Assembly (NCBI GenBank): GCA_030272155.1
Contig: CP126192.1
Location: 3,010,501 to 3,074,500, forward strand
From: Tetradesmus obliquus
Taxonomy: Eukaryota > Chlorophyta > Chlorophyceae > Sphaeropleales > Scenedesmaceae
Length of the DNA: 64,000 bases
Direction of reading: 5' to 3'
Shown here in pieces: positions 1 through 64,000 of the stretch. The notes under the pieces are model-generated. The model was not told the DNA's origin. It did not search any database and saw only the letters and a list, made by a program, of their open reading frames with translations. Made by a program: the position numbers and the translations under genes. Every line of letters begins with the position of its first letter. Position 1 is the first letter of the stretch.

Positions 1-940
1 TGCCACATCATGACTGCATCCAGCAGCTACCTGCTAGCACCAAATGTGTGCGCCCTGACGTAAGACAGCAGACCCTTGCGGACCACACAGGTCCATCAGC
101 ACACAAATGAAAGCAGTCACCAGCCACTGTGTAACTGCGTGCCGCGCCAAGCAGCCACCATTCCATTGCCAGCGCGCTTGATCCCATATCCTGCGCACAC
201 CGGACGGCGACAAAAACTTATGCAAGAGACAGCCACCGCAAAGCCAGGTTCAAGCGGTGGGGCTGACGCCTCCTCCCACAGCACACGGCTTGCAGTGACA
301 CGTTGTCGACCATAATGAGGGAGGTGACGACGCAAGAACCACAGACACTTTCACAGTGCACTCCCACATCACCATTGGGGACAATCTTTGGAGGCAAAGC
401 CGCCTGGCAGTGTGGCTGCTGGGTGTGCTGCAACACAACACCCTTCTGCACAATGCGCGACCCGCTGCGTGTAATGTTTCACCTCCAGCCAGGGCAGCTG
501 ACATATTTGAATGATTTTGTGCCACAGTGACTGCATGACAAAGTGGCAAGCCCTGGAAAGAGTGTGCGGGCTGCACGGACACTTGTTTCCTTTTTGCCCT
601 CGCCAATTGTCGGACACCATCTGACAGCACAGGCAGCAGCAACTGTCATGGGCTCGAGCGACAACCCAACAGCCATTACATCTAGACACAGACGCTGCCA
701 ACATCATTGCTGGCACGACGAAAGGACAACAGCTTGCCGCACGAACTTCCATCAGCCACTTACAGAAACTCAGAAAGCACCACATGCGGCGACTTACAGG
801 AGAAAGATAAGCTGCCACGCCTGCAGAGCCCAGCCAAAACCCGACCACAGACAGCTGCGACACCAGTGTGCCGCACCTGCTCAAGAAAAGCTAGGGCATG
901 TGCAGTACCCCACCGAAGACACCATACGTCAGGCGCCCAA
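1..940. repeat. Direct repeat, copy 1 (left of ARL6)
   Basis: This stretch recurs at 4400-5339 in the same orientation, offset by 4399 bases, with no difference that I could find by eye. Identity stops at about position 940, where copy 1 continues 'gtacctcacc' and copy 2 continues 'ccacaggctg'. The left edge coincides with the window edge, so the repeat may extend further upstream. It holds no recognisable gene. The longest open frame is 171 codons on the minus strand and looks like chance. It lies upstream of ARL6 and could contain part of its promoter. Confidence 0.95.
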
Positions 941-1372
941 GTACCTCACCTGCTGCAGTACATTGGTTTCACCAGCTGACGCGAGCGCTTCGCTGCTTGT
1001 CACTGTAAAAACAGCTCATTGACACTGCATATGCTTACTACCAGGTCGGCTGTGGAGCAGGCCACACGCATGTAGGAGTGCAGTGAATTGCTGCTGCTGG
1101 CCAGCCTGATGTCAGTAATACGGCGCTTCCTGCTGAAGCTAGGCCTTCTCAAGGTGATTAACCTGAATATAAGATGCATCTTGTAGCTTTTCTTCGTCAC
1201 AGCATGCTGTTACAAGCGTGAAGGTGGCAGAGTTGCAGCACTGCAACAGTGGCACCTGCCTTGTGGGCACTGCTGGCAGACTAAGCATGACAGACGACTC
1301 CTCACGATAAAACATAGTTGCACTGCTCTTTCTAATAATCAACGGCTTCAGCACAACCCTCAGTTACGCTGG
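941..1372. promoter_or_regulatory. Non-coding stretch upstream of ARL6
   Basis: This is unique sequence between direct repeat copy 1 and the ARL6 start codon. It presumably holds the proximal promoter and 5' UTR. I see no convincing core-promoter motif and no open frame worth calling. Confidence 0.3.
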
Positions 1373-2726
1373 ATGTTCAGCGTGCTCTCGCTGCTGTCAT
1401 CGCTGCCTGTGTGCTTGTCCTGCAAGCAGGTCAAGGCGAATGTGCTGGTGCTGGGCCTTGCACACAGCGGCAAGACCACGCTGGTCAACTGCCTGATGGA
1501 GGCAGGGGACCAGGAGGTGGTGCCGACTGTGGGCTTCAGCATGGAAAAGGTGCACTTTGACCGCTGCAAGCTGACAGTCATTGACATGTCAGGCCAGGAG
1601 AAGTACCAGCCGCTGTGGGAGATGCACTACACGGATGCCAAGGTAAGGGTTGTGATGGCAATTAGAAGGAAGCTTTGGCCTCAACAGATGCAGCACGCTG
1701 GCATGCCGTCAGCAGCAGAGTGCTTGGCTGCCTTGTAGAGTCATGCACGCGCCCCTGCAAAACGGCGCCCAACGTCCAGAGTTGGGTCTTGATGTTTACA
1801 GTAGAAAGTAAGAATACATACAGCGACCACAGCCAGCATCTACTGTAGTGTAGCAACTGTGCATAAGCAAGGGCTGACCTGTGCAAGCACACAACAGCAG
1901 AGATGTCACTGCAGCAGGGGTGATGTGCGCTGGCACCTGCTGGTAGCAGTGTGAGAACCTTTAACCCGTTCTGTGCCATTCCGTGCACATCTGCACCGTT
2001 CCGCTCACATCTGAACCGTGATGCCACCTGCCGCTGCTGCAGGCGCTGGTGTTCATAGTGGATGCAGCCAACCCGGCCAGCATGCGGCAAGCTGCTGCGG
2101 CACTTGAGGCAGTGGTGGCACATCAAGAAACACAGGTAAGCTGTCCCCAGTGCTGCGCCTGGCTGTGTCAGCTGTTTGCTGTTCAAGTGCCATGACACAT
2201 GCCATGCTGTGGCCTGATCCTTGTTGGTGTTGCTGAAGACAAGACACAAGCAATGGTAGGTGTTTGAGGCACTGGTGGCAGGGAGGCGGGGGTGTCTCAG
2301 GGCGGTTGTGTGCACCTGTGGTTGTGAGTGATATCTATCACTATCGCCATCAATGGTGGAAATGCTTGTTGCAGTTGCGCTGCAAACAATAGCCGGCCGT
2401 GGCCGACAGCATCGTCATATAACATGCTGCGGCTTGCCCTGTTCTGTTGTGGTGTGTTCAGTCTGCGGACCGCTCTGAGAACAGTTTCACTGAAAACAGA
2501 ACTCTCACACCGCTGTTGCTTTGCTGCGCTGCAGGGCCTGCCGTTGCTGGTGTTTGCAAACAAGATGGACCTGCCAGATGCGCTGCAGCCTGCAGAGCTG
2601 GCCGAGCAGATGCAGCTGCCGCAGGTGGCGCAGCGGGCCTTCCACATCACCAGCTGCAGCGCTCTCAGGAACGAAGGTGTGCAGGAAGGCATGAAGTGGC
2701 TGGCTGGGCAGCTGCAGTTGGGGTGA
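1373..2726 (+). CDS. ARL6: ARL6/BBS3 small GTPase, complete, 3 exons
   Basis: Exons are 1373-1642, 2043-2135 and 2535-2726, all phase 0, and encode 184 residues against 186 in human ARL6. The P-loop GLAHSGKT lies at residues 28-35, the switch I PTVGF at 51-55 and NKMD at 130-133. The switch II motif reads DMSGQ (71-75), where most ARF proteins have DxGGQ; DMSGQ is typical of ARL6. In known systems ARL6-GTP recruits the BBSome coat to membranes at the base of the cilium. The start was chosen because about 20 residues precede the first beta strand, as in homologues. There is no Gly at position 2, so ARF-style myristoylation is not expected. A possible algal TGTAA polyadenylation signal lies at 3667-3671. 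The gene sits between the two direct repeats. Confidence 0.93.
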
Positions 2727-4399
2727 CGAGTGTTGCAGCAGTCACCTGGAGTTATGGTGCACCGACAAATTGCTGCGGATACCAGAGCACGGTGCTGGGA
2801 TGACGGGGGTGTGGGCTCTGATTAGCTGGTTGTCTGGTGCACTCGTGGCAGTGTTATTGGGCAAAAGTATGTTGTGGGCTGCTGGGCATACGGGGTTTGT
2901 GGTTTGCAGGAGTGCTGATTAGTGGCACTGGAACAAACTGCTGTATGTGAGTGCCTCCTGTGATCTGTACAAGTTGCTTTGATGTCAGATGGTGTCTTAG
3001 GGGGATTCTGTAGACATCTGGTCGTGATGGACAGCACTGTTGGCAGTGTACTCAACCCTGCGACGCTTTCTTTTTACACTGCACTGTGTGGGCTATGGCG
3101 TCATCCTCGCCACTGGGGGTTTGGCAGGGGCAGCCATTACTCCTGCAGCTAACTGCTTTGGTGTCAATTGTTTTGCTGATGAGCGAAGGCATGTTGCTGT
3201 TACAGCCGTAAGCTGTTCTACCAGCCTTGAAGCTGCCGCTTAGGCTCAACAGTCCTATGATGCTAGTAACGTTGCATGGTGATGGCGGAAGCCGCTGTGG
3301 CACCTCCTGTCAGCCTGGCGCCGTGTGTGCTGTGTGCAAATAATCTGCAGTGCAAGCTTGCATTTGAAGCAAGTCTCTTTGAGGCATCCTTGGCATGCAT
3401 GCACCGGCAGCTCTGCAGCGTGTCTTGATCAAGCAAACAGCAATTCCTGACAGCGCTGCCATCAGCGCAGTTTGCACCTTGCTGCTAATGACTGACATAG
3501 CTGGCACCTGTCGTCATGAATGTCATGGCGATGATCACCAGAGTGCTTCACCCCAGCTCATGTGCAGTGAGGCTTGTTGGCGCCGGCTGGAGGCGTCAAG
3601 CTGAGCAATTCATGTGGCATAACATCGTCGATCAAGGAATTGCACGCTCATGTGGACCAGATCTGCTGTAAAGCAGCTTGTTTTGTTGGCGTGTGACATC
3701 AATTTGCAAGTTTGCGAAGTACAATGCATGGGGTGCAATGCTCACATGGCACAGACGTTTGTTCCTGCAGCACCATGGCCACCAGAGCAGCCTGCCAACG
3801 GTTGGTACAGACCTGCAGAGAAACAACCGATTCCGCTTTTGGGCTTTAGGCTTGGATATTTCCTGGGGCACAACAGCTTATATGTTACCTCACACCAGCG
3901 GCATATCACATCCGGCTGAGCTGGTGCACCTCTGATGACACGTTGCTGCGTCCACGCTTGAGTACCCGTGCCGTCAACCAGCAAAACCGTGCCCACGTTG
4001 GTGGTGCACCAGCATCAAGAAGGAACCTTGCACAGGCAGTACTATTGTGAACAAGGCGCACAGAGCACGGACTCTGCATGCTGCATGTCATGTGTACATG
4101 CTTCTACTGTGTTTGCGCGCTATTGCAGACCAATGGGCAGCGTTATAAGTGTGTCCAGCATACTGCACCGTGCCCCTGGCACCGCTGAGTGCCTTGCCAC
4201 CGCTGAGCCCTGGCAGCATACAAAAGCAAGGGAGAAATGCAACCAAAGGACAAGAAACACATGCAACCACCCGGACAATACCCATTGCTGCTGGCGGACG
4301 GCGCACAAGAAGCAGCGAGGTACTCAAATTCTATGCACAATCACTTCAGGAAAGGCTGCTCTTTTCAAGCACAGCGGCACAAGCGCAAGCAGCAGCAGC
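2727..4399. other. Intergenic region between ARL6 and repeat copy 2
   Basis: No supported gene. It presumably includes the ARL6 3' UTR, with the only nearby TGTAA at 3667-3671. Open frames here (up to 164 codons) have no domain, no plausible splicing partner and a composition like the surrounding DNA. Confidence 0.5.
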
Positions 4400-5339
4400 T
4401 GCCACATCATGACTGCATCCAGCAGCTACCTGCTAGCACCAAATGTGTGCGCCCTGACGTAAGACAGCAGACCCTTGCGGACCACACAGGTCCATCAGCA
4501 CACAAATGAAAGCAGTCACCAGCCACTGTGTAACTGCGTGCCGCGCCAAGCAGCCACCATTCCATTGCCAGCGCGCTTGATCCCATATCCTGCGCACACC
4601 GGACGGCGACAAAAACTTATGCAAGAGACAGCCACCGCAAAGCCAGGTTCAAGCGGTGGGGCTGACGCCTCCTCCCACAGCACACGGCTTGCAGTGACAC
4701 GTTGTCGACCATAATGAGGGAGGTGACGACGCAAGAACCACAGACACTTTCACAGTGCACTCCCACATCACCATTGGGGACAATCTTTGGAGGCAAAGCC
4801 GCCTGGCAGTGTGGCTGCTGGGTGTGCTGCAACACAACACCCTTCTGCACAATGCGCGACCCGCTGCGTGTAATGTTTCACCTCCAGCCAGGGCAGCTGA
4901 CATATTTGAATGATTTTGTGCCACAGTGACTGCATGACAAAGTGGCAAGCCCTGGAAAGAGTGTGCGGGCTGCACGGACACTTGTTTCCTTTTTGCCCTC
5001 GCCAATTGTCGGACACCATCTGACAGCACAGGCAGCAGCAACTGTCATGGGCTCGAGCGACAACCCAACAGCCATTACATCTAGACACAGACGCTGCCAA
5101 CATCATTGCTGGCACGACGAAAGGACAACAGCTTGCCGCACGAACTTCCATCAGCCACTTACAGAAACTCAGAAAGCACCACATGCGGCGACTTACAGGA
5201 GAAAGATAAGCTGCCACGCCTGCAGAGCCCAGCCAAAACCCGACCACAGACAGCTGCGACACCAGTGTGCCGCACCTGCTCAAGAAAAGCTAGGGCATGT
5301 GCAGTACCCCACCGAAGACACCATACGTCAGGCGCCCAA
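4400..5339. repeat. Direct repeat, copy 2 (right of ARL6)
   Basis: Second copy of positions 1-940, same orientation, apparently identical. It begins with TG and the shared part ends near CCCAA, so an LTR reading is possible. However, the DNA between the copies is an intron-bearing cellular gene with no gag or pol frame, and I see no primer-binding site or polypurine tract. A segmental duplication or an assembly artefact explains it better. Confidence 0.95.
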
Positions 5340-6348
5340 CCACAGGCTGACAACCCGCTAGCACTCACGCATTAACAACAATCTGCACAATGCGCGTGAG
5401 TGCCGCTTCCTGCAGCCATCTGCGCAGCTGCACCTGCACACACCACAGGCTACAGTGCAAGCGCAACCCTTCATGTACGCAACCCCAAGACCAGGTCAGT
5501 AAGCTGTGCAGCAAACACATGCAGCCATCCACAATACAGGCACAGCTCGACGCTGTTCCTTGGGCTTCCAGCACCATGCCACGTACGGCCTGTGACGACC
5601 AGCAGCAGTCTCACGCCCGACAAGCGTGTCCCACAATCGCGTCAAAACTTTCACCAGTAACCAGTAACGGCAGGACCCCAGGTAACATTGCTTAACACCG
5701 TCATCACATCAGCGGCTAACACATGCACTGTGCCACCGCTCACCATTGCTGATACAGAGGAGGAAGCACAGCGCAATATGACCAACACATCAGCCAACGC
5801 ACCACAATGAGGTGCTCCGTGCAATCATACGACAGGCATTGAATCACAAATGCCCTGACAACAGCAGCGCACGCCTTAATGCCACCAAGTGGTCGACAGC
5901 AAGTCTGCCCAGCTCCACAATGGCATCGCCACACTGCAAGGTGGAACACGCATACAGCCTAGCCACCAGCCTGGTGTGCATGCACACATCCATCCACGCC
6001 AGCTGTACATGCACATGCACATGCACATGCAGCAAGCCTCAACAAGCACCAGTCCAGAGGCAGCTGGAATGCAGGCAGGCTTCTCACAGCAAGCACCCAC
6101 AAGCGAAGCAGCTGAAATACGCTGGCGCTGCCCACCGCTGCTGCCAAGAATGGCAACACACCATGCAGCAGCAGCCAAAAGACATTGGCAGCTGTTCAGC
6201 ACAGCAGCGCGTAACAGCGCCAGGCAACCAATGTAGCATGCTAAGCCATGGCAACAGCTCAGCTTGCGCTGCACTCTCTGCCCCACCCACAGCTACCACT
6301 GACGGCAGCAACCATTCGCCTGATCCGCTGCTACCACGCAACTGCATG
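5340..6348. other. Intergenic region downstream of the F-box gene
   Basis: No supported gene. It should include the 3' UTR of the minus-strand F-box gene. The one distinct element is a short hexamer microsatellite of the ACATGC type near 6007-6031. A 243-codon plus-strand frame (5812-6543) runs antisense into the F-box coding exon and is judged spurious. Confidence 0.5.
6007..6031. repeat. ACATGC hexamer microsatellite
   Basis: About four tandem copies of a six-base unit (ACATGC) in intergenic DNA. Confidence 0.8.
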
Positions 6349-8794
6349 TCAACGGAAGGCACACGCTGTGCTGGCTTCAGCCACGCTCTGCTGCTGCTTC
6401 ACGCGCGGCAGCACACCATACTGCTCCAGCAGCTGCTCAAGCTTATGCTGTGCTGCCCAGAACATGAAGCCTTCTGCAAAGCGCCTGTCTGTGTCTTGTG
6501 GCACCTGCCATGCTGCTGCCTTGCTAAGCGTGACGGAGAATGAAGGCTTGGAACCGGGCTTGTGCCCGCCGACTGGGCTGCACGCTGTTGCTGCAGTGGC
6601 AGCAGCTAGGCTGCTCGCTCCTGGGCTGCTGCTATTGCCGCTGCTAGGCAGTGTGATGCCAACATTGCCGCTGCTGCTGCCGCTGCCGGCGCTGCCAGCT
6701 CCGCAGCTGTTGCTGCTGCCATTGGAGTGGCCCCTGATGCCTGGCAGCAAGCGGCCCAGCCACGACTGCACCTTGCTGGGACGCCAGCAGGCGCGCGCAG
6801 ACAGCTCGATACGCTCCAACCCGCGGTGCACCAGATTCGGGCTGCCCTCATCAATGTACCGCGGATCAATCACATAAGACCCAAACCCTATGGACAGGTC
6901 CAGCGACAGCCGGGGTCTGCCGCAGGGGCCGTTGCTGCTGCCGCTGCAGGTGCTGGCGACGCTGCTGCTGACCATCGCTGTGCAGGCGCCCAGGCTTCCG
7001 CTGCTGCTGAGTGAGCTGCTAGCCAAGCTGCCGTAATCGCCACGCCCAAACGGCGCAGCAGAGCACAGCATGGCGCTCTGGCTGATGCTCATGCTGCTGG
7101 CGCTGCTGCCCCCTGTTGAGCTGCTGTAGCTGTCCCAAGTCTGGTCCAGTGCCATGCCGCTGACGCTGCTTGCGCAGCTGCCGGTGCCGCAGCTGCTGCC
7201 GCTGCTGCTGCTGGGGCGCGGCGCCGCTAGCGTGCAGGGGTGCAGGAACCACGCGGGCACCGGGAAGATGTAGCTGACCTCAAGGGCAAGCAGGCGAGGC
7301 TGGCCTGGTTGCAGCTGGATGCAGCCCTGGCACCAGTCACGTTGCGGGGAGGTGACCCTGTAGTGCAGAAGCAGGGAAGCGCAGCACAGTGTGTTTGTTG
7401 GCAGTGCAGCGCAGCATGAGGATTTGTCGCATGTACACACTGTCTGGAAACACATATACCCGAGTAGCAGGCACCTGGATCGTGCGCCCGAGTGCAGCCT
7501 CTTCGCATGAACGGTTGCTGCTGCTGATATGAGTGCTGTTGCTCTGCCGCGCAGCCGCCGCACCTGCCGCTGGCATCTACGACGATGTCGACGGTCTTGC
7601 GGTCCAGCACGAAGCTCATCACTGTCACGCTGTCCTTCCAGCCCAGGGTGTGCTGCTGCTCGCTGCAGCCGGGCTCAGCAGGCGGCGCAGGCTGCTGCAG
7701 CAGCAGCTCGAAGGTCAGCAGCACGCCATGCGGGGACACCGCTGGCGCCAGGGCCTGCACATCTAGCTGCCAGGGGCCTTGCTGGGCTCGCTGGATGCAG
7801 CTCCACACCTGGCGCCAGTCGAGCCTGCAGATAGGATGTGGCAACCAGCAAGGCAGCATCATGGTCCAGTCAGCAACTGCCAGCCTGACATGTCCTGCAG
7901 CCATTAGGCCACGCACGGCTGCCAGCTATTTGCCGTTTGCACACGGTAATTACTTGAAATAGTTGTTAGGCTGCTATGTAAAGGTCCTGATGTGGGAGCG
8001 CAATGCTGCTATGTACTGGCCAACTGCTCAACATGTTACGATCTTGTTATAACACAACTGCCACCAAAGTAACATCCATGCAGCACCCACCGTTTGAGCT
8101 TTGCGCCTGCAGTTGCTGCATCTGCGTCGCGCAGTGTTAGACTGCCTTGGGCTGGCCCTGGAGCCACTGCCGCCGCCTCTGCCTGCTGCTGTTGATCTAT
8201 GATCTGCCCCTTGCTGCTGCTGCAGCTGCCGCTGCTCAAGCTCTTCGACTGGCAGCTGATCAGGCTGCCTGGCAGCTCCAGCGGCGCTGAGTCACCACCC
8301 TGTGCACTTCCAGCAGCAGCTGCAGGGGTGTCCAGCTGCTGCTGTGCATCCTGCTGCTGTTCCCTGCGGGGCTGGCCCTGCTGTGGGTCTAGGTCCCTCA
8401 ACCGCCCAAGCAGGCTGATGTTGTTGTGGTCTGCCATCAGCCAGCCCTCAACCTTTGGAGCCCAATGCTGGCATGCTTGCAGTACGCTGCAGCGCAGTCG
8501 GCTGCTGGTCTGCTTCAGCTGGGCTACATCCTGGTCCCGCAAGAACAGCACCACGCCATGCAGCACATCCGGCTGCAGATCTTCAAGTCCTATGGGGCCG
8601 CTGCCAGCTTGCAGGGCCCCTGAATCAAAGATGCTGTCGTTTTTGCGATGCGTAGAGCTGCCTGGTAGCGCCAGATCGTGCTCACTGTGCCACGGGCCAC
8701 GCAGCTGGTCGCTGGAGTTGACCAATAGGGCCTCTGTCCTGCTGCTGGGGCTGCCGCCCCCCAGCAGTGCGCCCGGCACCTGCGCTGCCGGCAT
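6349..8794 (-). CDS. F-box protein, possible PP2-like C-terminal domain, 3 exons
   Basis: Minus-strand exons are 8794-8091, 7884-7564 and 7357-6349. Phases close at both junctions and give 677 residues. Residues about 70-112 form an F-box: a GLEDLQPDVLHGVVLFL helix, a TSSRLR segment, then a Trp-containing helix. This would bind SKP1 in an SCF ubiquitin ligase. Exons 2 and 3 contain a beta-rich stretch with spaced Trp residues, a GWKDSV segment and GDWCQGCIQL-like spacing (here RDWCQGCIQL). That recalls the PP2/Nictaba domain of plant F-box PP2 proteins, but this is tentative. The remainder is Ser/Gly/Gln rich. The start is the first ATG in frame; the frame stays open to 8920, so an upstream exon is possible. 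The gene is divergent from the neighbour at 9446. Its target is unknown. Confidence 0.75.
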
Positions 8795-9445
8795 TGAGCT
8801 GGCGCAAATATTCGAGCAACGCCTGACCGGCGTAGGGTGGGAGCCGAGCGGGTTGCGGGCCAGCTTGCCCCCTGAACGGAAGTCAATGCCTGCTCTTGCG
8901 CAGCTCACGCGTCCCGGCACACCAGCAGCCCCCTAGTTGCTCTCATCTGTTGAGACCCCATAACCTCTCTGACTTCCACCCTGTGTGCAGCCTCGCACTG
9001 GCGGGGTGGGCCTCAGACAGTGGGGCTTGCTCACAAGCAGGAGGCAGTCTGATGATCGCTGATCTGCACCTGCCAAAGACGAAAGTAGGACCGTGACAAG
9101 GCGTCTGTGGCCAGCAGCAGCCACGCCAATGTGCGTTGTGACAGTCCCCTGCTACTTGCGCACTCAAACCAGCCCTGAGGCAGCATAAACTAACATTATC
9201 AACGCGGACGACAATGTTGATGACAATTGTTTAACTGTTTTGGTTGAGTACTGTTGTCGGTGACACACTCTGGCCAAACCGATTACCCTTTGCGTGCAGC
9301 AGTAGCTCACATCGTGTCGGAACCAAATTTTATATACATTCGTCGAATGCATGTCTGACGAAGCACGTGACTGGTCGTCGTAAGCATGCAGCACTTGACA
9401 TTGTGCTAGCATAGGGCTGTGAGCTGCGTCAGTGGCGCGAAACAT
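8795..9445. promoter_or_regulatory. Divergent intergenic region, F-box gene / unknown gene
   Basis: A 651-base interval lies between two divergently oriented start codons. It presumably carries both promoters. An AT-rich patch near 9190-9360 stands out against GC-rich surroundings. No specific element is recognised. Confidence 0.3.
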
Positions 9446-12400
9446 ATGTTGGTTTGCGTGGGAGGGCCCGCAGTCCGGCTAGCTCCTGCCCAGCCCTGGA
9501 CGCTATGCTCCAGGCTGCTGGACAACAGCAGGACAGTAAAGCCAGTGCTTCCAGGTGTGGCTCAAGGGGTTATGTAGCATGCTGGCAGTACGATGGTATC
9601 TGCAAACTTCACAGCCACAAGCATGCAGCATGGCACTGTCTGTGCACAGGCAGTACCGCTGGGCAGCGTGTACTGCCTGCCTGCTGGCGCTGACATGAGA
9701 CATGTGGTGTGCAGGAAGACCATCAGCTTTGCTGCCGGCCTGCAGCCATTGGCGGTTGCCCAGCATGATGAGCAGGATAGCATATTCAGATCCAGGTGCG
9801 TCAAGCAACAGGCAGGCAACTGCCAATCCCTTATATATGCTGTGTGCTGAGACAGCACTGCCAACAACTAACTGTCAGCTGGTGCACATATTGTTGAGCA
9901 GCGGATGTGCTGCAACTAGTGGCTTATGCACATGACAAGCATGGGCAGTTCTGCCAGCGTTGTGACAGCCTTGACCCAAGCAGGAAGCAGGAAGCGAGCT
10001 GTGGGCGGACAATCCGCCGGCAAGTGGCTGTATGAGCCCCACAGCACGACACTTGAGCTGGTTGCAGCAACATCTGTGGCTCGTCAAAGGGATTCTGCGG
10101 GGCAGCATAGGGCATGCCCACCCTTACTCTGCCCAGCCTTTGTCTCACACAGTTTAGTTGTTCCACCCGTGCAGTGCCCTGCTGGCAGCAACGCCGCATG
10201 TGCCTGCAAGCCACAAGGTCTTCACTGACCGCTGCACAAGTAGGCTGGCCAGCGGTGCAGTGCAGCGGCCTGCCACAACAATGGGCCCAGCAGTGTGCAG
10301 GCGCAGTCAGTCGCCGCCACTGCTGGTGGAACGGAGGAGGTAAGGACGGCAGCAGTCGCAGGTCTCAGGCAAGGCTTGGTGAGGTGCACAGGTTAACGTC
10401 ATGCAGCAGGCTGGTGGAGCTGATGCTGCAGCCCAGAAACAGTTCAGCAGCGAGGTGCGCGTGATAATGATTGCAACGTGATGAGATGGTTGCTGCTGTG
10501 GGTGTGTCCTGCAGGTGCAGCACTGCGCCGCTAGCGCTGCCAGGCAGGCTGCGCTCATTCGGCGCAGAGGTGACCAGCCTGCTGCCTGAGGTGCTGCAGT
10601 TTGAGACGTGGTGGCACGAGAAGGGCCAGCTGCAGAAGCAGAGCATTGACTTTCACACTGCCAGCAAAGAGTTTCGCGTCAGGTGGGCCGCCACGTGCTA
10701 CAGGCGACTGCCAGTTCTAGGTTGAGTGCTCCAGTGCTGCATAAGATTGCTGTGAGGCCCATACCAGTTACAAGTATGTTTTGCAGTTGCTGCATGTCTG
10801 GCGCAGAAGGTCCCGTGTTTTGTGTGTGCACAGTGCAAGCGCTACTGCCCCATATGTAAACAGCAACGCAGTACCAGCAGCACCATTTCAGAGATATACA
10901 ACATACAGCACGAGCTCACACAGCCCAGCCACCAGCTAATCGCCAGGCGCTGCGCATGCTGCAGGGGCCCCGGCGGCCGTGAGCTGTGGCTGCGCATGGC
11001 TGGCGGTGCGGGCGAGGCGCTGGAGCAGTGGGACCTGCACGTGGGCGCTGAGCTGGACGTGCTGGGGCGCAAGGTGGTGCTGCGCAAGGTGCGCCGGCAG
11101 GCGGCTTGAATGCACTAGCACGGGATGTTATCATTGCAATGGCCAGGCCCAAGCAGACCTGTGGCTGCTGGCCTCCTTGTGGGTGGCGTAGCAGGTTGCT
11201 ACTGTAGCTGCCATCTTGAAAGCAGGCACCTTTAAAGCAAGCAAAAAGGAGAAAGATGATTGCGCTGTGGCAGCGCTCATGAGCCAGCAGATGGCAAGGG
11301 GTTTTGACTCAGCGGGTGGGTATCCTTGCACCAGCAGGCAAGCAGTATGCGCTGACCGCTGTGAACTGCACCAAGTCATGCGGCCGCTGAAGAAGTGCCC
11401 AACAGGGCCAGGGGATGTACATTGTTGACATGTGCAGGACCAGCGTAGGGCACAGCAGCTTGTCAGGTGCATGGGGTGCAGATGTGCTCCTGCACAGCTC
11501 TGAGCAGAACAAGCTAAACCGTGCGCTCTGCACTGGCAGCAGCAAGAGCAGCTGGCTGTGACGGAAGCAGCGGCGATGAGGCTGCCACCTGTGTCCTGTG
11601 TGTGTCGCGTGTCCATGCAGGCAAGCTGCTCCACTATTGCCTGGCTGGACGGCTGGACGCGGCTGCTGCTGCAGCACAAGCAGCGGCTGGAGGGCCAGCT
11701 GTCCAAGTTCACGCCTGTGATTCAGGGCCAGGAGCTGCTGCGCAGAGACAGGCCGCCGTGCATGGTGCGTGGGCGGCCTGACTGCTTTTGAAGCAATGCA
11801 GCAGGCTGGAGGGACCTGGCTAGGCTGGCTGATGCAACGGCGGCAGCAGATGACTGCCTGTCAGTGCTCTGCAAAATCTGGCGGGAAGCTTTGCTGGAGC
11901 AGCAGTGACGTACACGTTAACACCATGCCCTGCCCAGGGCAGCCTGCTATGCTACCAGCGTGCTTAAATGCACTATAATTGATCTTGAGTTTACTCTACA
12001 AGTGCCTTGCTTTGCTGTTGGCCTGTCAGGTAGGGGAGGCGGGCTTGCAGGCCAACCCCACTGAGCTGGTGGCCACAGGGGGCCAGGTCAACCTGCGGCA
12101 CCTGCGGGAGGATGTCGCGTTTGCAGCCTGGCGCTTGCGGCAGCACAAAGCAACAGTGCACCTGCCGCCAGAGCTGGCTGACCTACAGCCTGAGGTGCGG
12201 GACTGTGTTGAGTCGAGTGTGCATGCATTGTGATGTCATTGCTATCACAGGTCATGTGCCTAACGGTCAGGGCGACATGTGTCAGCAATCCATTCTGTAT
12301 CGCACAGGAATGTGTACGCTGCTGCCCTCAAAAGGTGAATAGAGCACAAACGCTGCTGCTGCATGCTACCATTATGGTGAGTAGGTGGTGGTCGTCGATG

Positions 12401-13104
12401 CAGCGTGTCACGCCGCTTGCACCTGGGGGGGTCCTGCAGGGCCCAGCTGTCTGGTCTATCCCTGGCGTGGCGCACAGCCCGACAATACACAACCCATTTG
12501 CTGGCCTAGCCACATGCAGGACGCCACACTATGCTACCGCACACCAGCTGCTGCACCGCTCATTCAAACAGCAAGGTAAGGTGTTTGCCTGTGCCCCACC
12601 TGACTGGACAGCTGCTGTATGCTGCAAATGCTCTGGGTTTTGCTGCAGCATTTGCATGTTGTAATGACCGCAGACTGCAACAGCCAACAATAGTTGCGCG
12701 GGTACAAGCATTTCTTAATGAAGCTCAAGGCAACTCTAAAACCCTTGAGTGGCATCCCTTTCTTCCCGCCAACGTGTGCGTGCTCTTGCGCAGGCAGCTG
12801 CAGGCAGTCCCGCAGCAGCCAAGAGCTGCCGGCTCTGGGCGAGACGCCCAATGGCCTGCAGGCTCTCATTGCATTCAACCGCGTCAACCTGTGGGAGTAC
12901 ATACAGAGCAACCCGCTGGCAGCCAGCGCTGCAGTGGACAGGCGCAACTACTGCGTGGCAGACAGTGCTCGCCAGGCACCTGGGGCGCTGCAGGTGCAGA
13001 CGCCTGGCGCTGGCAGCGGCGGGCAAGGAGGCAAGACACCAGGGCCAGTCACTGGCCGCCGAGCTAACACTGCCAGGGGCAGGGGGGTGTCTTCTCTAGG
13101 CTGA
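9446..13104 (+). CDS. Unrecognised protein, 9-exon model, 463 aa
   Basis: Model exons are 9446-9554, 9615-9795, 10175-10339, 10515-10682, 10965-11088, 11621-11764, 12051-12194, 12520-12575 and 12804-13104. All eight introns are GT-AG and every phase closes, giving 1392 coding bases. I do not recognise the family. The middle of the protein contains a FETWWHEKG segment, then ELWLRM and EQWDLHVGAELDVLGRK. These are followed by a charged helical part (WTRLLLQHKQRLEGQL) and a C-terminal stretch with ALIAFNRVNLWEYIQ. No signal peptide or membrane segment is visible. Exons 3 to 9 look well supported. Exons 1 and 2 and the start codon are less certain, and exon 7 could begin at 12030 instead. A TGTAA at 13607-13611 is a candidate polyadenylation signal. 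Confidence 0.6.
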
Positions 13105-13758
13105 AGGAGAAATTTTGATGGCAGCCAGTGGTGTGAGACTGATGAATGCCTTATCGGCAGGTGCCGTGGAGCAGGGGAGTATCTGTTCAGCCTGCAGAGG
13201 AGGAGCACGGGGCACTTGATACTGATGCTTTAGCTTATGCTGTTGATGATCAGCTTGCAGTTAATGCATGGTGCAAGGTGCCTCAGCCTTCGGCAGAAAC
13301 AGTGCAGACAAACCTTGGCAGCCTGAGGTATGTCTGCACGCATGTGGCACAAGGCGTGGGGCCTGGGGACAGCCACGCCATATGGTTCTGCCTTTGAATT
13401 TTTTATTGCAATGAGTGGCTGCCAGTAGTTGTACAGCGACACGGCAAGATGGGTGCTGTCGATGGAGATGTTGTACAGTTGTTCAAAAGTTGTTACGACG
13501 GTCATGGCAGTCCTTTCTTCCCAAGGATCATACACTGTGCTGTCTGCTGTTTTGCTGGATAACGTCTGAAGCAGCGTTCAGCAGAGTTGCCAGCCATACT
13601 TCACACTGTAATTGTCACCCTGATCTGGCTGGGCGTCAAGGATTCCCGTCGAACGCTGAAATCGGTTAAACTGCAACAAACTTGTAGCATTTGTACAAAC
13701 AACAAGCGATCGGCCGTTGATCGGCTGCCTCCAGTACACAAGCACAACAGCCGTCCCA
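13105..13758. other. Intergenic: 3' UTR of the unknown gene and NUP133 promoter
   Basis: No coding sequence is supported. The TGTAA at 13607-13611 may end the upstream transcript, leaving about 150 bases before the NUP133 start codon for its promoter and 5' UTR. Confidence 0.4.
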
Positions 13759-16700
13759 ATGCTGCGAGCTGACGTCGTGCAAGCGCATATCTTGCCGAGA
13801 GGCGTGTCAGATGTTGTAGGAGAGGCATCGGCAGCTGGCTGCAGCCGTGGCTATTCATCCACGTACGGCTGGGCCTTGCACAGGCAGACACTGCTGCTAT
13901 GGAAGGTGGACGATGGCCTGCAGGCTTCTGTCAGACGCCTGCACATGCCAGAACTGCCCTCTGGACGCTGCTTCGTGGAGATCATGCCGCACAGCAACTC
14001 CACAGCAGTGACTGTGCTGCTGTGCACTGGCAGCGGGCAGCTGTGCGTGTGGCTGGATGCAAACTTCCCTGCACCACCCTACTCCCAACGCGTGTGTGTC
14101 AGCGCCAACGCAGCAACAAGCGACAATGCAGTCATCTGCGCTCTTGCAGCTAGCCCAGCAGATAGCGGCAGCAGCCTAGGGTTCTTGGCAGTTGTGGCGA
14201 CAGCAGATGCAGCACTGCACCTGTACCACGGCAGCCAGAACGGCATCTTCCCTCGCCAGTTCTACACGCCAACAGCAGCTGCTGGCCCCAAGCCAGGCAT
14301 GTTTGGTGCGCTCGGCAGCGTGGTCAAAGCCCTGTACAGCGAGGCGTTTGACCCGCTGCATAATGTCCAGCGAGCCAGCGCCAGTGCAATGGCAGCGCTG
14401 CAGCTGCAGCTGCTGTCACTCGGTGGCGGGCGATGGAAGCTGTTGGTGCTAACCCCTGAGGCACTGGATTGCTGGCTGCTGGGGGCGCTTGCAGGAAACC
14501 ACAGCAGCGAGCAGCTGCTGTGGTCCTACAACTTGCACCACGTGCTGAGCGGCAGCTTGCAGGCACGGGAGCTCACAGTGCTGGCGTTTGCAGCGAGCAC
14601 TACTGCCCAGCAGCAGCTGCCTGCAGCACCACCAGCCACACCGGGCGGAGGCCGGCAGGCGCTGCAGCAGCCGCAGCAGAAGCAGGCAGTGTACCTGTGG
14701 AGCACACACATCAGCGCAACCAGCCTGAGCCAGGTGCATTCCCTGAGCACACTTGCGCTGGAGGATGGTAGTGTGGTGCCAACATACCAGAGCAGTGTGC
14801 AGCTGGAGCCCAGCCTGCCTCTGCCGCAGCCGGAAGCGGGTGACAAGCTGAGCCAGTGGCAGGTGCTGCCGCACAGCCGCTACAGCAGCTGCCTGCTGCT
14901 GGCGCCGAATGGGGCGCTGCTGGAGTGGATGCCATCAGCAGGTGGGAGAAACAGCAGGCAATGAGGCATGCTGGAGGTGTTAGTGTTGGGTATTGGCAAG
15001 CTGGCTTGGTGTAGCAGACCACAGCAGCAGAACTGCAGCTGGCTGGTGGGCAGCCCATGTGACTAGCGCAGAGCAGCAGGGCTATCTGCATGTCTGCATG
15101 TGTCGGAGAGGCAGGGCAACAAAGCAGCTTGGCGCAAGCAGCAGCACGGGGCTCACAGGCCACGCACATGAGTGGCGGTTGGGCATCAGCACGACACAGC
15201 AGTGTTTTCTGCATTATGCAGCGCATTGCGTCGGCATATCGCCTCCTTCACAGCTGCAATAACACATGCTGCTGCTGCTGCTGCTGCTGCTGCGTCACAC
15301 GACCTCACTGCCTCCTGCAGGCGCACCGCATGCCCTCGGATGCAGCTCCCAGAACCTGGCCATCAGCAGCAGCAGTAGCAGCAGTGGTGGCAGCTTGGCT
15401 GAGAACTGGCAGCTGCTGAATGCGGCGTATGGTGTGCTGGAGTTCCTTGCGCAGGACCCAGCAGCTGCCGGACAGCAGCCTGAGCAGGTGGCAGGGGGTG
15501 AGTGCTGGCAAGGCGCTGGCAAGTTGTTGGCTTGAGTTGTGGGCACCAGCATGCACATTGCAGCATGATGTAATAGTGTTTGTCCTGCAATACAAGAGAA
15601 GACGCTGCACATGTCGTCGTCCGCGCTTTCACACTGTGTTGTGCTGCTGCTGCCGCCACCGCTGCAACTGCTGTTGCCTCCTGCAGGCGCCCTCACTCCA
15701 GAGCAGGAGGCAGCAGCTAATGACCTACTACAGAAGACAGTAGAGCTCATGGCGAAGGAGTTTGCAGCAGGCTGCGCCTACAGGGAGCTGGCTGAGGGCT
15801 TGGGGCAGCGCCTGGGGCGGCTGGGTGTGTCTGGCAGCAGCGAGGCTGGCGCGGCACTGCTGGTGGCTTTCAGTGGAAGCCTGGTGGACACCATGGGCAA
15901 AGCAGGTGAGGCAGGGGTGGAAATGAGAAGGTACTGCTGCCAACTGCTGCTGCTGCGGGTATGTTGTGATGCGTGCTGCAAGTATGTGCAGGCGCAATTT
16001 GAGGTGTTGTGCATCCCTCTTTCAGACTCGCCTTGCGGCTGCTTGCTGTGCCGTTAAATAATTGTGCCTGGCCATCAGCTTGTTGCCGGATTGCTGTGAG
16101 TGAGCAGCATCTGCCCGACTAATACACTGACCCTTCGTGACTTTGTTGTGTCTTGCTGCGCTGCGTACGCCTGCCTGCCTGCCTCTGCAGGCTCTGCAGG
16201 AGTCTCTTCCGGCTCGCTGCGCGCGCTGCTGTCAGACAAGCAGGTGCGCCACGACCTGCTGCTGGCAGCGCTGCAGGCGGGCGGCGTGCTGCAGCAGCTG
16301 CCGGCGCAAGCGTCGCGCCGCGTGTTTGAGCACGCGCAGATGCTGGCGGGCGTGGCGGCGGTGCTGGAGTGGCAGCGGCAGCAGGAGGCGGCAGCAGGCG
16401 ATGCGCAGTCGGGAGGTGCGTGTGATCACGTGCTGGGGCCGTGTGCTGCTGCTGTTCATGACGGGTCTGCAGCGCCTCAGCTTGTTTGTGCACAAGTTTT
16501 GGCCTCGAGTGTTATGACAGGTGCCATGCGATGTCCGCTTTGCATTGTGTGGGTGAATAACAGCAGGTTGATGCGGTGGGCGTGCAAAATGATGCACAAG
16601 CAGCTGCTGCAGCAATCGCACGCATTTCGCATACATCGAGCACCCAAGCGCGTCCTCTGCCTCTCCTTGTGCCCTGTAGTGAGCTCCACCCAGACAGCAG

Positions 16701-19700
16701 CAGCTGCAGCCGCCATCGAGGCAGCTGGCACATCTGCTGCTGAGGGTGCAGATGCAGCAGGCGCCGCATTTGGTGATGGCCCCGGCCAGCACTGGGAGGT
16801 CTTTTTCAGCCGGCCTGCTGTGAGCATGCCTGCGCTGTTCAGGGCTGTTGCGTCCCAGGCAGCAGCAGTCAAGTGAGTGAAGCTACGGCTGGCTGCTGTT
16901 GAGGCTGAACAAGAGCAGCTTGATGTTTGGCATCTTGGGTGGTTTCATTGCGCTGCAGAAGCATTCCAGTAGCAAGAACGTCAAAGCACTCACCACCACC
17001 TTGCACACAAGAAAGTGGCTGAATGCTGTGTGCCGCTTCCCCTGCATGATGCGGCATGCATGCCAGAATATCTCAGGGGGAACACCACAGCGCTCTGCAA
17101 TATTCTTGAGCTGCGCTGCTTGTTTTTATCCTGACTGTGTGTGCAGGCAGCACCTTGGCGCTGACGACCGCAGCGGCAGCGTGCTGCAGTCGCTGCAGCA
17201 GCTGCTGGGGCTGTCGGGGCTGCTGCAGGCTGCCGTGGCTGGCGCGGCAGCCAAGGCGGGGCAGCTGGCTGAGCACATGCCTGAGGAGGCCACGCGGCAG
17301 GCTGCTGCTGGGCCTGGCTGGATGGCTGGGGAGAGGCCCAGGGCAGCCTGGGGGCAGATTGCAGAGGTGAGGGTTGTTTCAAATTTCATTGATGATTGTA
17401 GGAGTTCAAACGGCCAAACGGCGGCTGGCCGCGGCTGCTGCAGCGTGCGTGGTGTGTCTTTGTGTGTGGCAGAGAGCTGGCCGCAACCATCACAGCCATG
17501 CATGACTTCAGAGCAGAGCAGGGCAGGGCAGCTGACAGACTATATAAGTGCATGGTTGTCTGGCGACCAACTGCACTTGAAGAGTGTCAGGAGCTAGCGA
17601 CTGGTCAGCTGCAACTCTTACCTGCAGCTGCTGCTCCTGTCTTGCTAGCCACCACGTGCTGGCAGATCTATTAGCGCTGCACATCACACATATCACTCCT
17701 AGGCCGTGCTGCTGTAGTATCAGCCACCTGCGGGCGCCCCGCTAGTGGCGGGATGCACCAGCGCTCCACCTCACCTTTCTGTGGCATGTCTGCTGCACTC
17801 CCGCAGGCCTGTCTGCTGCTGCACTCCCGGCTGCTGCAGCCCTCTCAGCGGCTGACACTGGCGATACATGCGCACCTGCCAGCGCTGCAATCTCTGCTGG
17901 CTGGCCTGAAAGAGACGCTGCGGCGCAGCGCCAGCCCTTCGCCCAGGCTGCGTGAGGAGTATGCTGTGCTGCCTGCTGAGCATGGCGCGAGCCTGCTGGC
18001 AGATGCAGCGGAGCAGCTGCAGGCCATGCGGTGAGCAGGACTCTGATCTGAACACGGGCAGAATGCTGATGGTTGATGGATGGATTGAATGTTCGTCAGG
18101 AACCAGACAGCAGCAGCAGCAGTAGCAGGCATGACTGTTGCCAGCAGCTGTGCTTGCCAACAAGGATAACTGGGGATGGCCGAGGATGCTGTGTTCGCAG
18201 CAAGCAAAGTAGCACCATTGCTGCAGACATGAAGTTGGTGTAGTGTGCCTTCCTAGCTGCGCCTGACACAGCAAGCACCGCTGCTCTCGCTCATCCCATG
18301 CTATCTTTTGCACTTGGCTGTGTTCGCGCTGCTCGCTGCTTTCAGGGAGTCTGGCCTGCTGGCAGCAGCAACGGAGGCGGCCGCCGGCGCCGGGCCCTCT
18401 GATCAAGCCGGCGCAGACAACGTTGCTGCCGTGCAGCGCGCGCTGGTGTGGCCTCTGGAGATCCTTGCTCAGCAGCATCGCTGCCATGTGCTGCTGTATG
18501 ATACCTGTGAGCTGCTGCTGACCACTGGGCTGCTGGACAGTGCACGGCTGCAGATGCACATGCGGCAGGAGGTGGCGGACTGCGGCGGGGTGCTGCCGCC
18601 AGACTGCTTCACCTTTTACGTGATGGAGAGGTGGGTGCTGCTGAGGATTGAGGCTGGAGGTGATGAGACAGAGTGCAGCAAGGCTGTGTGCACACAGCAC
18701 GGGTGTGGGCTGCCGGACTCATCATCTATGCTGCATGGTGTGGTAATGTTAAGTCTGCTCAAGTGTGAGTTGTACTGCTTGGATAGGTGTGTCCTCGCAA
18801 TTTCAGCAGCGCACTCAACGTCAAAGCACAGACTGCCTGCCGCATCCATCCTCATAGGCATCATCAATGAAGCAGCAGCACTGTACACAACAACGCACAC
18901 ATGCTTCACCCTGCAATCTAATATCATCCCGCGCAGGTGGCGCGCCTCTGGGCAGCTGTCCTCGCTGCTGCAGCTGGGCCGCAGCGGCTTCCAGCCGCAG
19001 CTGCAGCAGTTCCTGGCGGCCTTCCCTGAGCTGCTGTGGATGAGCCAGGTGCAGGCCGGGCAGCTGGCCAAGGCGGCGGCAACATGCGCGGCAGCAGCAG
19101 ATGCTGAGCAGGTGCGGCGCGGGCAGCAGAAACGGCATCACCCTCAATGTGCTGCTTGTGCGTTAGTAGTACAAGTACTTGCATCGCACTCTTGCCATAC
19201 AGGAGCATATCACTTTCTATCTGGATGCTTATCGTCACATATAAAAACATGCCGGCTCTGACAGGCTAGTTGCATGCCATGCCGCCCTGCAGGCGTCTGT
19301 GGCGACCTGCCGCAGGCTACTTTGCCTCAGCAAGCTCGCAGCACACGCGTCAGGCGGCAAGCCGCAGCAGCAGTGCCTGCAGGCCCAGGCCTCAGCGCGG
19401 CTGCGGCAGCTGGCACTGCAGCAGCAGCTGCAGCTGGGAAGTGGCAGCGCCCCTCTGAGCGGTGCACAGCTGGTGCTGGCTGCACTTGAAGCTGCGGATG
19501 CAAGGCAGGGCGCTGAGGCAGCAGAGGCGGCAGTGGCTGCTGTGGAGGCGCTCGCACTGATGCCCGAGCAGCAGCAGTCTGAGCAGTACAGGTGAGGATG
19601 AGGGCGCGTGGTGCCGTCATTTCTGTTGTTAAGATCACAGATGTTGCTGATCATGCGGCTTGGATGTCCTGTCAGGCTGTACCGTGTGCACCTTGCTGGA

Positions 19701-20421
19701 AGAGCAGAGCAAAAGCAGCAGGCGGCGCGCTTTCAAAGCTTGCACACATCCACACAGTGCGTCACGCAACAAACAGGACATCAATGCGCACACTGTTATA
19801 TTGCTGCCGTGTTGCTGCTCCTGCAGGCAGCTCTGGCAGCGCAGCTGGCAGGCGGTGCTGCGCCACACGCCCCTACAGGATCTGGCTGCTGCTCGCGCAG
19901 CGTCCCGTGCAGCGGGCGGCGAGCATGCTCAGTTTGAGGAGGCGGTGCACGCCAGTGCGCTGTTTGTGGCGATCTACAGGGCAGCGCAGGCGCTCGCTGA
20001 GGCAGGCCAGGTGCAGGTGCGTTGTGTTGGAGCTGCTGCTTGGCGCGGGTTTGTGCAGGACACTGTTGCTGTGAAGTGCAAAGGCTGGCGGCGTTGTGGG
20101 GTTTCATGTTCTGTTGGGTGCTGCAATATGAGCTGCGTGCCTGATACTGGTGTACAAATGGGATGCGCCGCAGCAGTGTGCGGTAGCGGGAGGAAGCAAT
20201 ATGCGGAATGGGGTGACTGCCGTTGACATCTGCTGTGCCGCCCTGCCTCTTGTGTGCTGTCGTGCATGCAGAGGGACCTGTCGCCTGCAGATATTCTCGA
20301 TGACGCGGGCAACATGCTGATATCGCAGGTGCAGCAGGAGCAGCCTGCTGCAGCAGACTGCATGCAGGATGTCATCAATGAGGCTGCGCGGGCAGCACAA
20401 CCGCTGCTGGCTAGTGCGTGA
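13759..20421 (+). CDS. NUP133: NUP133-like nucleoporin, complete, 12 exons, 1179 aa
   Basis: Exons are 13759-14941, 15321-15497, 15687-15905, 16191-16415, 16680-16872, 17147-17366, 17807-18030, 18346-18630, 18937-19111, 19293-19591, 19827-20016 and 20272-20421. All phases close. The 1179 residues compare with 1156 in human NUP133. Exon 1 encodes an N-terminal beta-propeller opening with YGWALHRQTLLLWKV (residues 36-50), the hallmark start of Nup133 propellers. The remaining exons encode an alpha-solenoid. Exon 4 reads LLSDKQVRHDLLLAALQ followed by FEHAQMLAGVAAVLEW, which matches the Nup133 C-terminal region, as does the WEVFFSRP segment in exon 5. NUP133 is a scaffold subunit of the Y (Nup107-160) complex of the nuclear pore. 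The first ATG after an in-frame stop-free lead was used as the start. Confidence 0.85.
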
Positions 20422-20850
20422 GCATGCAGCAGGAGGATAGAGTCCAGGGTCACGCGTTGAGACAACGCTCAGCAGTTGCCGTATGAATGTTGACAGCATG
20501 TGGGTTGTTTACCTGCACACTGTTACCTGCAAACTGTGTGATTTGCACCTGTTCAAACGCATCCTGGAACAGCTGGTGGTCAGTGCCTTGTCAGGCGTGC
20601 TTCCTACGTAACACATGGAGCAGTTCGATGTTGCAAAGCTCCAAGAGAAAACGTCTGACGTGCGTACGCTGGCGTGTGAAGGAGGCTTCAGCTGCTGCAG
20701 CCCGCAGCGCTGTAGCAGTCTCCGCGGTTGATCTTGTCAGGTGTCCGCGGCGACGGGTTACGGTCACCGCTGGCGTCTCAGTTTACAATGAGGCTGTACG
20801 TCTAGTTTTTGGTAATAGCGAGTGTGTGGACGCTTACAGTGTGTATGTAG
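20422..20850. other. Intergenic, NUP133 to acyltransferase gene
   Basis: 429 bases with no supported gene. It should hold the NUP133 3' UTR and the promoter of the next gene, which points the same way. Confidence 0.4.
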
Positions 20851-22631
20851 ATGCGTGAGCAGCAAAGCAGCGAAATTCAGCTGGAGAGGCTGCACATTGT
20901 AGGTCTCGAGCCTGAAATAGACTTGCACGCAAAACAAAACAGTGCAAACTTTCTTGTCTCGGCAATGAATGTCCAAGTCAATGTCCTGAGCTCGACGGTG
21001 GTGATAGGCGGGAAGCTTGGAGGGTTGCCTCCCGAAAAGGTGGGCCCAGCTCGACAGCCCGACATGCATGCAGCGCTAGCACGCTCCATTGTGTAGTGCG
21101 ATTGCTTGGTCGGACACTCTCGTGCCCAGAATGCTTGTGCAAGCAGTCCAGGGTTGTTGCAGCTGGTGACATCTCAAGGACAGTACAGAGTGTCTGTGCC
21201 TCCTGCTGCTGTGGATGCCACGCCACAGTTGGCTTCACTGACCTGATGTCACCACTGCCTCCGCTTTGCCTCCATCTGCTCGCACCTGCAGCTCTCCCCC
21301 ATCGATGCAAGCCCGCTGCTGCTCAAGACGCTCAACTGCCCCGCCCTGAAGTTTGGCCATGACCTGCAGCTGCACCGCCTGCAGCAAGCCACGGCTGCGC
21401 TGCTGCAAGAGTACCCTATCATCGGTGGCAGGTACGTGACCTCTATCACACACGCACCACAGTGCTGTATCCTCTGCTACCGCCACAACTAACACGACAG
21501 GGAAGCCGCTTGTGGCGACACAGCTGCACCAATGCTGTCTGGCTGATGTCATCATCATGAGCTTCAGTAGCAAGTCCCTGTACATCCCCAAGTCATCAAT
21601 GTTCAAATGGGTCCCCAGCAAAACATCTGCAGCTGCTTCAACACACATCTGCACCACCAGCCTGCTGCAATATGTTCACAAACCAGGATCAAGAAGGTGC
21701 CCAAGCAGGACATTGCCAGCCACCCTTGGCTCAAGGCAGCACCTTACTGCATCGACCTGGCAGCAGCAGACGCTGGCGTGCTGCTGGTGGAGGCCAGGGC
21801 TGCTGCTGCTGCCGCTGCCATCAGCCTGAATGGTGTGCTTGCAGAACCCTTCAGCATGACCAGCAGCAAGGTGCAGCTGCCGCCGTGGTACCAGGTGAGT
21901 GCGGGTCAGCAGATCAGCCGCAGCCGTGCACGGCACTGTCTTGAGACAAGCTTGTGATTGCTTGCAGAGCCATAAACTTGTCGCGCTTGGCCCATAGCAT
22001 ATGCCACTGCAAGACCCCTCTCTTTTTGGCTCCCAGGTTTGGCTGGCATGTCAGGTCAAGGATTGCTACGCTTGTCTTCAATTCAATCATGCTCTGCACA
22101 AATTGGAATGTTATCAGGGATCCGATCTTGCCTGCACTTGCCTGCCTCATGCCAATGCTCTCCGGCCCTCACCGCAGCCGCTGGATGCGTCAGCGCTGCT
22201 GCGTGGCAAAGCGCCTCTGCTGAAGCTGCAGATGACCCACTGCAGCGACGGTGGCTGCATCCTGGCAGCAACAATGCCGCACCTGCTGGTTGGTGAGTCA
22301 TGATGCTGTACAGCGCAGGCATGCGCTACCTGTTGCCTTGCAGCAGCATGCACATTGCAAGTGCTGCATTTGCCTGCTGCAAGATCAACACAAACTGAAC
22401 CAGAACTGGCCATCCAGCGGCTGCACAGCTTCCGTACCTGTGTTATGTGTGCCCACAAGCAGGCTGCTGCTTGGCAAGACCAAACAACACACTACACCCG
22501 CCGCACACCAAGCACTGTGTGGCTCGCCTAACGCTTATAGACCGATTGACTGCCCCTCTTCATGCCACTTGCAGACAGCCAATCCTCCACTCTGCTGCTG
22601 ACACGCCTGGCAGAGCTCTACAGGCAGACCC

Positions 22632-22664
<33 letters not shown>

Positions 22665-22814
22665 CGCCCACCACAGCAGCAGCAATGGCAGCTGCAGCCG
22701 GCCCGGCAGCTGAAGGATTCGCTGCTGCCAATGGCACCACACACAGCAGTGGCATACCTGGGGTGGCCTGCCATAACCTGCGCACATCAGGCAGTGCTCA
22801 GCCAGTATCCCAAG

Positions 22815-22848
<34 letters not shown>

Positions 22849-23195
22849 CATGCTGCTCACTGCCCCAGCAGTAGCTGCTGAGGGCATTGTGGGTGCAGCG
22901 GCAGTGGTGCAGATGGCTGGGCCCCCTGCGAGCAAAGGCGGCAGCATGAGCTCTGAGAGTTGGCGCAAGCACATGCTGCAGCCTGCTGCCAGCACACACG
23001 ACTGGCAGAGCCCCGGTGCCCTGAAGGTGACTGCCAGGAAGCAGACTTTGTACCTCAAGTGCCATGAAAGCTGGCACCATCAGCAGCTGTGCAGGGCATA
23101 CCTGTGACTCCTGCTTTGCTGCTCTGCTTGCCTGGCTTCTCCACCTTGTCTGCGGGCTACAACTCTTACATCGCACCTGTTGACATCAGGCACCA

Positions 23196-23277
<82 letters not shown>

Positions 23278-25206
23278 AGACGCTGAGCCTTGACCTGCAG
23301 TCTGCTGAGGCTGCCGGCCTGCGCAGCACCCTGGGCTGGCTGTGTGCTGCTGTCAAGGAGGGCGTGGCTGCTGCGCAGAAGTTCCCGGGTGGCGCCAGCC
23401 GCCTCACTGCACGGCTGCTGACCATCCCCAAGGCAGATGTGCAGCAACTCAAGGTGTGAGGCTTGTCATGCGGAAATAGGGTACACTGCCGAGAAAAGGA
23501 CACAGCAGGTGCTGCACCGGACAGGCTGCACGAGTGCTACTTGCAAGCAGTGCTTGTGCATTGTTAATTGGGTGTGGATCTCTTGGTGTGCGCATGTGTT
23601 AGCGGTTACCTAGCTGTCTGGGGCTAGGGTTGCTGCTGTTGGCCGCTGGCAAGTCTTTCTTTGACATGCATGAATGCAAGCAGCAGCACAGTGGACATCT
23701 TATCAGATTGCCTGCAACACGGCAGTGTGTTGTGTGTGCTTGTGTTACTCGCAGGCGCTGGCCGCTGCCGGCAGCCTGGGCGAGACTGCGCGCACCATCT
23801 CCACCAATGATGCTGTGTCAGCACTGGTGTGGCTGGCCTTCTGCGAGCTCAGGGGCAGGTGAGACGCTGCCAGCACCACCGGCCTTGCACGTACCGCAGA
23901 ATAGCAACTGCTGCTGTGTGTGATGCTGTCTGTGCAATGAGGCGCTGGTCTTCGCGTAGCAGTCACAGAAAAATGGCGCTGGGTGAGGAACATTGATGCT
24001 TGCTGGGTTGTACAGGGATCCTTCTTATGTGCAGCAGCATCTGATTACCGTTTTGTTCATCATTGTTGTGCCTCTGTGCCTGTGTGCCCTGTAGGCCTTT
24101 GCCAGGCAGCAGCCAGCAGCACAGCAAGCGCAGCGGCTGCACAGGCGGAGGCAGGGGTGCAGCAGATGCAGGTGCAGCGTCTGGTGCGCTGGGCATGGCG
24201 GTGGACCTGCGCCAGAACTGCAGGGACCTGAGGCAGCAGCTGCCTGCCGACTACTTTGGCAATGCGGCATGGTGAGCTAATGCTGCTGCTGCTGCTGAAA
24301 CAGTTGGCAATGCAGCTTGCTGAGCAGCTGCTACAGCATGCCCGCATTGTAATGGTGATGCATAGTGCTGGTGACAACCTGCAGCCTCTTGATTACTGCA
24401 GTCTCATTCCCATTCTGCAGTTCATGATGTAGTTCATGGGCACACAACTTTTTGTTGTGCACTGCAATGCTTTGTGTCATCCTCATGCCTAGCATTGCAT
24501 CGTGACCTTGCGCAGGTGCCTTCACATCGCAAGCCCAGGGCCGGCTGAATCCTCCCGGCAGAGCTGGGACGGCAGCAGCAGCCCCCATGCTGACAGCTTC
24601 AAGCAAGGCGGCTGCAACTACGTGCCTGCGCTGCAGGCTGCTGCTGCTGCTGTGCGGGGCGGCCTCACTAGCTTCAGGCAGACCCCGCAGGCTGGAGGCA
24701 AGCTGCTGCAGCTGGTGGCGGCGCAGCAGGCTGCACCCAAGTCTGTGCTGGTGCGTGGCGGCAGCACGGTGCAGACAGCAAAAGCATGGTGTCTGGGCGG
24801 ACTTGCAGCACTGCAGTGTTCATGCATGTTGTATCAGACCGTATATGTAACACATGCATGTGCTTACCATGTGCAGTGCTCTTGGAAACACCACCACCCG
24901 TGTTGCCGCTGCTGTCGTATGCTGCATCCGCAGGTGCGCAACCTGTCGCGGCTGGCAGTCAAGGTCGATGCCTTCATCACATCATGGAACTTCCCTGCCG
25001 ATGCCATCGACTTTGGCCACGGCCCAGCAGCAGAGTATGCATGCGTGGTGCGGCCCACACCGCCCTGGCAGGCTGCTGTGCTGCCCACCAGGCCTGATGA
25101 GGGGGCTGTGCGGCTGCTGCTGACGCTGCCTGCGTCTGCTGCTGCTGCGCTCAAGCGGAGTGCAGTGCTGCAGCAGCTGGTGCCGCATGCCTCGCTCATG
25201 GCGTGA
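20851..25206 (+). CDS. HXXXD (BAHD-like) acyltransferase, 10 exons, 688 aa
   Basis: Exons are 20851-21039, 21292-21431, 21687-21894, 22178-22292, 22575-23026, 23280-23453, 23755-23858, 24095-24271, 24516-24750 and 24934-25206. Phases all close. The catalytic HXXXD motif reads HLLVD at residues 214-218, its Asp codon being split by intron 4. Further family marks are SPIDAS near the N-terminus, ISTNDAVSALVW in exon 7 and LPADYFGNA in exon 8. The C-terminal DFGHG (624-628) stands in place of the usual DFGWG. BAHD enzymes transfer acyl groups from acyl-CoA to alcohols or amines in the cytosol; the substrate here cannot be read. The protein is about 240 residues longer than typical members, mainly from a Ser/Ala-rich insert after HXXXD in exon 5. 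Exon 1 is the least certain part. Confidence 0.82.
23198..23279. repeat. (CTG)27 tract abutting a splice acceptor
   Basis: About 27 uninterrupted TGC/CTG units end directly in the CAG of the acceptor of exon 6 of the acyltransferase gene. The tract serves as the pyrimidine-containing 3' end of the intron and is a likely length-variable microsatellite. Confidence 0.9.
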
Positions 25207-27502
25207 TGTGGATGCATGCAAGAAAGAGTAGAATGCGAAAGTGTGGATGAACAAAGCTGGCAGGGGAAGTTTTAGAAGTCAGAGGGGTGTTTAAGTTGTG
25301 CAGGGGAACTGGTGGTGTGGTGCTACACATGCAGCAGCACGCATACACCTGACAGTTTGGTGGCAAGGCATGGGTTATGTATGCTGGTTGTTTAACGCCC
25401 AGCTGGGTGGGGCGTTGCAGCTTAACTGCTGTGCATGACGTGTTGAAACCCACTTTGATTGCAGTTAAATTTGCTTTGTTGTGTCCAGGAACCCCCTTTC
25501 ATTGCAGCCAACAGCAACGAACATGGGCAGAGGGAATGGCGTTGTCTGGCAGGCTCACAGAATTCATGACATCAACAGTAGTGGCGTCGATTTGAGTGTA
25601 TATGCGGCACACATACACAAGATTTTTTGGGAGAGGCTTCTCATAGCAGCAGCGGGCTAAGATGCATTATGTATGTTTTGGCATCTTGGAGCTTTGCAGT
25701 GACGAGCGCCTTGGGGTGAATAAATGTGTGCAGTTTACACTGCCCATCTAGGTTATGCAACAACACTGCACAGCCCTGCTGTTTGTTTCTTTTCACACCG
25801 CTTTGTGAGTTATGTATACCACGTTTCATTGGTGCACCGCACTTCTTGGCACAGGGGCATATCCTGGTATGCAGATCGCGCTTGGTTGCGGGCTGTCTGA
25901 TCATGCATATCATCACGAGGCAAGTTGCCCTAACGTTGATGCTTTGCTGCCAACCTGCTTTGGCACAAGAGCCCACTCAAGTGCAGCGGTCTTTTTATTT
26001 TATCTCCATTTAATGTTATGCATGTGCTGCTCTGCTGAAACCCATTGCATTGGGTTGCGATTGCAGGAGCTGCTGTGCTTGACCAGTGCGCATGTCTGAC
26101 AGGATGCTCGGCTGTTGCACTGCAGAGATGTATCCTGACTGGCACTGCATCTGGGATAATGTGCAGAGAACACCTGCGGTGTCCTCTCTTGTTCTTGTTT
26201 TTGGATGTGCCTTCACTTACATATGAGCGTCGCTAGGGCCAGCCCGGGTCCTTGTCAAGACTGCGGGCCACAGGATAATGCCTCAGTGGTCATTGAAAGC
26301 CTGAGCAGCAGTCTGTTGTGTCATATGCATTCTTGGCAAAGATGTTAGCTGACGTTGCATCAGCATATCAACATGATGCGAACATGCCAGTACTGGCGTG
26401 CGTGCAATGTGCACAGCTGTGCTGTCAGGTTGATGACCGCTGCCGCTCGGGTTGCAATGGCGTCATTCTTTGGGTGTTTTGTCTGCACGTCATAAGAGGT
26501 CGGTGTGCTGCAGCTGAAACTGCCGGCTGTATGGTACCACGCATATTCTAGCAAAGCAGCACTTCAAAGGCACGTGTGTTGTATCTGTATAACTCCAAAA
26601 GAAGTCCAGGGGATCAGCTACATGTTGTTTAGCTGCCCTTTGTGTGTGTCTGCTTCAAGTCGCTGGCAGAGTCTCCCTTGTCTCTGACGGTAGTGCCCAC
26701 TGTGCCGCAGTTTGGCTTGCCACCCGCGGCTGCAGCTTTTTTTGCAGCTGTCCAGTACTTCCCGCTTTTAAATGCCCAGTATCTCCCGCTTTTGGGCGGT
26801 GGGCTGTAGTGACGACAGTTGCATGCATGCAGCACTGTGGGATGTTACATTGAAGGTTGGCAGCAGTTGCTGCCAGTCAGAGCAGCCAGGCGTCGTCAGA
26901 CATCATCGCGCCGTCTCCGCTGGCAAACTCTGAACAAGACACTGGGGTAACATTGCCAAAGACATCATTGCAGAGACAATTAGAACCATCACTGCTGACT
27001 GGCTGGACAAAGTAGCATAGCTGCAGGCCCAGCAAGCGACTACGTGCACAGCATAGTCATCACCCCAAATGCTGATCGCAACATAGCCCTTGTGTGAGTT
27101 CTCTAACCATGCTACACTGCTGCCCCTCCCTGTGGCAATCCTGCTGCAGTAACTGCAGATCCAAGGCCAGCCGCCACCGAAAATTGCTGCGAAAACCACT
27201 GCTAGCATTATTCAGGCAGCGGCACAGAAGCCGTGTGTGCACAACACGACTTTCACTGCTGCATGCACAACCTGAGGTGCAGCAAGCTGCGCCCATGTCG
27301 CTGCATAGTCCATACGCCACGCACCACTACCGCGCCCAGATGTACCCCTTGACCCTCAACAGGACCTCTTCCAGCATCCTTCGATATCAGACGTTCAAAC
27401 CATGTACAACCATCCTTGATCATGGTCCCTACAAGGCGCTACCTGCTCCCCAGTCCTCAGCCCCTTCCAAATTGTGCAAGCTTAAGGTGCCTTTTCACGC
27501 CA
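25207..27502. other. Convergent intergenic region
   Basis: 2.3 kb lie between two genes that converge. No open frame here has a domain or a consistent splice partner. It should contain both 3' UTRs. A TTACA (TGTAA on the minus strand) near 26844 could belong to the minus-strand gene. Two short related blocks containing TTCCCGC and TCTCCCGC followed by TTTT occur at 26757-26805. Confidence 0.45.
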
Positions 27503-27930
27503 TCACCCAAGCTTGCTGAAGTCGCCGCTGCGCATTGCCTCAGTTGCCTGCTGCAGCACATCCGCCATCGCCTTCAGCCGCTGCCCTGCATTAGGGTCCT
27601 TGCGCAGGATCTCCATCACACTGCCCGGCTGTGCAGCCGCCTGCAGCGTCTCACCCACAGCGCCGCCAAATGCACCCACGCTCTTCAGTGCCTGGTCCAG
27701 GCTGCCATGCAGCTTCAGAGCCACAGGCTGACCAGATCCCTGGCGGGCCTTTGCCAGCAGTGTGCGCATGGGGTGCTGGCCCAGCACGCCGGCTGCGGCT
27801 GCGGCGGTGGCTGCTGCTGCGCGGGGGCCTGAGAGCAGCTTTGAGGCGCTGTTGGCGAAGATGTTGTCGAAGAGGCTGCTCATGTTCATGGACTTGGCCA
27901 GGTTGCCTGCGGGCTCGGGTTGAGGCGGCG

Positions 27931-27961
<31 letters not shown>

Positions 27962-30900
27962 CAGTAGCAGAAAGTTCAGCGATTGTAAGCCTCCAGACTC
28001 GCCTGTTGCCACGACGAGCTCGTTGGTATTCTGTGGGGGATGGCATGGGCGTTCTACAGGGCCAGCATGGCATGATGCAGCTGCTGCAGCACTCAGCCAT
28101 CACCAGAGTGCAAGCATCGTCACAAGCAATATGTCAGCCTTCCTATGCTGCATCCTAGCGTGTGCTTGTTTCCAGCGTGCAGGCACCTGCCGCCGCCAGT
28201 CGAGCTGGAATAAACAACAAGTGGCAAACATCGAGCTCACTCTTGAAGCTGTTGTCCTTCATGGCCAGCAGCGTCTCCAGGCTGAGCCAGTTCTCGCGCG
28301 CCTCCTTGTGGATCTTCACCACCTTCTCAGCCACCTTGAACTTCTGCTCCAGCAGCGACACCACGCTGTCTGCAACAGCCTGGTACTTGTCGCCGCTGCA
28401 GGTGGGGTGTGGGGTGTGGGTGGCAGGTGGGAGGGCAGCGGCAGCAGGGAGGACAGCAAAGCAGAGCTAATGAGTAGCAGTGGCACAAAACGTTTGCAAT
28501 GGAGTGCTTGCTGGGCTGTGGTGGCAAGGGGTGCATGTATTGGTACCGCATGCTGGAGGAACACGCCTTCCTTGCAAACAGTTCAGAATGCAGCTCCTTG
28601 CAAACAGTTCAGGTGCATGCATAGCTGTGCACGCTGCCAAGTGCAAGTGGGGAATAATGCAACAAACAATTTGCTTACTCAGGCGTGACACTGGCTGCAT
28701 TGCCTTGTCTGGACACCATTCACAACCCTTTCTATTTGCTACATCTCTGTACACCTGCACTAAACCACACTCACATGTTGAGGGCGTTGAAGGTGACCTT
28801 TGTGTCCACCTTGATGTCCTTTATGGCAGCAGCCACTGCCTCAGCCACGCCGGGAGGCACGAAGCTGATGCGCTGCCCAGCCTTGCCGTTGATGGGGAAC
28901 ATGCCCTTGTACCAGGCAGCACCCTTGTTCAGGCCGCCGGCTGCAGCGCACCAAAAAACACCGCAGCGAATAAGAGGTGCTGAGTTAGTCGTGTTTTGTA
29001 TGTCAACCCAGCCACTGGGATAGCTTGACTCGCAGCAGGGGTCTGGGGGCAGTTTGTACTATAATTTGGCAGCTGCAAAGCGCCGCTTTGGAGCGCCTGT
29101 CATCACTGCAAGATGCAGCCTGCAACATGCTGGCAGCCGCCACAACGGCACCATCAGGCCATGCGGCTGCACCTCCCCTCACCTGCCTCCACATCTGGCG
29201 CTGCCTCCCCGTCCGCTGCCTTGGCTGCGGGCTCCGCTGCTGCCGCGAAGAATGCTGCTGGGTCCAGCAGCGTGATGGTGGTGGTGGACTCCACGCCATA
29301 CTTGCGCGTGACCTTGCACTCCTGCAAGAGACAGACACAACTCATTCAGCAAAGCGCACTAGGCTGAGAAGCAGCAGCATGGCAATACGTTCAGATCGAG
29401 TCGCTCAAGATGTAAAATTGGGCGATGGGTTGCGGCGTTCAGGGAGGACAGGCAGTGCGACTCGTTGAAAGCGGCATTTGCATGCGCCGGACTGTCAGGA
29501 CCTCACCTCAGAGTTGGCGGCGGCTGCGCTGACGAACCTGCTGGTGTAGCGTGGTGGCCGTGTCTGCAGCACCAGGCCCGGCTCCGTGCACTTGACGATG
29601 TAGTCGAGCCTCAGGGGGGAGGGGTCACGGGTCAGCGTGCACTGGCCGCTGCTGAGCGTGAAGGTGCCCGCCCAGCCTGTGGCCAAGCACACCAGGAGGA
29701 GCAGCAGCAGCAGCAGCAGCAAGGATGTGACAAGGACAGCCATTTTCAGAAAGTTGCAAAGGGGTACCTAGCCACAATCTGCGTTGTGCTAGTGGCTTGA
29801 ATCGGAAGCCAGAGTGCACTAGCAGACCATAGATGGCCCTGACAGGCGCACCACACAACTGCCAGCCATGTAAAGCACAGCTCCACTGTGAACACACACG
29901 GGCAGTTTCAATCTGGCAGCAGTGGCGGCCGCCATCACCTGTGATGCGCGCCGGCTTGGCTCCGGGCGGCGTGAACTTTGCTGGCGTGCATGTGGCGTTG
30001 CGCAGGATGTGGATGTTGCGGATGGCTGTGTTGCCGTCCTCCAGCGTCTTGCGCAGCTCCTTGGTGTTGTCCAGCAGCAGCCCGTAGAAGCTGCGGCAGC
30101 AGCGGCGGCATGTTTGCAGGTTGAGCAGCGCAAGCATATGCAGAGGGGTGGCAGGAGTAATCAGTGGCAGCAAAATAAACTGCACACAGCACAAGCTTGT
30201 TAGCCTACCAGCGATGACGCATGCTGCCAGCGGGAGTTGAGATATACACAACAAACTGCTAGGCCATTGTGTGGAGGCATCCAGTCGGTGCTCACCCGCG
30301 CAGTGTCTTCTCGTACGCGCCGCGCACGGCGTGCATGCCTGACAGCATGGTCTTGGTGCTGGCCATCACCGGCTGCATCATCGCCTCATACTTCTCAGGC
30401 GTCACACCGGCCTGCAGCAGCAGCAGGATATACAAAAAAACTCAATGCCAGACACAGCGCAGATGGAGGTCTGCAGGCACCATGTTGTTTGAAGTTGCCG
30501 GCAACAGCAGCATCCTTACACATGAGCGATGTGGCGAGCACAGCCAGGGGGAGCTCGCTGGCTTGGGTGCCAGCCTGTGGATTGAGGCACGCTGCAGCAT
30601 GGCGCAGGCCAGCCGCTTTGGTTTTCACCTTGAGCAGGACATTGCCGAGGTGCTTGTGCAGCCCAGACATCTGCTTGTCAACCGCTGATGTCAGGACACC
30701 CATCATGTCTGCGCCAGCGCCAGCGCCAGCGCCGCTCTTTTCTGCTTCTGGCGTAGTCTCTGTCGCATTGAAGGTGACTTTTGTATCTGTCTTCGGGGCT
30801 GCATCACAGTGCAACACGTAAAAGCATCATGTTAGCAGGACAGTCCACTTGTTTCTGCTGCTGCCCCAGCGGCAAACCAGTAGTCTCGGTCGCATTGAAG

Positions 30901-30979
30901 GTGACCTTTGTATCTGTCTTCGGGGCTGCATCAAAGCGTAGCAAACATGGGCATCATGTCAACACGACAGTCCACTTGT

Positions 30980-31013
<34 letters not shown>

Positions 31014-31140
31014 CCAGGCGAATTGAGGCCTCACTTGTGACTGTAGTGGTGCTGACTGCGGTGGTGGTAATCTGCGCCAACGTTTGGTGTGCAAAAAGCA
31101 AAACAAGAAGGACCGCGGCAGGTTTGCTGAGGCGAGCCAT
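27503..31140 (-). CDS. Unrecognised secreted protein, 9-10 exons, about 525 aa
   Basis: Minus-strand exons are 31140-31035, 30798-30629, 30411-30296, 30090-29939, 29676-29507, 29321-29183, 28940-28775, 28395-28241 and 27906-27503. Phases close throughout and give 525 residues. Residues 1-22 are a clear signal peptide (MARLSKP, then a Val/Leu core, ending HQTLA), so the product enters the secretory pathway. The mature part is helical and charged, with an NAT glycosylation sequon, a NATCTPAKF segment and an Ala-rich linker. The motif DTKVTFNA occurs twice, in exon 2 and exon 7. I do not recognise the family; a wall or extracellular matrix role is a guess. An extra in-phase exon copy (30925-30878) would add 16 residues. 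Two apparent start-proximal poly-Leu frames at 29743 and 28012 are intron tails, not separate genes. Confidence 0.7.
30754..30993. repeat. Tandem duplication of an exon, 127-base unit
   Basis: Two units, about 30754-30866 and 30881-30993, are offset by 127 bases. Each carries the acceptor and start of the exon encoding PKTDTKVTFNATETT plus intron sequence ending in a CTG-rich stretch. The copies differ at scattered sites. Confidence 0.85.
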
Positions 31141-32387
31141 GGCTGCTGCTCGACCTTTCTTGGCACTGCCAACACTTCAGCCTGAAGCTCTCCCCTCGTG
31201 GTGTTGGGCCCGTCAACTGTAGCGAGCAAGCTTTCAAAACGTATCACGCAGTCCAGCTGTAACCAACTTTGGCATGGTTGCGTCTGCTCAGCGTTGGAGC
31301 AATGGGTTTTGAGCGTACGCACAGCGACCCTTGGACTTGTCGAAGTTGATGGTGAGGCGCACTCTTGACCTAAACCAAGACAACAACGAACACAGATATA
31401 TTAGTTTATGTAGATTGATGAAGGAATTGACGCGATCTTGCATTAGGCATGTCGGGCTTGTCATTGCTGTTGCAGCAGCAGGGGCATGCGGACCAGCTGC
31501 ACAGCACGTGTGTGATTGTCGTCCGCACTCCAGACATCTGTCCTAACAAGCCAATATCAGACAATATTCAAGGTCTCAGTGCTTTGCCGCTTCTGACCGG
31601 AGACATGCAGCAGACGTAGGCCCTTCTGCCTGCATCTCCCACTTGTTGGCTTGCATCGATTCGTGCCCGCCAGGCATTCAATTTGTCGCTGTTGAGCGCG
31701 CTCCCTCCCAACCTTACATTGCTGCTGTGGTGATGGGCCGCTGGCTGCGGCTGCTGCTCCTGCTGCTGCTGGGTCACCTGCCTGGGCAGCACTACAGCTG
31801 TACCTGCAGGTAGACCCAGCAAGCACGGGCAATGACCATAACAGTAGCAGCTCCGTAACTTGTCACAAAACATTTGACATAACTACTAAGATACTTGGCG
31901 AGGTTCCTTGCGCGCACTGGAAGCGGTGTGGCGAAGAACTGGAAGCGGTGTGGCGAAGAACCCCAACACGGTTTGCCAGCACTGCAATCATGCCACCTTC
32001 TGCAATGGCGGTAGGCCAGTCAAGCCTTACTGCACTGCGCCGTGTTGCTGATACAACGCCAATTGACAAACATAAGCTGCACATGTCTCATGTGAAAGCC
32101 TTTGCTCTGCACCACAACGATGCGGACAATCGCACCACTTGCAGAGCACAAGAACGGCACATGATCAGGCAGGGCTACGTTTTTTGATTATTTTGAGACT
32201 GTTGTGGACAGCAGCCTTTTGCAACGGCCTCCTGACATAGACCAAGGGAGAGGAGCAATATGAAAAGCGAGCAGAGCTCGCTGCTTTGCGTGCAGAGGGC
32301 TTCGAAGCAACAAGTTGAGCTGTTCAACACCCCAGGCAGCTGCATCTTCCCCGCCCTGTGACTACACCGACCCTATAAGAACACCGT

Positions 32388-32432
<45 letters not shown>

Positions 32433-32746
32433 CCGAGCAGGAGCCGAGCAGGAGCAGCAGCTGCAGGAGCAGCGGCAGCAACAGCAGATGGGTACATGTC
32501 GACGAACGGACTAGTTGCATGCTAGCAGGTCAGCAACAGGCATGACTGGGATACATCACACCAAGGAGATGCCTGCAGTTGTGTTGTGGCAAGGCTGTAG
32601 CAGCAGACAAGGCCTGCCTGCGTCAACACTGTATGCTTTTTCAACCTTGGCCAGCTTTGCCGGCTGCAAGCACCACAGCCTTGCCTTGCTGCTGCGCAGG
32701 TCCCGCAGCCAGCACGGCCGAGCTTGCTGTGGCCGATCTGATTTAG
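31141..32746. other. Intergenic region between secreted-protein gene and SAM gene
   Basis: 1.6 kb with no confident gene. It holds the promoter of the minus-strand secreted-protein gene and must hold any upstream exons of the SAM-domain gene, whose start I could not place. A (CAG)n tract is at 32389-32428, followed by short GAGCAGGAGCC-like repeats. Confidence 0.4.
32389..32428. repeat. (CAG)13 microsatellite
   Basis: About thirteen AGC/CAG units followed by an imperfect GAGCCGAGCAG minisatellite up to about 32480. No supported reading frame includes it. Confidence 0.85.
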
Positions 32747-33762
32747 CTATGCCGCGAGCGGCTCTCACCAGCGGGGGCGTTTGCGGTGGCAAAGTACAAG
32801 GACAAGTTGGTAGAGGCAGGGTTTGTGAGCGTGCAGGCGATCCGCTACGCGACAGCGGAGGAGCTTGAGGGCGCAGGCCTGTCCATCGGGGCGGCGAGTC
32901 TGCTCAAGTCGGCAGTAGGCACAACCTACACAGGTGTGTGTGTGGGTGGGTGGGTGGGTGGGTGGGTGGGTGGGTGGGTGTGTGTGTGGGGGGGGGGGGG
33001 GGGGGGGGTGATGTGTCCTTCAGAATGTACCAAGGACGCATGGGCATTTCGTGGCCGCCGATGTGTTTGTGCATCTACTGTTGCATCGCGGGCTTTGACT
33101 TCGTACTGCTGCATATTAAAGGGCGCCTTGGTTTTGTTGTTGCAGCATTACAAAGCAGCAGCTGTGCGATGATGCATGCGCCGAGCCTGCATCATCTGCC
33201 AGTACTGCTTGAAATGGCTGCTCGATATCATGTGCGTGTCTGTGTGCAGGTGCTGGCCCTGTTGTCTGCCAGGCTGTCATGTCTCACGTGCGCTCTTTCA
33301 GCCTGCCAGCGCATGGTGGTTGGCAGGGTGACATGTCATATTGCCGCCTGCTCTGCCTTGATGTTTGACTGCATGCTGAGGATGCAGGCGAGGTTCCTTG
33401 TCGTGCACGCGACGTGACCCACACAGGTGCCCTGCCCAGCAGGAGCGCCAACAACATGGGTCTGCTGAGACAGGTCCGCAGGGCTGCGCAAGAGGGTGAG
33501 TGGCTGTCGCCTTCAACTCTTGTTGGGTTGCACACCAGCGATGTACAGCACACGGTGTTTCATTGCTTGTATGTAGTGGGTAGTGGTTCATTGCCTGCAT
33601 TGAAAGCAGCGCTGCAATCATACACGCCCCTGCATGTGCATGCATGCAGGAGCGCTGCCGATCACTTGCTGCTGCCTGCCTGGGGCCTCGCCCTGCTTGG
33701 TGCGCCTGCAGTACCATGTACAGTCAGCTAGTGGGGTTGTGCAGCCTTACACACCCAGGTGA
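32747..33762 (+). CDS. SAM-domain-like protein, 3' part of gene (partial model)
   Basis: Three exons (32747-32933, 33427-33495, 33650-33762) join in matching phase to a TGA stop and give a 122-residue C-terminal part. Residues from AKYKDKLVEAGFVSVQAI through ATAEELEGAGLSIGAASL follow the SAM-domain pattern: a helix, a short hydrophobic turn, then an E-E-L helix and a G-L-x-x-G-x-x-x-L helix. SAM domains mediate protein or RNA contacts. An in-frame TAG just before 32747 shows that the first exon listed must begin at an acceptor (tttag). The true start lies upstream and was not found. The short third exon is the weakest. The gene could be a remnant. Confidence 0.4.
32934..33008. repeat. (GGGT)n plus poly-G tract inside an intron
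   Basis: A GTGTG run passes into about nine GGGT units, then GTGTGTG and an unbroken run of about 20 G. It starts at the donor of the SAM-gene intron. On the transcribed RNA this is a strong candidate G-quadruplex. Confidence 0.95.
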
Positions 33763-35620
33763 CGGAACATCAGACCATGTGCGATTGTGCGCCTCACATG
33801 GCCGGTAGTCAGCTGTGATTGATGCACTCTATGGTATGCAACGGCTGCCGCCAACTCGGCAGCAGCCGCTGACTCAGCTATCCATAAGGCTTCTGTTACA
33901 GCTTCCAAGCCTTTGAGTTCACAAGCGCGACGGTGCCATCATGCAGAGCAGATGCACTTCCGTCAGGGACTGCGCACAGGTTAAAGTCAGCGCGCTGTGT
34001 CAATGCTGATGCTGCTAGCTGCAGGCATTGGCAGTGCAGTTTTGCAACATGCGACATGATGTTTGGTCATCAACAGTGTTGATGTGTTTGCAGCTTTGTT
34101 CGGTTGTCCGGCCGCTTCTTAGCAATGAGATTGTATGTTTTAGACGTCGGCATTTGGCCAGGTTGCGCTGGAAAACTGCGCGACACATTGTTCAGCCGCG
34201 TATGTCTGATGCTGCGGTCGACATATCGTTTTCGGTGTATGATTGTTTGTTTCTTCACTGCCGACACGCCGGTACGCGACGTGCATCTGTTCTATCTTAT
34301 CTTGCGCTATGACTTGAGTCAAAATGCATGTCATCGTCCGTGGATGTCAGCCTATACTCTTCTTTGTTCAGAATGCCGTGCGATTCATGTCGAGCATGGC
34401 TTCTCAATGGCTTTAAAGCATGAAACCCACTGGGCTGCTGCTCCCTACTTGCGCTGTGGTGGGACACAGACGTGATGTCGTTGCTTTGGGGTTTTGTTAG
34501 GCCACACGACGACATGCATATGGTGGTAGGAGGGCTGATAGTCGCACAGCATGTCCTTGCTTGTTTACATGTGGTTCAGGTGTGGAGTCCTTGTCACACC
34601 TGCTGTTTGACTGTACTGCTAGTTCAGTGCAGAGCAATGAGGTGTTTGACTAATTAGGGCTTTGCAAGGTTGCGCTGGAAAGTTGCGTGATCTGTTGTGC
34701 AGTGACAGTTTTAGGCATGGTAAATGCACAACTGCTCACCTGCAAGCAATGCTGGTCCAGAAGCCCCCCTGCCCGAAGGCTCCTGTTGTGCAGGTCGGCC
34801 GATGCACTCAAGGTGTTGCGTTTGTCTAATGATGTCTGGGGCCGGTCTGGCCAGGCCTTGTTACTGGGATGTTGCTGTACCAGAATCATTGCTGATTTTA
34901 GATCAAGGAGGCTCCGTGAAAGGCTTGGTGGCTGCTGTGTATTGCCAGCCAGTACTGGCTAGTACTGGTAGGGTTTCGCTCATCCTGGTAATGAAAAAGG
35001 CTTCGTGTATATGCAACACTTGCAAACACAGTGGAGCAATTATACCTCCTCCCGCCGCTCCAGTAAGCCGCGAGGCCGATGCATTGTACACCATGTTATT
35101 TCTTTGAATGATTACATCATGATGATGCGGATGAAGTGATGACGTCAACGTGACATAGATACCAGCAGATGGGGTCGCTAGCATACATCCACTCAATTCC
35201 AACCTCTTCATCAACGTGTTGGCGCCTGTAACGTGCATAACAGGTATGCATGCGCACATGCACACTGCGGGGAGCGGCGGCACCCCTCTCAGCCAAACCC
35301 ACTTGCCTGAACCCCACGTGCGCTCAATAATCAGCAAAGTCCAGAAGATATTGAATTGAACGTCGCCTGGTTGAAGAGCAAATGACAGCGCTCTTTGGGC
35401 GAAGAGAGCAACACAAAGAACACAGCACCATCACATGTCCCTGATGCGTTGCAGGACGCCACCCCTGGTATAAGCTGCGGGATTGCAGACAAGATGGACT
35501 GCCAATGCTGCAACGCTTCACTTGGCTTGAATGCTTGCTATACTGACGACCGATATACGCAACCCTCCAATGCATTCATCATGAGCCCGTAGCAACAACT
35601 CAAACTGCTGCGTAGCTTAG
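33763..35620. other. Intergenic region with probable retroelement debris
   Basis: 1.86 kb of lower-GC DNA without a supported intact gene. It contains the zinc-knuckle fragment listed separately and two copies of AGGTTGCGCTGGAAA at about 34161 and 34668 in diverged surroundings. Confidence 0.4.
34546..34653 (+). mobile_element. Possible non-LTR retrotransposon remnant (zf-RVT-like)
   Basis: One short frame ending at TAA 34651-34653 reads ACPCLFTCGSG followed by VESLSHLLFDC. The spacing of Cys, Cys, His and Cys with the HLLFDC ending matches the zinc-binding domain found near the C-terminus of plant and algal LINE polymerases. No reverse transcriptase motif is readable nearby, so this would be a decayed fragment. 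Confidence 0.4.
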
Positions 35621-38129
35621 CTAGTTCCAAACTTTGTGCTCCTGCACTCGGATCCACTTGGTCACCGACCACTTGTCACACTTCAGCCTGCCGTCTGCGT
35701 TGCCGTCTGGGCACACGGGGCAGCCTGCGTGCAGGCTCTTTAGCTCCTTGCTGCTGCCGTCGGGCCGCAGGTTCCAGAACAGCAGGCAGTCGCCCTTGCG
35801 GGGCTTGACTGCAATGCCCTTCTTACCACACGCTGCAGCAAGGTGAGCAGAGCGTATGAAGGTCGCAGGGAAGCGCGGAAGATGCACCAGCCAACAGCAG
35901 GTCAGTGCATAGGGACTGCAGCGATGGCACATACCCAACAGCATGGCAAGCAATCCCAGCCATGTGCCCGCACACGAGTAAACCCTTGCAACCCTACATG
36001 CAGCAGTGCTGCGTACGACTGCAAATGCAGCAACCATGCTGTGCAGCGCCAGCAAGTATGCCCCACATCTGCCACCCACCGCTGAGCTGTGCCGCCTGCT
36101 CCTCAGTGGGCTTCTCCACACTGTTGGGGAACACCGTCTCGCCACCTGCGCCGCACCAGCAACATTTGCAAGCCACAATGGCATCATCACATCAAAATCA
36201 GGAACAATTGCAGCTACTCCGACTCTGACGCTTATAACCCATTGCTGACAAGGCCGCTTGCTGCCCCACAGAACCTAGGTGCACCTGGCAGCGGCACACT
36301 TCAACAGGAAGGGCATGACCTGCTGGCAATCAAGTATACTTGCGCTGAACTTTCTGAAGATGCACAATGCCGCATCGCTTCGTTGACAATGCCGATGCCT
36401 GTGCATCTCTTGCTGCTCCTCAGCTGTAGCTTCCAGCATGTGCTGCGCCAACGCTTGGCAGTTTGCTGCATGGCTCTGCATCCCCCTGCGCCCCGCACCT
36501 TGATCCACCTCGCTCAGGTAGAGCAGTGCTGTGGCCACGCGCTGCCCGCCGTTCTGCACGTTGACCGCGTCATGGAAGTAGTCCCAGTGCTCCACATACT
36601 GCTCACCCTCCTGGTAGTGCAACACCTGCAGCAGCAGCAGCAGCAGAAGCAGCAGAGCTAGATGCAGCATACGTGATGATCGACGGTGCTGCTGGCTCAG
36701 GATGCCACGCACTGGCACAGCTGGCTTGACCAGCAATGCATGCAGCCCCTGCTGGTGGGCACCGCTGCTGCCTGCTGAACGTGCCGGTGCACTTTGCAAC
36801 ACTTGTCGGGTGTTGCTGCTGTTCGCCTGCCGCTGCTGGGCCTGCTGCTGCAACTCTTGTTTCACCCCTGCTGCCGCAGCTGCCCCTGCTACGGCTGCTG
36901 CTGCTGCTACACGCCAGCTTTACCCGTGCTGCTGCTTCCGCGCTCCTGCTGCCTCTGCTCATGTTCCTGCTGCTGCTGCTGCTCACGTGGAAGGGCTCGC
37001 CATTGACCACCGGCAGCTTGGTCCACTCAGCGATGCGCTGCTCCAGGCGCTGCACGACCTCATCCTGGCCGCGCGACAGGAAGTGGCCGGAGCTGGTGCG
37101 GTCGCTGGCGCAGCAACCGTAACATAGCAGGCAGTGAATGGCACACCATATGTTTGTGTGGAGATTTGAGTGGTGGACCAAACAGCTGGATGCTTACAAT
37201 GCATGTATTGCTGACGAACACCACTGATGTCACCACCTCACAAAATCAGCCGCCGCCGCTGCCACAGCTCCCCGCTGGTCAACTGCTTGCCGTCAACAGC
37301 CAAACAAGCAGCCTTGGCCAACCTAAGCCTGTATATGCGACGATGGGTGCCTCACTTAAACACACAGCACGCCACGCAGGCGCAGTTCCATCTGGCAACG
37401 CTGGCATAGGTGGGGTGCTGGATGTACTCACAGTGTCTTCTTGAACTTGCCAGTGTCGCTGTCCACCACTTCGCTTTTCTTCATGTGTGGTTTGGCCTGC
37501 ATAGTCGGCGCGCCAGGTGAGCTAAGCACATTCATACTTTGGAACTGCCGCCGCTGCTGCTGCTGCTGCTGCTGCGTCAGGATACACCCTTACTTTAGGA
37601 CGGTGGGCTGGCACATGCTAATCAAGCAATTCACAGTCAGGAGCACAGCTGACGCACCAGGTTGATGATGTGGTCAGCTTCTTCCTCAGTGGCGAAGTTG
37701 TGGTACCTGCAGTACAAAAGCAGGCTCTTGCTGATCACCAACCACCAGGAGACAACAACATGGCGTGTTGTTAAACATGCAGCATATCACTTGTGTGAAG
37801 CGCGAGCTCAGCTGGTGAGCACCACGGTGCATTGCTGTGCATGCTGTCCAGAGAGCAGTTGCCCCTGCTGTGCTGTGCTGCTGCTGTTGTAACCATCGGC
37901 AAGCTCACAGGTAAGCCCTTGGCTCCCAGCTAAGCAGCTCAATCCACCCCTTTGTATCACCAAATGTTTCATTAGGATCGAAGTTCTCCCCGTGCCACCC
38001 AATGAACTCTTCATCGACACTCTCTCGGCGAGCAGAGGGTTGATCCTCGTCAGGGGAGAGGGACGAGATTTGTTGCAACGTCATAAGCAAGACTAAGAAG
38101 ACCAGCATGGATCGAGCCGCTCGTGTCAT
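35621..38129 (-). CDS. P4H: Prolyl 4-hydroxylase, complete, 7 exons, 285 aa
   Basis: Minus-strand exons are 38129-37909, 37706-37658, 37496-37432, 37104-36987, 36625-36499, 36145-36080 and 35832-35621. All phases close. The N-terminus has a hydrophobic signal or anchor (about residues 8-24), then LLSWEPRAYLYHNF, typical of algal and plant P4Hs. The Fe(II) ligands are H164 and D166 (EHWDYF) and H250 (SLHAGCPV). The 2-oxoglutarate Lys is most likely K269 (DKWSVTKW). RTSSGHFLSRGQDE and GGETVFPN are family signatures. The enzyme hydroxylates proline in secreted Hyp-rich wall proteins, in the ER or Golgi. An oddity is that the H-to-K spacing is 19 residues rather than the usual 10, because of a Cys-flanked CPDGNADGRLKC insert. 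The gene is head to head with MKS1. Confidence 0.92.
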
Positions 38130-38469
38130 GGTGAAGTCGCAGCAGAACAGCAGCAGCAGCAGGACGCTGCTGTCTATCACATACCAACATTACGATACGA
38201 TGAACAAAAGTGTTTTTCAGCAGGCGTGCTTTAGGCATTCAGAAGGCAAGACAAGGGCACGAGCCCCGTCATGACACTGACACGTAGTTGAACGTCCGAC
38301 AGATGCGGTGGGCTGAATTCGTTTTGGCCTGAAAACTGTTTTAAATTGGTTCAAAAAGAAAGCCATGTCGACTGCCAGAGAACAGAGGCTGTACATCAGT
38401 GTGCACTGTGCTGCTGGCAGGCAACAGCTCTACACCCACTGAACAGCAGAACTCTCACTACCAGCAAAC
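38130..38469. promoter_or_regulatory. Bidirectional promoter region, P4H / MKS1
   Basis: 340 bases separate two divergent start codons. It includes an AT-rich patch and ATTGG (CCAAT on the other strand) near 38337-38355. No verified element is present, but the spacing implies shared regulatory DNA. Confidence 0.45.
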
Positions 38470-39982
38470 ATGGAGGACGCAAGGACCGTTCACTATGTCA
38501 CTCAGGACCCGATGGCACACTTGAAGCTGAAGGTCACCTTGACTAGGCTGAGCGCTGCCAAGTCAAAGGTTCAGCAGGACCAGGTGTGCAATTCATCACC
38601 ATGTTGTCTGAACTGAGAACATCAATCAATCCAGTAGAAATTCACCACCGTTTATTGCCTTTTTGCTAGGGATCTGCTCAAGATGTCGCAGCACCTGCTG
38701 GAGCATCAGGGCAAGGCAGTAGCGCTGCAGATGCAGCGGCAGCAACAACAGCGACAGGAACAGGCAGCAGTCGGCCTTCAGGCAGGCCAGCGCCGTTTCA
38801 GGTGTCTAGGACATTCTCGTGGCAGGAGAAGGTGTACAGCAAGGCTGAGCTGGTAGCAGCTCAGGTGGGCTTGCAGGAAACACCAGCCTGCGAGGCACAC
38901 TTGGCCTTAATGTTGGTGCTGCCAGGCTGCTGGCGTGGCCTGGGCTGCACAGAGACATAATCACATATGCAGCAGAAAAGCAAATACTGACTGCAAGCGT
39001 CTTGCCATGGCAAGCTGCACGTCATCTTGCTTACTATACACTGTTGCATGTGCACGCCTTCGAATGCAGGCGCACATCAGGAGCAGCCAGCAGGGAGCTC
39101 AGTTCATGTCGCCCAAGCGCACTGCACACTTCGGCTCGCAGTCGCACATCGGCACAGATAGGCTGCTGGTGAGAGGCAGCTGCAGATGCAGCAGGCAACT
39201 GCTGCAACCTCATCTGTGAACATATGCAGCAGCTGTTTGCAGGAACAGCTACTGCCGAAGCTGATCATCATTTTCTGTAACCCACAGCAGCGGCACATTC
39301 TTTCGGCTGCTCACGAGAGTACCTATTATTACATTGCAGTTGGCTGCATGCAGGACATGGGGTTGGCAGGCAGTGCTGCTTAATGTGCCAAACCACAATT
39401 GCTGTGATTATGTCTGATGTTTGCTTGCAGACCGCAGGCCCAGATGGCTCGCTGCTCTTCAGCTATGTGCAGACAGACGACTTCTGCGAGAGGTATGAGA
39501 CCAGCAGAAGCATAACCACCAGCAGGTGGGAGGGCCAAAACCACCTGGCAAACAAACTGCTGGTCGATCCACGCAACAGGCAGAAGGTAGGCAGCTGGGC
39601 GCCTCAAACCAGCACTCAGCAGCAGCACAAGTACGAGCAAGGGCACCCCGAGCGCTGCCAGTTTGCCTTCATTGCTAGCAGCCGTGCCAGCTAACCTGCA
39701 CTGCTGCTGCTTTTGCGCCGGCCATGATGCTGCCGATAGAAGCAGCCAACAGCTGCCAATGGCCAATCGTGTGTTTGCTGCTGCTGCCGCAGATGCTCAA
39801 CTTCCACTCCATGTTCATCATGGCTGACCTTGGAGATCAGCACACCGTAGCAGGCAGCAACGAGAAGGTGCTTGCAGTAATACGTGCACACAGGGATGGC
39901 AGCTTCGACATGACGCCAGGGTTCAACGCACCTGGCCAGAAGACGCGCTTTGAGGATGACCATGGTGGGCAGTACGCCTGGC

Positions 39983-40021
<39 letters not shown>

Positions 40022-43000
40022 GTGTTGCTAGCGCCCATTGTCAACGAAACCTGCTTTGGTGCTTACAATTCTGCTGCAAGCAGTGCAGCCAGCAACCAAG
40101 GCTTACCAGCACTGCAGCGAACCGCTGTTATGGCAGCATGCATGCCTGACGCGCAAGTGCAGCTGGCACATGCACTGCAACCAACAGCTGCAGTGTGCCA
40201 GCGGTGCTGTCGCAGCATGGCAGTGCAGGTTGCATCGATTGCCTGCCGCCATGCAGCCCACAGCCTGCCAACTATCATACAGGAATTTCTATGTCGGATG
40301 TGTGCTGTCCTGCAGGCGGCATCTATGAGTACACGATTGAGCTGGCCTCTCGGGGTGCCGCACCCTGCTTAGAGCGGCGCACTGCCAAGCTGGCAGGAGC
40401 AGTAGCTGAGGAGATGCGGCGCAACCAGAGCAGCATGATGGAGCACTCACCTCCACCAGGTGCGGTGCTGCACCGCAAAAAAAATTTGTAAAACAAGGAG
40501 CAGCAGCTGATACTCAACCTTCAGCAGCTGTGCTTTTAATAGATGGCTGCTTCGATGACGCAACACCCTGCCTGCCTGCACTTTCGCCAGGCCCTGATGG
40601 TGCTGCGCTGCGGCTGCTGCTGCTGGCTGAGCTGGTGTCAGCAGCTGGCTTTCAGAGGGACAGGCTGTACGTGGAGTGGCAGCTGCGCTTTGACCCGGAG
40701 CTCTGGGTGCTGCAGCACAGCGAGCAGGAGGTGCTGCAGCCGGGGCTGATACAGGTGTGCAGTGCGAGCCACTGCGCAGCCACCTACACGCTTTTGTGGA
40801 GGGCACAGCAGCAGCAGTAGCAGTGACGTGCAGCCATGCACTGCAAATTGAATGGCAAGCTGGCAGCAAACGTTTTCTGACGTATGTGTATGGACGAGAT
40901 GGCCATGCAGCAGGCGTGTCGAGGGAGCTTGTCAGTGTTGATCAAGGCAGTGCCTTTGTTTGTCTCATGTATTGTGCTGTGCAGGGTGTGACGCATGTCT
41001 CACAGATGACCCAGTACCCCCCTGATGCAACAAACGACACGCCAGCGCTGTGGGTGGCACATTTTGCGCACCCCATAGAGGTGGAGTGGGTGGCACGCAC
41101 AGCACCCGCACCCAAGGACTGGCCGCGCCTGCTGCTGCAAGTGAGGAAGCAGCAGCTCACATCATCCAGGGAAAGAGGCAACTGCACTGGTTTTGACGTT
41201 GCGTCTGTGTTGTTGTCAGCATGCGTTGCGACTGTGTGCCTGTACTCTACATTTGCTGCAGCGGGAGCTAAATGTGCGTCTGTGCTACGCTGCTGATGCT
41301 GATGCTGATGCTGATGCAGGTGTGCACATATGATCTGTGGGACCGTGTCACCACAGAGGGTTATGGATGGCTGCAGCTGAGCAGCAGCAGCTCAGGCAGC
41401 TGCACCCATTATGTAGACACCTGGAAACCTTTGGGTGGGTACTGCTCGAGTCTGCACAGCATGTAGCTTGACCCACATCTTCTTGTTGACATGCAATCAC
41501 TGCAAGTTGTGTAGAGGGACAGCTGACCATTGGTGCAGGTTGTTTTGTCCAACAGTGGAGATCACCTGTCTCTCATTCACATGTGCTGCTGCTGGGGGTG
41601 CAGGCACGCGGCGTGACCAGCAGCAGGCCTTCTTCATTGGCGGCAGTGAGGAGCTGGCTGACATGAGCTATGCTGCAGTGCCAAAGGGGCACAAAGGCCG
41701 TGTGCTCAACAAGTGCGGCTACAAAACGCAAACAGCAGGCACAGTCAAGGTGTGCATTCTTGCTGCTGACATGCAGGGCGCTGCCAGCACGGCATAGTGC
41801 TGCTCGTGAACCGGCAGGGCAGTTGCAGGATGTGAGCAAGTAGCAGGGCTGCTGACTGCGTAGTGTTGAGCAGGTATATTAGCATTGATGCACGCAACTT
41901 CCACAAGGCTGTGAGTCCTTGGGCAGAAACTCCTGCTCAAAGCAGGAGGAGTTATGCCCTGTGCATCGGCACGAGTTGGTCAGCTGTAGTTTTGTATACA
42001 ACGTGGTACAATGCCGCTGCCTTTGTTCCGTGCAGGTGCGTGTGAACAGTGTAGTGCAGGGTGGATCCTCAGGCAGGACATCTCCGCGCAAGGCGCCGGC
42101 AAACAAGTGGCCTGCCAACAACAGGCGGCACCGGGAGCTCAGCCTGGCTGTGGTGCTGGAGCGAGCGCATGCACGCCTCAGGGTGAGGACAGCGTCTGTT
42201 GCATCCTCAGGAAAAAACACAGCGCTGTCTAGAGGCTGTTGCCGCCGGCCTGTGGCCATGGTGCAGTATACATGGTGCATGGCATGGCTCGCGCGCTTCA
42301 TCAGGCCCTTGAAGGTGCTGCTCTGAAAAGGGCCCAGGCTCTGCTGCCGAGCCTCCCCCCGTCTCTCTCCTTCTGTTCCTCTCTCATTCTCCCGACTGGG
42401 AAAACTCAATCATTACAGTGCATTGCCGTGCCTGACTTCCTGTCTGCAGGAAGCACGTGGCGGCGAGGTAGAAGTGCGTGAAGGCGTTGTGTCGCAGCGG
42501 CCTGCTGTGACAGTGCAGCCGGCAGATGTGACAGTGGATGAGGGCGGCAATGCGCAGCTGTCCATAACAGCAACGGTGAGCAATAGCAGCCAACAACTCA
42601 CTGGCTGCCTCAGCTGTGTGGTGTCCCAGCAAACCCTTTGCACAACATAGTTCTGCTGGTGTGTGCCACATCAGGCCTCCCATTTGTTGACACCATTGAC
42701 GGCCAGAATGATTGATGTGCGAGCTGCATGCAAGAAGTGTTGTGGCTGGTGCGTGTAAGTATGCCCCTTGGCTGACCTAGACGCAAATAAATAAGCTGCT
42801 GCACCGCCATTGCGTTGCCATCTGCTGCTGTCAGGGCATGGGTCCGCTGCGTTATCAGTGGTTCAAGGACAGCAAGCGGCTGACAGTGGCCACTTCTGAC
42901 ACACCGCTGCTGGTGCTGGTGGACGTGGGTGTCAGTGACAGCGGCACCTACTACTGCCAGGTCTCAAACAAGGACGGCGCAGTGTGCAGCAGCAAGGCGC

Positions 43001-43900
43001 TGCTGAACATCACACGCATCGGGCGCGTGCAGCATGCAGCTAGGGCAGTGACAACAGCAGCAGAGGCAGGCGGCAGCAGTGGGGACCAGGCAGCATCGCC
43101 ACTGGTGGGCTTGGGTTGCAGGCTTGAGGTCTGTGGTGTCACTGCCCAGCATCTGTGCAGCAACTCACCATAGTTTGCATGTTCAGATTGCGTTCAGTGT
43201 TGTAACTGTCCAAACGATGCTTCCAGACACTGCTGGATACACATCCGCCTCATGTCTGCGTTTTGTTCCGTGGTCACTCCTGTGCCTGCAGCTGTCCCCG
43301 CTGTCCAACACGCTTACCAAGCGGACGACAGTGCCGCGCAGCTTAGCATCCAGGCCAGGTGGCAGCCTGCCATACAGCCCGCGCTTCGGAGGCAGGAGCA
43401 GCAGCGGCAGCCCTTCTGTGTCAGGCACGACGTCACCACTGTGCGGCTCCTGGACAGGCCTGCAGCCTGTGGCAGGGCGCTTTGCAGGCGCTGCTGCCGC
43501 TGCGGGGCCTGGTGAAGGAAGTCTTGTGCAGCCTTCAGTCGCTGGTGGCAGTGCACTTGGCGGCTGGGCTGCAGGAAATGCAGCTGGCAGTCCGCTGAGG
43601 CGCAGCAGGCAGCTGGCACCCATACCGCCGCCCGAGGCGCAGCAGCAGGCAGCAGCAGAGCAGCAGACACAGCAGCAGCTGGTGCAAGGACATGATGCAG
43701 AAGTACAGCAGGAGCTGCAGCCGCAGCAACAGCCTGATCTGCTGCAGCAGTCACCCAGTGGACGGCTGGGTTGGGCAGCTGCAGCAGGTGCTGCAGCAGC
43801 TTCTGCACCTCCACGGCAAGAAAGCAGCAATGAGGGAGCAGCTGCAGGAGCATCTCTGGCAAGAGCACCTCGCCGCTCGCGAGTGTCAGAGCAACATTGA
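38470..43900 (+). CDS. MKS1: MKS1 (B9-domain transition-zone protein) with Ig-like C-terminus
   Basis: Exons are 38470-38583, 38670-38864, 39070-39168, 39431-39586, 39793-39964, 40316-40459, 40591-40754, 40985-41140, 41320-41434, 41604-41749, 42036-42182, 42450-42575, 42835-43104 and 43292-43900. All phases close, giving 870 residues. The start (YVTQDPMAHLKLKVTL), the WQEK segment, FHSMFIMADLG, the B9 domain (about 298-487) and FFIGGSEELADMSY all track human MKS1 in order. MKS1 acts in the ciliary transition zone. Beyond residue 536, where known MKS1 proteins end, the model enters an I-set-like immunoglobulin domain (about 554-638). This has W587 and a DSGTYYC motif with C619, but no Cys in the B strand. 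A Gln/Ala/Ser-rich tail (about 670-870) follows. Exons 1-11 are secure; the Ig exons could instead be a separate gene. Confidence 0.88.
39986..40021. repeat. (CTG)12 microsatellite in MKS1 intron 5
   Basis: Twelve TGC/CTG units lie just after the donor of the fifth MKS1 intron. Confidence 0.85.
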
Positions 43901-44598
43901 GCAGTGCAGCTGTAGCTGAAGCCCCTGCGTTGGCTCATCATGCCCAGGCCCTTCTGTTCTACTGCATGGCTTATTGGCTGAATAGCTGAAGCACCCTTTG
44001 GATGACAATCCTGTGTACGGGTTTCAGGTGCTTTGCGCACACATGCTGCATCTGGGTGTACCACAGAACATAGGACTGCGGACCTGCTGCTGCTCAGGTG
44101 GGTGCTGCAGGTTGACATAGGAGAACGCTGCTTTGCAACCAATTTGTTGGCAACCCATGCATTCATACGGCATTCATACGGCAGTCGTATTGGTTGAATG
44201 TGAAGCATGCCATCTTGGGATGGGCCTTGCTGGCATGCTATCTTTGATTGGGCCACCTGCCTGTCTTTCCAGATGTCCTCCGTTGCATTGCTTGCTCCTG
44301 TATCATTGCTGCTTTTGATTGACATCTTTCAATGGTTCTGGCTACAAACGCAGTGCAACCGCACACAGCATCGTGGACCTGCACAGCTCGAAACCCTAAT
44401 CCTTTACACTGCTAGGCAGCGTCAATTAGCGTCGTGTTTGCTTGAGACACAGCATACATGCCACGAAGACGTCTGTCCCGTACCAAATAGCACATCTAAT
44501 TCTCCTGCGTACATGCGTGTATCGCAGCTGCAGCAGTCAATCATCGCAGTGCGACACATCATTGACAAGGCTGGCGCAGTCGCGGTGCCGACCGCCTA
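43901..44598. other. Intergenic, MKS1 to coiled-coil gene
   Basis: 698 bases between genes on the same strand, with no supported gene. It should hold the MKS1 3' UTR and the next promoter. Two short GGCATTCATACGGCA-like blocks repeat near 44159-44184. Confidence 0.4.
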
Positions 44599-46753
44599 AT
44601 GACAGCAGACGTTGCTGCAGATGCTGTTGCAGCATCTGGTGATGTTGCAGCTGCTGGGGCAACAGGGCCCACAGCAGCAAAGGCACCAAGCAGCGCAGTG
44701 AGTGGACTTGCAACCAGGCTTGCCCTGCGCGTATACACTGGTCAGGAACTGCTTAAACGTTGATTGATTGACTCGAAGCCCATTTACAGGCCAAGCCTGA
44801 CCCTAAGAAAAACGTTGGCAAGGAGAAGGCAAAGTAAGTAGCGCTTGTGCAGCGGCTGTGCAGGCCGCCTGCACAGGCTGATGAATTCCACCTCTGCTGT
44901 CTGTGCAACAAGCTGCAGCGGGCTAAGGTGTCAAATGATGTGTTGACGCAGGCAACGAAACAGGGCCATATCACTGATCCAGAAGTATGCTGGAACTTAC
45001 GCAGTGAGTTGCAGACATCGCAGCAGTGAACCTGACCCAGGCGGGACCACAGCGTATGCTTTGGTGCTGCTCACATTGTGTCCTGATCATCACTGATGCT
45101 TTGACTCGTGCGCATGTTGCAGAAAGAAGGGCAGAAGACGAAATGGGTGGTGGACCTTGTCATGAAGATAGATGAGGAGTACAAGCAGGAGCTGGTGTCT
45201 AGGCGACAGACCATTGTAGGTCGCTCGTTTCTGACGTCAGCACTTAGAAATGACCGCAACATAAGCAACGATTAAGCCCACAGCATGCAGTGATGGCTGA
45301 TTGGTAGCCATATCCCTGGACCCTGTACAGCAGCAGTAGCAGCAGTAGCGGCATACTATGAATTCACACTGAAGCTGTTGCGCATACTGTTTTCGTGTGT
45401 TGCTCTACTACAGGACTCCCTGCAGCACCAGCTGCAGGACTTGCAGGAAAGCAGTAGCAAAGCCCTGCACAAAGTGCAGCAGCAGGCGCAAGCGTTACAT
45501 CTCAAGGTGCAGGAGCAGGAGCTGGAGATCTACAACACCACATATGCTCTGCATAATGCCCAGGTGAGGTTCAACTGGGCGCACACAAAACACCGCAGGC
45601 AGGCGCAGCGGCTACATCAGCAGCAACAGAGCAGAGCAGCAAGTGTTGTTTAACGGATAGCATATGCCGCAATGCTGTCGGCGTGCTTCAGCGCCGGCAG
45701 ACGCACTGATTGCATCACGCGCTTTGTGAGCAGAGCATGTGCAACGCTCTGTCGTTCCCCAAATGCAGGCGCAGCATGCAGTGATGCAGCAGTCGCTGCA
45801 CTACGCAGAGGAGGCTGCAGCGACAGCCAACTCGGAGTGCGCAACGCTGGCAGCAGCAGTGCAGGCGATGACGGAGCAGGACGCGCGTGCGCGCTGCGGA
45901 CTGGCGCACCGCGCGCACCACCTGCGGGATGCGCTGCTGCAGACCAGCGCAGCGCTGCGGCAGTTCAATGACAGGGACAGGAAAGAGCGCAATGAGGTGG
46001 GCACGGTGCGGTGCCTGCCTGCACAGCAAAGGCTATGCCGCCACTTGGTTGTATTGCTGTGCCAGGCGCACTCACTTGGCATGAACCTGCGACTGGGACT
46101 GCAATTGGAATTATACGAGATGGTACAGCGTGTGCTGCTTGCAGAGGCTTGTGTGCACTGGCATGTCCCCTGCCAGGCATCATCGCCAAATGCATGCATT
46201 GCAAAGTTCTGCGTCAGGCACACGTGCTGCTGCCGCTGCTGCTCTCTGCTGCAGAGGGAGCTGCGGCTGAAGGACAAGGAGCGAGCGCTGCTGGCAGAGC
46301 GCGCCGCACTGCTGGAGCAGCAGGCAGTGCAGCAGGCGCGCGATGCTGCGCTGGAGACGCTGCAGCTGAAGTACCACCTGTGCGCGCAGAAGATCAAGCA
46401 GTGAGCAACAACATGCAAATTTGCTGGCAGCAACACGTGGCTGCCCGCCTGGGCAGCAACCACCTTGACAAGCGCGTCCTCGCATATGAACTGTTCATGA
46501 TGGTTATGCTGGCAACGCAAGTTCTGCTTACTGCTCAGCCGCTGAAACAGTGGCTGTTTGTATAAATGTTGCTGCCAACATGACTGCTGCATGCAGGTTG
46601 CGTGCCTCGGCATCAGAGAAACCAGATGCACCAGCAGGCCCAGGAGCTCTGCAGCCTGCAGCAGGGCCTGCATTGAGCGACCAGCAACCTAAGCTGGGCC
46701 CAAGCCATGCAGACAGGCAGCGGCAGCCTATGCCCGCTCAGCTGGCAGCATAG
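44599..46753 (+). CDS. Coiled-coil protein, 7 exons, about 305 aa
   Basis: Exons are 44599-44697, 44790-44833, 45123-45215, 45414-45563, 45769-45996, 46255-46400 and 46597-46753. The N-terminus is Ala-rich, then Lys-rich (KPDPKKNVGKEKA). From KWVVDLVMKIDEEYKQEL onward the protein is almost one continuous coiled coil to LKYHLCAQKIKQ, and it ends in a Pro/Ala/Gln tail. Charged coils with a Lys-rich head are common in axonemal and basal-body proteins such as the small DRC/CCDC families, but I cannot assign it. All junctions except one are in phase: joining 44833 to 45123 is one base short. Keeping the G at 44834 (or at 45122) restores the frame and gives 305 residues. That would need a non-canonical intron, a missed microexon or a sequence error. 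Confidence 0.65.
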
Positions 46754-47952
46754 CAAGCCGCAGCTAGTAACGTGTTGAGCGCGTCAGCTAATGTGGTCGA
46801 GCACAGTGACAGTCAATGCAGCAGCGCTGTCTCAGTGCACCATCACCGTGAAGGCGACCACGAGGCTCAGCATGCTGGTGATCATTCCACAAGGAACGCT
46901 CGGTGTGGGGAACGTCACTGCGTTCTGTACTCAGCGCTGACATCCGTCGACCTTTTTGGCGGGGCCCGTATGGCCTACTATATGCGGCGATTGCGGAATT
47001 TGAACTGGCATGTACCTGTTTGTGTGATGTTCACCAACGCCACGGTGGCATTGATGGCACGCCGCTGCCGCTGCGCTAGCGCACAGCGCTGTTGTTTGCA
47101 GCATGTTGTGGCTGGGAGCACGGTTCAAGGACAGGATTCTGCACTTCACACGACTTTATCCGCTGGCACATTCACGAACTGCTAGCTGCAGTTTCTGTGC
47201 TGCAACCATGTTGCGTTGACTGCATTGTGTTGCTCAAGCTTGCGGCTGGCAACAAGGATGCTCAGGCGTCAGAGTGGAACATACCAGACCTCGTGCCTTG
47301 AATATGTTACCAAACAAACTCTGTATCACACCAAACTTCTAAACGTCTGTATACATCTCTGACAAGAGGCTGCGCAGCACAGTTCTCGGACGTCCGATGT
47401 CCATGAGTCATGTACCACAAAAGTAGGCATGCGAAGTGCACACAAAGCCAGCAGCTGGCATGGCACACTGCCCCCACCCATGCCAGAAACGCAGCCTCAG
47501 CACTGTCGCTCTGGTCATTACGTTGAGCACACACACTTGTGCTGCAGCTGCAACCTCTGCACGCAACGTGCATACGTAGTTCAGCCACTGCAAAGCGCCG
47601 GCAAGCTGGTTCCAGCGCAAGTGAGCCCAGCGCAAGTGAGCCAGCTGCATGCCGTACGCATATGATCAGCGACGAGCCTGCTTGCCGAGCGTGGAATGTA
47701 GCTGCTGCTGGCCTGTGCCTGTGGCCGTAAGCTGTATGGCTGCATCAGACTCTCATGCACCGCCTATGCGCACAAACACCAGCCGCTGCTGGCGTGCCCT
47801 AGTAACAGCTGTGGCTGTTGCGCAGAGTGCATCGTGTCACGTGCCTGTTCACTGCTTTCCATACATCAGCTGCAGCTACAAGCTATGCTCTGCTAAGGAT
47901 GGCCTGCAAAGCTTAATTGGCGCTGCTCCTTGGCAGCAGCTGCCAGCTGTCA
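46754..47952. other. Convergent intergenic region
   Basis: 1.2 kb between the coiled-coil gene and the minus-strand NDUFS5. No supported gene. It contains a short direct repeat of CCAGCGCAAGTGAG near 47612-47641. Confidence 0.45.
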
Positions 47953-48719
47953 TCAATGGTGTGCCTTGGGTGCTTCCTTTGCTGCCGCCTCCTGGCGCCG
48001 CCTCTCCCGCTCAATCGTCAGCTGCCTCTCATACTGCAGAGTAGCAGCAGGCAATGCGAAACAAACGAGGTGGACGCAGTATGTTGGCTGTTGTCAGCAG
48101 TTGAGGACACTGCATGCTGCCGCATGTTGCTGCAGCGCAACTAAGTTGCAAGCTCAAGCATGCTTTACAGCAACCTGCTGCCCACATCACCCACGGCAGT
48201 ACGCATGCCACCTTGCGGAAGGATAATGCTGAAACGTTTGGTGGCAGGGCATACTGATTGTGCCTAACACTGTCTGCTGATGCTTGGCAGACTGCTCACG
48301 TATTTGCGATGGTGCAGGCACTCCAGGTAGTCATCAGCCACTGCCTTGCACTTTAGCGGCTCCTCGTTGTTCTCGTGCATGCACTGCAACATAAACAAGG
48401 ATATGCAGGCGGAGTAAATTTACAGTGGGTGCAGCAGCACTGCCTGGAGCTGTTGTGCTGCTACTGCTGCTGCCACTGTGTGTGCAGCGCTGCGGTTGCC
48501 CTGAAGCTGCTGCTTCACTGCCTCAAGACACTTGACAACAGTACTTACCTCCTGGAAGTCCATCCAGAAGTTGTAGCACCTGCAGGAGAACGTGATCAGA
48601 TCAGCACAGCTCTGCTGGTTTTGTAGAGCCAGGCTCGTTGGCTAGGCGCGTAGGCTCGAGCCAGCCGACGGACAAACTGCATACCGTGACGGGCCACCGT
48701 GAATGCCCATGAACACCAT
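47953..48719 (-). CDS. NDUFS5: NDUFS5, complex I 15-kDa-type subunit, 4 exons, 76 aa
   Basis: Minus-strand exons are 48719-48685, 48579-48549, 48383-48300 and 48033-47953. Every phase closes and gives 76 residues, close to other NDUFS5 proteins. The twin CX9C motif is complete: C13-x9-C23 (CYNFWMDFQEC) and C34-x9-C44 (CKAVADDYLEC). It is followed by the conserved LHHRKYYERQ helix. NDUFS5 is an accessory subunit on the intermembrane-space side of mitochondrial complex I. CX9C proteins are imported and oxidised by the Mia40 pathway, so no cleavable presequence is needed and none is seen. The first exon codes for only 11 residues plus two bases, too short for ORF finders. Confidence 0.92.
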
Positions 48720-49553
48720 CTTGTTGCGCGCTCTTTGTGACTGAACGCTGCTGGTGCCCTTTTAGTGCCTGCTGTTGCCTGTCTCTCAACTGCTGATCTT
48801 TGATCAAACAATAAGAACAATACGGCGATTTATGTTTTCCTGCAGCAGAAACCTGCGCTGGGCTTCAAGGACAGGTGCTGCTGTCTGCAGTATGCTTGAA
48901 CCAACCTCACAGCGTCGATAAAGCACATCAGCTGCTTAAGCACGCCGGGGTAGGCACGTCCCTGCACTATGATGCCAATGTGCAGCAAGCCCCAAGCCCT
49001 GACTGTGCCAGGTTTCAAGGCAGAGGTTCACCCTGCACCAGGGCCCGGCCCAGTGGGGTGGGGCCCTCTGGGTGAGGTGCAGAAGTGACTACCCCAGACG
49101 CTTGCTGCCAACGTGTGCCATTAAGCCATGCACTGAGCTATGTTACCCGCGGCTACTTGCTGCCAAACTCCGCAACCAGGTCAGGTCGTCACAGCAGTCC
49201 GTTGCCCCAGCTGCTGCCCCCACATTAACCCAGCATTGCAGAAGAGTCCCCTGCTAGGCTGCTTGACCGCCAGGCTGAAGTGAAACAAGCGCAAGCGAAG
49301 GTGGACACTGTTGCTTTGGTGCATGCCAATAAGCTGACATCAGCAGCACGGGTTGCGCAGCCGGCCAAAACCCTCCAAGACGACTCGTGTCGGACATGCT
49401 ATCATGCGATGACGTCTAGTCCTCTATGCTGCCTGGCACTGCTCAGCCTAGGCTGTGCTGACAATCGTCACTGAGCAGTTCCACAAGTGTAAAATTGTTA
49501 CATCGCGCCAGCACTGCCCCAGCACCGCCCACCACCCCAGCAGCTGCGGCATG
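48720..49553. other. Intergenic, NDUFS5 promoter and HISN3 3' UTR
   Basis: 834 bases with no supported gene. The TTACA at 49498-49502 is TGTAA on the minus strand, 52 bases past the HISN3 stop, and is the best-placed algal polyadenylation signal in the window. Confidence 0.45.
49498..49502 (-). terminator. TGTAA polyadenylation signal of HISN3
   Basis: TGTAA is the usual chlorophyte polyadenylation signal. This one lies on the coding strand 52 bases downstream of the HISN3 stop codon. Confidence 0.5.
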
Positions 49554-51743
49554 CTACACAGCCACCACCTGCTGCTGCGCCTTGTGCCAGGCCACCACGT
49601 CAGCGTAGGGCAGCTTGCCGCCAAATATGTCCAGCGCGCTGCCTACGGTGATGTCCACGCGGCCCCTGCCTGCAGCAGCCACGCGCTCCAAGTCCTCCTG
49701 CAAGCAGCGGTTGTTATATGTTGTCATAGAGGCAGCGACATTGTAGTGAACCATATGCAAGCAGACCACAGCGACAGGACGCAGCTGCAGGCGCAAACTG
49801 GAATAATATACTATGCACTACTGTGCAAGCAGCCCATACTACCACTGCCCCTCCAGCTGCTGTGTGGCATGGATTTGAATGCATTGTGCCGCAAACAACG
49901 TGACTGCTGACTGGCGTTGTGCAGTGTTGGGCCAGCGCTGCCATCACGCAAACCAAACACACCAAACTCCCACCCCACTGCACTCAGCGCGCCACCATGC
50001 GCACACCCTACGCCACGGTAACCCTGCCCGCGTGCCCACTCACCAGCGTGCGCGCGCCGCCCGCATAAGTGACAGGGATAGGGCTCCACCGCCCTAGCAG
50101 CTCCACTAGCGCATCATCAATGCCCAGCTGCATTCCCTCCACATCGACCCCATGCACTAGGAACTCGTCGCAGCTGCCAGCAAGTGTGGCCAGTGTTTCC
50201 TCACTCAGTGCGAGGCTGCTGAAGCGCTGCCAGCGGTCTGTCACTACGTAGTACTGGCCGTCGCGCTGCCTGCAGCTGAGGTCCAGCACCAGCCGCTGCT
50301 TGCCCACTAGCTTGACCTGCAGGGGTGAGGCAACACACGCCGCGGTTGCACGTGAGTGGGAGTGGTGTTGGCTCGTCAAAGTGGCTGGCGTGCTTGTAAA
50401 TGTCGGGAGCCGTGCAGCTGCAAGGGTACTGTACAGCCACGCGTCGGGTATCCTGTGCAAGTGGCCTTCAAGATTGACATTTATGGGGGTGTGCCGAATC
50501 TTCTGTCTCACACACTGCTCGGAAATCCTAGTTGGCGGTGACAGCAAGCTGCCGGCAGGAGCAGCACTCTGAGCAGCTCCGCATGGAAGTAGCTGTTGCT
50601 GTACAGTGCTTTACTGTTGCGTTTGTGACGGCCTTGATCCTCAGCGCTGGCCACTCACTAGGTCTGCCAGGCGCTGCTCCTCCAGCCGCCCCTCCCTGAA
50701 CACAAATGACGTTACAATGACGTGGCTTGCGCCAGCATCCAGGTACTGCATCGCGTTGTCGGTTGTGACGCCGCCACCCAGCTGCAGCCCACCAGGCCAC
50801 GCCTGCAGCGCACCAAACGCTGTTTGCCTGCACAGCAGCAACAGCAGCAGTGCGTAACCAGCAGTGTGACCAGCAGCTGCCGGCTGGTGCAGGTACCCCA
50901 GCTTCGGCCTGCATGTCGATGTTTCAGCTAGTCAGAGGCTGATGGTCCTTGCCCTGCCTGCCGCACAGTTTTGCAGGTCTGGCCGGGCCTCTCTTTGCCG
51001 AGGCATGCTAGTAGCAGCACATGCTGCTGCATGTATAGCATCAAAGGCTGCGAGTGCTGCTGACGCTCAAGGATACGTACGTGGACTTCAAAGATTGCCA
51101 AGGCCCACCTGCTTGCATCGTCTGCGCCCAGCATGATGACGTGGCCGCCTGTCAGCTGGTCTCGCTGGTACAGCTCAGCATACCATGATGACGGCTTGTC
51201 TGACACAAAGTTTGTCTTCAGGTCAGCTGCTCCCTGCTCAACCCTGCATTGTACCAGGCAATTAACAACAGGGGGAGCCAGTCAGACACGCCATTGCATG
51301 TGCGTACACGCACCAGCCAGAACCTGCAAGCTGCTGGCTGACATGAGTGTGGTGTCAACTGATGCCTGCTTCTGTCACCACCAACAAGCCGCAGCCACAA
51401 GGTTGCACACTGCTGAAGCTATTTGACAGCTGAATTGCAGATGGCTGCCCCGATATGCACATGCACGAGTGGGCCGGCTGGACTGTCAGGCTGTTGTCTG
51501 CTGCCTCACTTGCTGGTTGACGGCAAGTCCTTCAATGTAGACCCTACAATCTGCTTAACCTTTCCCTGTATTGTGACAGGAGCACAATGTGAGGTTGTCA
51601 TCCATCTGAACAGAGCAGCTTTCACTTCAAGCATTTGGCAGTTGCGAACTTGCCTGGTGGATGTCTATACAGGGCCGAAACTTGACACACTGCGTTGCTG
51701 GCTGTGAAGAGCAGGAAACTTGCAGTTTCTTACGCCCAAGCAT
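49554..51743 (-). CDS. HISN3: HisA-type BBMII isomerase of histidine synthesis, 6 exons
   Basis: Minus-strand exons are 51743-51654, 51565-51510, 51243-51081, 50802-50659, 50316-50044 and 49697-49554. Phases close and give 289 residues. The enzyme isomerises ProFAR to PRFAR, the fourth step of histidine synthesis. Residues 1-19 ([19 protein letters not shown]) look like a short plastid transit peptide. The barrel follows: [18 protein letters not shown] with the first catalytic Asp, [25 protein letters not shown] with the phosphate-binding glycines, LVLDLSCR with the second acidic residue, then VTYAGGA and [14 protein letters not shown]. The eukaryotic [13 protein letters not shown] form distinguishes it from bacterial HisA. 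Intron 1 uses a GC donor (CAG|GCAAGT). The gene is head to head with the DUF627/DUF629 gene. Confidence 0.93.
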
Positions 51744-52089
51744 ACTGGTACACCCACTAGTTGAACAATCACGGGTGTGTCAAACGGGCAGCAGCAGCAG
51801 GAGCAGCACAGCAGAGCAGAAGAGGCGAACACCAGCGAGTGCAGAAGCAGGGTAAAACAGATGCAGTAAAAGACAGGAGCTTTCAAGCATTGCGATCGAA
51901 TAATGGACAGTCACCAGTGACCGTCCTTCTAGCGGCTGCAGACGAACAGAGCCAGGGAATGACACTTTGCCAACATTGCTTGTTTCCTCCCTGCGCTCAC
52001 CAGACAAGCGGATAGGTGCTAGACACTGTGTTTGGTTCCGAGGATGCATGATTGCTGAACAAACATGAGCTGAGCTGCGACAGATAATC
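51744..52089. promoter_or_regulatory. Bidirectional promoter region, HISN3 / DUF629 gene
   Basis: 346 bases lie between divergent start codons. No motif is confidently identified, but both promoters must fit in this interval or within the 5' UTRs. Confidence 0.45.
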
Positions 52090-54203
52090 ATGGATACCGA
52101 CAAGTACGGCCTAAAGGCCGCTAGTCAGTGTGATACACTCATCAGAGAGTATTGCAGAGGCGTCAGGTGAGCGATGCGCAGCGATCCGGCCACCGCCAGC
52201 AGGCCCACCGCACAATGGGGCGCAGCACTCACACAGGCCCGTGATTTCGCGCAGGCCCAATGCCAAAAAGGCTCTCAAGCAGATCGCCAAGCAGACAGGC
52301 TCGGCCCTGCCCAGGAGGTACCTGGTGAGTGTGGCAGTGCCTGTGGACGCCACTGCTGCTGCCTCCCCAGCCTTGCTCGGGTGCCTGAGCCGCTCTGCTG
52401 CCTGCTGCAGGCTCGGCTGATATACCATGAGGCGGCAGGCTCCATTAGCCCCGGCACTGTGGGCTCTGGCTCCAGCCTGAAGCGCATACAGCTGCTGCAG
52501 GAGGCGTACGAGCACGCAGTGGAAGCCACCAGCCTCGCCCCCAACAGCCTCAGCTGCGCAGCGCTGCGTGCCACACTTGCAATCAACCTGCTGGTGGAGG
52601 AGTCTGCGCTGCTGAACCCCAGCAACAAGCCAGCTAAGAAGGGGCAGGGCATGTCCAGCTTGGACAAGAAGTGCCAGGAGCTGCGGGAGCGCTTCAGGGG
52701 CAGCATTGATGCTTGCAGGACAGCGCTGGAGCACGCCAGCCCAGTCATGGTGGAGCCTGTCATAACAATGATCACCTCAACACACACCACCTGCGACCCC
52801 TGCAGCCTGGTGAGCAGCAGCAGGAGCAGCAGCTGCCTCGGGCCAGCCAGTGCATTTAAAATTTCCCCAGTTGCGGCAGCCAGCAGTTGCTGGATGCGTG
52901 GTTATTGTAGCATGCTTCACGGGGTGTTAGTGTTGTAAGAAGCGGAGGTCAGCGGCAGCTTCTCTGCGCTGCGTCCTGCTACAGCAGTTGGAGCTGCGCC
53001 GCAGCATCAATCCACTGCTGACACAGCGTTTACATAGATGCACATCCGCACTCTTGCAGCTGTTGCTCAACCCGCCCGTGTTGCTGCCCTGTGCTGCTGC
53101 TTCTCTCTCGTCTCACCATCCGCAGCTGCAGGAGAAGATCCTGGAGTGGTTCAAAAACGGCAGCTGGCAGGAGATTGCCGCAGAGAAGCGCAGCGTGCTG
53201 ACCAGCATGCAGCAGGTGCTGCAGAGCTGCTACGCGCTGCTGGACAGCACGCAGGTGCCGGTCAACAGCATCATCAAGCTGCTGCAACACATCCTCAGGT
53301 GCGGCGAGGTTGTATGGCAGTGGAGATGGGATCTGCGCGCCTGGTAGTAGGATGATAGCTGCAGCGCACCAGTGGCAGCTAAGGATGGGCTATGTGTGTG
53401 ATGTGCAGTTGCGGATACGCTGCTGTCTGTGCTGTATGCAGTGGTGAAGCGAAACAGCAGCAAACATTGCATTCGCGTTGCACTAACTCAAGCATGTGTT
53501 GCTTGTTGCTGCTCGTGCATCGTGCAGGCCGTACGGCGCGGAGCAGCAGATGCTAGCCAGCAGCAGGGTGGGCAGCAGCTCAGCAGCAGCTGGGCCCGCG
53601 CCCGCCAACGGCACCGGCGCCCTGCAACTGCCCACAGCGCAGTTGCACCACGCAGCGATAGGCGAGCTGCTGCGGCTGCTGCGCCCTGCGGGCGGCGGCC
53701 CGCCGCCTGCCACAGCAACAGCGGACTGCGATCCACCTCCAGCTATCGGTGCTGCTGGTGGCGCTGCAGATGCTGCTGATCTGGCGCCGCTGCCGCTGTC
53801 TGTGGAGAAGCCTTGGGACCCTCCGAAGCCTGCTGCAGCAGCAGCAGCGCCGAAAGCAGCAGCAGGTGCTGGCGCCGGGCGCGGCAAGGGCAGGGGTGGC
53901 AAGGGGCGCGCTGCAGTTGCAGCGGGTGCAGCGAAGAAGCGCGAGCGCAGCAGGAGGGAGCGCTTCATGGATGTGGAGAGCTTTTGGCGCAGCTGCAGCC
54001 CTGAGCAGCGCAGCCAGCTGCTGCAGGTGCCGCTGGCTCCACTGCTTGAGGGTGAGTGCTTGGAAGCTGCTGCTGGTGGGGTGTGTTGCTGACGGCGGCA
54101 GGCATGGCGTGCTGCTGCACGTTGGTGCAGTTGTGCAATCGGCGAAGCTTATGGAAGCAGGTGTGTATATGCTTGCACCGCTAGTTGTTTGACCCTGGAA
54201 TGC

Positions 54204-54239
<36 letters not shown>

Positions 54240-57200
54240 GTTTAAGCTGCACCAACTTGCCTAGTTTTATATGTGTTCAGTCCAGCTTCTGACTGCACAC
54301 ATGCTGCCGGCCGTGCTGCTGCTGCAGGTGTGAAGCAGGAGAGCGGCAGCGAAGCAGCAGAGGAGCTGATGGAAGGCCTGGTGCTGCTGCGCGAGCAGGC
54401 CAACACCAGCGCCCGCTACTGGCTGTGTGCTGCATGTGACCGCAAATTCCACGCTAGCAGCGATTTCAGTGCACACCTGGAGGCCTGCCACGAGCAGCTC
54501 GTGCTCATCAAGCAGCCGCCGGCAGCAGCGCAGCAGCAGCAGCAGCAGGTGTCTGCGGGCATGATGTATAAGCCCGGGCAGATGGCAGCAATCGCTGCTG
54601 CCAGCGTAGCTGCAGCAAACGGCGCCTCGCAGACTGCAGCGGCAGCGGCTGGCGCAAATGCTGCGGCGGCTGTGCAAGCGATGGTGACAGAGGGCGGACC
54701 CAACAGCATACTGGCGCAGGCAGCGCAGCTGCACCGCGAGCTGCAGCAGCAGCAGCAACACCAGCAGCAGCAACACCAGCAGCAGCAACAGCAGCAGCAG
54801 TTGCTGCCGTGCAGCATATCTGGGCAGTCTCCCCTGGCATATGTGACGTGTGGGAAGTGCCAGGTGAGCTTGCGGTTGACTGCTTTGACCGAAATGACGA
54901 CTGGGTGCAGCCTGCTTGATTTAGGCGCCTTGATGTTTCAAGCCAGTGCCTGCAGCCTAGCTTCTGAGTCAGCAACGGGAGTACTCATGTGTGTGATCCT
55001 GCGTAGATGTGCATGTTGCGTGTTGTTGGTGTGCAGGGCTGTGCTCCCAGCCGAATCTAGCTTGCAGGCAGTCAACATGTAGCTGGTGATGCCGTCTTGA
55101 CATCGTTTATCGATGCTGTCACCGCAGGCTGAGGTCGTCGGCATGTACTTTAGCAACGTGCAGCAGCAGCAGCAGCAGCCAGGCCAGCAGCCGCAGCAGC
55201 AGCAGCCAGGCCAGCAGCCGCGGCAGCAGGATCCTCAGCAGCTGTGCCTCAAGTGCTACCGCATGTATGCAGCCACTGTGGGCTGTATAAAGGCGGAGCA
55301 GTATTACACCCGCGTGGCGCCACATGCGCCTGGCCTGGGATGCAGCACGTGGTCTGAGAGCGGCAGCGAGTTCATCAGCACTCGAGACAGCTTCAGCAGC
55401 TGCTGCGAGGAAGATGATGAGGACGATGACGAGCTCAACAGCCCCAGCGGCGCAGGCCATGCAGCAGGCAGCAGCAGCAGGCACGGTGCTGCGGTGCCGC
55501 GCTTGCCACCAAACAAGGGGCAGCTGACTGCGCAGCAGCAGCGCCAGCTGGCGTGGCTGTCAGCAGCAGTGAACCGAGGCGTGGCCTCCGGGCCTGCCCC
55601 AGTGCAGCAGCAGCAGCAGTTGCCGCAGCCACCACAGCAGCAGCAGCAGCAGGATGCGGCACAGCAGATGCCTGTGCCTGCGCCTGGTATGTTTGTCTTT
55701 GGCAGCAAGGGCGCCGGCAGCAGCAGCAGCAATGCTGCTGCAGCAACTGCCGCCGGCAGCAGCGGTGCTGCACCAGCAGCAGAACTGGCTGGCAGCCGGT
55801 TGCCTGCAGGACAGGCTCCTGCTGCTGGCGGTGTTGCGAGCCGCAAGGCGGCAGTTGCTGGTGCGGATGCTCTGTCATTTGAGCTCATTGCTGAGCTTGA
55901 GGCAGTGCACGCAGCGCGCAAGGTGTTCCTGCAAGGCCAGCCAGCCGCAGCAGCAGCTGCAGCTGCTCCATTCCTGCAGCAGGTGGCGGCATTCAACCAG
56001 CTCCAGCAGCAACAGCAGGCGGCTGGTAACGCTGACAGCAGCACAGGGCTGCCTGCTCTGGCGCCTCTGGGCACAGCACGGCAGCCGGATGGCGCAGCTG
56101 CAGGTGATGCAAGCAACTCTGCAGCTTGCAGTATGTCGGGTGCAGACATGGGCACCCCAACAGCGTCTGGCCGCACCTGGCGTGACTGGCTACTGCCGAA
56201 GAAGCTGCTGCAGTGGAGTGAGGGTGAAGAAGGGCAGGAGGAGGCTGCGGGCGGTCAACATGACGAGCTGTTTGGTCAAATGGCCAGGCACAGCTCGGAG
56301 CCAGACCAGCGCGACAGCAGCGCAGCAGCAGGCGGCGTGAGCGTGCTGCGGCGGCACAGCGATGGCACTGCGGGTATTGTGAGCGGGCGCGGCGGTGCTG
56401 GCGCAAGCAGCAGCAGGCAGCAGGTGCAGCCGTGGCAGGGCGGGGAGGGTGCAGCAGGAGATGTGGCAGGGCGGGGGCCTAGCAGTGCGCCTTGCTCCCC
56501 TAGGACTCCTGCAGCCAAGGATGGAACCAGGCAGGCGCCTGAGGGTGCAGCAGGCGCAGCAGCAGCAGTTGGCTGTGCTGCTCTTGAGCTTGACAGCACA
56601 GCTGAGCAGGACGTCTCACGGGCTCCCAAGCAATGGGTTGCTGCTGGGGGGTCTGCAGCAGCAGCAGTAGCAGCTGGTGCAGGTGGGGTCAGCGTGTCTG
56701 CTGCTGCAGCGGAGCAGCAGCTGCTGCCGGTACCAGCAGACCTGGTGCAGCAGGTGCAGCAGGGGGCAGCAGACGCCAGCCGTGCCCTAGGCATTGGTCA
56801 AGTTGATGCAAGCATTGCAGCTGCTGGCGGTGATGTGCTTGTGGATGAGATAATCCGCTGCATGGCGCAGGTGTATGCAGCAGACAAAGATGTTGCAGAC
56901 ATGACACTCGGCTGTTTGGTGGACTTTGTGCGAAGGAAGCTGCTAGGGCCAGGCAGCAGCAGCAGCGGCCACAGCAGCAGCGCGCTCACAGCAGCCGCTC
57001 CTGCGGGGCCTGGCGCAGCAGCAGCTGGCTCGCAGGGTGATACAGACAGCGCATACTTCAGCAGTGGCAGCAGCAGCAGCAAGGAGAGCAGTCCTGCAAG
57101 CAGCGGGCCAGTAGGCGCTGGTGCAGCTGCAGGGCAGGCTGCGAGCAGTGGCCCGCTGGCGCTGCCTCCAACTGCTGCGCTGCTTGCACCAGGGGAGCTG

Positions 57201-60200
57201 CAGCTGGTGCAGCAGTTCCTGGCATCTCCAGAAGCTGCGTACCTGTCTCCTGAGATGATGCACGCGACGTTGTGCTGCCTTCCTGCAAGCGACCTGCAGA
57301 TGGCGCTCGCGTATGTTGTGCGGCAGCACGAGGACACGATGACGCAGCCCGGTCAAAGTGACAGCGAGGCTGACACAGCCAGTCAAAGCGTGCTGCCGGA
57401 GGACGATGCTGGCTGCATGCCGCTGTTTCAGTTGCACCATCTCGATGAGCTGAGCTTTGAGCAGCTAGTAGAGCACATCTGGCCGGGAGAGCTTGAGGAG
57501 GGAGCAGCAGGCGCTCCTGCAAGCAGCACTGCAGGCAGCGCAGCAGCCAGCAGCGGCAAAGCTGCAGCAAGCGCTGGCAAGGGCGGCAAAGCAGCGCAGC
57601 AGCTGCGCAGCAAGCAGCTGTCGGCACTCGGGAAGTCGGAGCGCGGCGCCAGCGCAGCTGCTACTGCTGCTGCAGCGGCAGCCGCGGCAGCTGCGAAGCA
57701 GCAGCTCAAGGAGCAGCCGAAGCTGCTTCCTGCAAGCTGGTGGCTGGAGCACCTGCAGCAGTCTGGCAAGGCAGCAGACCCTCCTCCTGCAGCAGCAGCA
57801 GACCAGCGCGTGCTGCGCTGGCTGTATGGCAACATCGTGAGCAGCCAGGCCGAGGAGTTTGCGGCAGGCCAGGCAGCGCTGAGCTGCAACCTGGACAGGC
57901 AGACAGCGCTGCTGGAGCTGTACGAAGGCATGGCCAATGCCTGGCGGCGCATGCAGCGCGTGGCAGACAAGCGGCGCGTGCTGGAGCAGCTGCGCCAGAA
58001 CATCAAGGTGCGGATGTGATGGCTGTGGGCATCGGGGGTGCAAGGGGCTATAATGGGGTTGCGGTCACTTATACGCCTGCCTTCCACCTGCTTGCGCCAA
58101 GATACCATTCTTGTGCCTGCCTGTGGCTGTGACTTGATTGGGTCGGCTTCGCACAGGCTGGTGGTCTCACGCATCCTCTGCTGTGCCGCACTGCTTCTGC
58201 TGCTGCTCCTGCAGACGCAGTTTGCTGTGGTGCGCTCTCAAGAGGAGGCAGGCGAGCACTGCACTGCGCAGCAGGCAGTCACCTTCCTGGAGGCACTCTT
58301 CACCAGCCTCTGCACCACCAACAGCAGCAACCCAGCAGCAAGCAAGGCAGCCAGCAGCAGCGCCGACCCAAGCAGCAGCAGCGCGGCTGCTGACGGGGAT
58401 GCGCTAGCAGCAGCGCACGGTGCATGGCCGGGTGGCGTGAGCTTGGCGTCGCCGCCTTCGCTTTGCTTGGCTGCACCCCCTGCAGCAGCTGCAGCTGCAG
58501 CTGCACAGCTAGAGCCAGAGCCCCCAGGGCTGGCAGGACAGCCCGCAGCAGCAGCAGCTGCACCTGCAGCAGCGCAAGATCAGCCGCAGCTGCCGCAGCA
58601 GCAGGTGGCTGTGGTCCCAGCTGCGGCAGCAGGCACTACAGCAGCAGCAGCCGTGTCGCAGCTGCAGGTGCGGCTGAACCAGCTGGCGCCGCTGTATCTG
58701 TGTGAGCCCGCGGTTGATGTGGTGCGTGCTGCGCCTGCACTCGCATGTGAGGCGAGCCAGCGCTATGCGAGGGCTTTGCTTGAGCGCGAGCTCGCTGTGC
58801 TATCCCTGATTGAGGCCATGCTAGAAGATGATACAGCAGCAGCGCGGCAGAAGCTTGCAGGAGCGAATGAGCGGCTGCTGGCGCGGCGCGCGGAGCTTAG
58901 CACAGCTGAGGCTGAGCACAGCAGGCTGACTGCTGAGGGCCCTGCCAGCCACCGCAAGAAGGACTTCTTGGATAAGGCTACAAAGGAGGCTGAGCATCGG
59001 GAGAAGCTGGCAGATTTGAAGGCAAAAATAGATGCAGCAAAGGCGGCGATCAGTGAGGATGAGGTGACAGCAGCGGCAGCTGACCTTGCGGCGGCTGATG
59101 CGCAGGGTGACCTGGCACGCGTGCGCGAGCAGGCTCGGCAGATTGCGGCGCGCAAGAAGAACTTGGAGGACCTCAATGCGCAGCTGTCAGCGCCTGTGCC
59201 CCCTCTGAGTGAGGCTGCGCTTGCTGCCGCAGTCAGCAGCGGCAGCAGCAGCGCGGGCAACCTCGGCGCGCTCGCGCCAGTGCCAGGCGCGGCAGCAGCA
59301 GCGGCAGCGGCAGCTGCGGCTGCTGCTTCGGGTGCGCCCGGCTGCAGCTGCTGCCCGCCTGCGCCTGCTGGCGCGCCTGCGCTGCAGCAGCTGTCAATAG
59401 CGCTGCCAGCTGCCACCAACACCACAGCTGGCAGCAGCAGCAGCAGCAGCAGCGCTGTGGCCACGGATCCTGCCGCCATCAGCACTGCTGCCGAGCTGGG
59501 CTGGTCGTGGCGGGCGCAGCGGCTGGAGTGCCTGATGTACCGCGTGCTGTGGGTGGCTGAGGCAGTTAAGCTGTTCCAGGCGCAGTACGAGCCTCGGGGG
59601 AAGCAGTACGAGCTGCTGGTGCGCGCCAGCAAGTGGGTCAAGGAGTGCTGCGATGAGTACGACCTCACCTTCCAGGCTGCTGCGGAAGACCTGAACAACC
59701 TGCGCAACCGCGTGCAGCAGCTGGCATGGTGAGTCAAGGGCAGATGTAGACACAGCAGGGGTTGCTGGTGGTTGGCAGTTGCGGCAGGATCGCCGCTGCT
59801 TTTGCTTGCGCCACTGGCGCGTTTTGCATGCCGCGTGACAGCTGCTGGTCTAGGCTGCTGTTGTGTGCAGGCTTGGTGTGCGTCAAGGCTGTGGTGGTGT
59901 GTGCGTGGCCTACTGACTGCTCTGCTGCTGCTGCTGCTGCTGCAGCGTGGATTTGACCTTTGACATCAACGAGGCCGCCCTCAAGTACATCCGCAGGGTG
60001 GTGGAGGCAGAGGCAGCACGCGCACAGGAGCTGCGCTCGCAGCAGCTGCTGCAGGAGCTGGCAGCAGAAGAAGAGGCCCACAAGGCGCAGCAGCAGCAGC
60101 AACAGCAGCATGTACAGGAGCAGCAGGCGGCGCAAGCAGCGACGGCTGGCAGCGGCGGCGCTGCTGCTGGCTCTGCAGCATCTTCCAAAGCCTCCAAAGG

Positions 60201-60788
60201 CAAGAAGGGCAAAGGCCAGCAGGCAGCAGCAGGCAAGGACGCCTTGTCCAAGCAGCAGCAGCAGGAGAGTGCGCGGGAGCGGCAGGCGCAGGAAGATGCA
60301 GCGCGGCAGGCGCTTGAGGCAGCCAGGGCAGCGCGGGAAGCTGCACTGGAGGCTGAGTTAGAGCAGCGCAGGCGGGAGTTGGAGCTGCTTGAAGCGCAGC
60401 GGGAGGCAGAGCTGATCAAGCAAGCGCAAGAGGCGAGCTTGAAGGAGCAGGCGCTCAAGCGTGCTCAGGAGGCCAGCATGCGGGAGCAGCAGGCGCTTGC
60501 TAATGCTGCTGCGGTGCTGGCTGCTGCTGCTGGCTCTGGGGACATGAGCGTGCTCAAGGGCAGCAGCAGCAGCAGCGGTGGGGCTGCAGCAGGTGGGGCT
60601 GGCAAAGGGCAAGCAGCGGGTAAGGGGCAAAAGGCTGGCGGCAAAAACGCTGGCGGCGCTGCTGCTGGCAGCAGCGCTTCGTCACCTGTGAATGGTCCTG
60701 CTGCGCAGCGTGCAAAGGGCAGCCAGCAGTCACCACAGCAGCAGCAACAGCAAACAGCAGCAGCGCCTGCCGCTGCTGGGAAAGCAAA

Positions 60789-60820
<32 letters not shown>

Positions 60821-63800
60821 GCGGTGCATCTGCTGCAGCTGCAGGCGGCCCAACGGCAGCAAAGGCCGGCAAGGGTGCTGCACCTGTTGCTACCAAGCAG
60901 CAGCAACAGCAGCAGCGTGTTGCTCAGCAGCAGCAGCAGCAGCGCCAGGCAGGTCAAGCGGCAGCAGCAGCAACAGGCAGCCAGGGCAGGAAAGCCGCAA
61001 AAGGCACGGGACCTTTGTCCGCAGCGGCTGCACAGCACGCTGCAGCAGCAAAGCAGCAGCAGCAGCATGCTGCACAGCATCAGCCGCCGCCACCGCCGCC
61101 GCCACAGCAGCAGCAGCAGCCTGCTCCTTCTCTGCTTGACTTTGGGCCCACCCCAGCAGAGGCATATGCAGCAGCCAAGGAGCAGCAGCTAGCGGCGGCA
61201 GCAGCAGCAGCCAAGGAGCAGCAGGCAGCATCAGGGCGGGGCAGCCCTGATGGTGCAGCACCAGACGGAAGTGTGCTGCCGCCTGCTGCTGCTACACCCT
61301 TTGACAACTCAGCAGCGGAGCCAGCAGCTGCACTGCATCCTGCTGCAGGTCAAGCCGTGTCACCATTCACACAGCAGCAGGAGGGAGCAGCAGCTGCGCG
61401 TGCGCCTGGCAGCAGCCTGGCCCCACCACCTGCAGCAGCAGCAGCAGCAGCAGGGCCTGGCCTGTCAACTCGTGATGAGGTTGTGCACATGCCAGCTGGC
61501 GGTGCCGGCTCCAGCAGCCACTTGGCACAGCTGTCGCTGTCGCACCCGCTCGATTCAAGCGATGCGGCGCTTGGCGGGCCGCCAGTGGGCTTGTCTGCAG
61601 CTGGCAGCGGCCTAGCAGGGCTGGCTGCTGCCAGTGCAGCTGGATCTGCCCTGAGCTTGGGCAGGGGTGGCGGCGGCTCTGTGCAGCTGCCGCTGTCCAT
61701 GTCGCTGCACAACAGCAGCAGCAGCGCACCCATGATGCCGCTGCTGTCTGCTGCCAGCGCAGGCAGCAGCTTCGACCCCTTTGGGTCCAGCTATGGTCCT
61801 GGGGATGCGCTGCTGCTGCAGCCGCCAGCGTCAGCAGCAGCAGCAGCGCCGGGCAGCAGCTTGGGCCGACCGGGCCAGCAGCAGCAGCAGGGCCGGCCGG
61901 CAGGCCTGCAGCTGCAGAGTGCCGGCAGTGCTCCGCTGAATGCAGACTTGGGCGTTGCTGCGCTGGGCCGTCCAGGGGCGCATGCCGCTGCACTAGGTGT
62001 GATGAGCAGGGGCCCTTCAATGGAGCTACCCACACCAACAGGTGGCAGCAGCGGTGCCAGGCATGCGCTGCCGCCCAGGCCTTCTACTGCATGCAGCAAC
62101 CTGACCATGCAGCAGCATCCTGCAGGGCCTGATGCAGCCATTGCGGGCGGAGGCTCAGCGCTATCGTACGGTGCTGTTGCCGGCGCGGAGCCGAGCTCTC
62201 CTTTGATGATGGGCACTTCACCCACTGATGCACCACACATCCTGTCAATCATGTCGCTGCTGGATGGTGACACTGGCGTCAGCAGCAGCCAGCAGCAGCG
62301 GCAGCAGCAGCAGCAGCAGCAGAGCGGCGGCAGGCGCAGCAAGAGCCCCGGAGGGCGCAAGCAGCAGGGCAACCGCCGGCCAGGGAGTGCAGGCTCAGCA
62401 GCAGCAGCAGCAGACGCAGGGGCTGACAGGCAGCAGCAGCGGCAGCAACAGGGCCAGCAGGCGCGCAAGAACGCGCAGAGCCCTGTTGCTGGTGCCAGCA
62501 GCAGCAGCAGCTGGGACGGCAGTGCTGCAGCTGCAGCTGCCGGCAGTGGCGCCACCAGGCGCGCGGCAGGTGCCTCAGCAGGCAACAGGCGCGGCTCCGC
62601 ACCAGCAAGCAGCAGCGACTTGTATCAGCAGGGCCAGCAGCAGCAGCAGCTGATGGCGCCTCCTGGCCTGACTCCTGCTGCTGCTGGTCAGGCTGGCACC
62701 CGTGGAGCTAGCAGTGCAGCCAGCGCAGCAGCAGGAGCAGCAGCAGCTGCTGCTGGAGATATGCCACCTAGGCCCAGCAGTGCTAGCAGCAGCACAGGTG
62801 CTGACAGCGTGAGCAGCTTCTCTAGCCGGCAGCAGCAGCAGCAGCACTTGGCTGGGTTTGGTGGTGCCACGTGGGGCGCGCTGGGGTCTGGCCAAGATGC
62901 AGCTGCAGGCTGGGCGGCAGCAGCAGCCGCGGCAGCAGCAGGGGCTGACCGGCGCAGCAGCAGCGGTGGCCAGGCTGCAGCAGGCTTTGCAGGTGCACCA
63001 GGAGCAGCAGCATGGCTTGCAGCAGGCTCTCCCGTTGCTGTTGCTGCTGCACCTGGTGTGAGAGCTGGCACGCCTGGCATGAAGAGTGCGGCAGGGCAGC
63101 AGATGGCTGCAAACGCTGCGGCAGCAGCAGCTGCAGCAGCGAACGGCCGCAGGGCTGTTGCATCTCCCTCTGCTTCTCCAGGGCCATTTTCCATGGGCAA
63201 TCCTCCTGCAGGGGCAGCTGGTGTGGTGCGCGGCAGCAGCCCCGGAGGATATCCCTCCCAGGCAGTGAACGTGAGCGCGGCAAACCTCGCTGCTGCTGCA
63301 GCTGCTGCTGCCACAGCAGCCGTCACAAAGGCGCGACAGCAGGCGGACTCGCTGGCGTCTGCTGCAGCAGCTGCAGCCGCGTTTGGTGATGCTGGCATGG
63401 GCGGGTATGGATCTGCTGCTGGCATGTACGCTGTCAACAGGCAAGGTATGCTTGGCGGGGTCAGTGGAGGGATGGTGGGTGGTTCGGTTGTTGGCGGCGG
63501 TTCAGCGCTGGGCGGTTTTGGTGGCCTGGGCGTGATGGGTGGCCTGTCTGGCGGCTTTGGAGGTGTCACATCGCCTGGGGTGCTGAGTCCGCTGGACAGC
63601 AGCAGGGCGGCAATGCTAAGTCCGCTGTCAGGCGGCGCTGGCGGCGGCTTTGGTGTTGCTGACCAAGCTGCTGCTGCTGCAGCTGGCCTGTGGGGCTGGC
63701 AGCAGGGTGCTGCTGCTGTGCAGCAGCAGCAGCAACAGCAGGCTGCTGCTGCTGCTGCCATGGCTGCCATGCAGCAGCAGCAGCAGCAGATGGCTGCGCG

Positions 63801-63915
63801 TGGTGGGGCTGGCATGGGGCTGCAGGGATTGGGGCTGCAGGGGCTGTGGCCGCTGCAGCAGCAGCACCAGCAGCAGCAGCAGCAGCAGGGCCGTGGTCAG
63901 CAGCTGGGCAGGTGA
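52090..63915 (+). CDS. Giant DUF627/DUF629 (UCH-related) protein, possibly incomplete
   Basis: Exons are 52090-52166, 52255-52324, 52411-52809, 53126-53298, 53528-54051, 54328-54863, 55128-58007, 58215-59728 and 59946-63915. Phases close, giving 3380 residues to the TGA at 63913. The N-terminal part (PNAKKALKQI, EATSLAPNSLS, a TPR-like helical array) matches DUF627. Next come ERFMDVESFWRSCSPEQR and LLREQANTSARYWLCAACDR with a zinc-finger-like C448/C451/H464/H469, as in DUF629. These occur in plant ubiquitin carboxyl-terminal hydrolase-related proteins. Later parts are coiled coils (EAMLEDDTAAARQKLAGANE; YIRRVVEAEAARAQEL) inside long Gln, Ala, Ser and Gly runs. No USP catalytic motif is seen. 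The last codons contain a donor-like GGCAG|GTGATG at 63909, so further exons with the protease domain may lie beyond the window. Confidence 0.82.
54203..54238. repeat. (CTG)n microsatellite in intron
   Basis: About twelve CTG units in intron 5 of the DUF627/DUF629 gene, roughly 90 bases before the acceptor of exon 6. Confidence 0.85.
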
Positions 63916-64000
63916 TGTGGCACTGCTGCTGAGGAGTGAATGGCGAGGAGCATCTGTTGTTGTGGTTGGTGTGGTGTGGTGGAGTTGGTATGGGATGTAG

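Follow-up and report, generated by a model that had tools for sequence, protein, structure and literature searches.

We found that the window, a 64,000-nucleotide stretch of Tetradesmus obliquus DNA, contains a gene whose product is probably a single fused protein of 870 amino acids, in which MKS1 is followed by an immunoglobulin-like (Ig) domain and a low-complexity tail. The gene, predicted from the sequence at positions 38470–43900 of the + strand, consists of 14 phase-consistent exons that encode, in order, an MKS1 body with its B9-C2 domain, the Ig domain, and a 229-residue tail rich in A, S, G, Q, and P. In a limited search of the literature, we found no description of an MKS1 that carries an Ig domain and tail. 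The features of the gene model are as follows.

38470..38583, + strand: exon 1, aa 1–38; ATG start
38670..38864, + strand: exon 2, aa 39–103; Ala/Thr/Ser low-complexity run, then WQEK motif
39070..39168, + strand: exon 3, aa 104–136
39431..39586, + strand: exon 4, aa 137–188
39793..39964, + strand: exon 5, aa 189–245; IMADLG motif
40316..40459, + strand: exon 6, aa 246–293
40591..40754, + strand: exon 7, aa 294–348; B9-C2 domain begins
40985..41140, + strand: exon 8, aa 349–400; B9-C2 domain
41320..41434, + strand: exon 9, aa 401–438; B9-C2 domain
41604..41749, + strand: exon 10, aa 439–487; B9-C2 domain
42036..42182, + strand: exon 11, aa 488–536; end of B9-C2 domain (aa 492) and C-terminal stretch with weak alignment to the end of human MKS1
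42183..42449, + strand: intron 11, the fusion junction, 267 nt; donor GG|GTGAGG, acceptor CTGCAG|G
42450..42575, + strand: exon 12, aa 537–578; linker and first portion of the Ig domain
42835..43104, + strand: exon 13, aa 579–668; remaining Ig domain (YQWFKD ... DSGTYYCQVSN), then the first tail residues
43292..43900, + strand: exon 14, aa 669–870; low-complexity tail; stop codon 43898–43900

A Pfam scan of the 870-residue model identified the B9-C2 domain (PF07162) at aa 304–492 with 108.8 bits against a cut-off of 27. The WQEK motif of exon 2 and the IMADLG motif of exon 5 are presumably common to human MKS1. Local alignment to an approximate human MKS1 sequence gave a score of 334, whereas 200 shuffles reached at most 59; it takes in the N-terminal region typical of MKS1, ahead of the B9 domain, and it runs from aa 9 to aa 539, three residues beyond the fusion junction. 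The C-terminal MKS1 piece aligned alone gave a score that was equalled by 123 of 2000 shuffles. The first-pass annotation had proposed that exon 11 completes the MKS1 homology; this holds for the Pfam match, up to aa 492, and beyond that residue the homology is seen only in the pairwise alignment with the approximate human sequence. Human MKS1, a 559-residue protein without an Ig domain, fits the earlier statement that the B9 region is the last domain of known MKS1 proteins, and it stops 16 residues past the last aligned position. The algal protein thus resembles the MKS1 family in its full-length similarity to the human protein and its single C-terminal B9-C2 domain, but it differs in having approximately 330 added residues, comprising the Ig domain and the tail. 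Comparison of the MKS1 part with solved structures returned nothing (best E value 0.89), and none of four candidate stretches in viral contigs was confirmed in a pattern scan that detects close relatives only. The human sequence used for the alignment agrees with four of five published variant positions (PMC8465569).

The exon boundaries and phases at the junction are as the first-pass annotation had them, with exon 11 ending at 42182 in phase 0 and followed by exons at 42450 and 42835. The length of intron 11 lies inside the 86–351 nt range of the gene's introns. In a shorter splice model, trained on introns 1–10 only and with the fusion junction held out, the donor at 42182 was the best of 24 GT dinucleotides in 42036–42449, and the acceptor at 42450 was the best of 21 AG dinucleotides in 42240–42575. 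Donor 42182 is of moderate strength (top 5.8% among the 3470 GT of the window), and weaker acceptors precede exons 13 and 14, at 42835 (top 29.8%) and 43292 (top 11.3%), respectively. A first, over-fitted model (ten introns, 16-base acceptor) placed acceptor 42450 second of 29 in 42190–42600 and donor 42182 second of 48 in 41750–42450, behind 42035 at the exon 11 acceptor, and it gave acceptor 42835 a score of only 0.2. The called frame had the top codon score of the six in exons 11, 12, 13, and 14 (0.49, 0.12, 0.40, and 0.15, respectively, with exon 11 included in the training set).

If exon 11 is not spliced at its donor, it reads 47 codons into intron 11 and meets a stop at 42324–42326, and so the earlier claim that no stop intervenes is correct for the spliced message but not for the unspliced one. 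This stop is compatible with two genes, of which MKS1 would end in or just after exon 11 and the Ig exons would form a separate short gene downstream; an ATG at 42258 or 42279 together with a donor at 42314 could provide a first exon in phase with 42450. However, donor 42314 scores 3.8, compared with 6.3 for donor 42182, and lacks the +5 G that is present at all 13 of the modelled donors, and the six other phase-compatible donors with an ATG in 41750–42449 score from 4.5 down to -6.7. There is no ATG in the Ig frame from 42327 to 42575; the earliest one in that frame lies at residue two of exon 13, halfway through the domain. TGTAA, the polyadenylation word of green algae, is absent from intron 11, although it is equally absent between the stop (43900) and 46000; it occurs once in intron 12 (42754) and once in intron 13 (43201). 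The word is thus uninformative at this locus. We consider two genes unlikely, and the earlier statement that there is no clear new start is borne out, with an extra 5' exon within intron 11 being possible at the price of a worse donor.

The same stop would give a product of ordinary MKS1 length, and the locus might therefore produce plain MKS1, by retention of intron 11 or early polyadenylation, alongside a minor fused form. The middle strength of the fusion donor would suit such alternative forms, but in the frame of exon 11 the full length of intron 11 gives a non-coding score (-0.17, with -0.27 and -0.22 in the other + frames), and we judge this arrangement to be improbable. An in-frame fusion of MKS1 and the Ig domain, as originally proposed, is the best gene model in view of the splice scores, the phase, the frame, the lack of an ATG in the Ig frame, and the presence of a domain that spans its own splice junction.

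In the whole 870-residue model, the Ig domain (aa 554–623) matched Pfam Ig_3 with 43.8 bits (cut-off 30), I-set with 36.6 (cut-off 23.7), and Ig_2 with 28.5 (cut-off 27), and V-set and ig fell below their cut-offs; when exons 12 and 13 were scanned as one 132-residue piece, the cut-offs for all five models were exceeded. As several cut-offs are passed, the match is far beyond chance. The Ig_3 score was 47.7 bits for the joined exons and 26.1 for exon 13 alone, and exon 12 alone gave no match. Exon 13 alone already exceeds the Ig_2 cut-off (29.0 against 27), and so the gain from joining lies in the other models. The Trp of strand C (YQW) and the Tyr-x-Cys of strand F (DSGTYYC) are both present, in keeping with the motifs noted in the first-pass annotation. 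The B-strand position reads LSITA and has no Cys, so the Cys pair of a B–F disulfide is missing; the bacterial and tail-protein domains that we compared also lack this Cys, and its absence is therefore no bar to the fold. The weak acceptor at 42835 and the low codon score of exon 12 could be expected of decayed remnants, either spliced in by chance or unused, but the core of the domain is kept, the Pfam cut-off is exceeded across an intron, and all 334 codons of exons 12–14 are open, making decay a very improbable account of these exons.

The domain had been described as I-set-like. It does pass the I-set cut-off, but Ig_3 fits best among the Pfam models, and of the sequences compared, bacterial and tail-protein domains are closer to it than animal ones. 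The best seven of the former (39%–44% identity over 76–88 residues) have no B-strand Cys, whereas identity to seven animal Ig domains (titin, LRIG1, and sidekick-1) is 26%–38%, and six of these seven have the Cys that the algal domain lacks. The animal domains share the Ig clan, by Pfam and by sequence, and the W and Y.C motifs. Fourteen bacterial and viral-contig loci, reduced to nine distinct domains by counting repeats once and with the bacterial ones drawn from genomes picked because of their match, gave alignment scores of 86–116 (five domains) and 151–169 (four domains), compared with 72–113 for the animal domains and 126–136 for three tail-type domains from the PDB; only the latter three and the four high-scoring domains are clearly above the animal range. 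Pattern scans with the Ig part, which detect close relatives only, confirmed 1 of 21 candidates from viral contigs and 3 of 361 from bacterial and archaeal genomes. The bacterial and tail-protein domains of Ig_3 type (Didemnitutus and Labilithrix MAGs; PDB 9c2d_S and 9ncf_S) are alike in lacking the B-strand Cys. The Didemnitutus genome and the PDB chains have many or several Ig copies in long proteins; in contrast, the algal domain occurs once, is interrupted by an intron, and sits on a predicted cytosolic eukaryotic protein. PDB chain 9c2d_S is a tail protein.

Profile searches of the 104.7-Mb genome revealed no second Ig_3 match; these used PF13927 and PF07679 only, exon by exon, so that intron-split Ig domains may escape, and they were silent in 14 control genomes. 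A second I-set match, on C10, reached 16.2 bits (E value 0.86, cut-off 23.7). Its + strand has a C...W pattern resembling Ig strands B–C; the opposite strand, judged by eye, resembles an RRM domain, and we therefore regard the match as spurious. When the genome was searched with aa 1–668 for a second copy of MKS1 or of the Ig domain, all 13 matches with E values up to 0.1 were pieces of the gene itself. B9D1, B9D2, and meckelin are all present. The B9D1-like matches lie on C5 and the B9D2-like matches on C4, presumed identities that we assigned by comparison with approximate B9D1 and B9D2 sequences, and both are distinct from the MKS1 gene. Tectonic was not found in the genome, in a search whose control was silent.

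The low-complexity tail reported after the Ig domain is present. It is probably disordered, and its exon 14 portion has no Pfam match. The tail scores poorly as coding sequence (0.15), and long open frames also occur on the opposite strand. The maximum hydropathy of the whole protein in 19-residue windows is 1.35, and thus there is no clear membrane span.

We think it most likely that the product works at the transition zone and has acquired a docking module, which may have come from bacteria. It would be a cytosolic protein in which MKS1 is complete, from its N-terminal region through the B9-C2 domain to a short C-terminal stretch, and is followed by a single Ig domain lacking the usual disulfide and by the tail. 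As in other eukaryotes, the MKS1 part would form a complex with B9D1 and B9D2 at the transition zone of the cilium. Placed right after the B9 region, the Ig domain and tail may act as a protein-docking module that ties the B9 complex to a further partner, at the transition zone or close to the membrane, as flagellate cells form; we give this docking role about an even chance. A single gain of the Ig domain is probable, and its source was possibly bacterial or phage. A more tentative and rather doubtful scenario is that an algal lineage acquired a bacterial or phage-type Ig domain horizontally, after which the domain was interrupted by an intron and became fixed in a core transition-zone protein, where it would offer a new docking surface at the ciliary gate.

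Defects in MKS1 lead to human ciliopathies. MKS1 is a widely kept transition-zone protein: across five of the six supergroups of eukaryotes, more than half of the ciliated organisms have it (PMC4092220). If the predicted fusion is true, a lineage with a cytosolic Ig domain on MKS1 would be a natural experiment on the possible wiring of the B9 complex, and if a tractable flagellate alga (e.g., Chlamydomonas) has the same domain, its removal could test its function.

The forward strand of window positions 38470–43900 can be read as a single gene with 14 exons in consistent phase and 13 introns, all GT-AG and 86–351 nt long, encoding a predicted protein of 870 aa. A Pfam scan of this protein placed a B9-C2 domain at aa 304–492 (108.8 bits, cut-off 27) and an Ig_3 domain at aa 554–623 (43.8 bits, cut-off 30); I-set and Ig_2 exceeded their cut-offs, and V-set and ig fell below theirs. 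The Ig domain, which begins about 60 residues past the B9 domain, is followed by a 229-residue tail rich in A, S, G, Q, and P. The consistent phases and the Ig_3 match bear out the first-pass annotation, which had placed in-phase Ig exons after position 42182. Exon 12 alone gave no Pfam match, and exon 13 alone scored 26.1 bits with Ig_3 (below cut-off) and 29.0 bits with Ig_2 (cut-off 27). As a single 132-aa piece, the two exons reached 47.7 bits with Ig_3, with five Ig models above cut-off. Both the 42575/42835 junction and the reading frame of each exon are supported by this rise of about 21 bits in the Ig_3 score.

Two neighboring loci were noted. A divergent gene whose start resembles a signal peptide (37908–38129, reverse strand) lies some 340 bases upstream of where MKS1 begins; this stretch had no Pfam match, and we take it to resemble a prolyl 4-hydroxylase N terminus. 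Downstream, a probable next gene on the same strand (44599–45653) has a product that looks coiled-coil-like by eye; the one open frame scanned in it (45294–45653) had no Pfam match.

Local alignment with a human MKS1 sequence spans aa 9–539 of the algal protein and scored 334 (maximum of 200 shuffles, 59), with WQEK, IMADLG, EGYG, FFIGGS.EL.D.SY, and GTV as common blocks. Checked at five published variant positions (PMC8465569), the human sequence used agrees at Phe371, Cys492, Arg123, and Ile450 but not at Asp83. The alignment ends three residues past the 42182/42450 junction (algal ERAHARLR/EAR, human RRARRRMQEAR), and the C-terminal MKS1 piece alone was matched by 123 of 2000 shuffles; homology running across the junction is thus only suggested.

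A splice model trained on introns 1–10 only was applied to introns 11–13. Among the 24 GT sites in 42036–42449, donor 42182 scored highest, as did acceptor 42450 among the 21 AG sites in 42240–42575; window-wide, they fell in the top 5.8% of 3470 GT and the top 1.1% of 5190 AG sites. Acceptors 42835 (top 29.8%) and 43292 (top 11.3%) were weaker, and 38670, one of the ten training acceptors, was equally weak (top 31.4%). An earlier, over-fitted model placed acceptor 42450 second among 29 and donor 42182 second among 48, the top-ranked donor being a site at the acceptor of exon 11. A separate Ig transcript could start in phase from its own upstream ATG-bearing exon, and eight in-phase pairs of ATG (at 41750 or later) and donor, with seven distinct donors, would allow this, but all of these donors score below 42182 (the best 4.5 and 3.8, versus 6.3). 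The Ig frame contains no ATG in 42327–42575; for this frame itself, the earlier observation that no clear new start precedes the Ig exons holds. In a codon score trained on exons 1–11 (exon 11 thus lies in its own training set), the called frame was the top of six for exons 11, 12, 13, and 14 (0.49, 0.12, 0.40, and 0.15), and introns 11, 12, and 13 scored at most 0.07 in all six frames. The MKS1-Ig observation is confirmed in the sequence, and splice ranks, phases, codon score, and the domain joined across exons 12 and 13 support an in-frame fusion as a gene model.

We searched the genome (104,662,953 bases, 17 contigs) exon by exon, and split domains could be missed; control genomes were silent in the B9, Ig_3, I-set, meckelin, and Tectonic profile searches. 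A search with aa 1–668 gave 13 matches, all from the predicted fusion gene itself. The other B9 and transition-zone genes were as follows.

Other B9 and transition-zone genes in the genome
Contig C4: B9D2-like gene (B9 match, labeled by eye)
Contig C5: B9D1-like gene (B9 match, labeled by eye)
Contig C3, 1330557–1331059, reverse strand: fourth, divergent B9-C2-like gene (two exon matches, L006 and L007)
Contig C15, 4080984–4084324, forward strand: meckelin (TMEM67; three exon matches above cut-off)

The C4 and C5 genes were told apart by reading them against B9D1 and B9D2 sequences, and we take them to be B9D2 and B9D1, respectively. The two C3 matches (27.3 and 26.4 bits) lie near the cut-off of 27. 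In this exon-by-exon search, exon 13 of the predicted fusion gene was the only Ig_3 match genome-wide. I-set matched the fusion gene and, weakly, one place on contig C10 (L019, 3799697–3799789; 16.2 bits, E 0.86, below cut-off), which by eye looks antisense to an RRM-like frame. Tectonic was not found in the algal genome by the exon-by-exon profile search, which does not imply its absence; Chlamydomonas possesses a Tectonic (PMC9271036).

The B-strand position of the Ig domain reads LSITA, without Cys, and the F-strand Cys is retained. Because the B-strand Cys is missing, the canonical disulfide cannot form; a disulfide-free Ig domain suits the cytosol, and the 870-aa protein has no obvious membrane segment (top 19-residue hydropathy, 1.35). 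Seventeen PDB sequences matched at E ≤ 1e-10, and five were compared domain by domain: all seven domains of 9ncf_S and the tail protein 9c2d_S gave 28–41 bits, whereas stretches of titin, sidekick-1, and LRIG1 gave at most 29.5 bits. In a BLOSUM62 comparison, three 9ncf/9c2d domains (score 126–136, identity 39%–43%) scored above seven animal Ig domains (72–113, 26%–38%). Nine distinct bacterial or viral-contig domains scored 86–169 (30%–44%); the top four (151–169), found in one Didemnitutus and one Labilithrix MAG, also exceeded the animal domains, and the remaining five overlapped the animal range. Among 50,697 phage records, 26 matched the Ig domain; ten of these were listed, at 37%–40% identity, four with tail-protein annotation. 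These similarities lean towards a bacterial-type Ig domain, with the caveats of uneven sampling, a short domain, and eukaryotic comparisons limited to animal domains.

An open-access full-text search found no paper describing an MKS1-Ig fusion by title or abstract opening; sequence-database annotation and most subscription journals lie outside its scope. On the simplest reading, the Ig domain and tail would give the B9 complex an extra docking arm.
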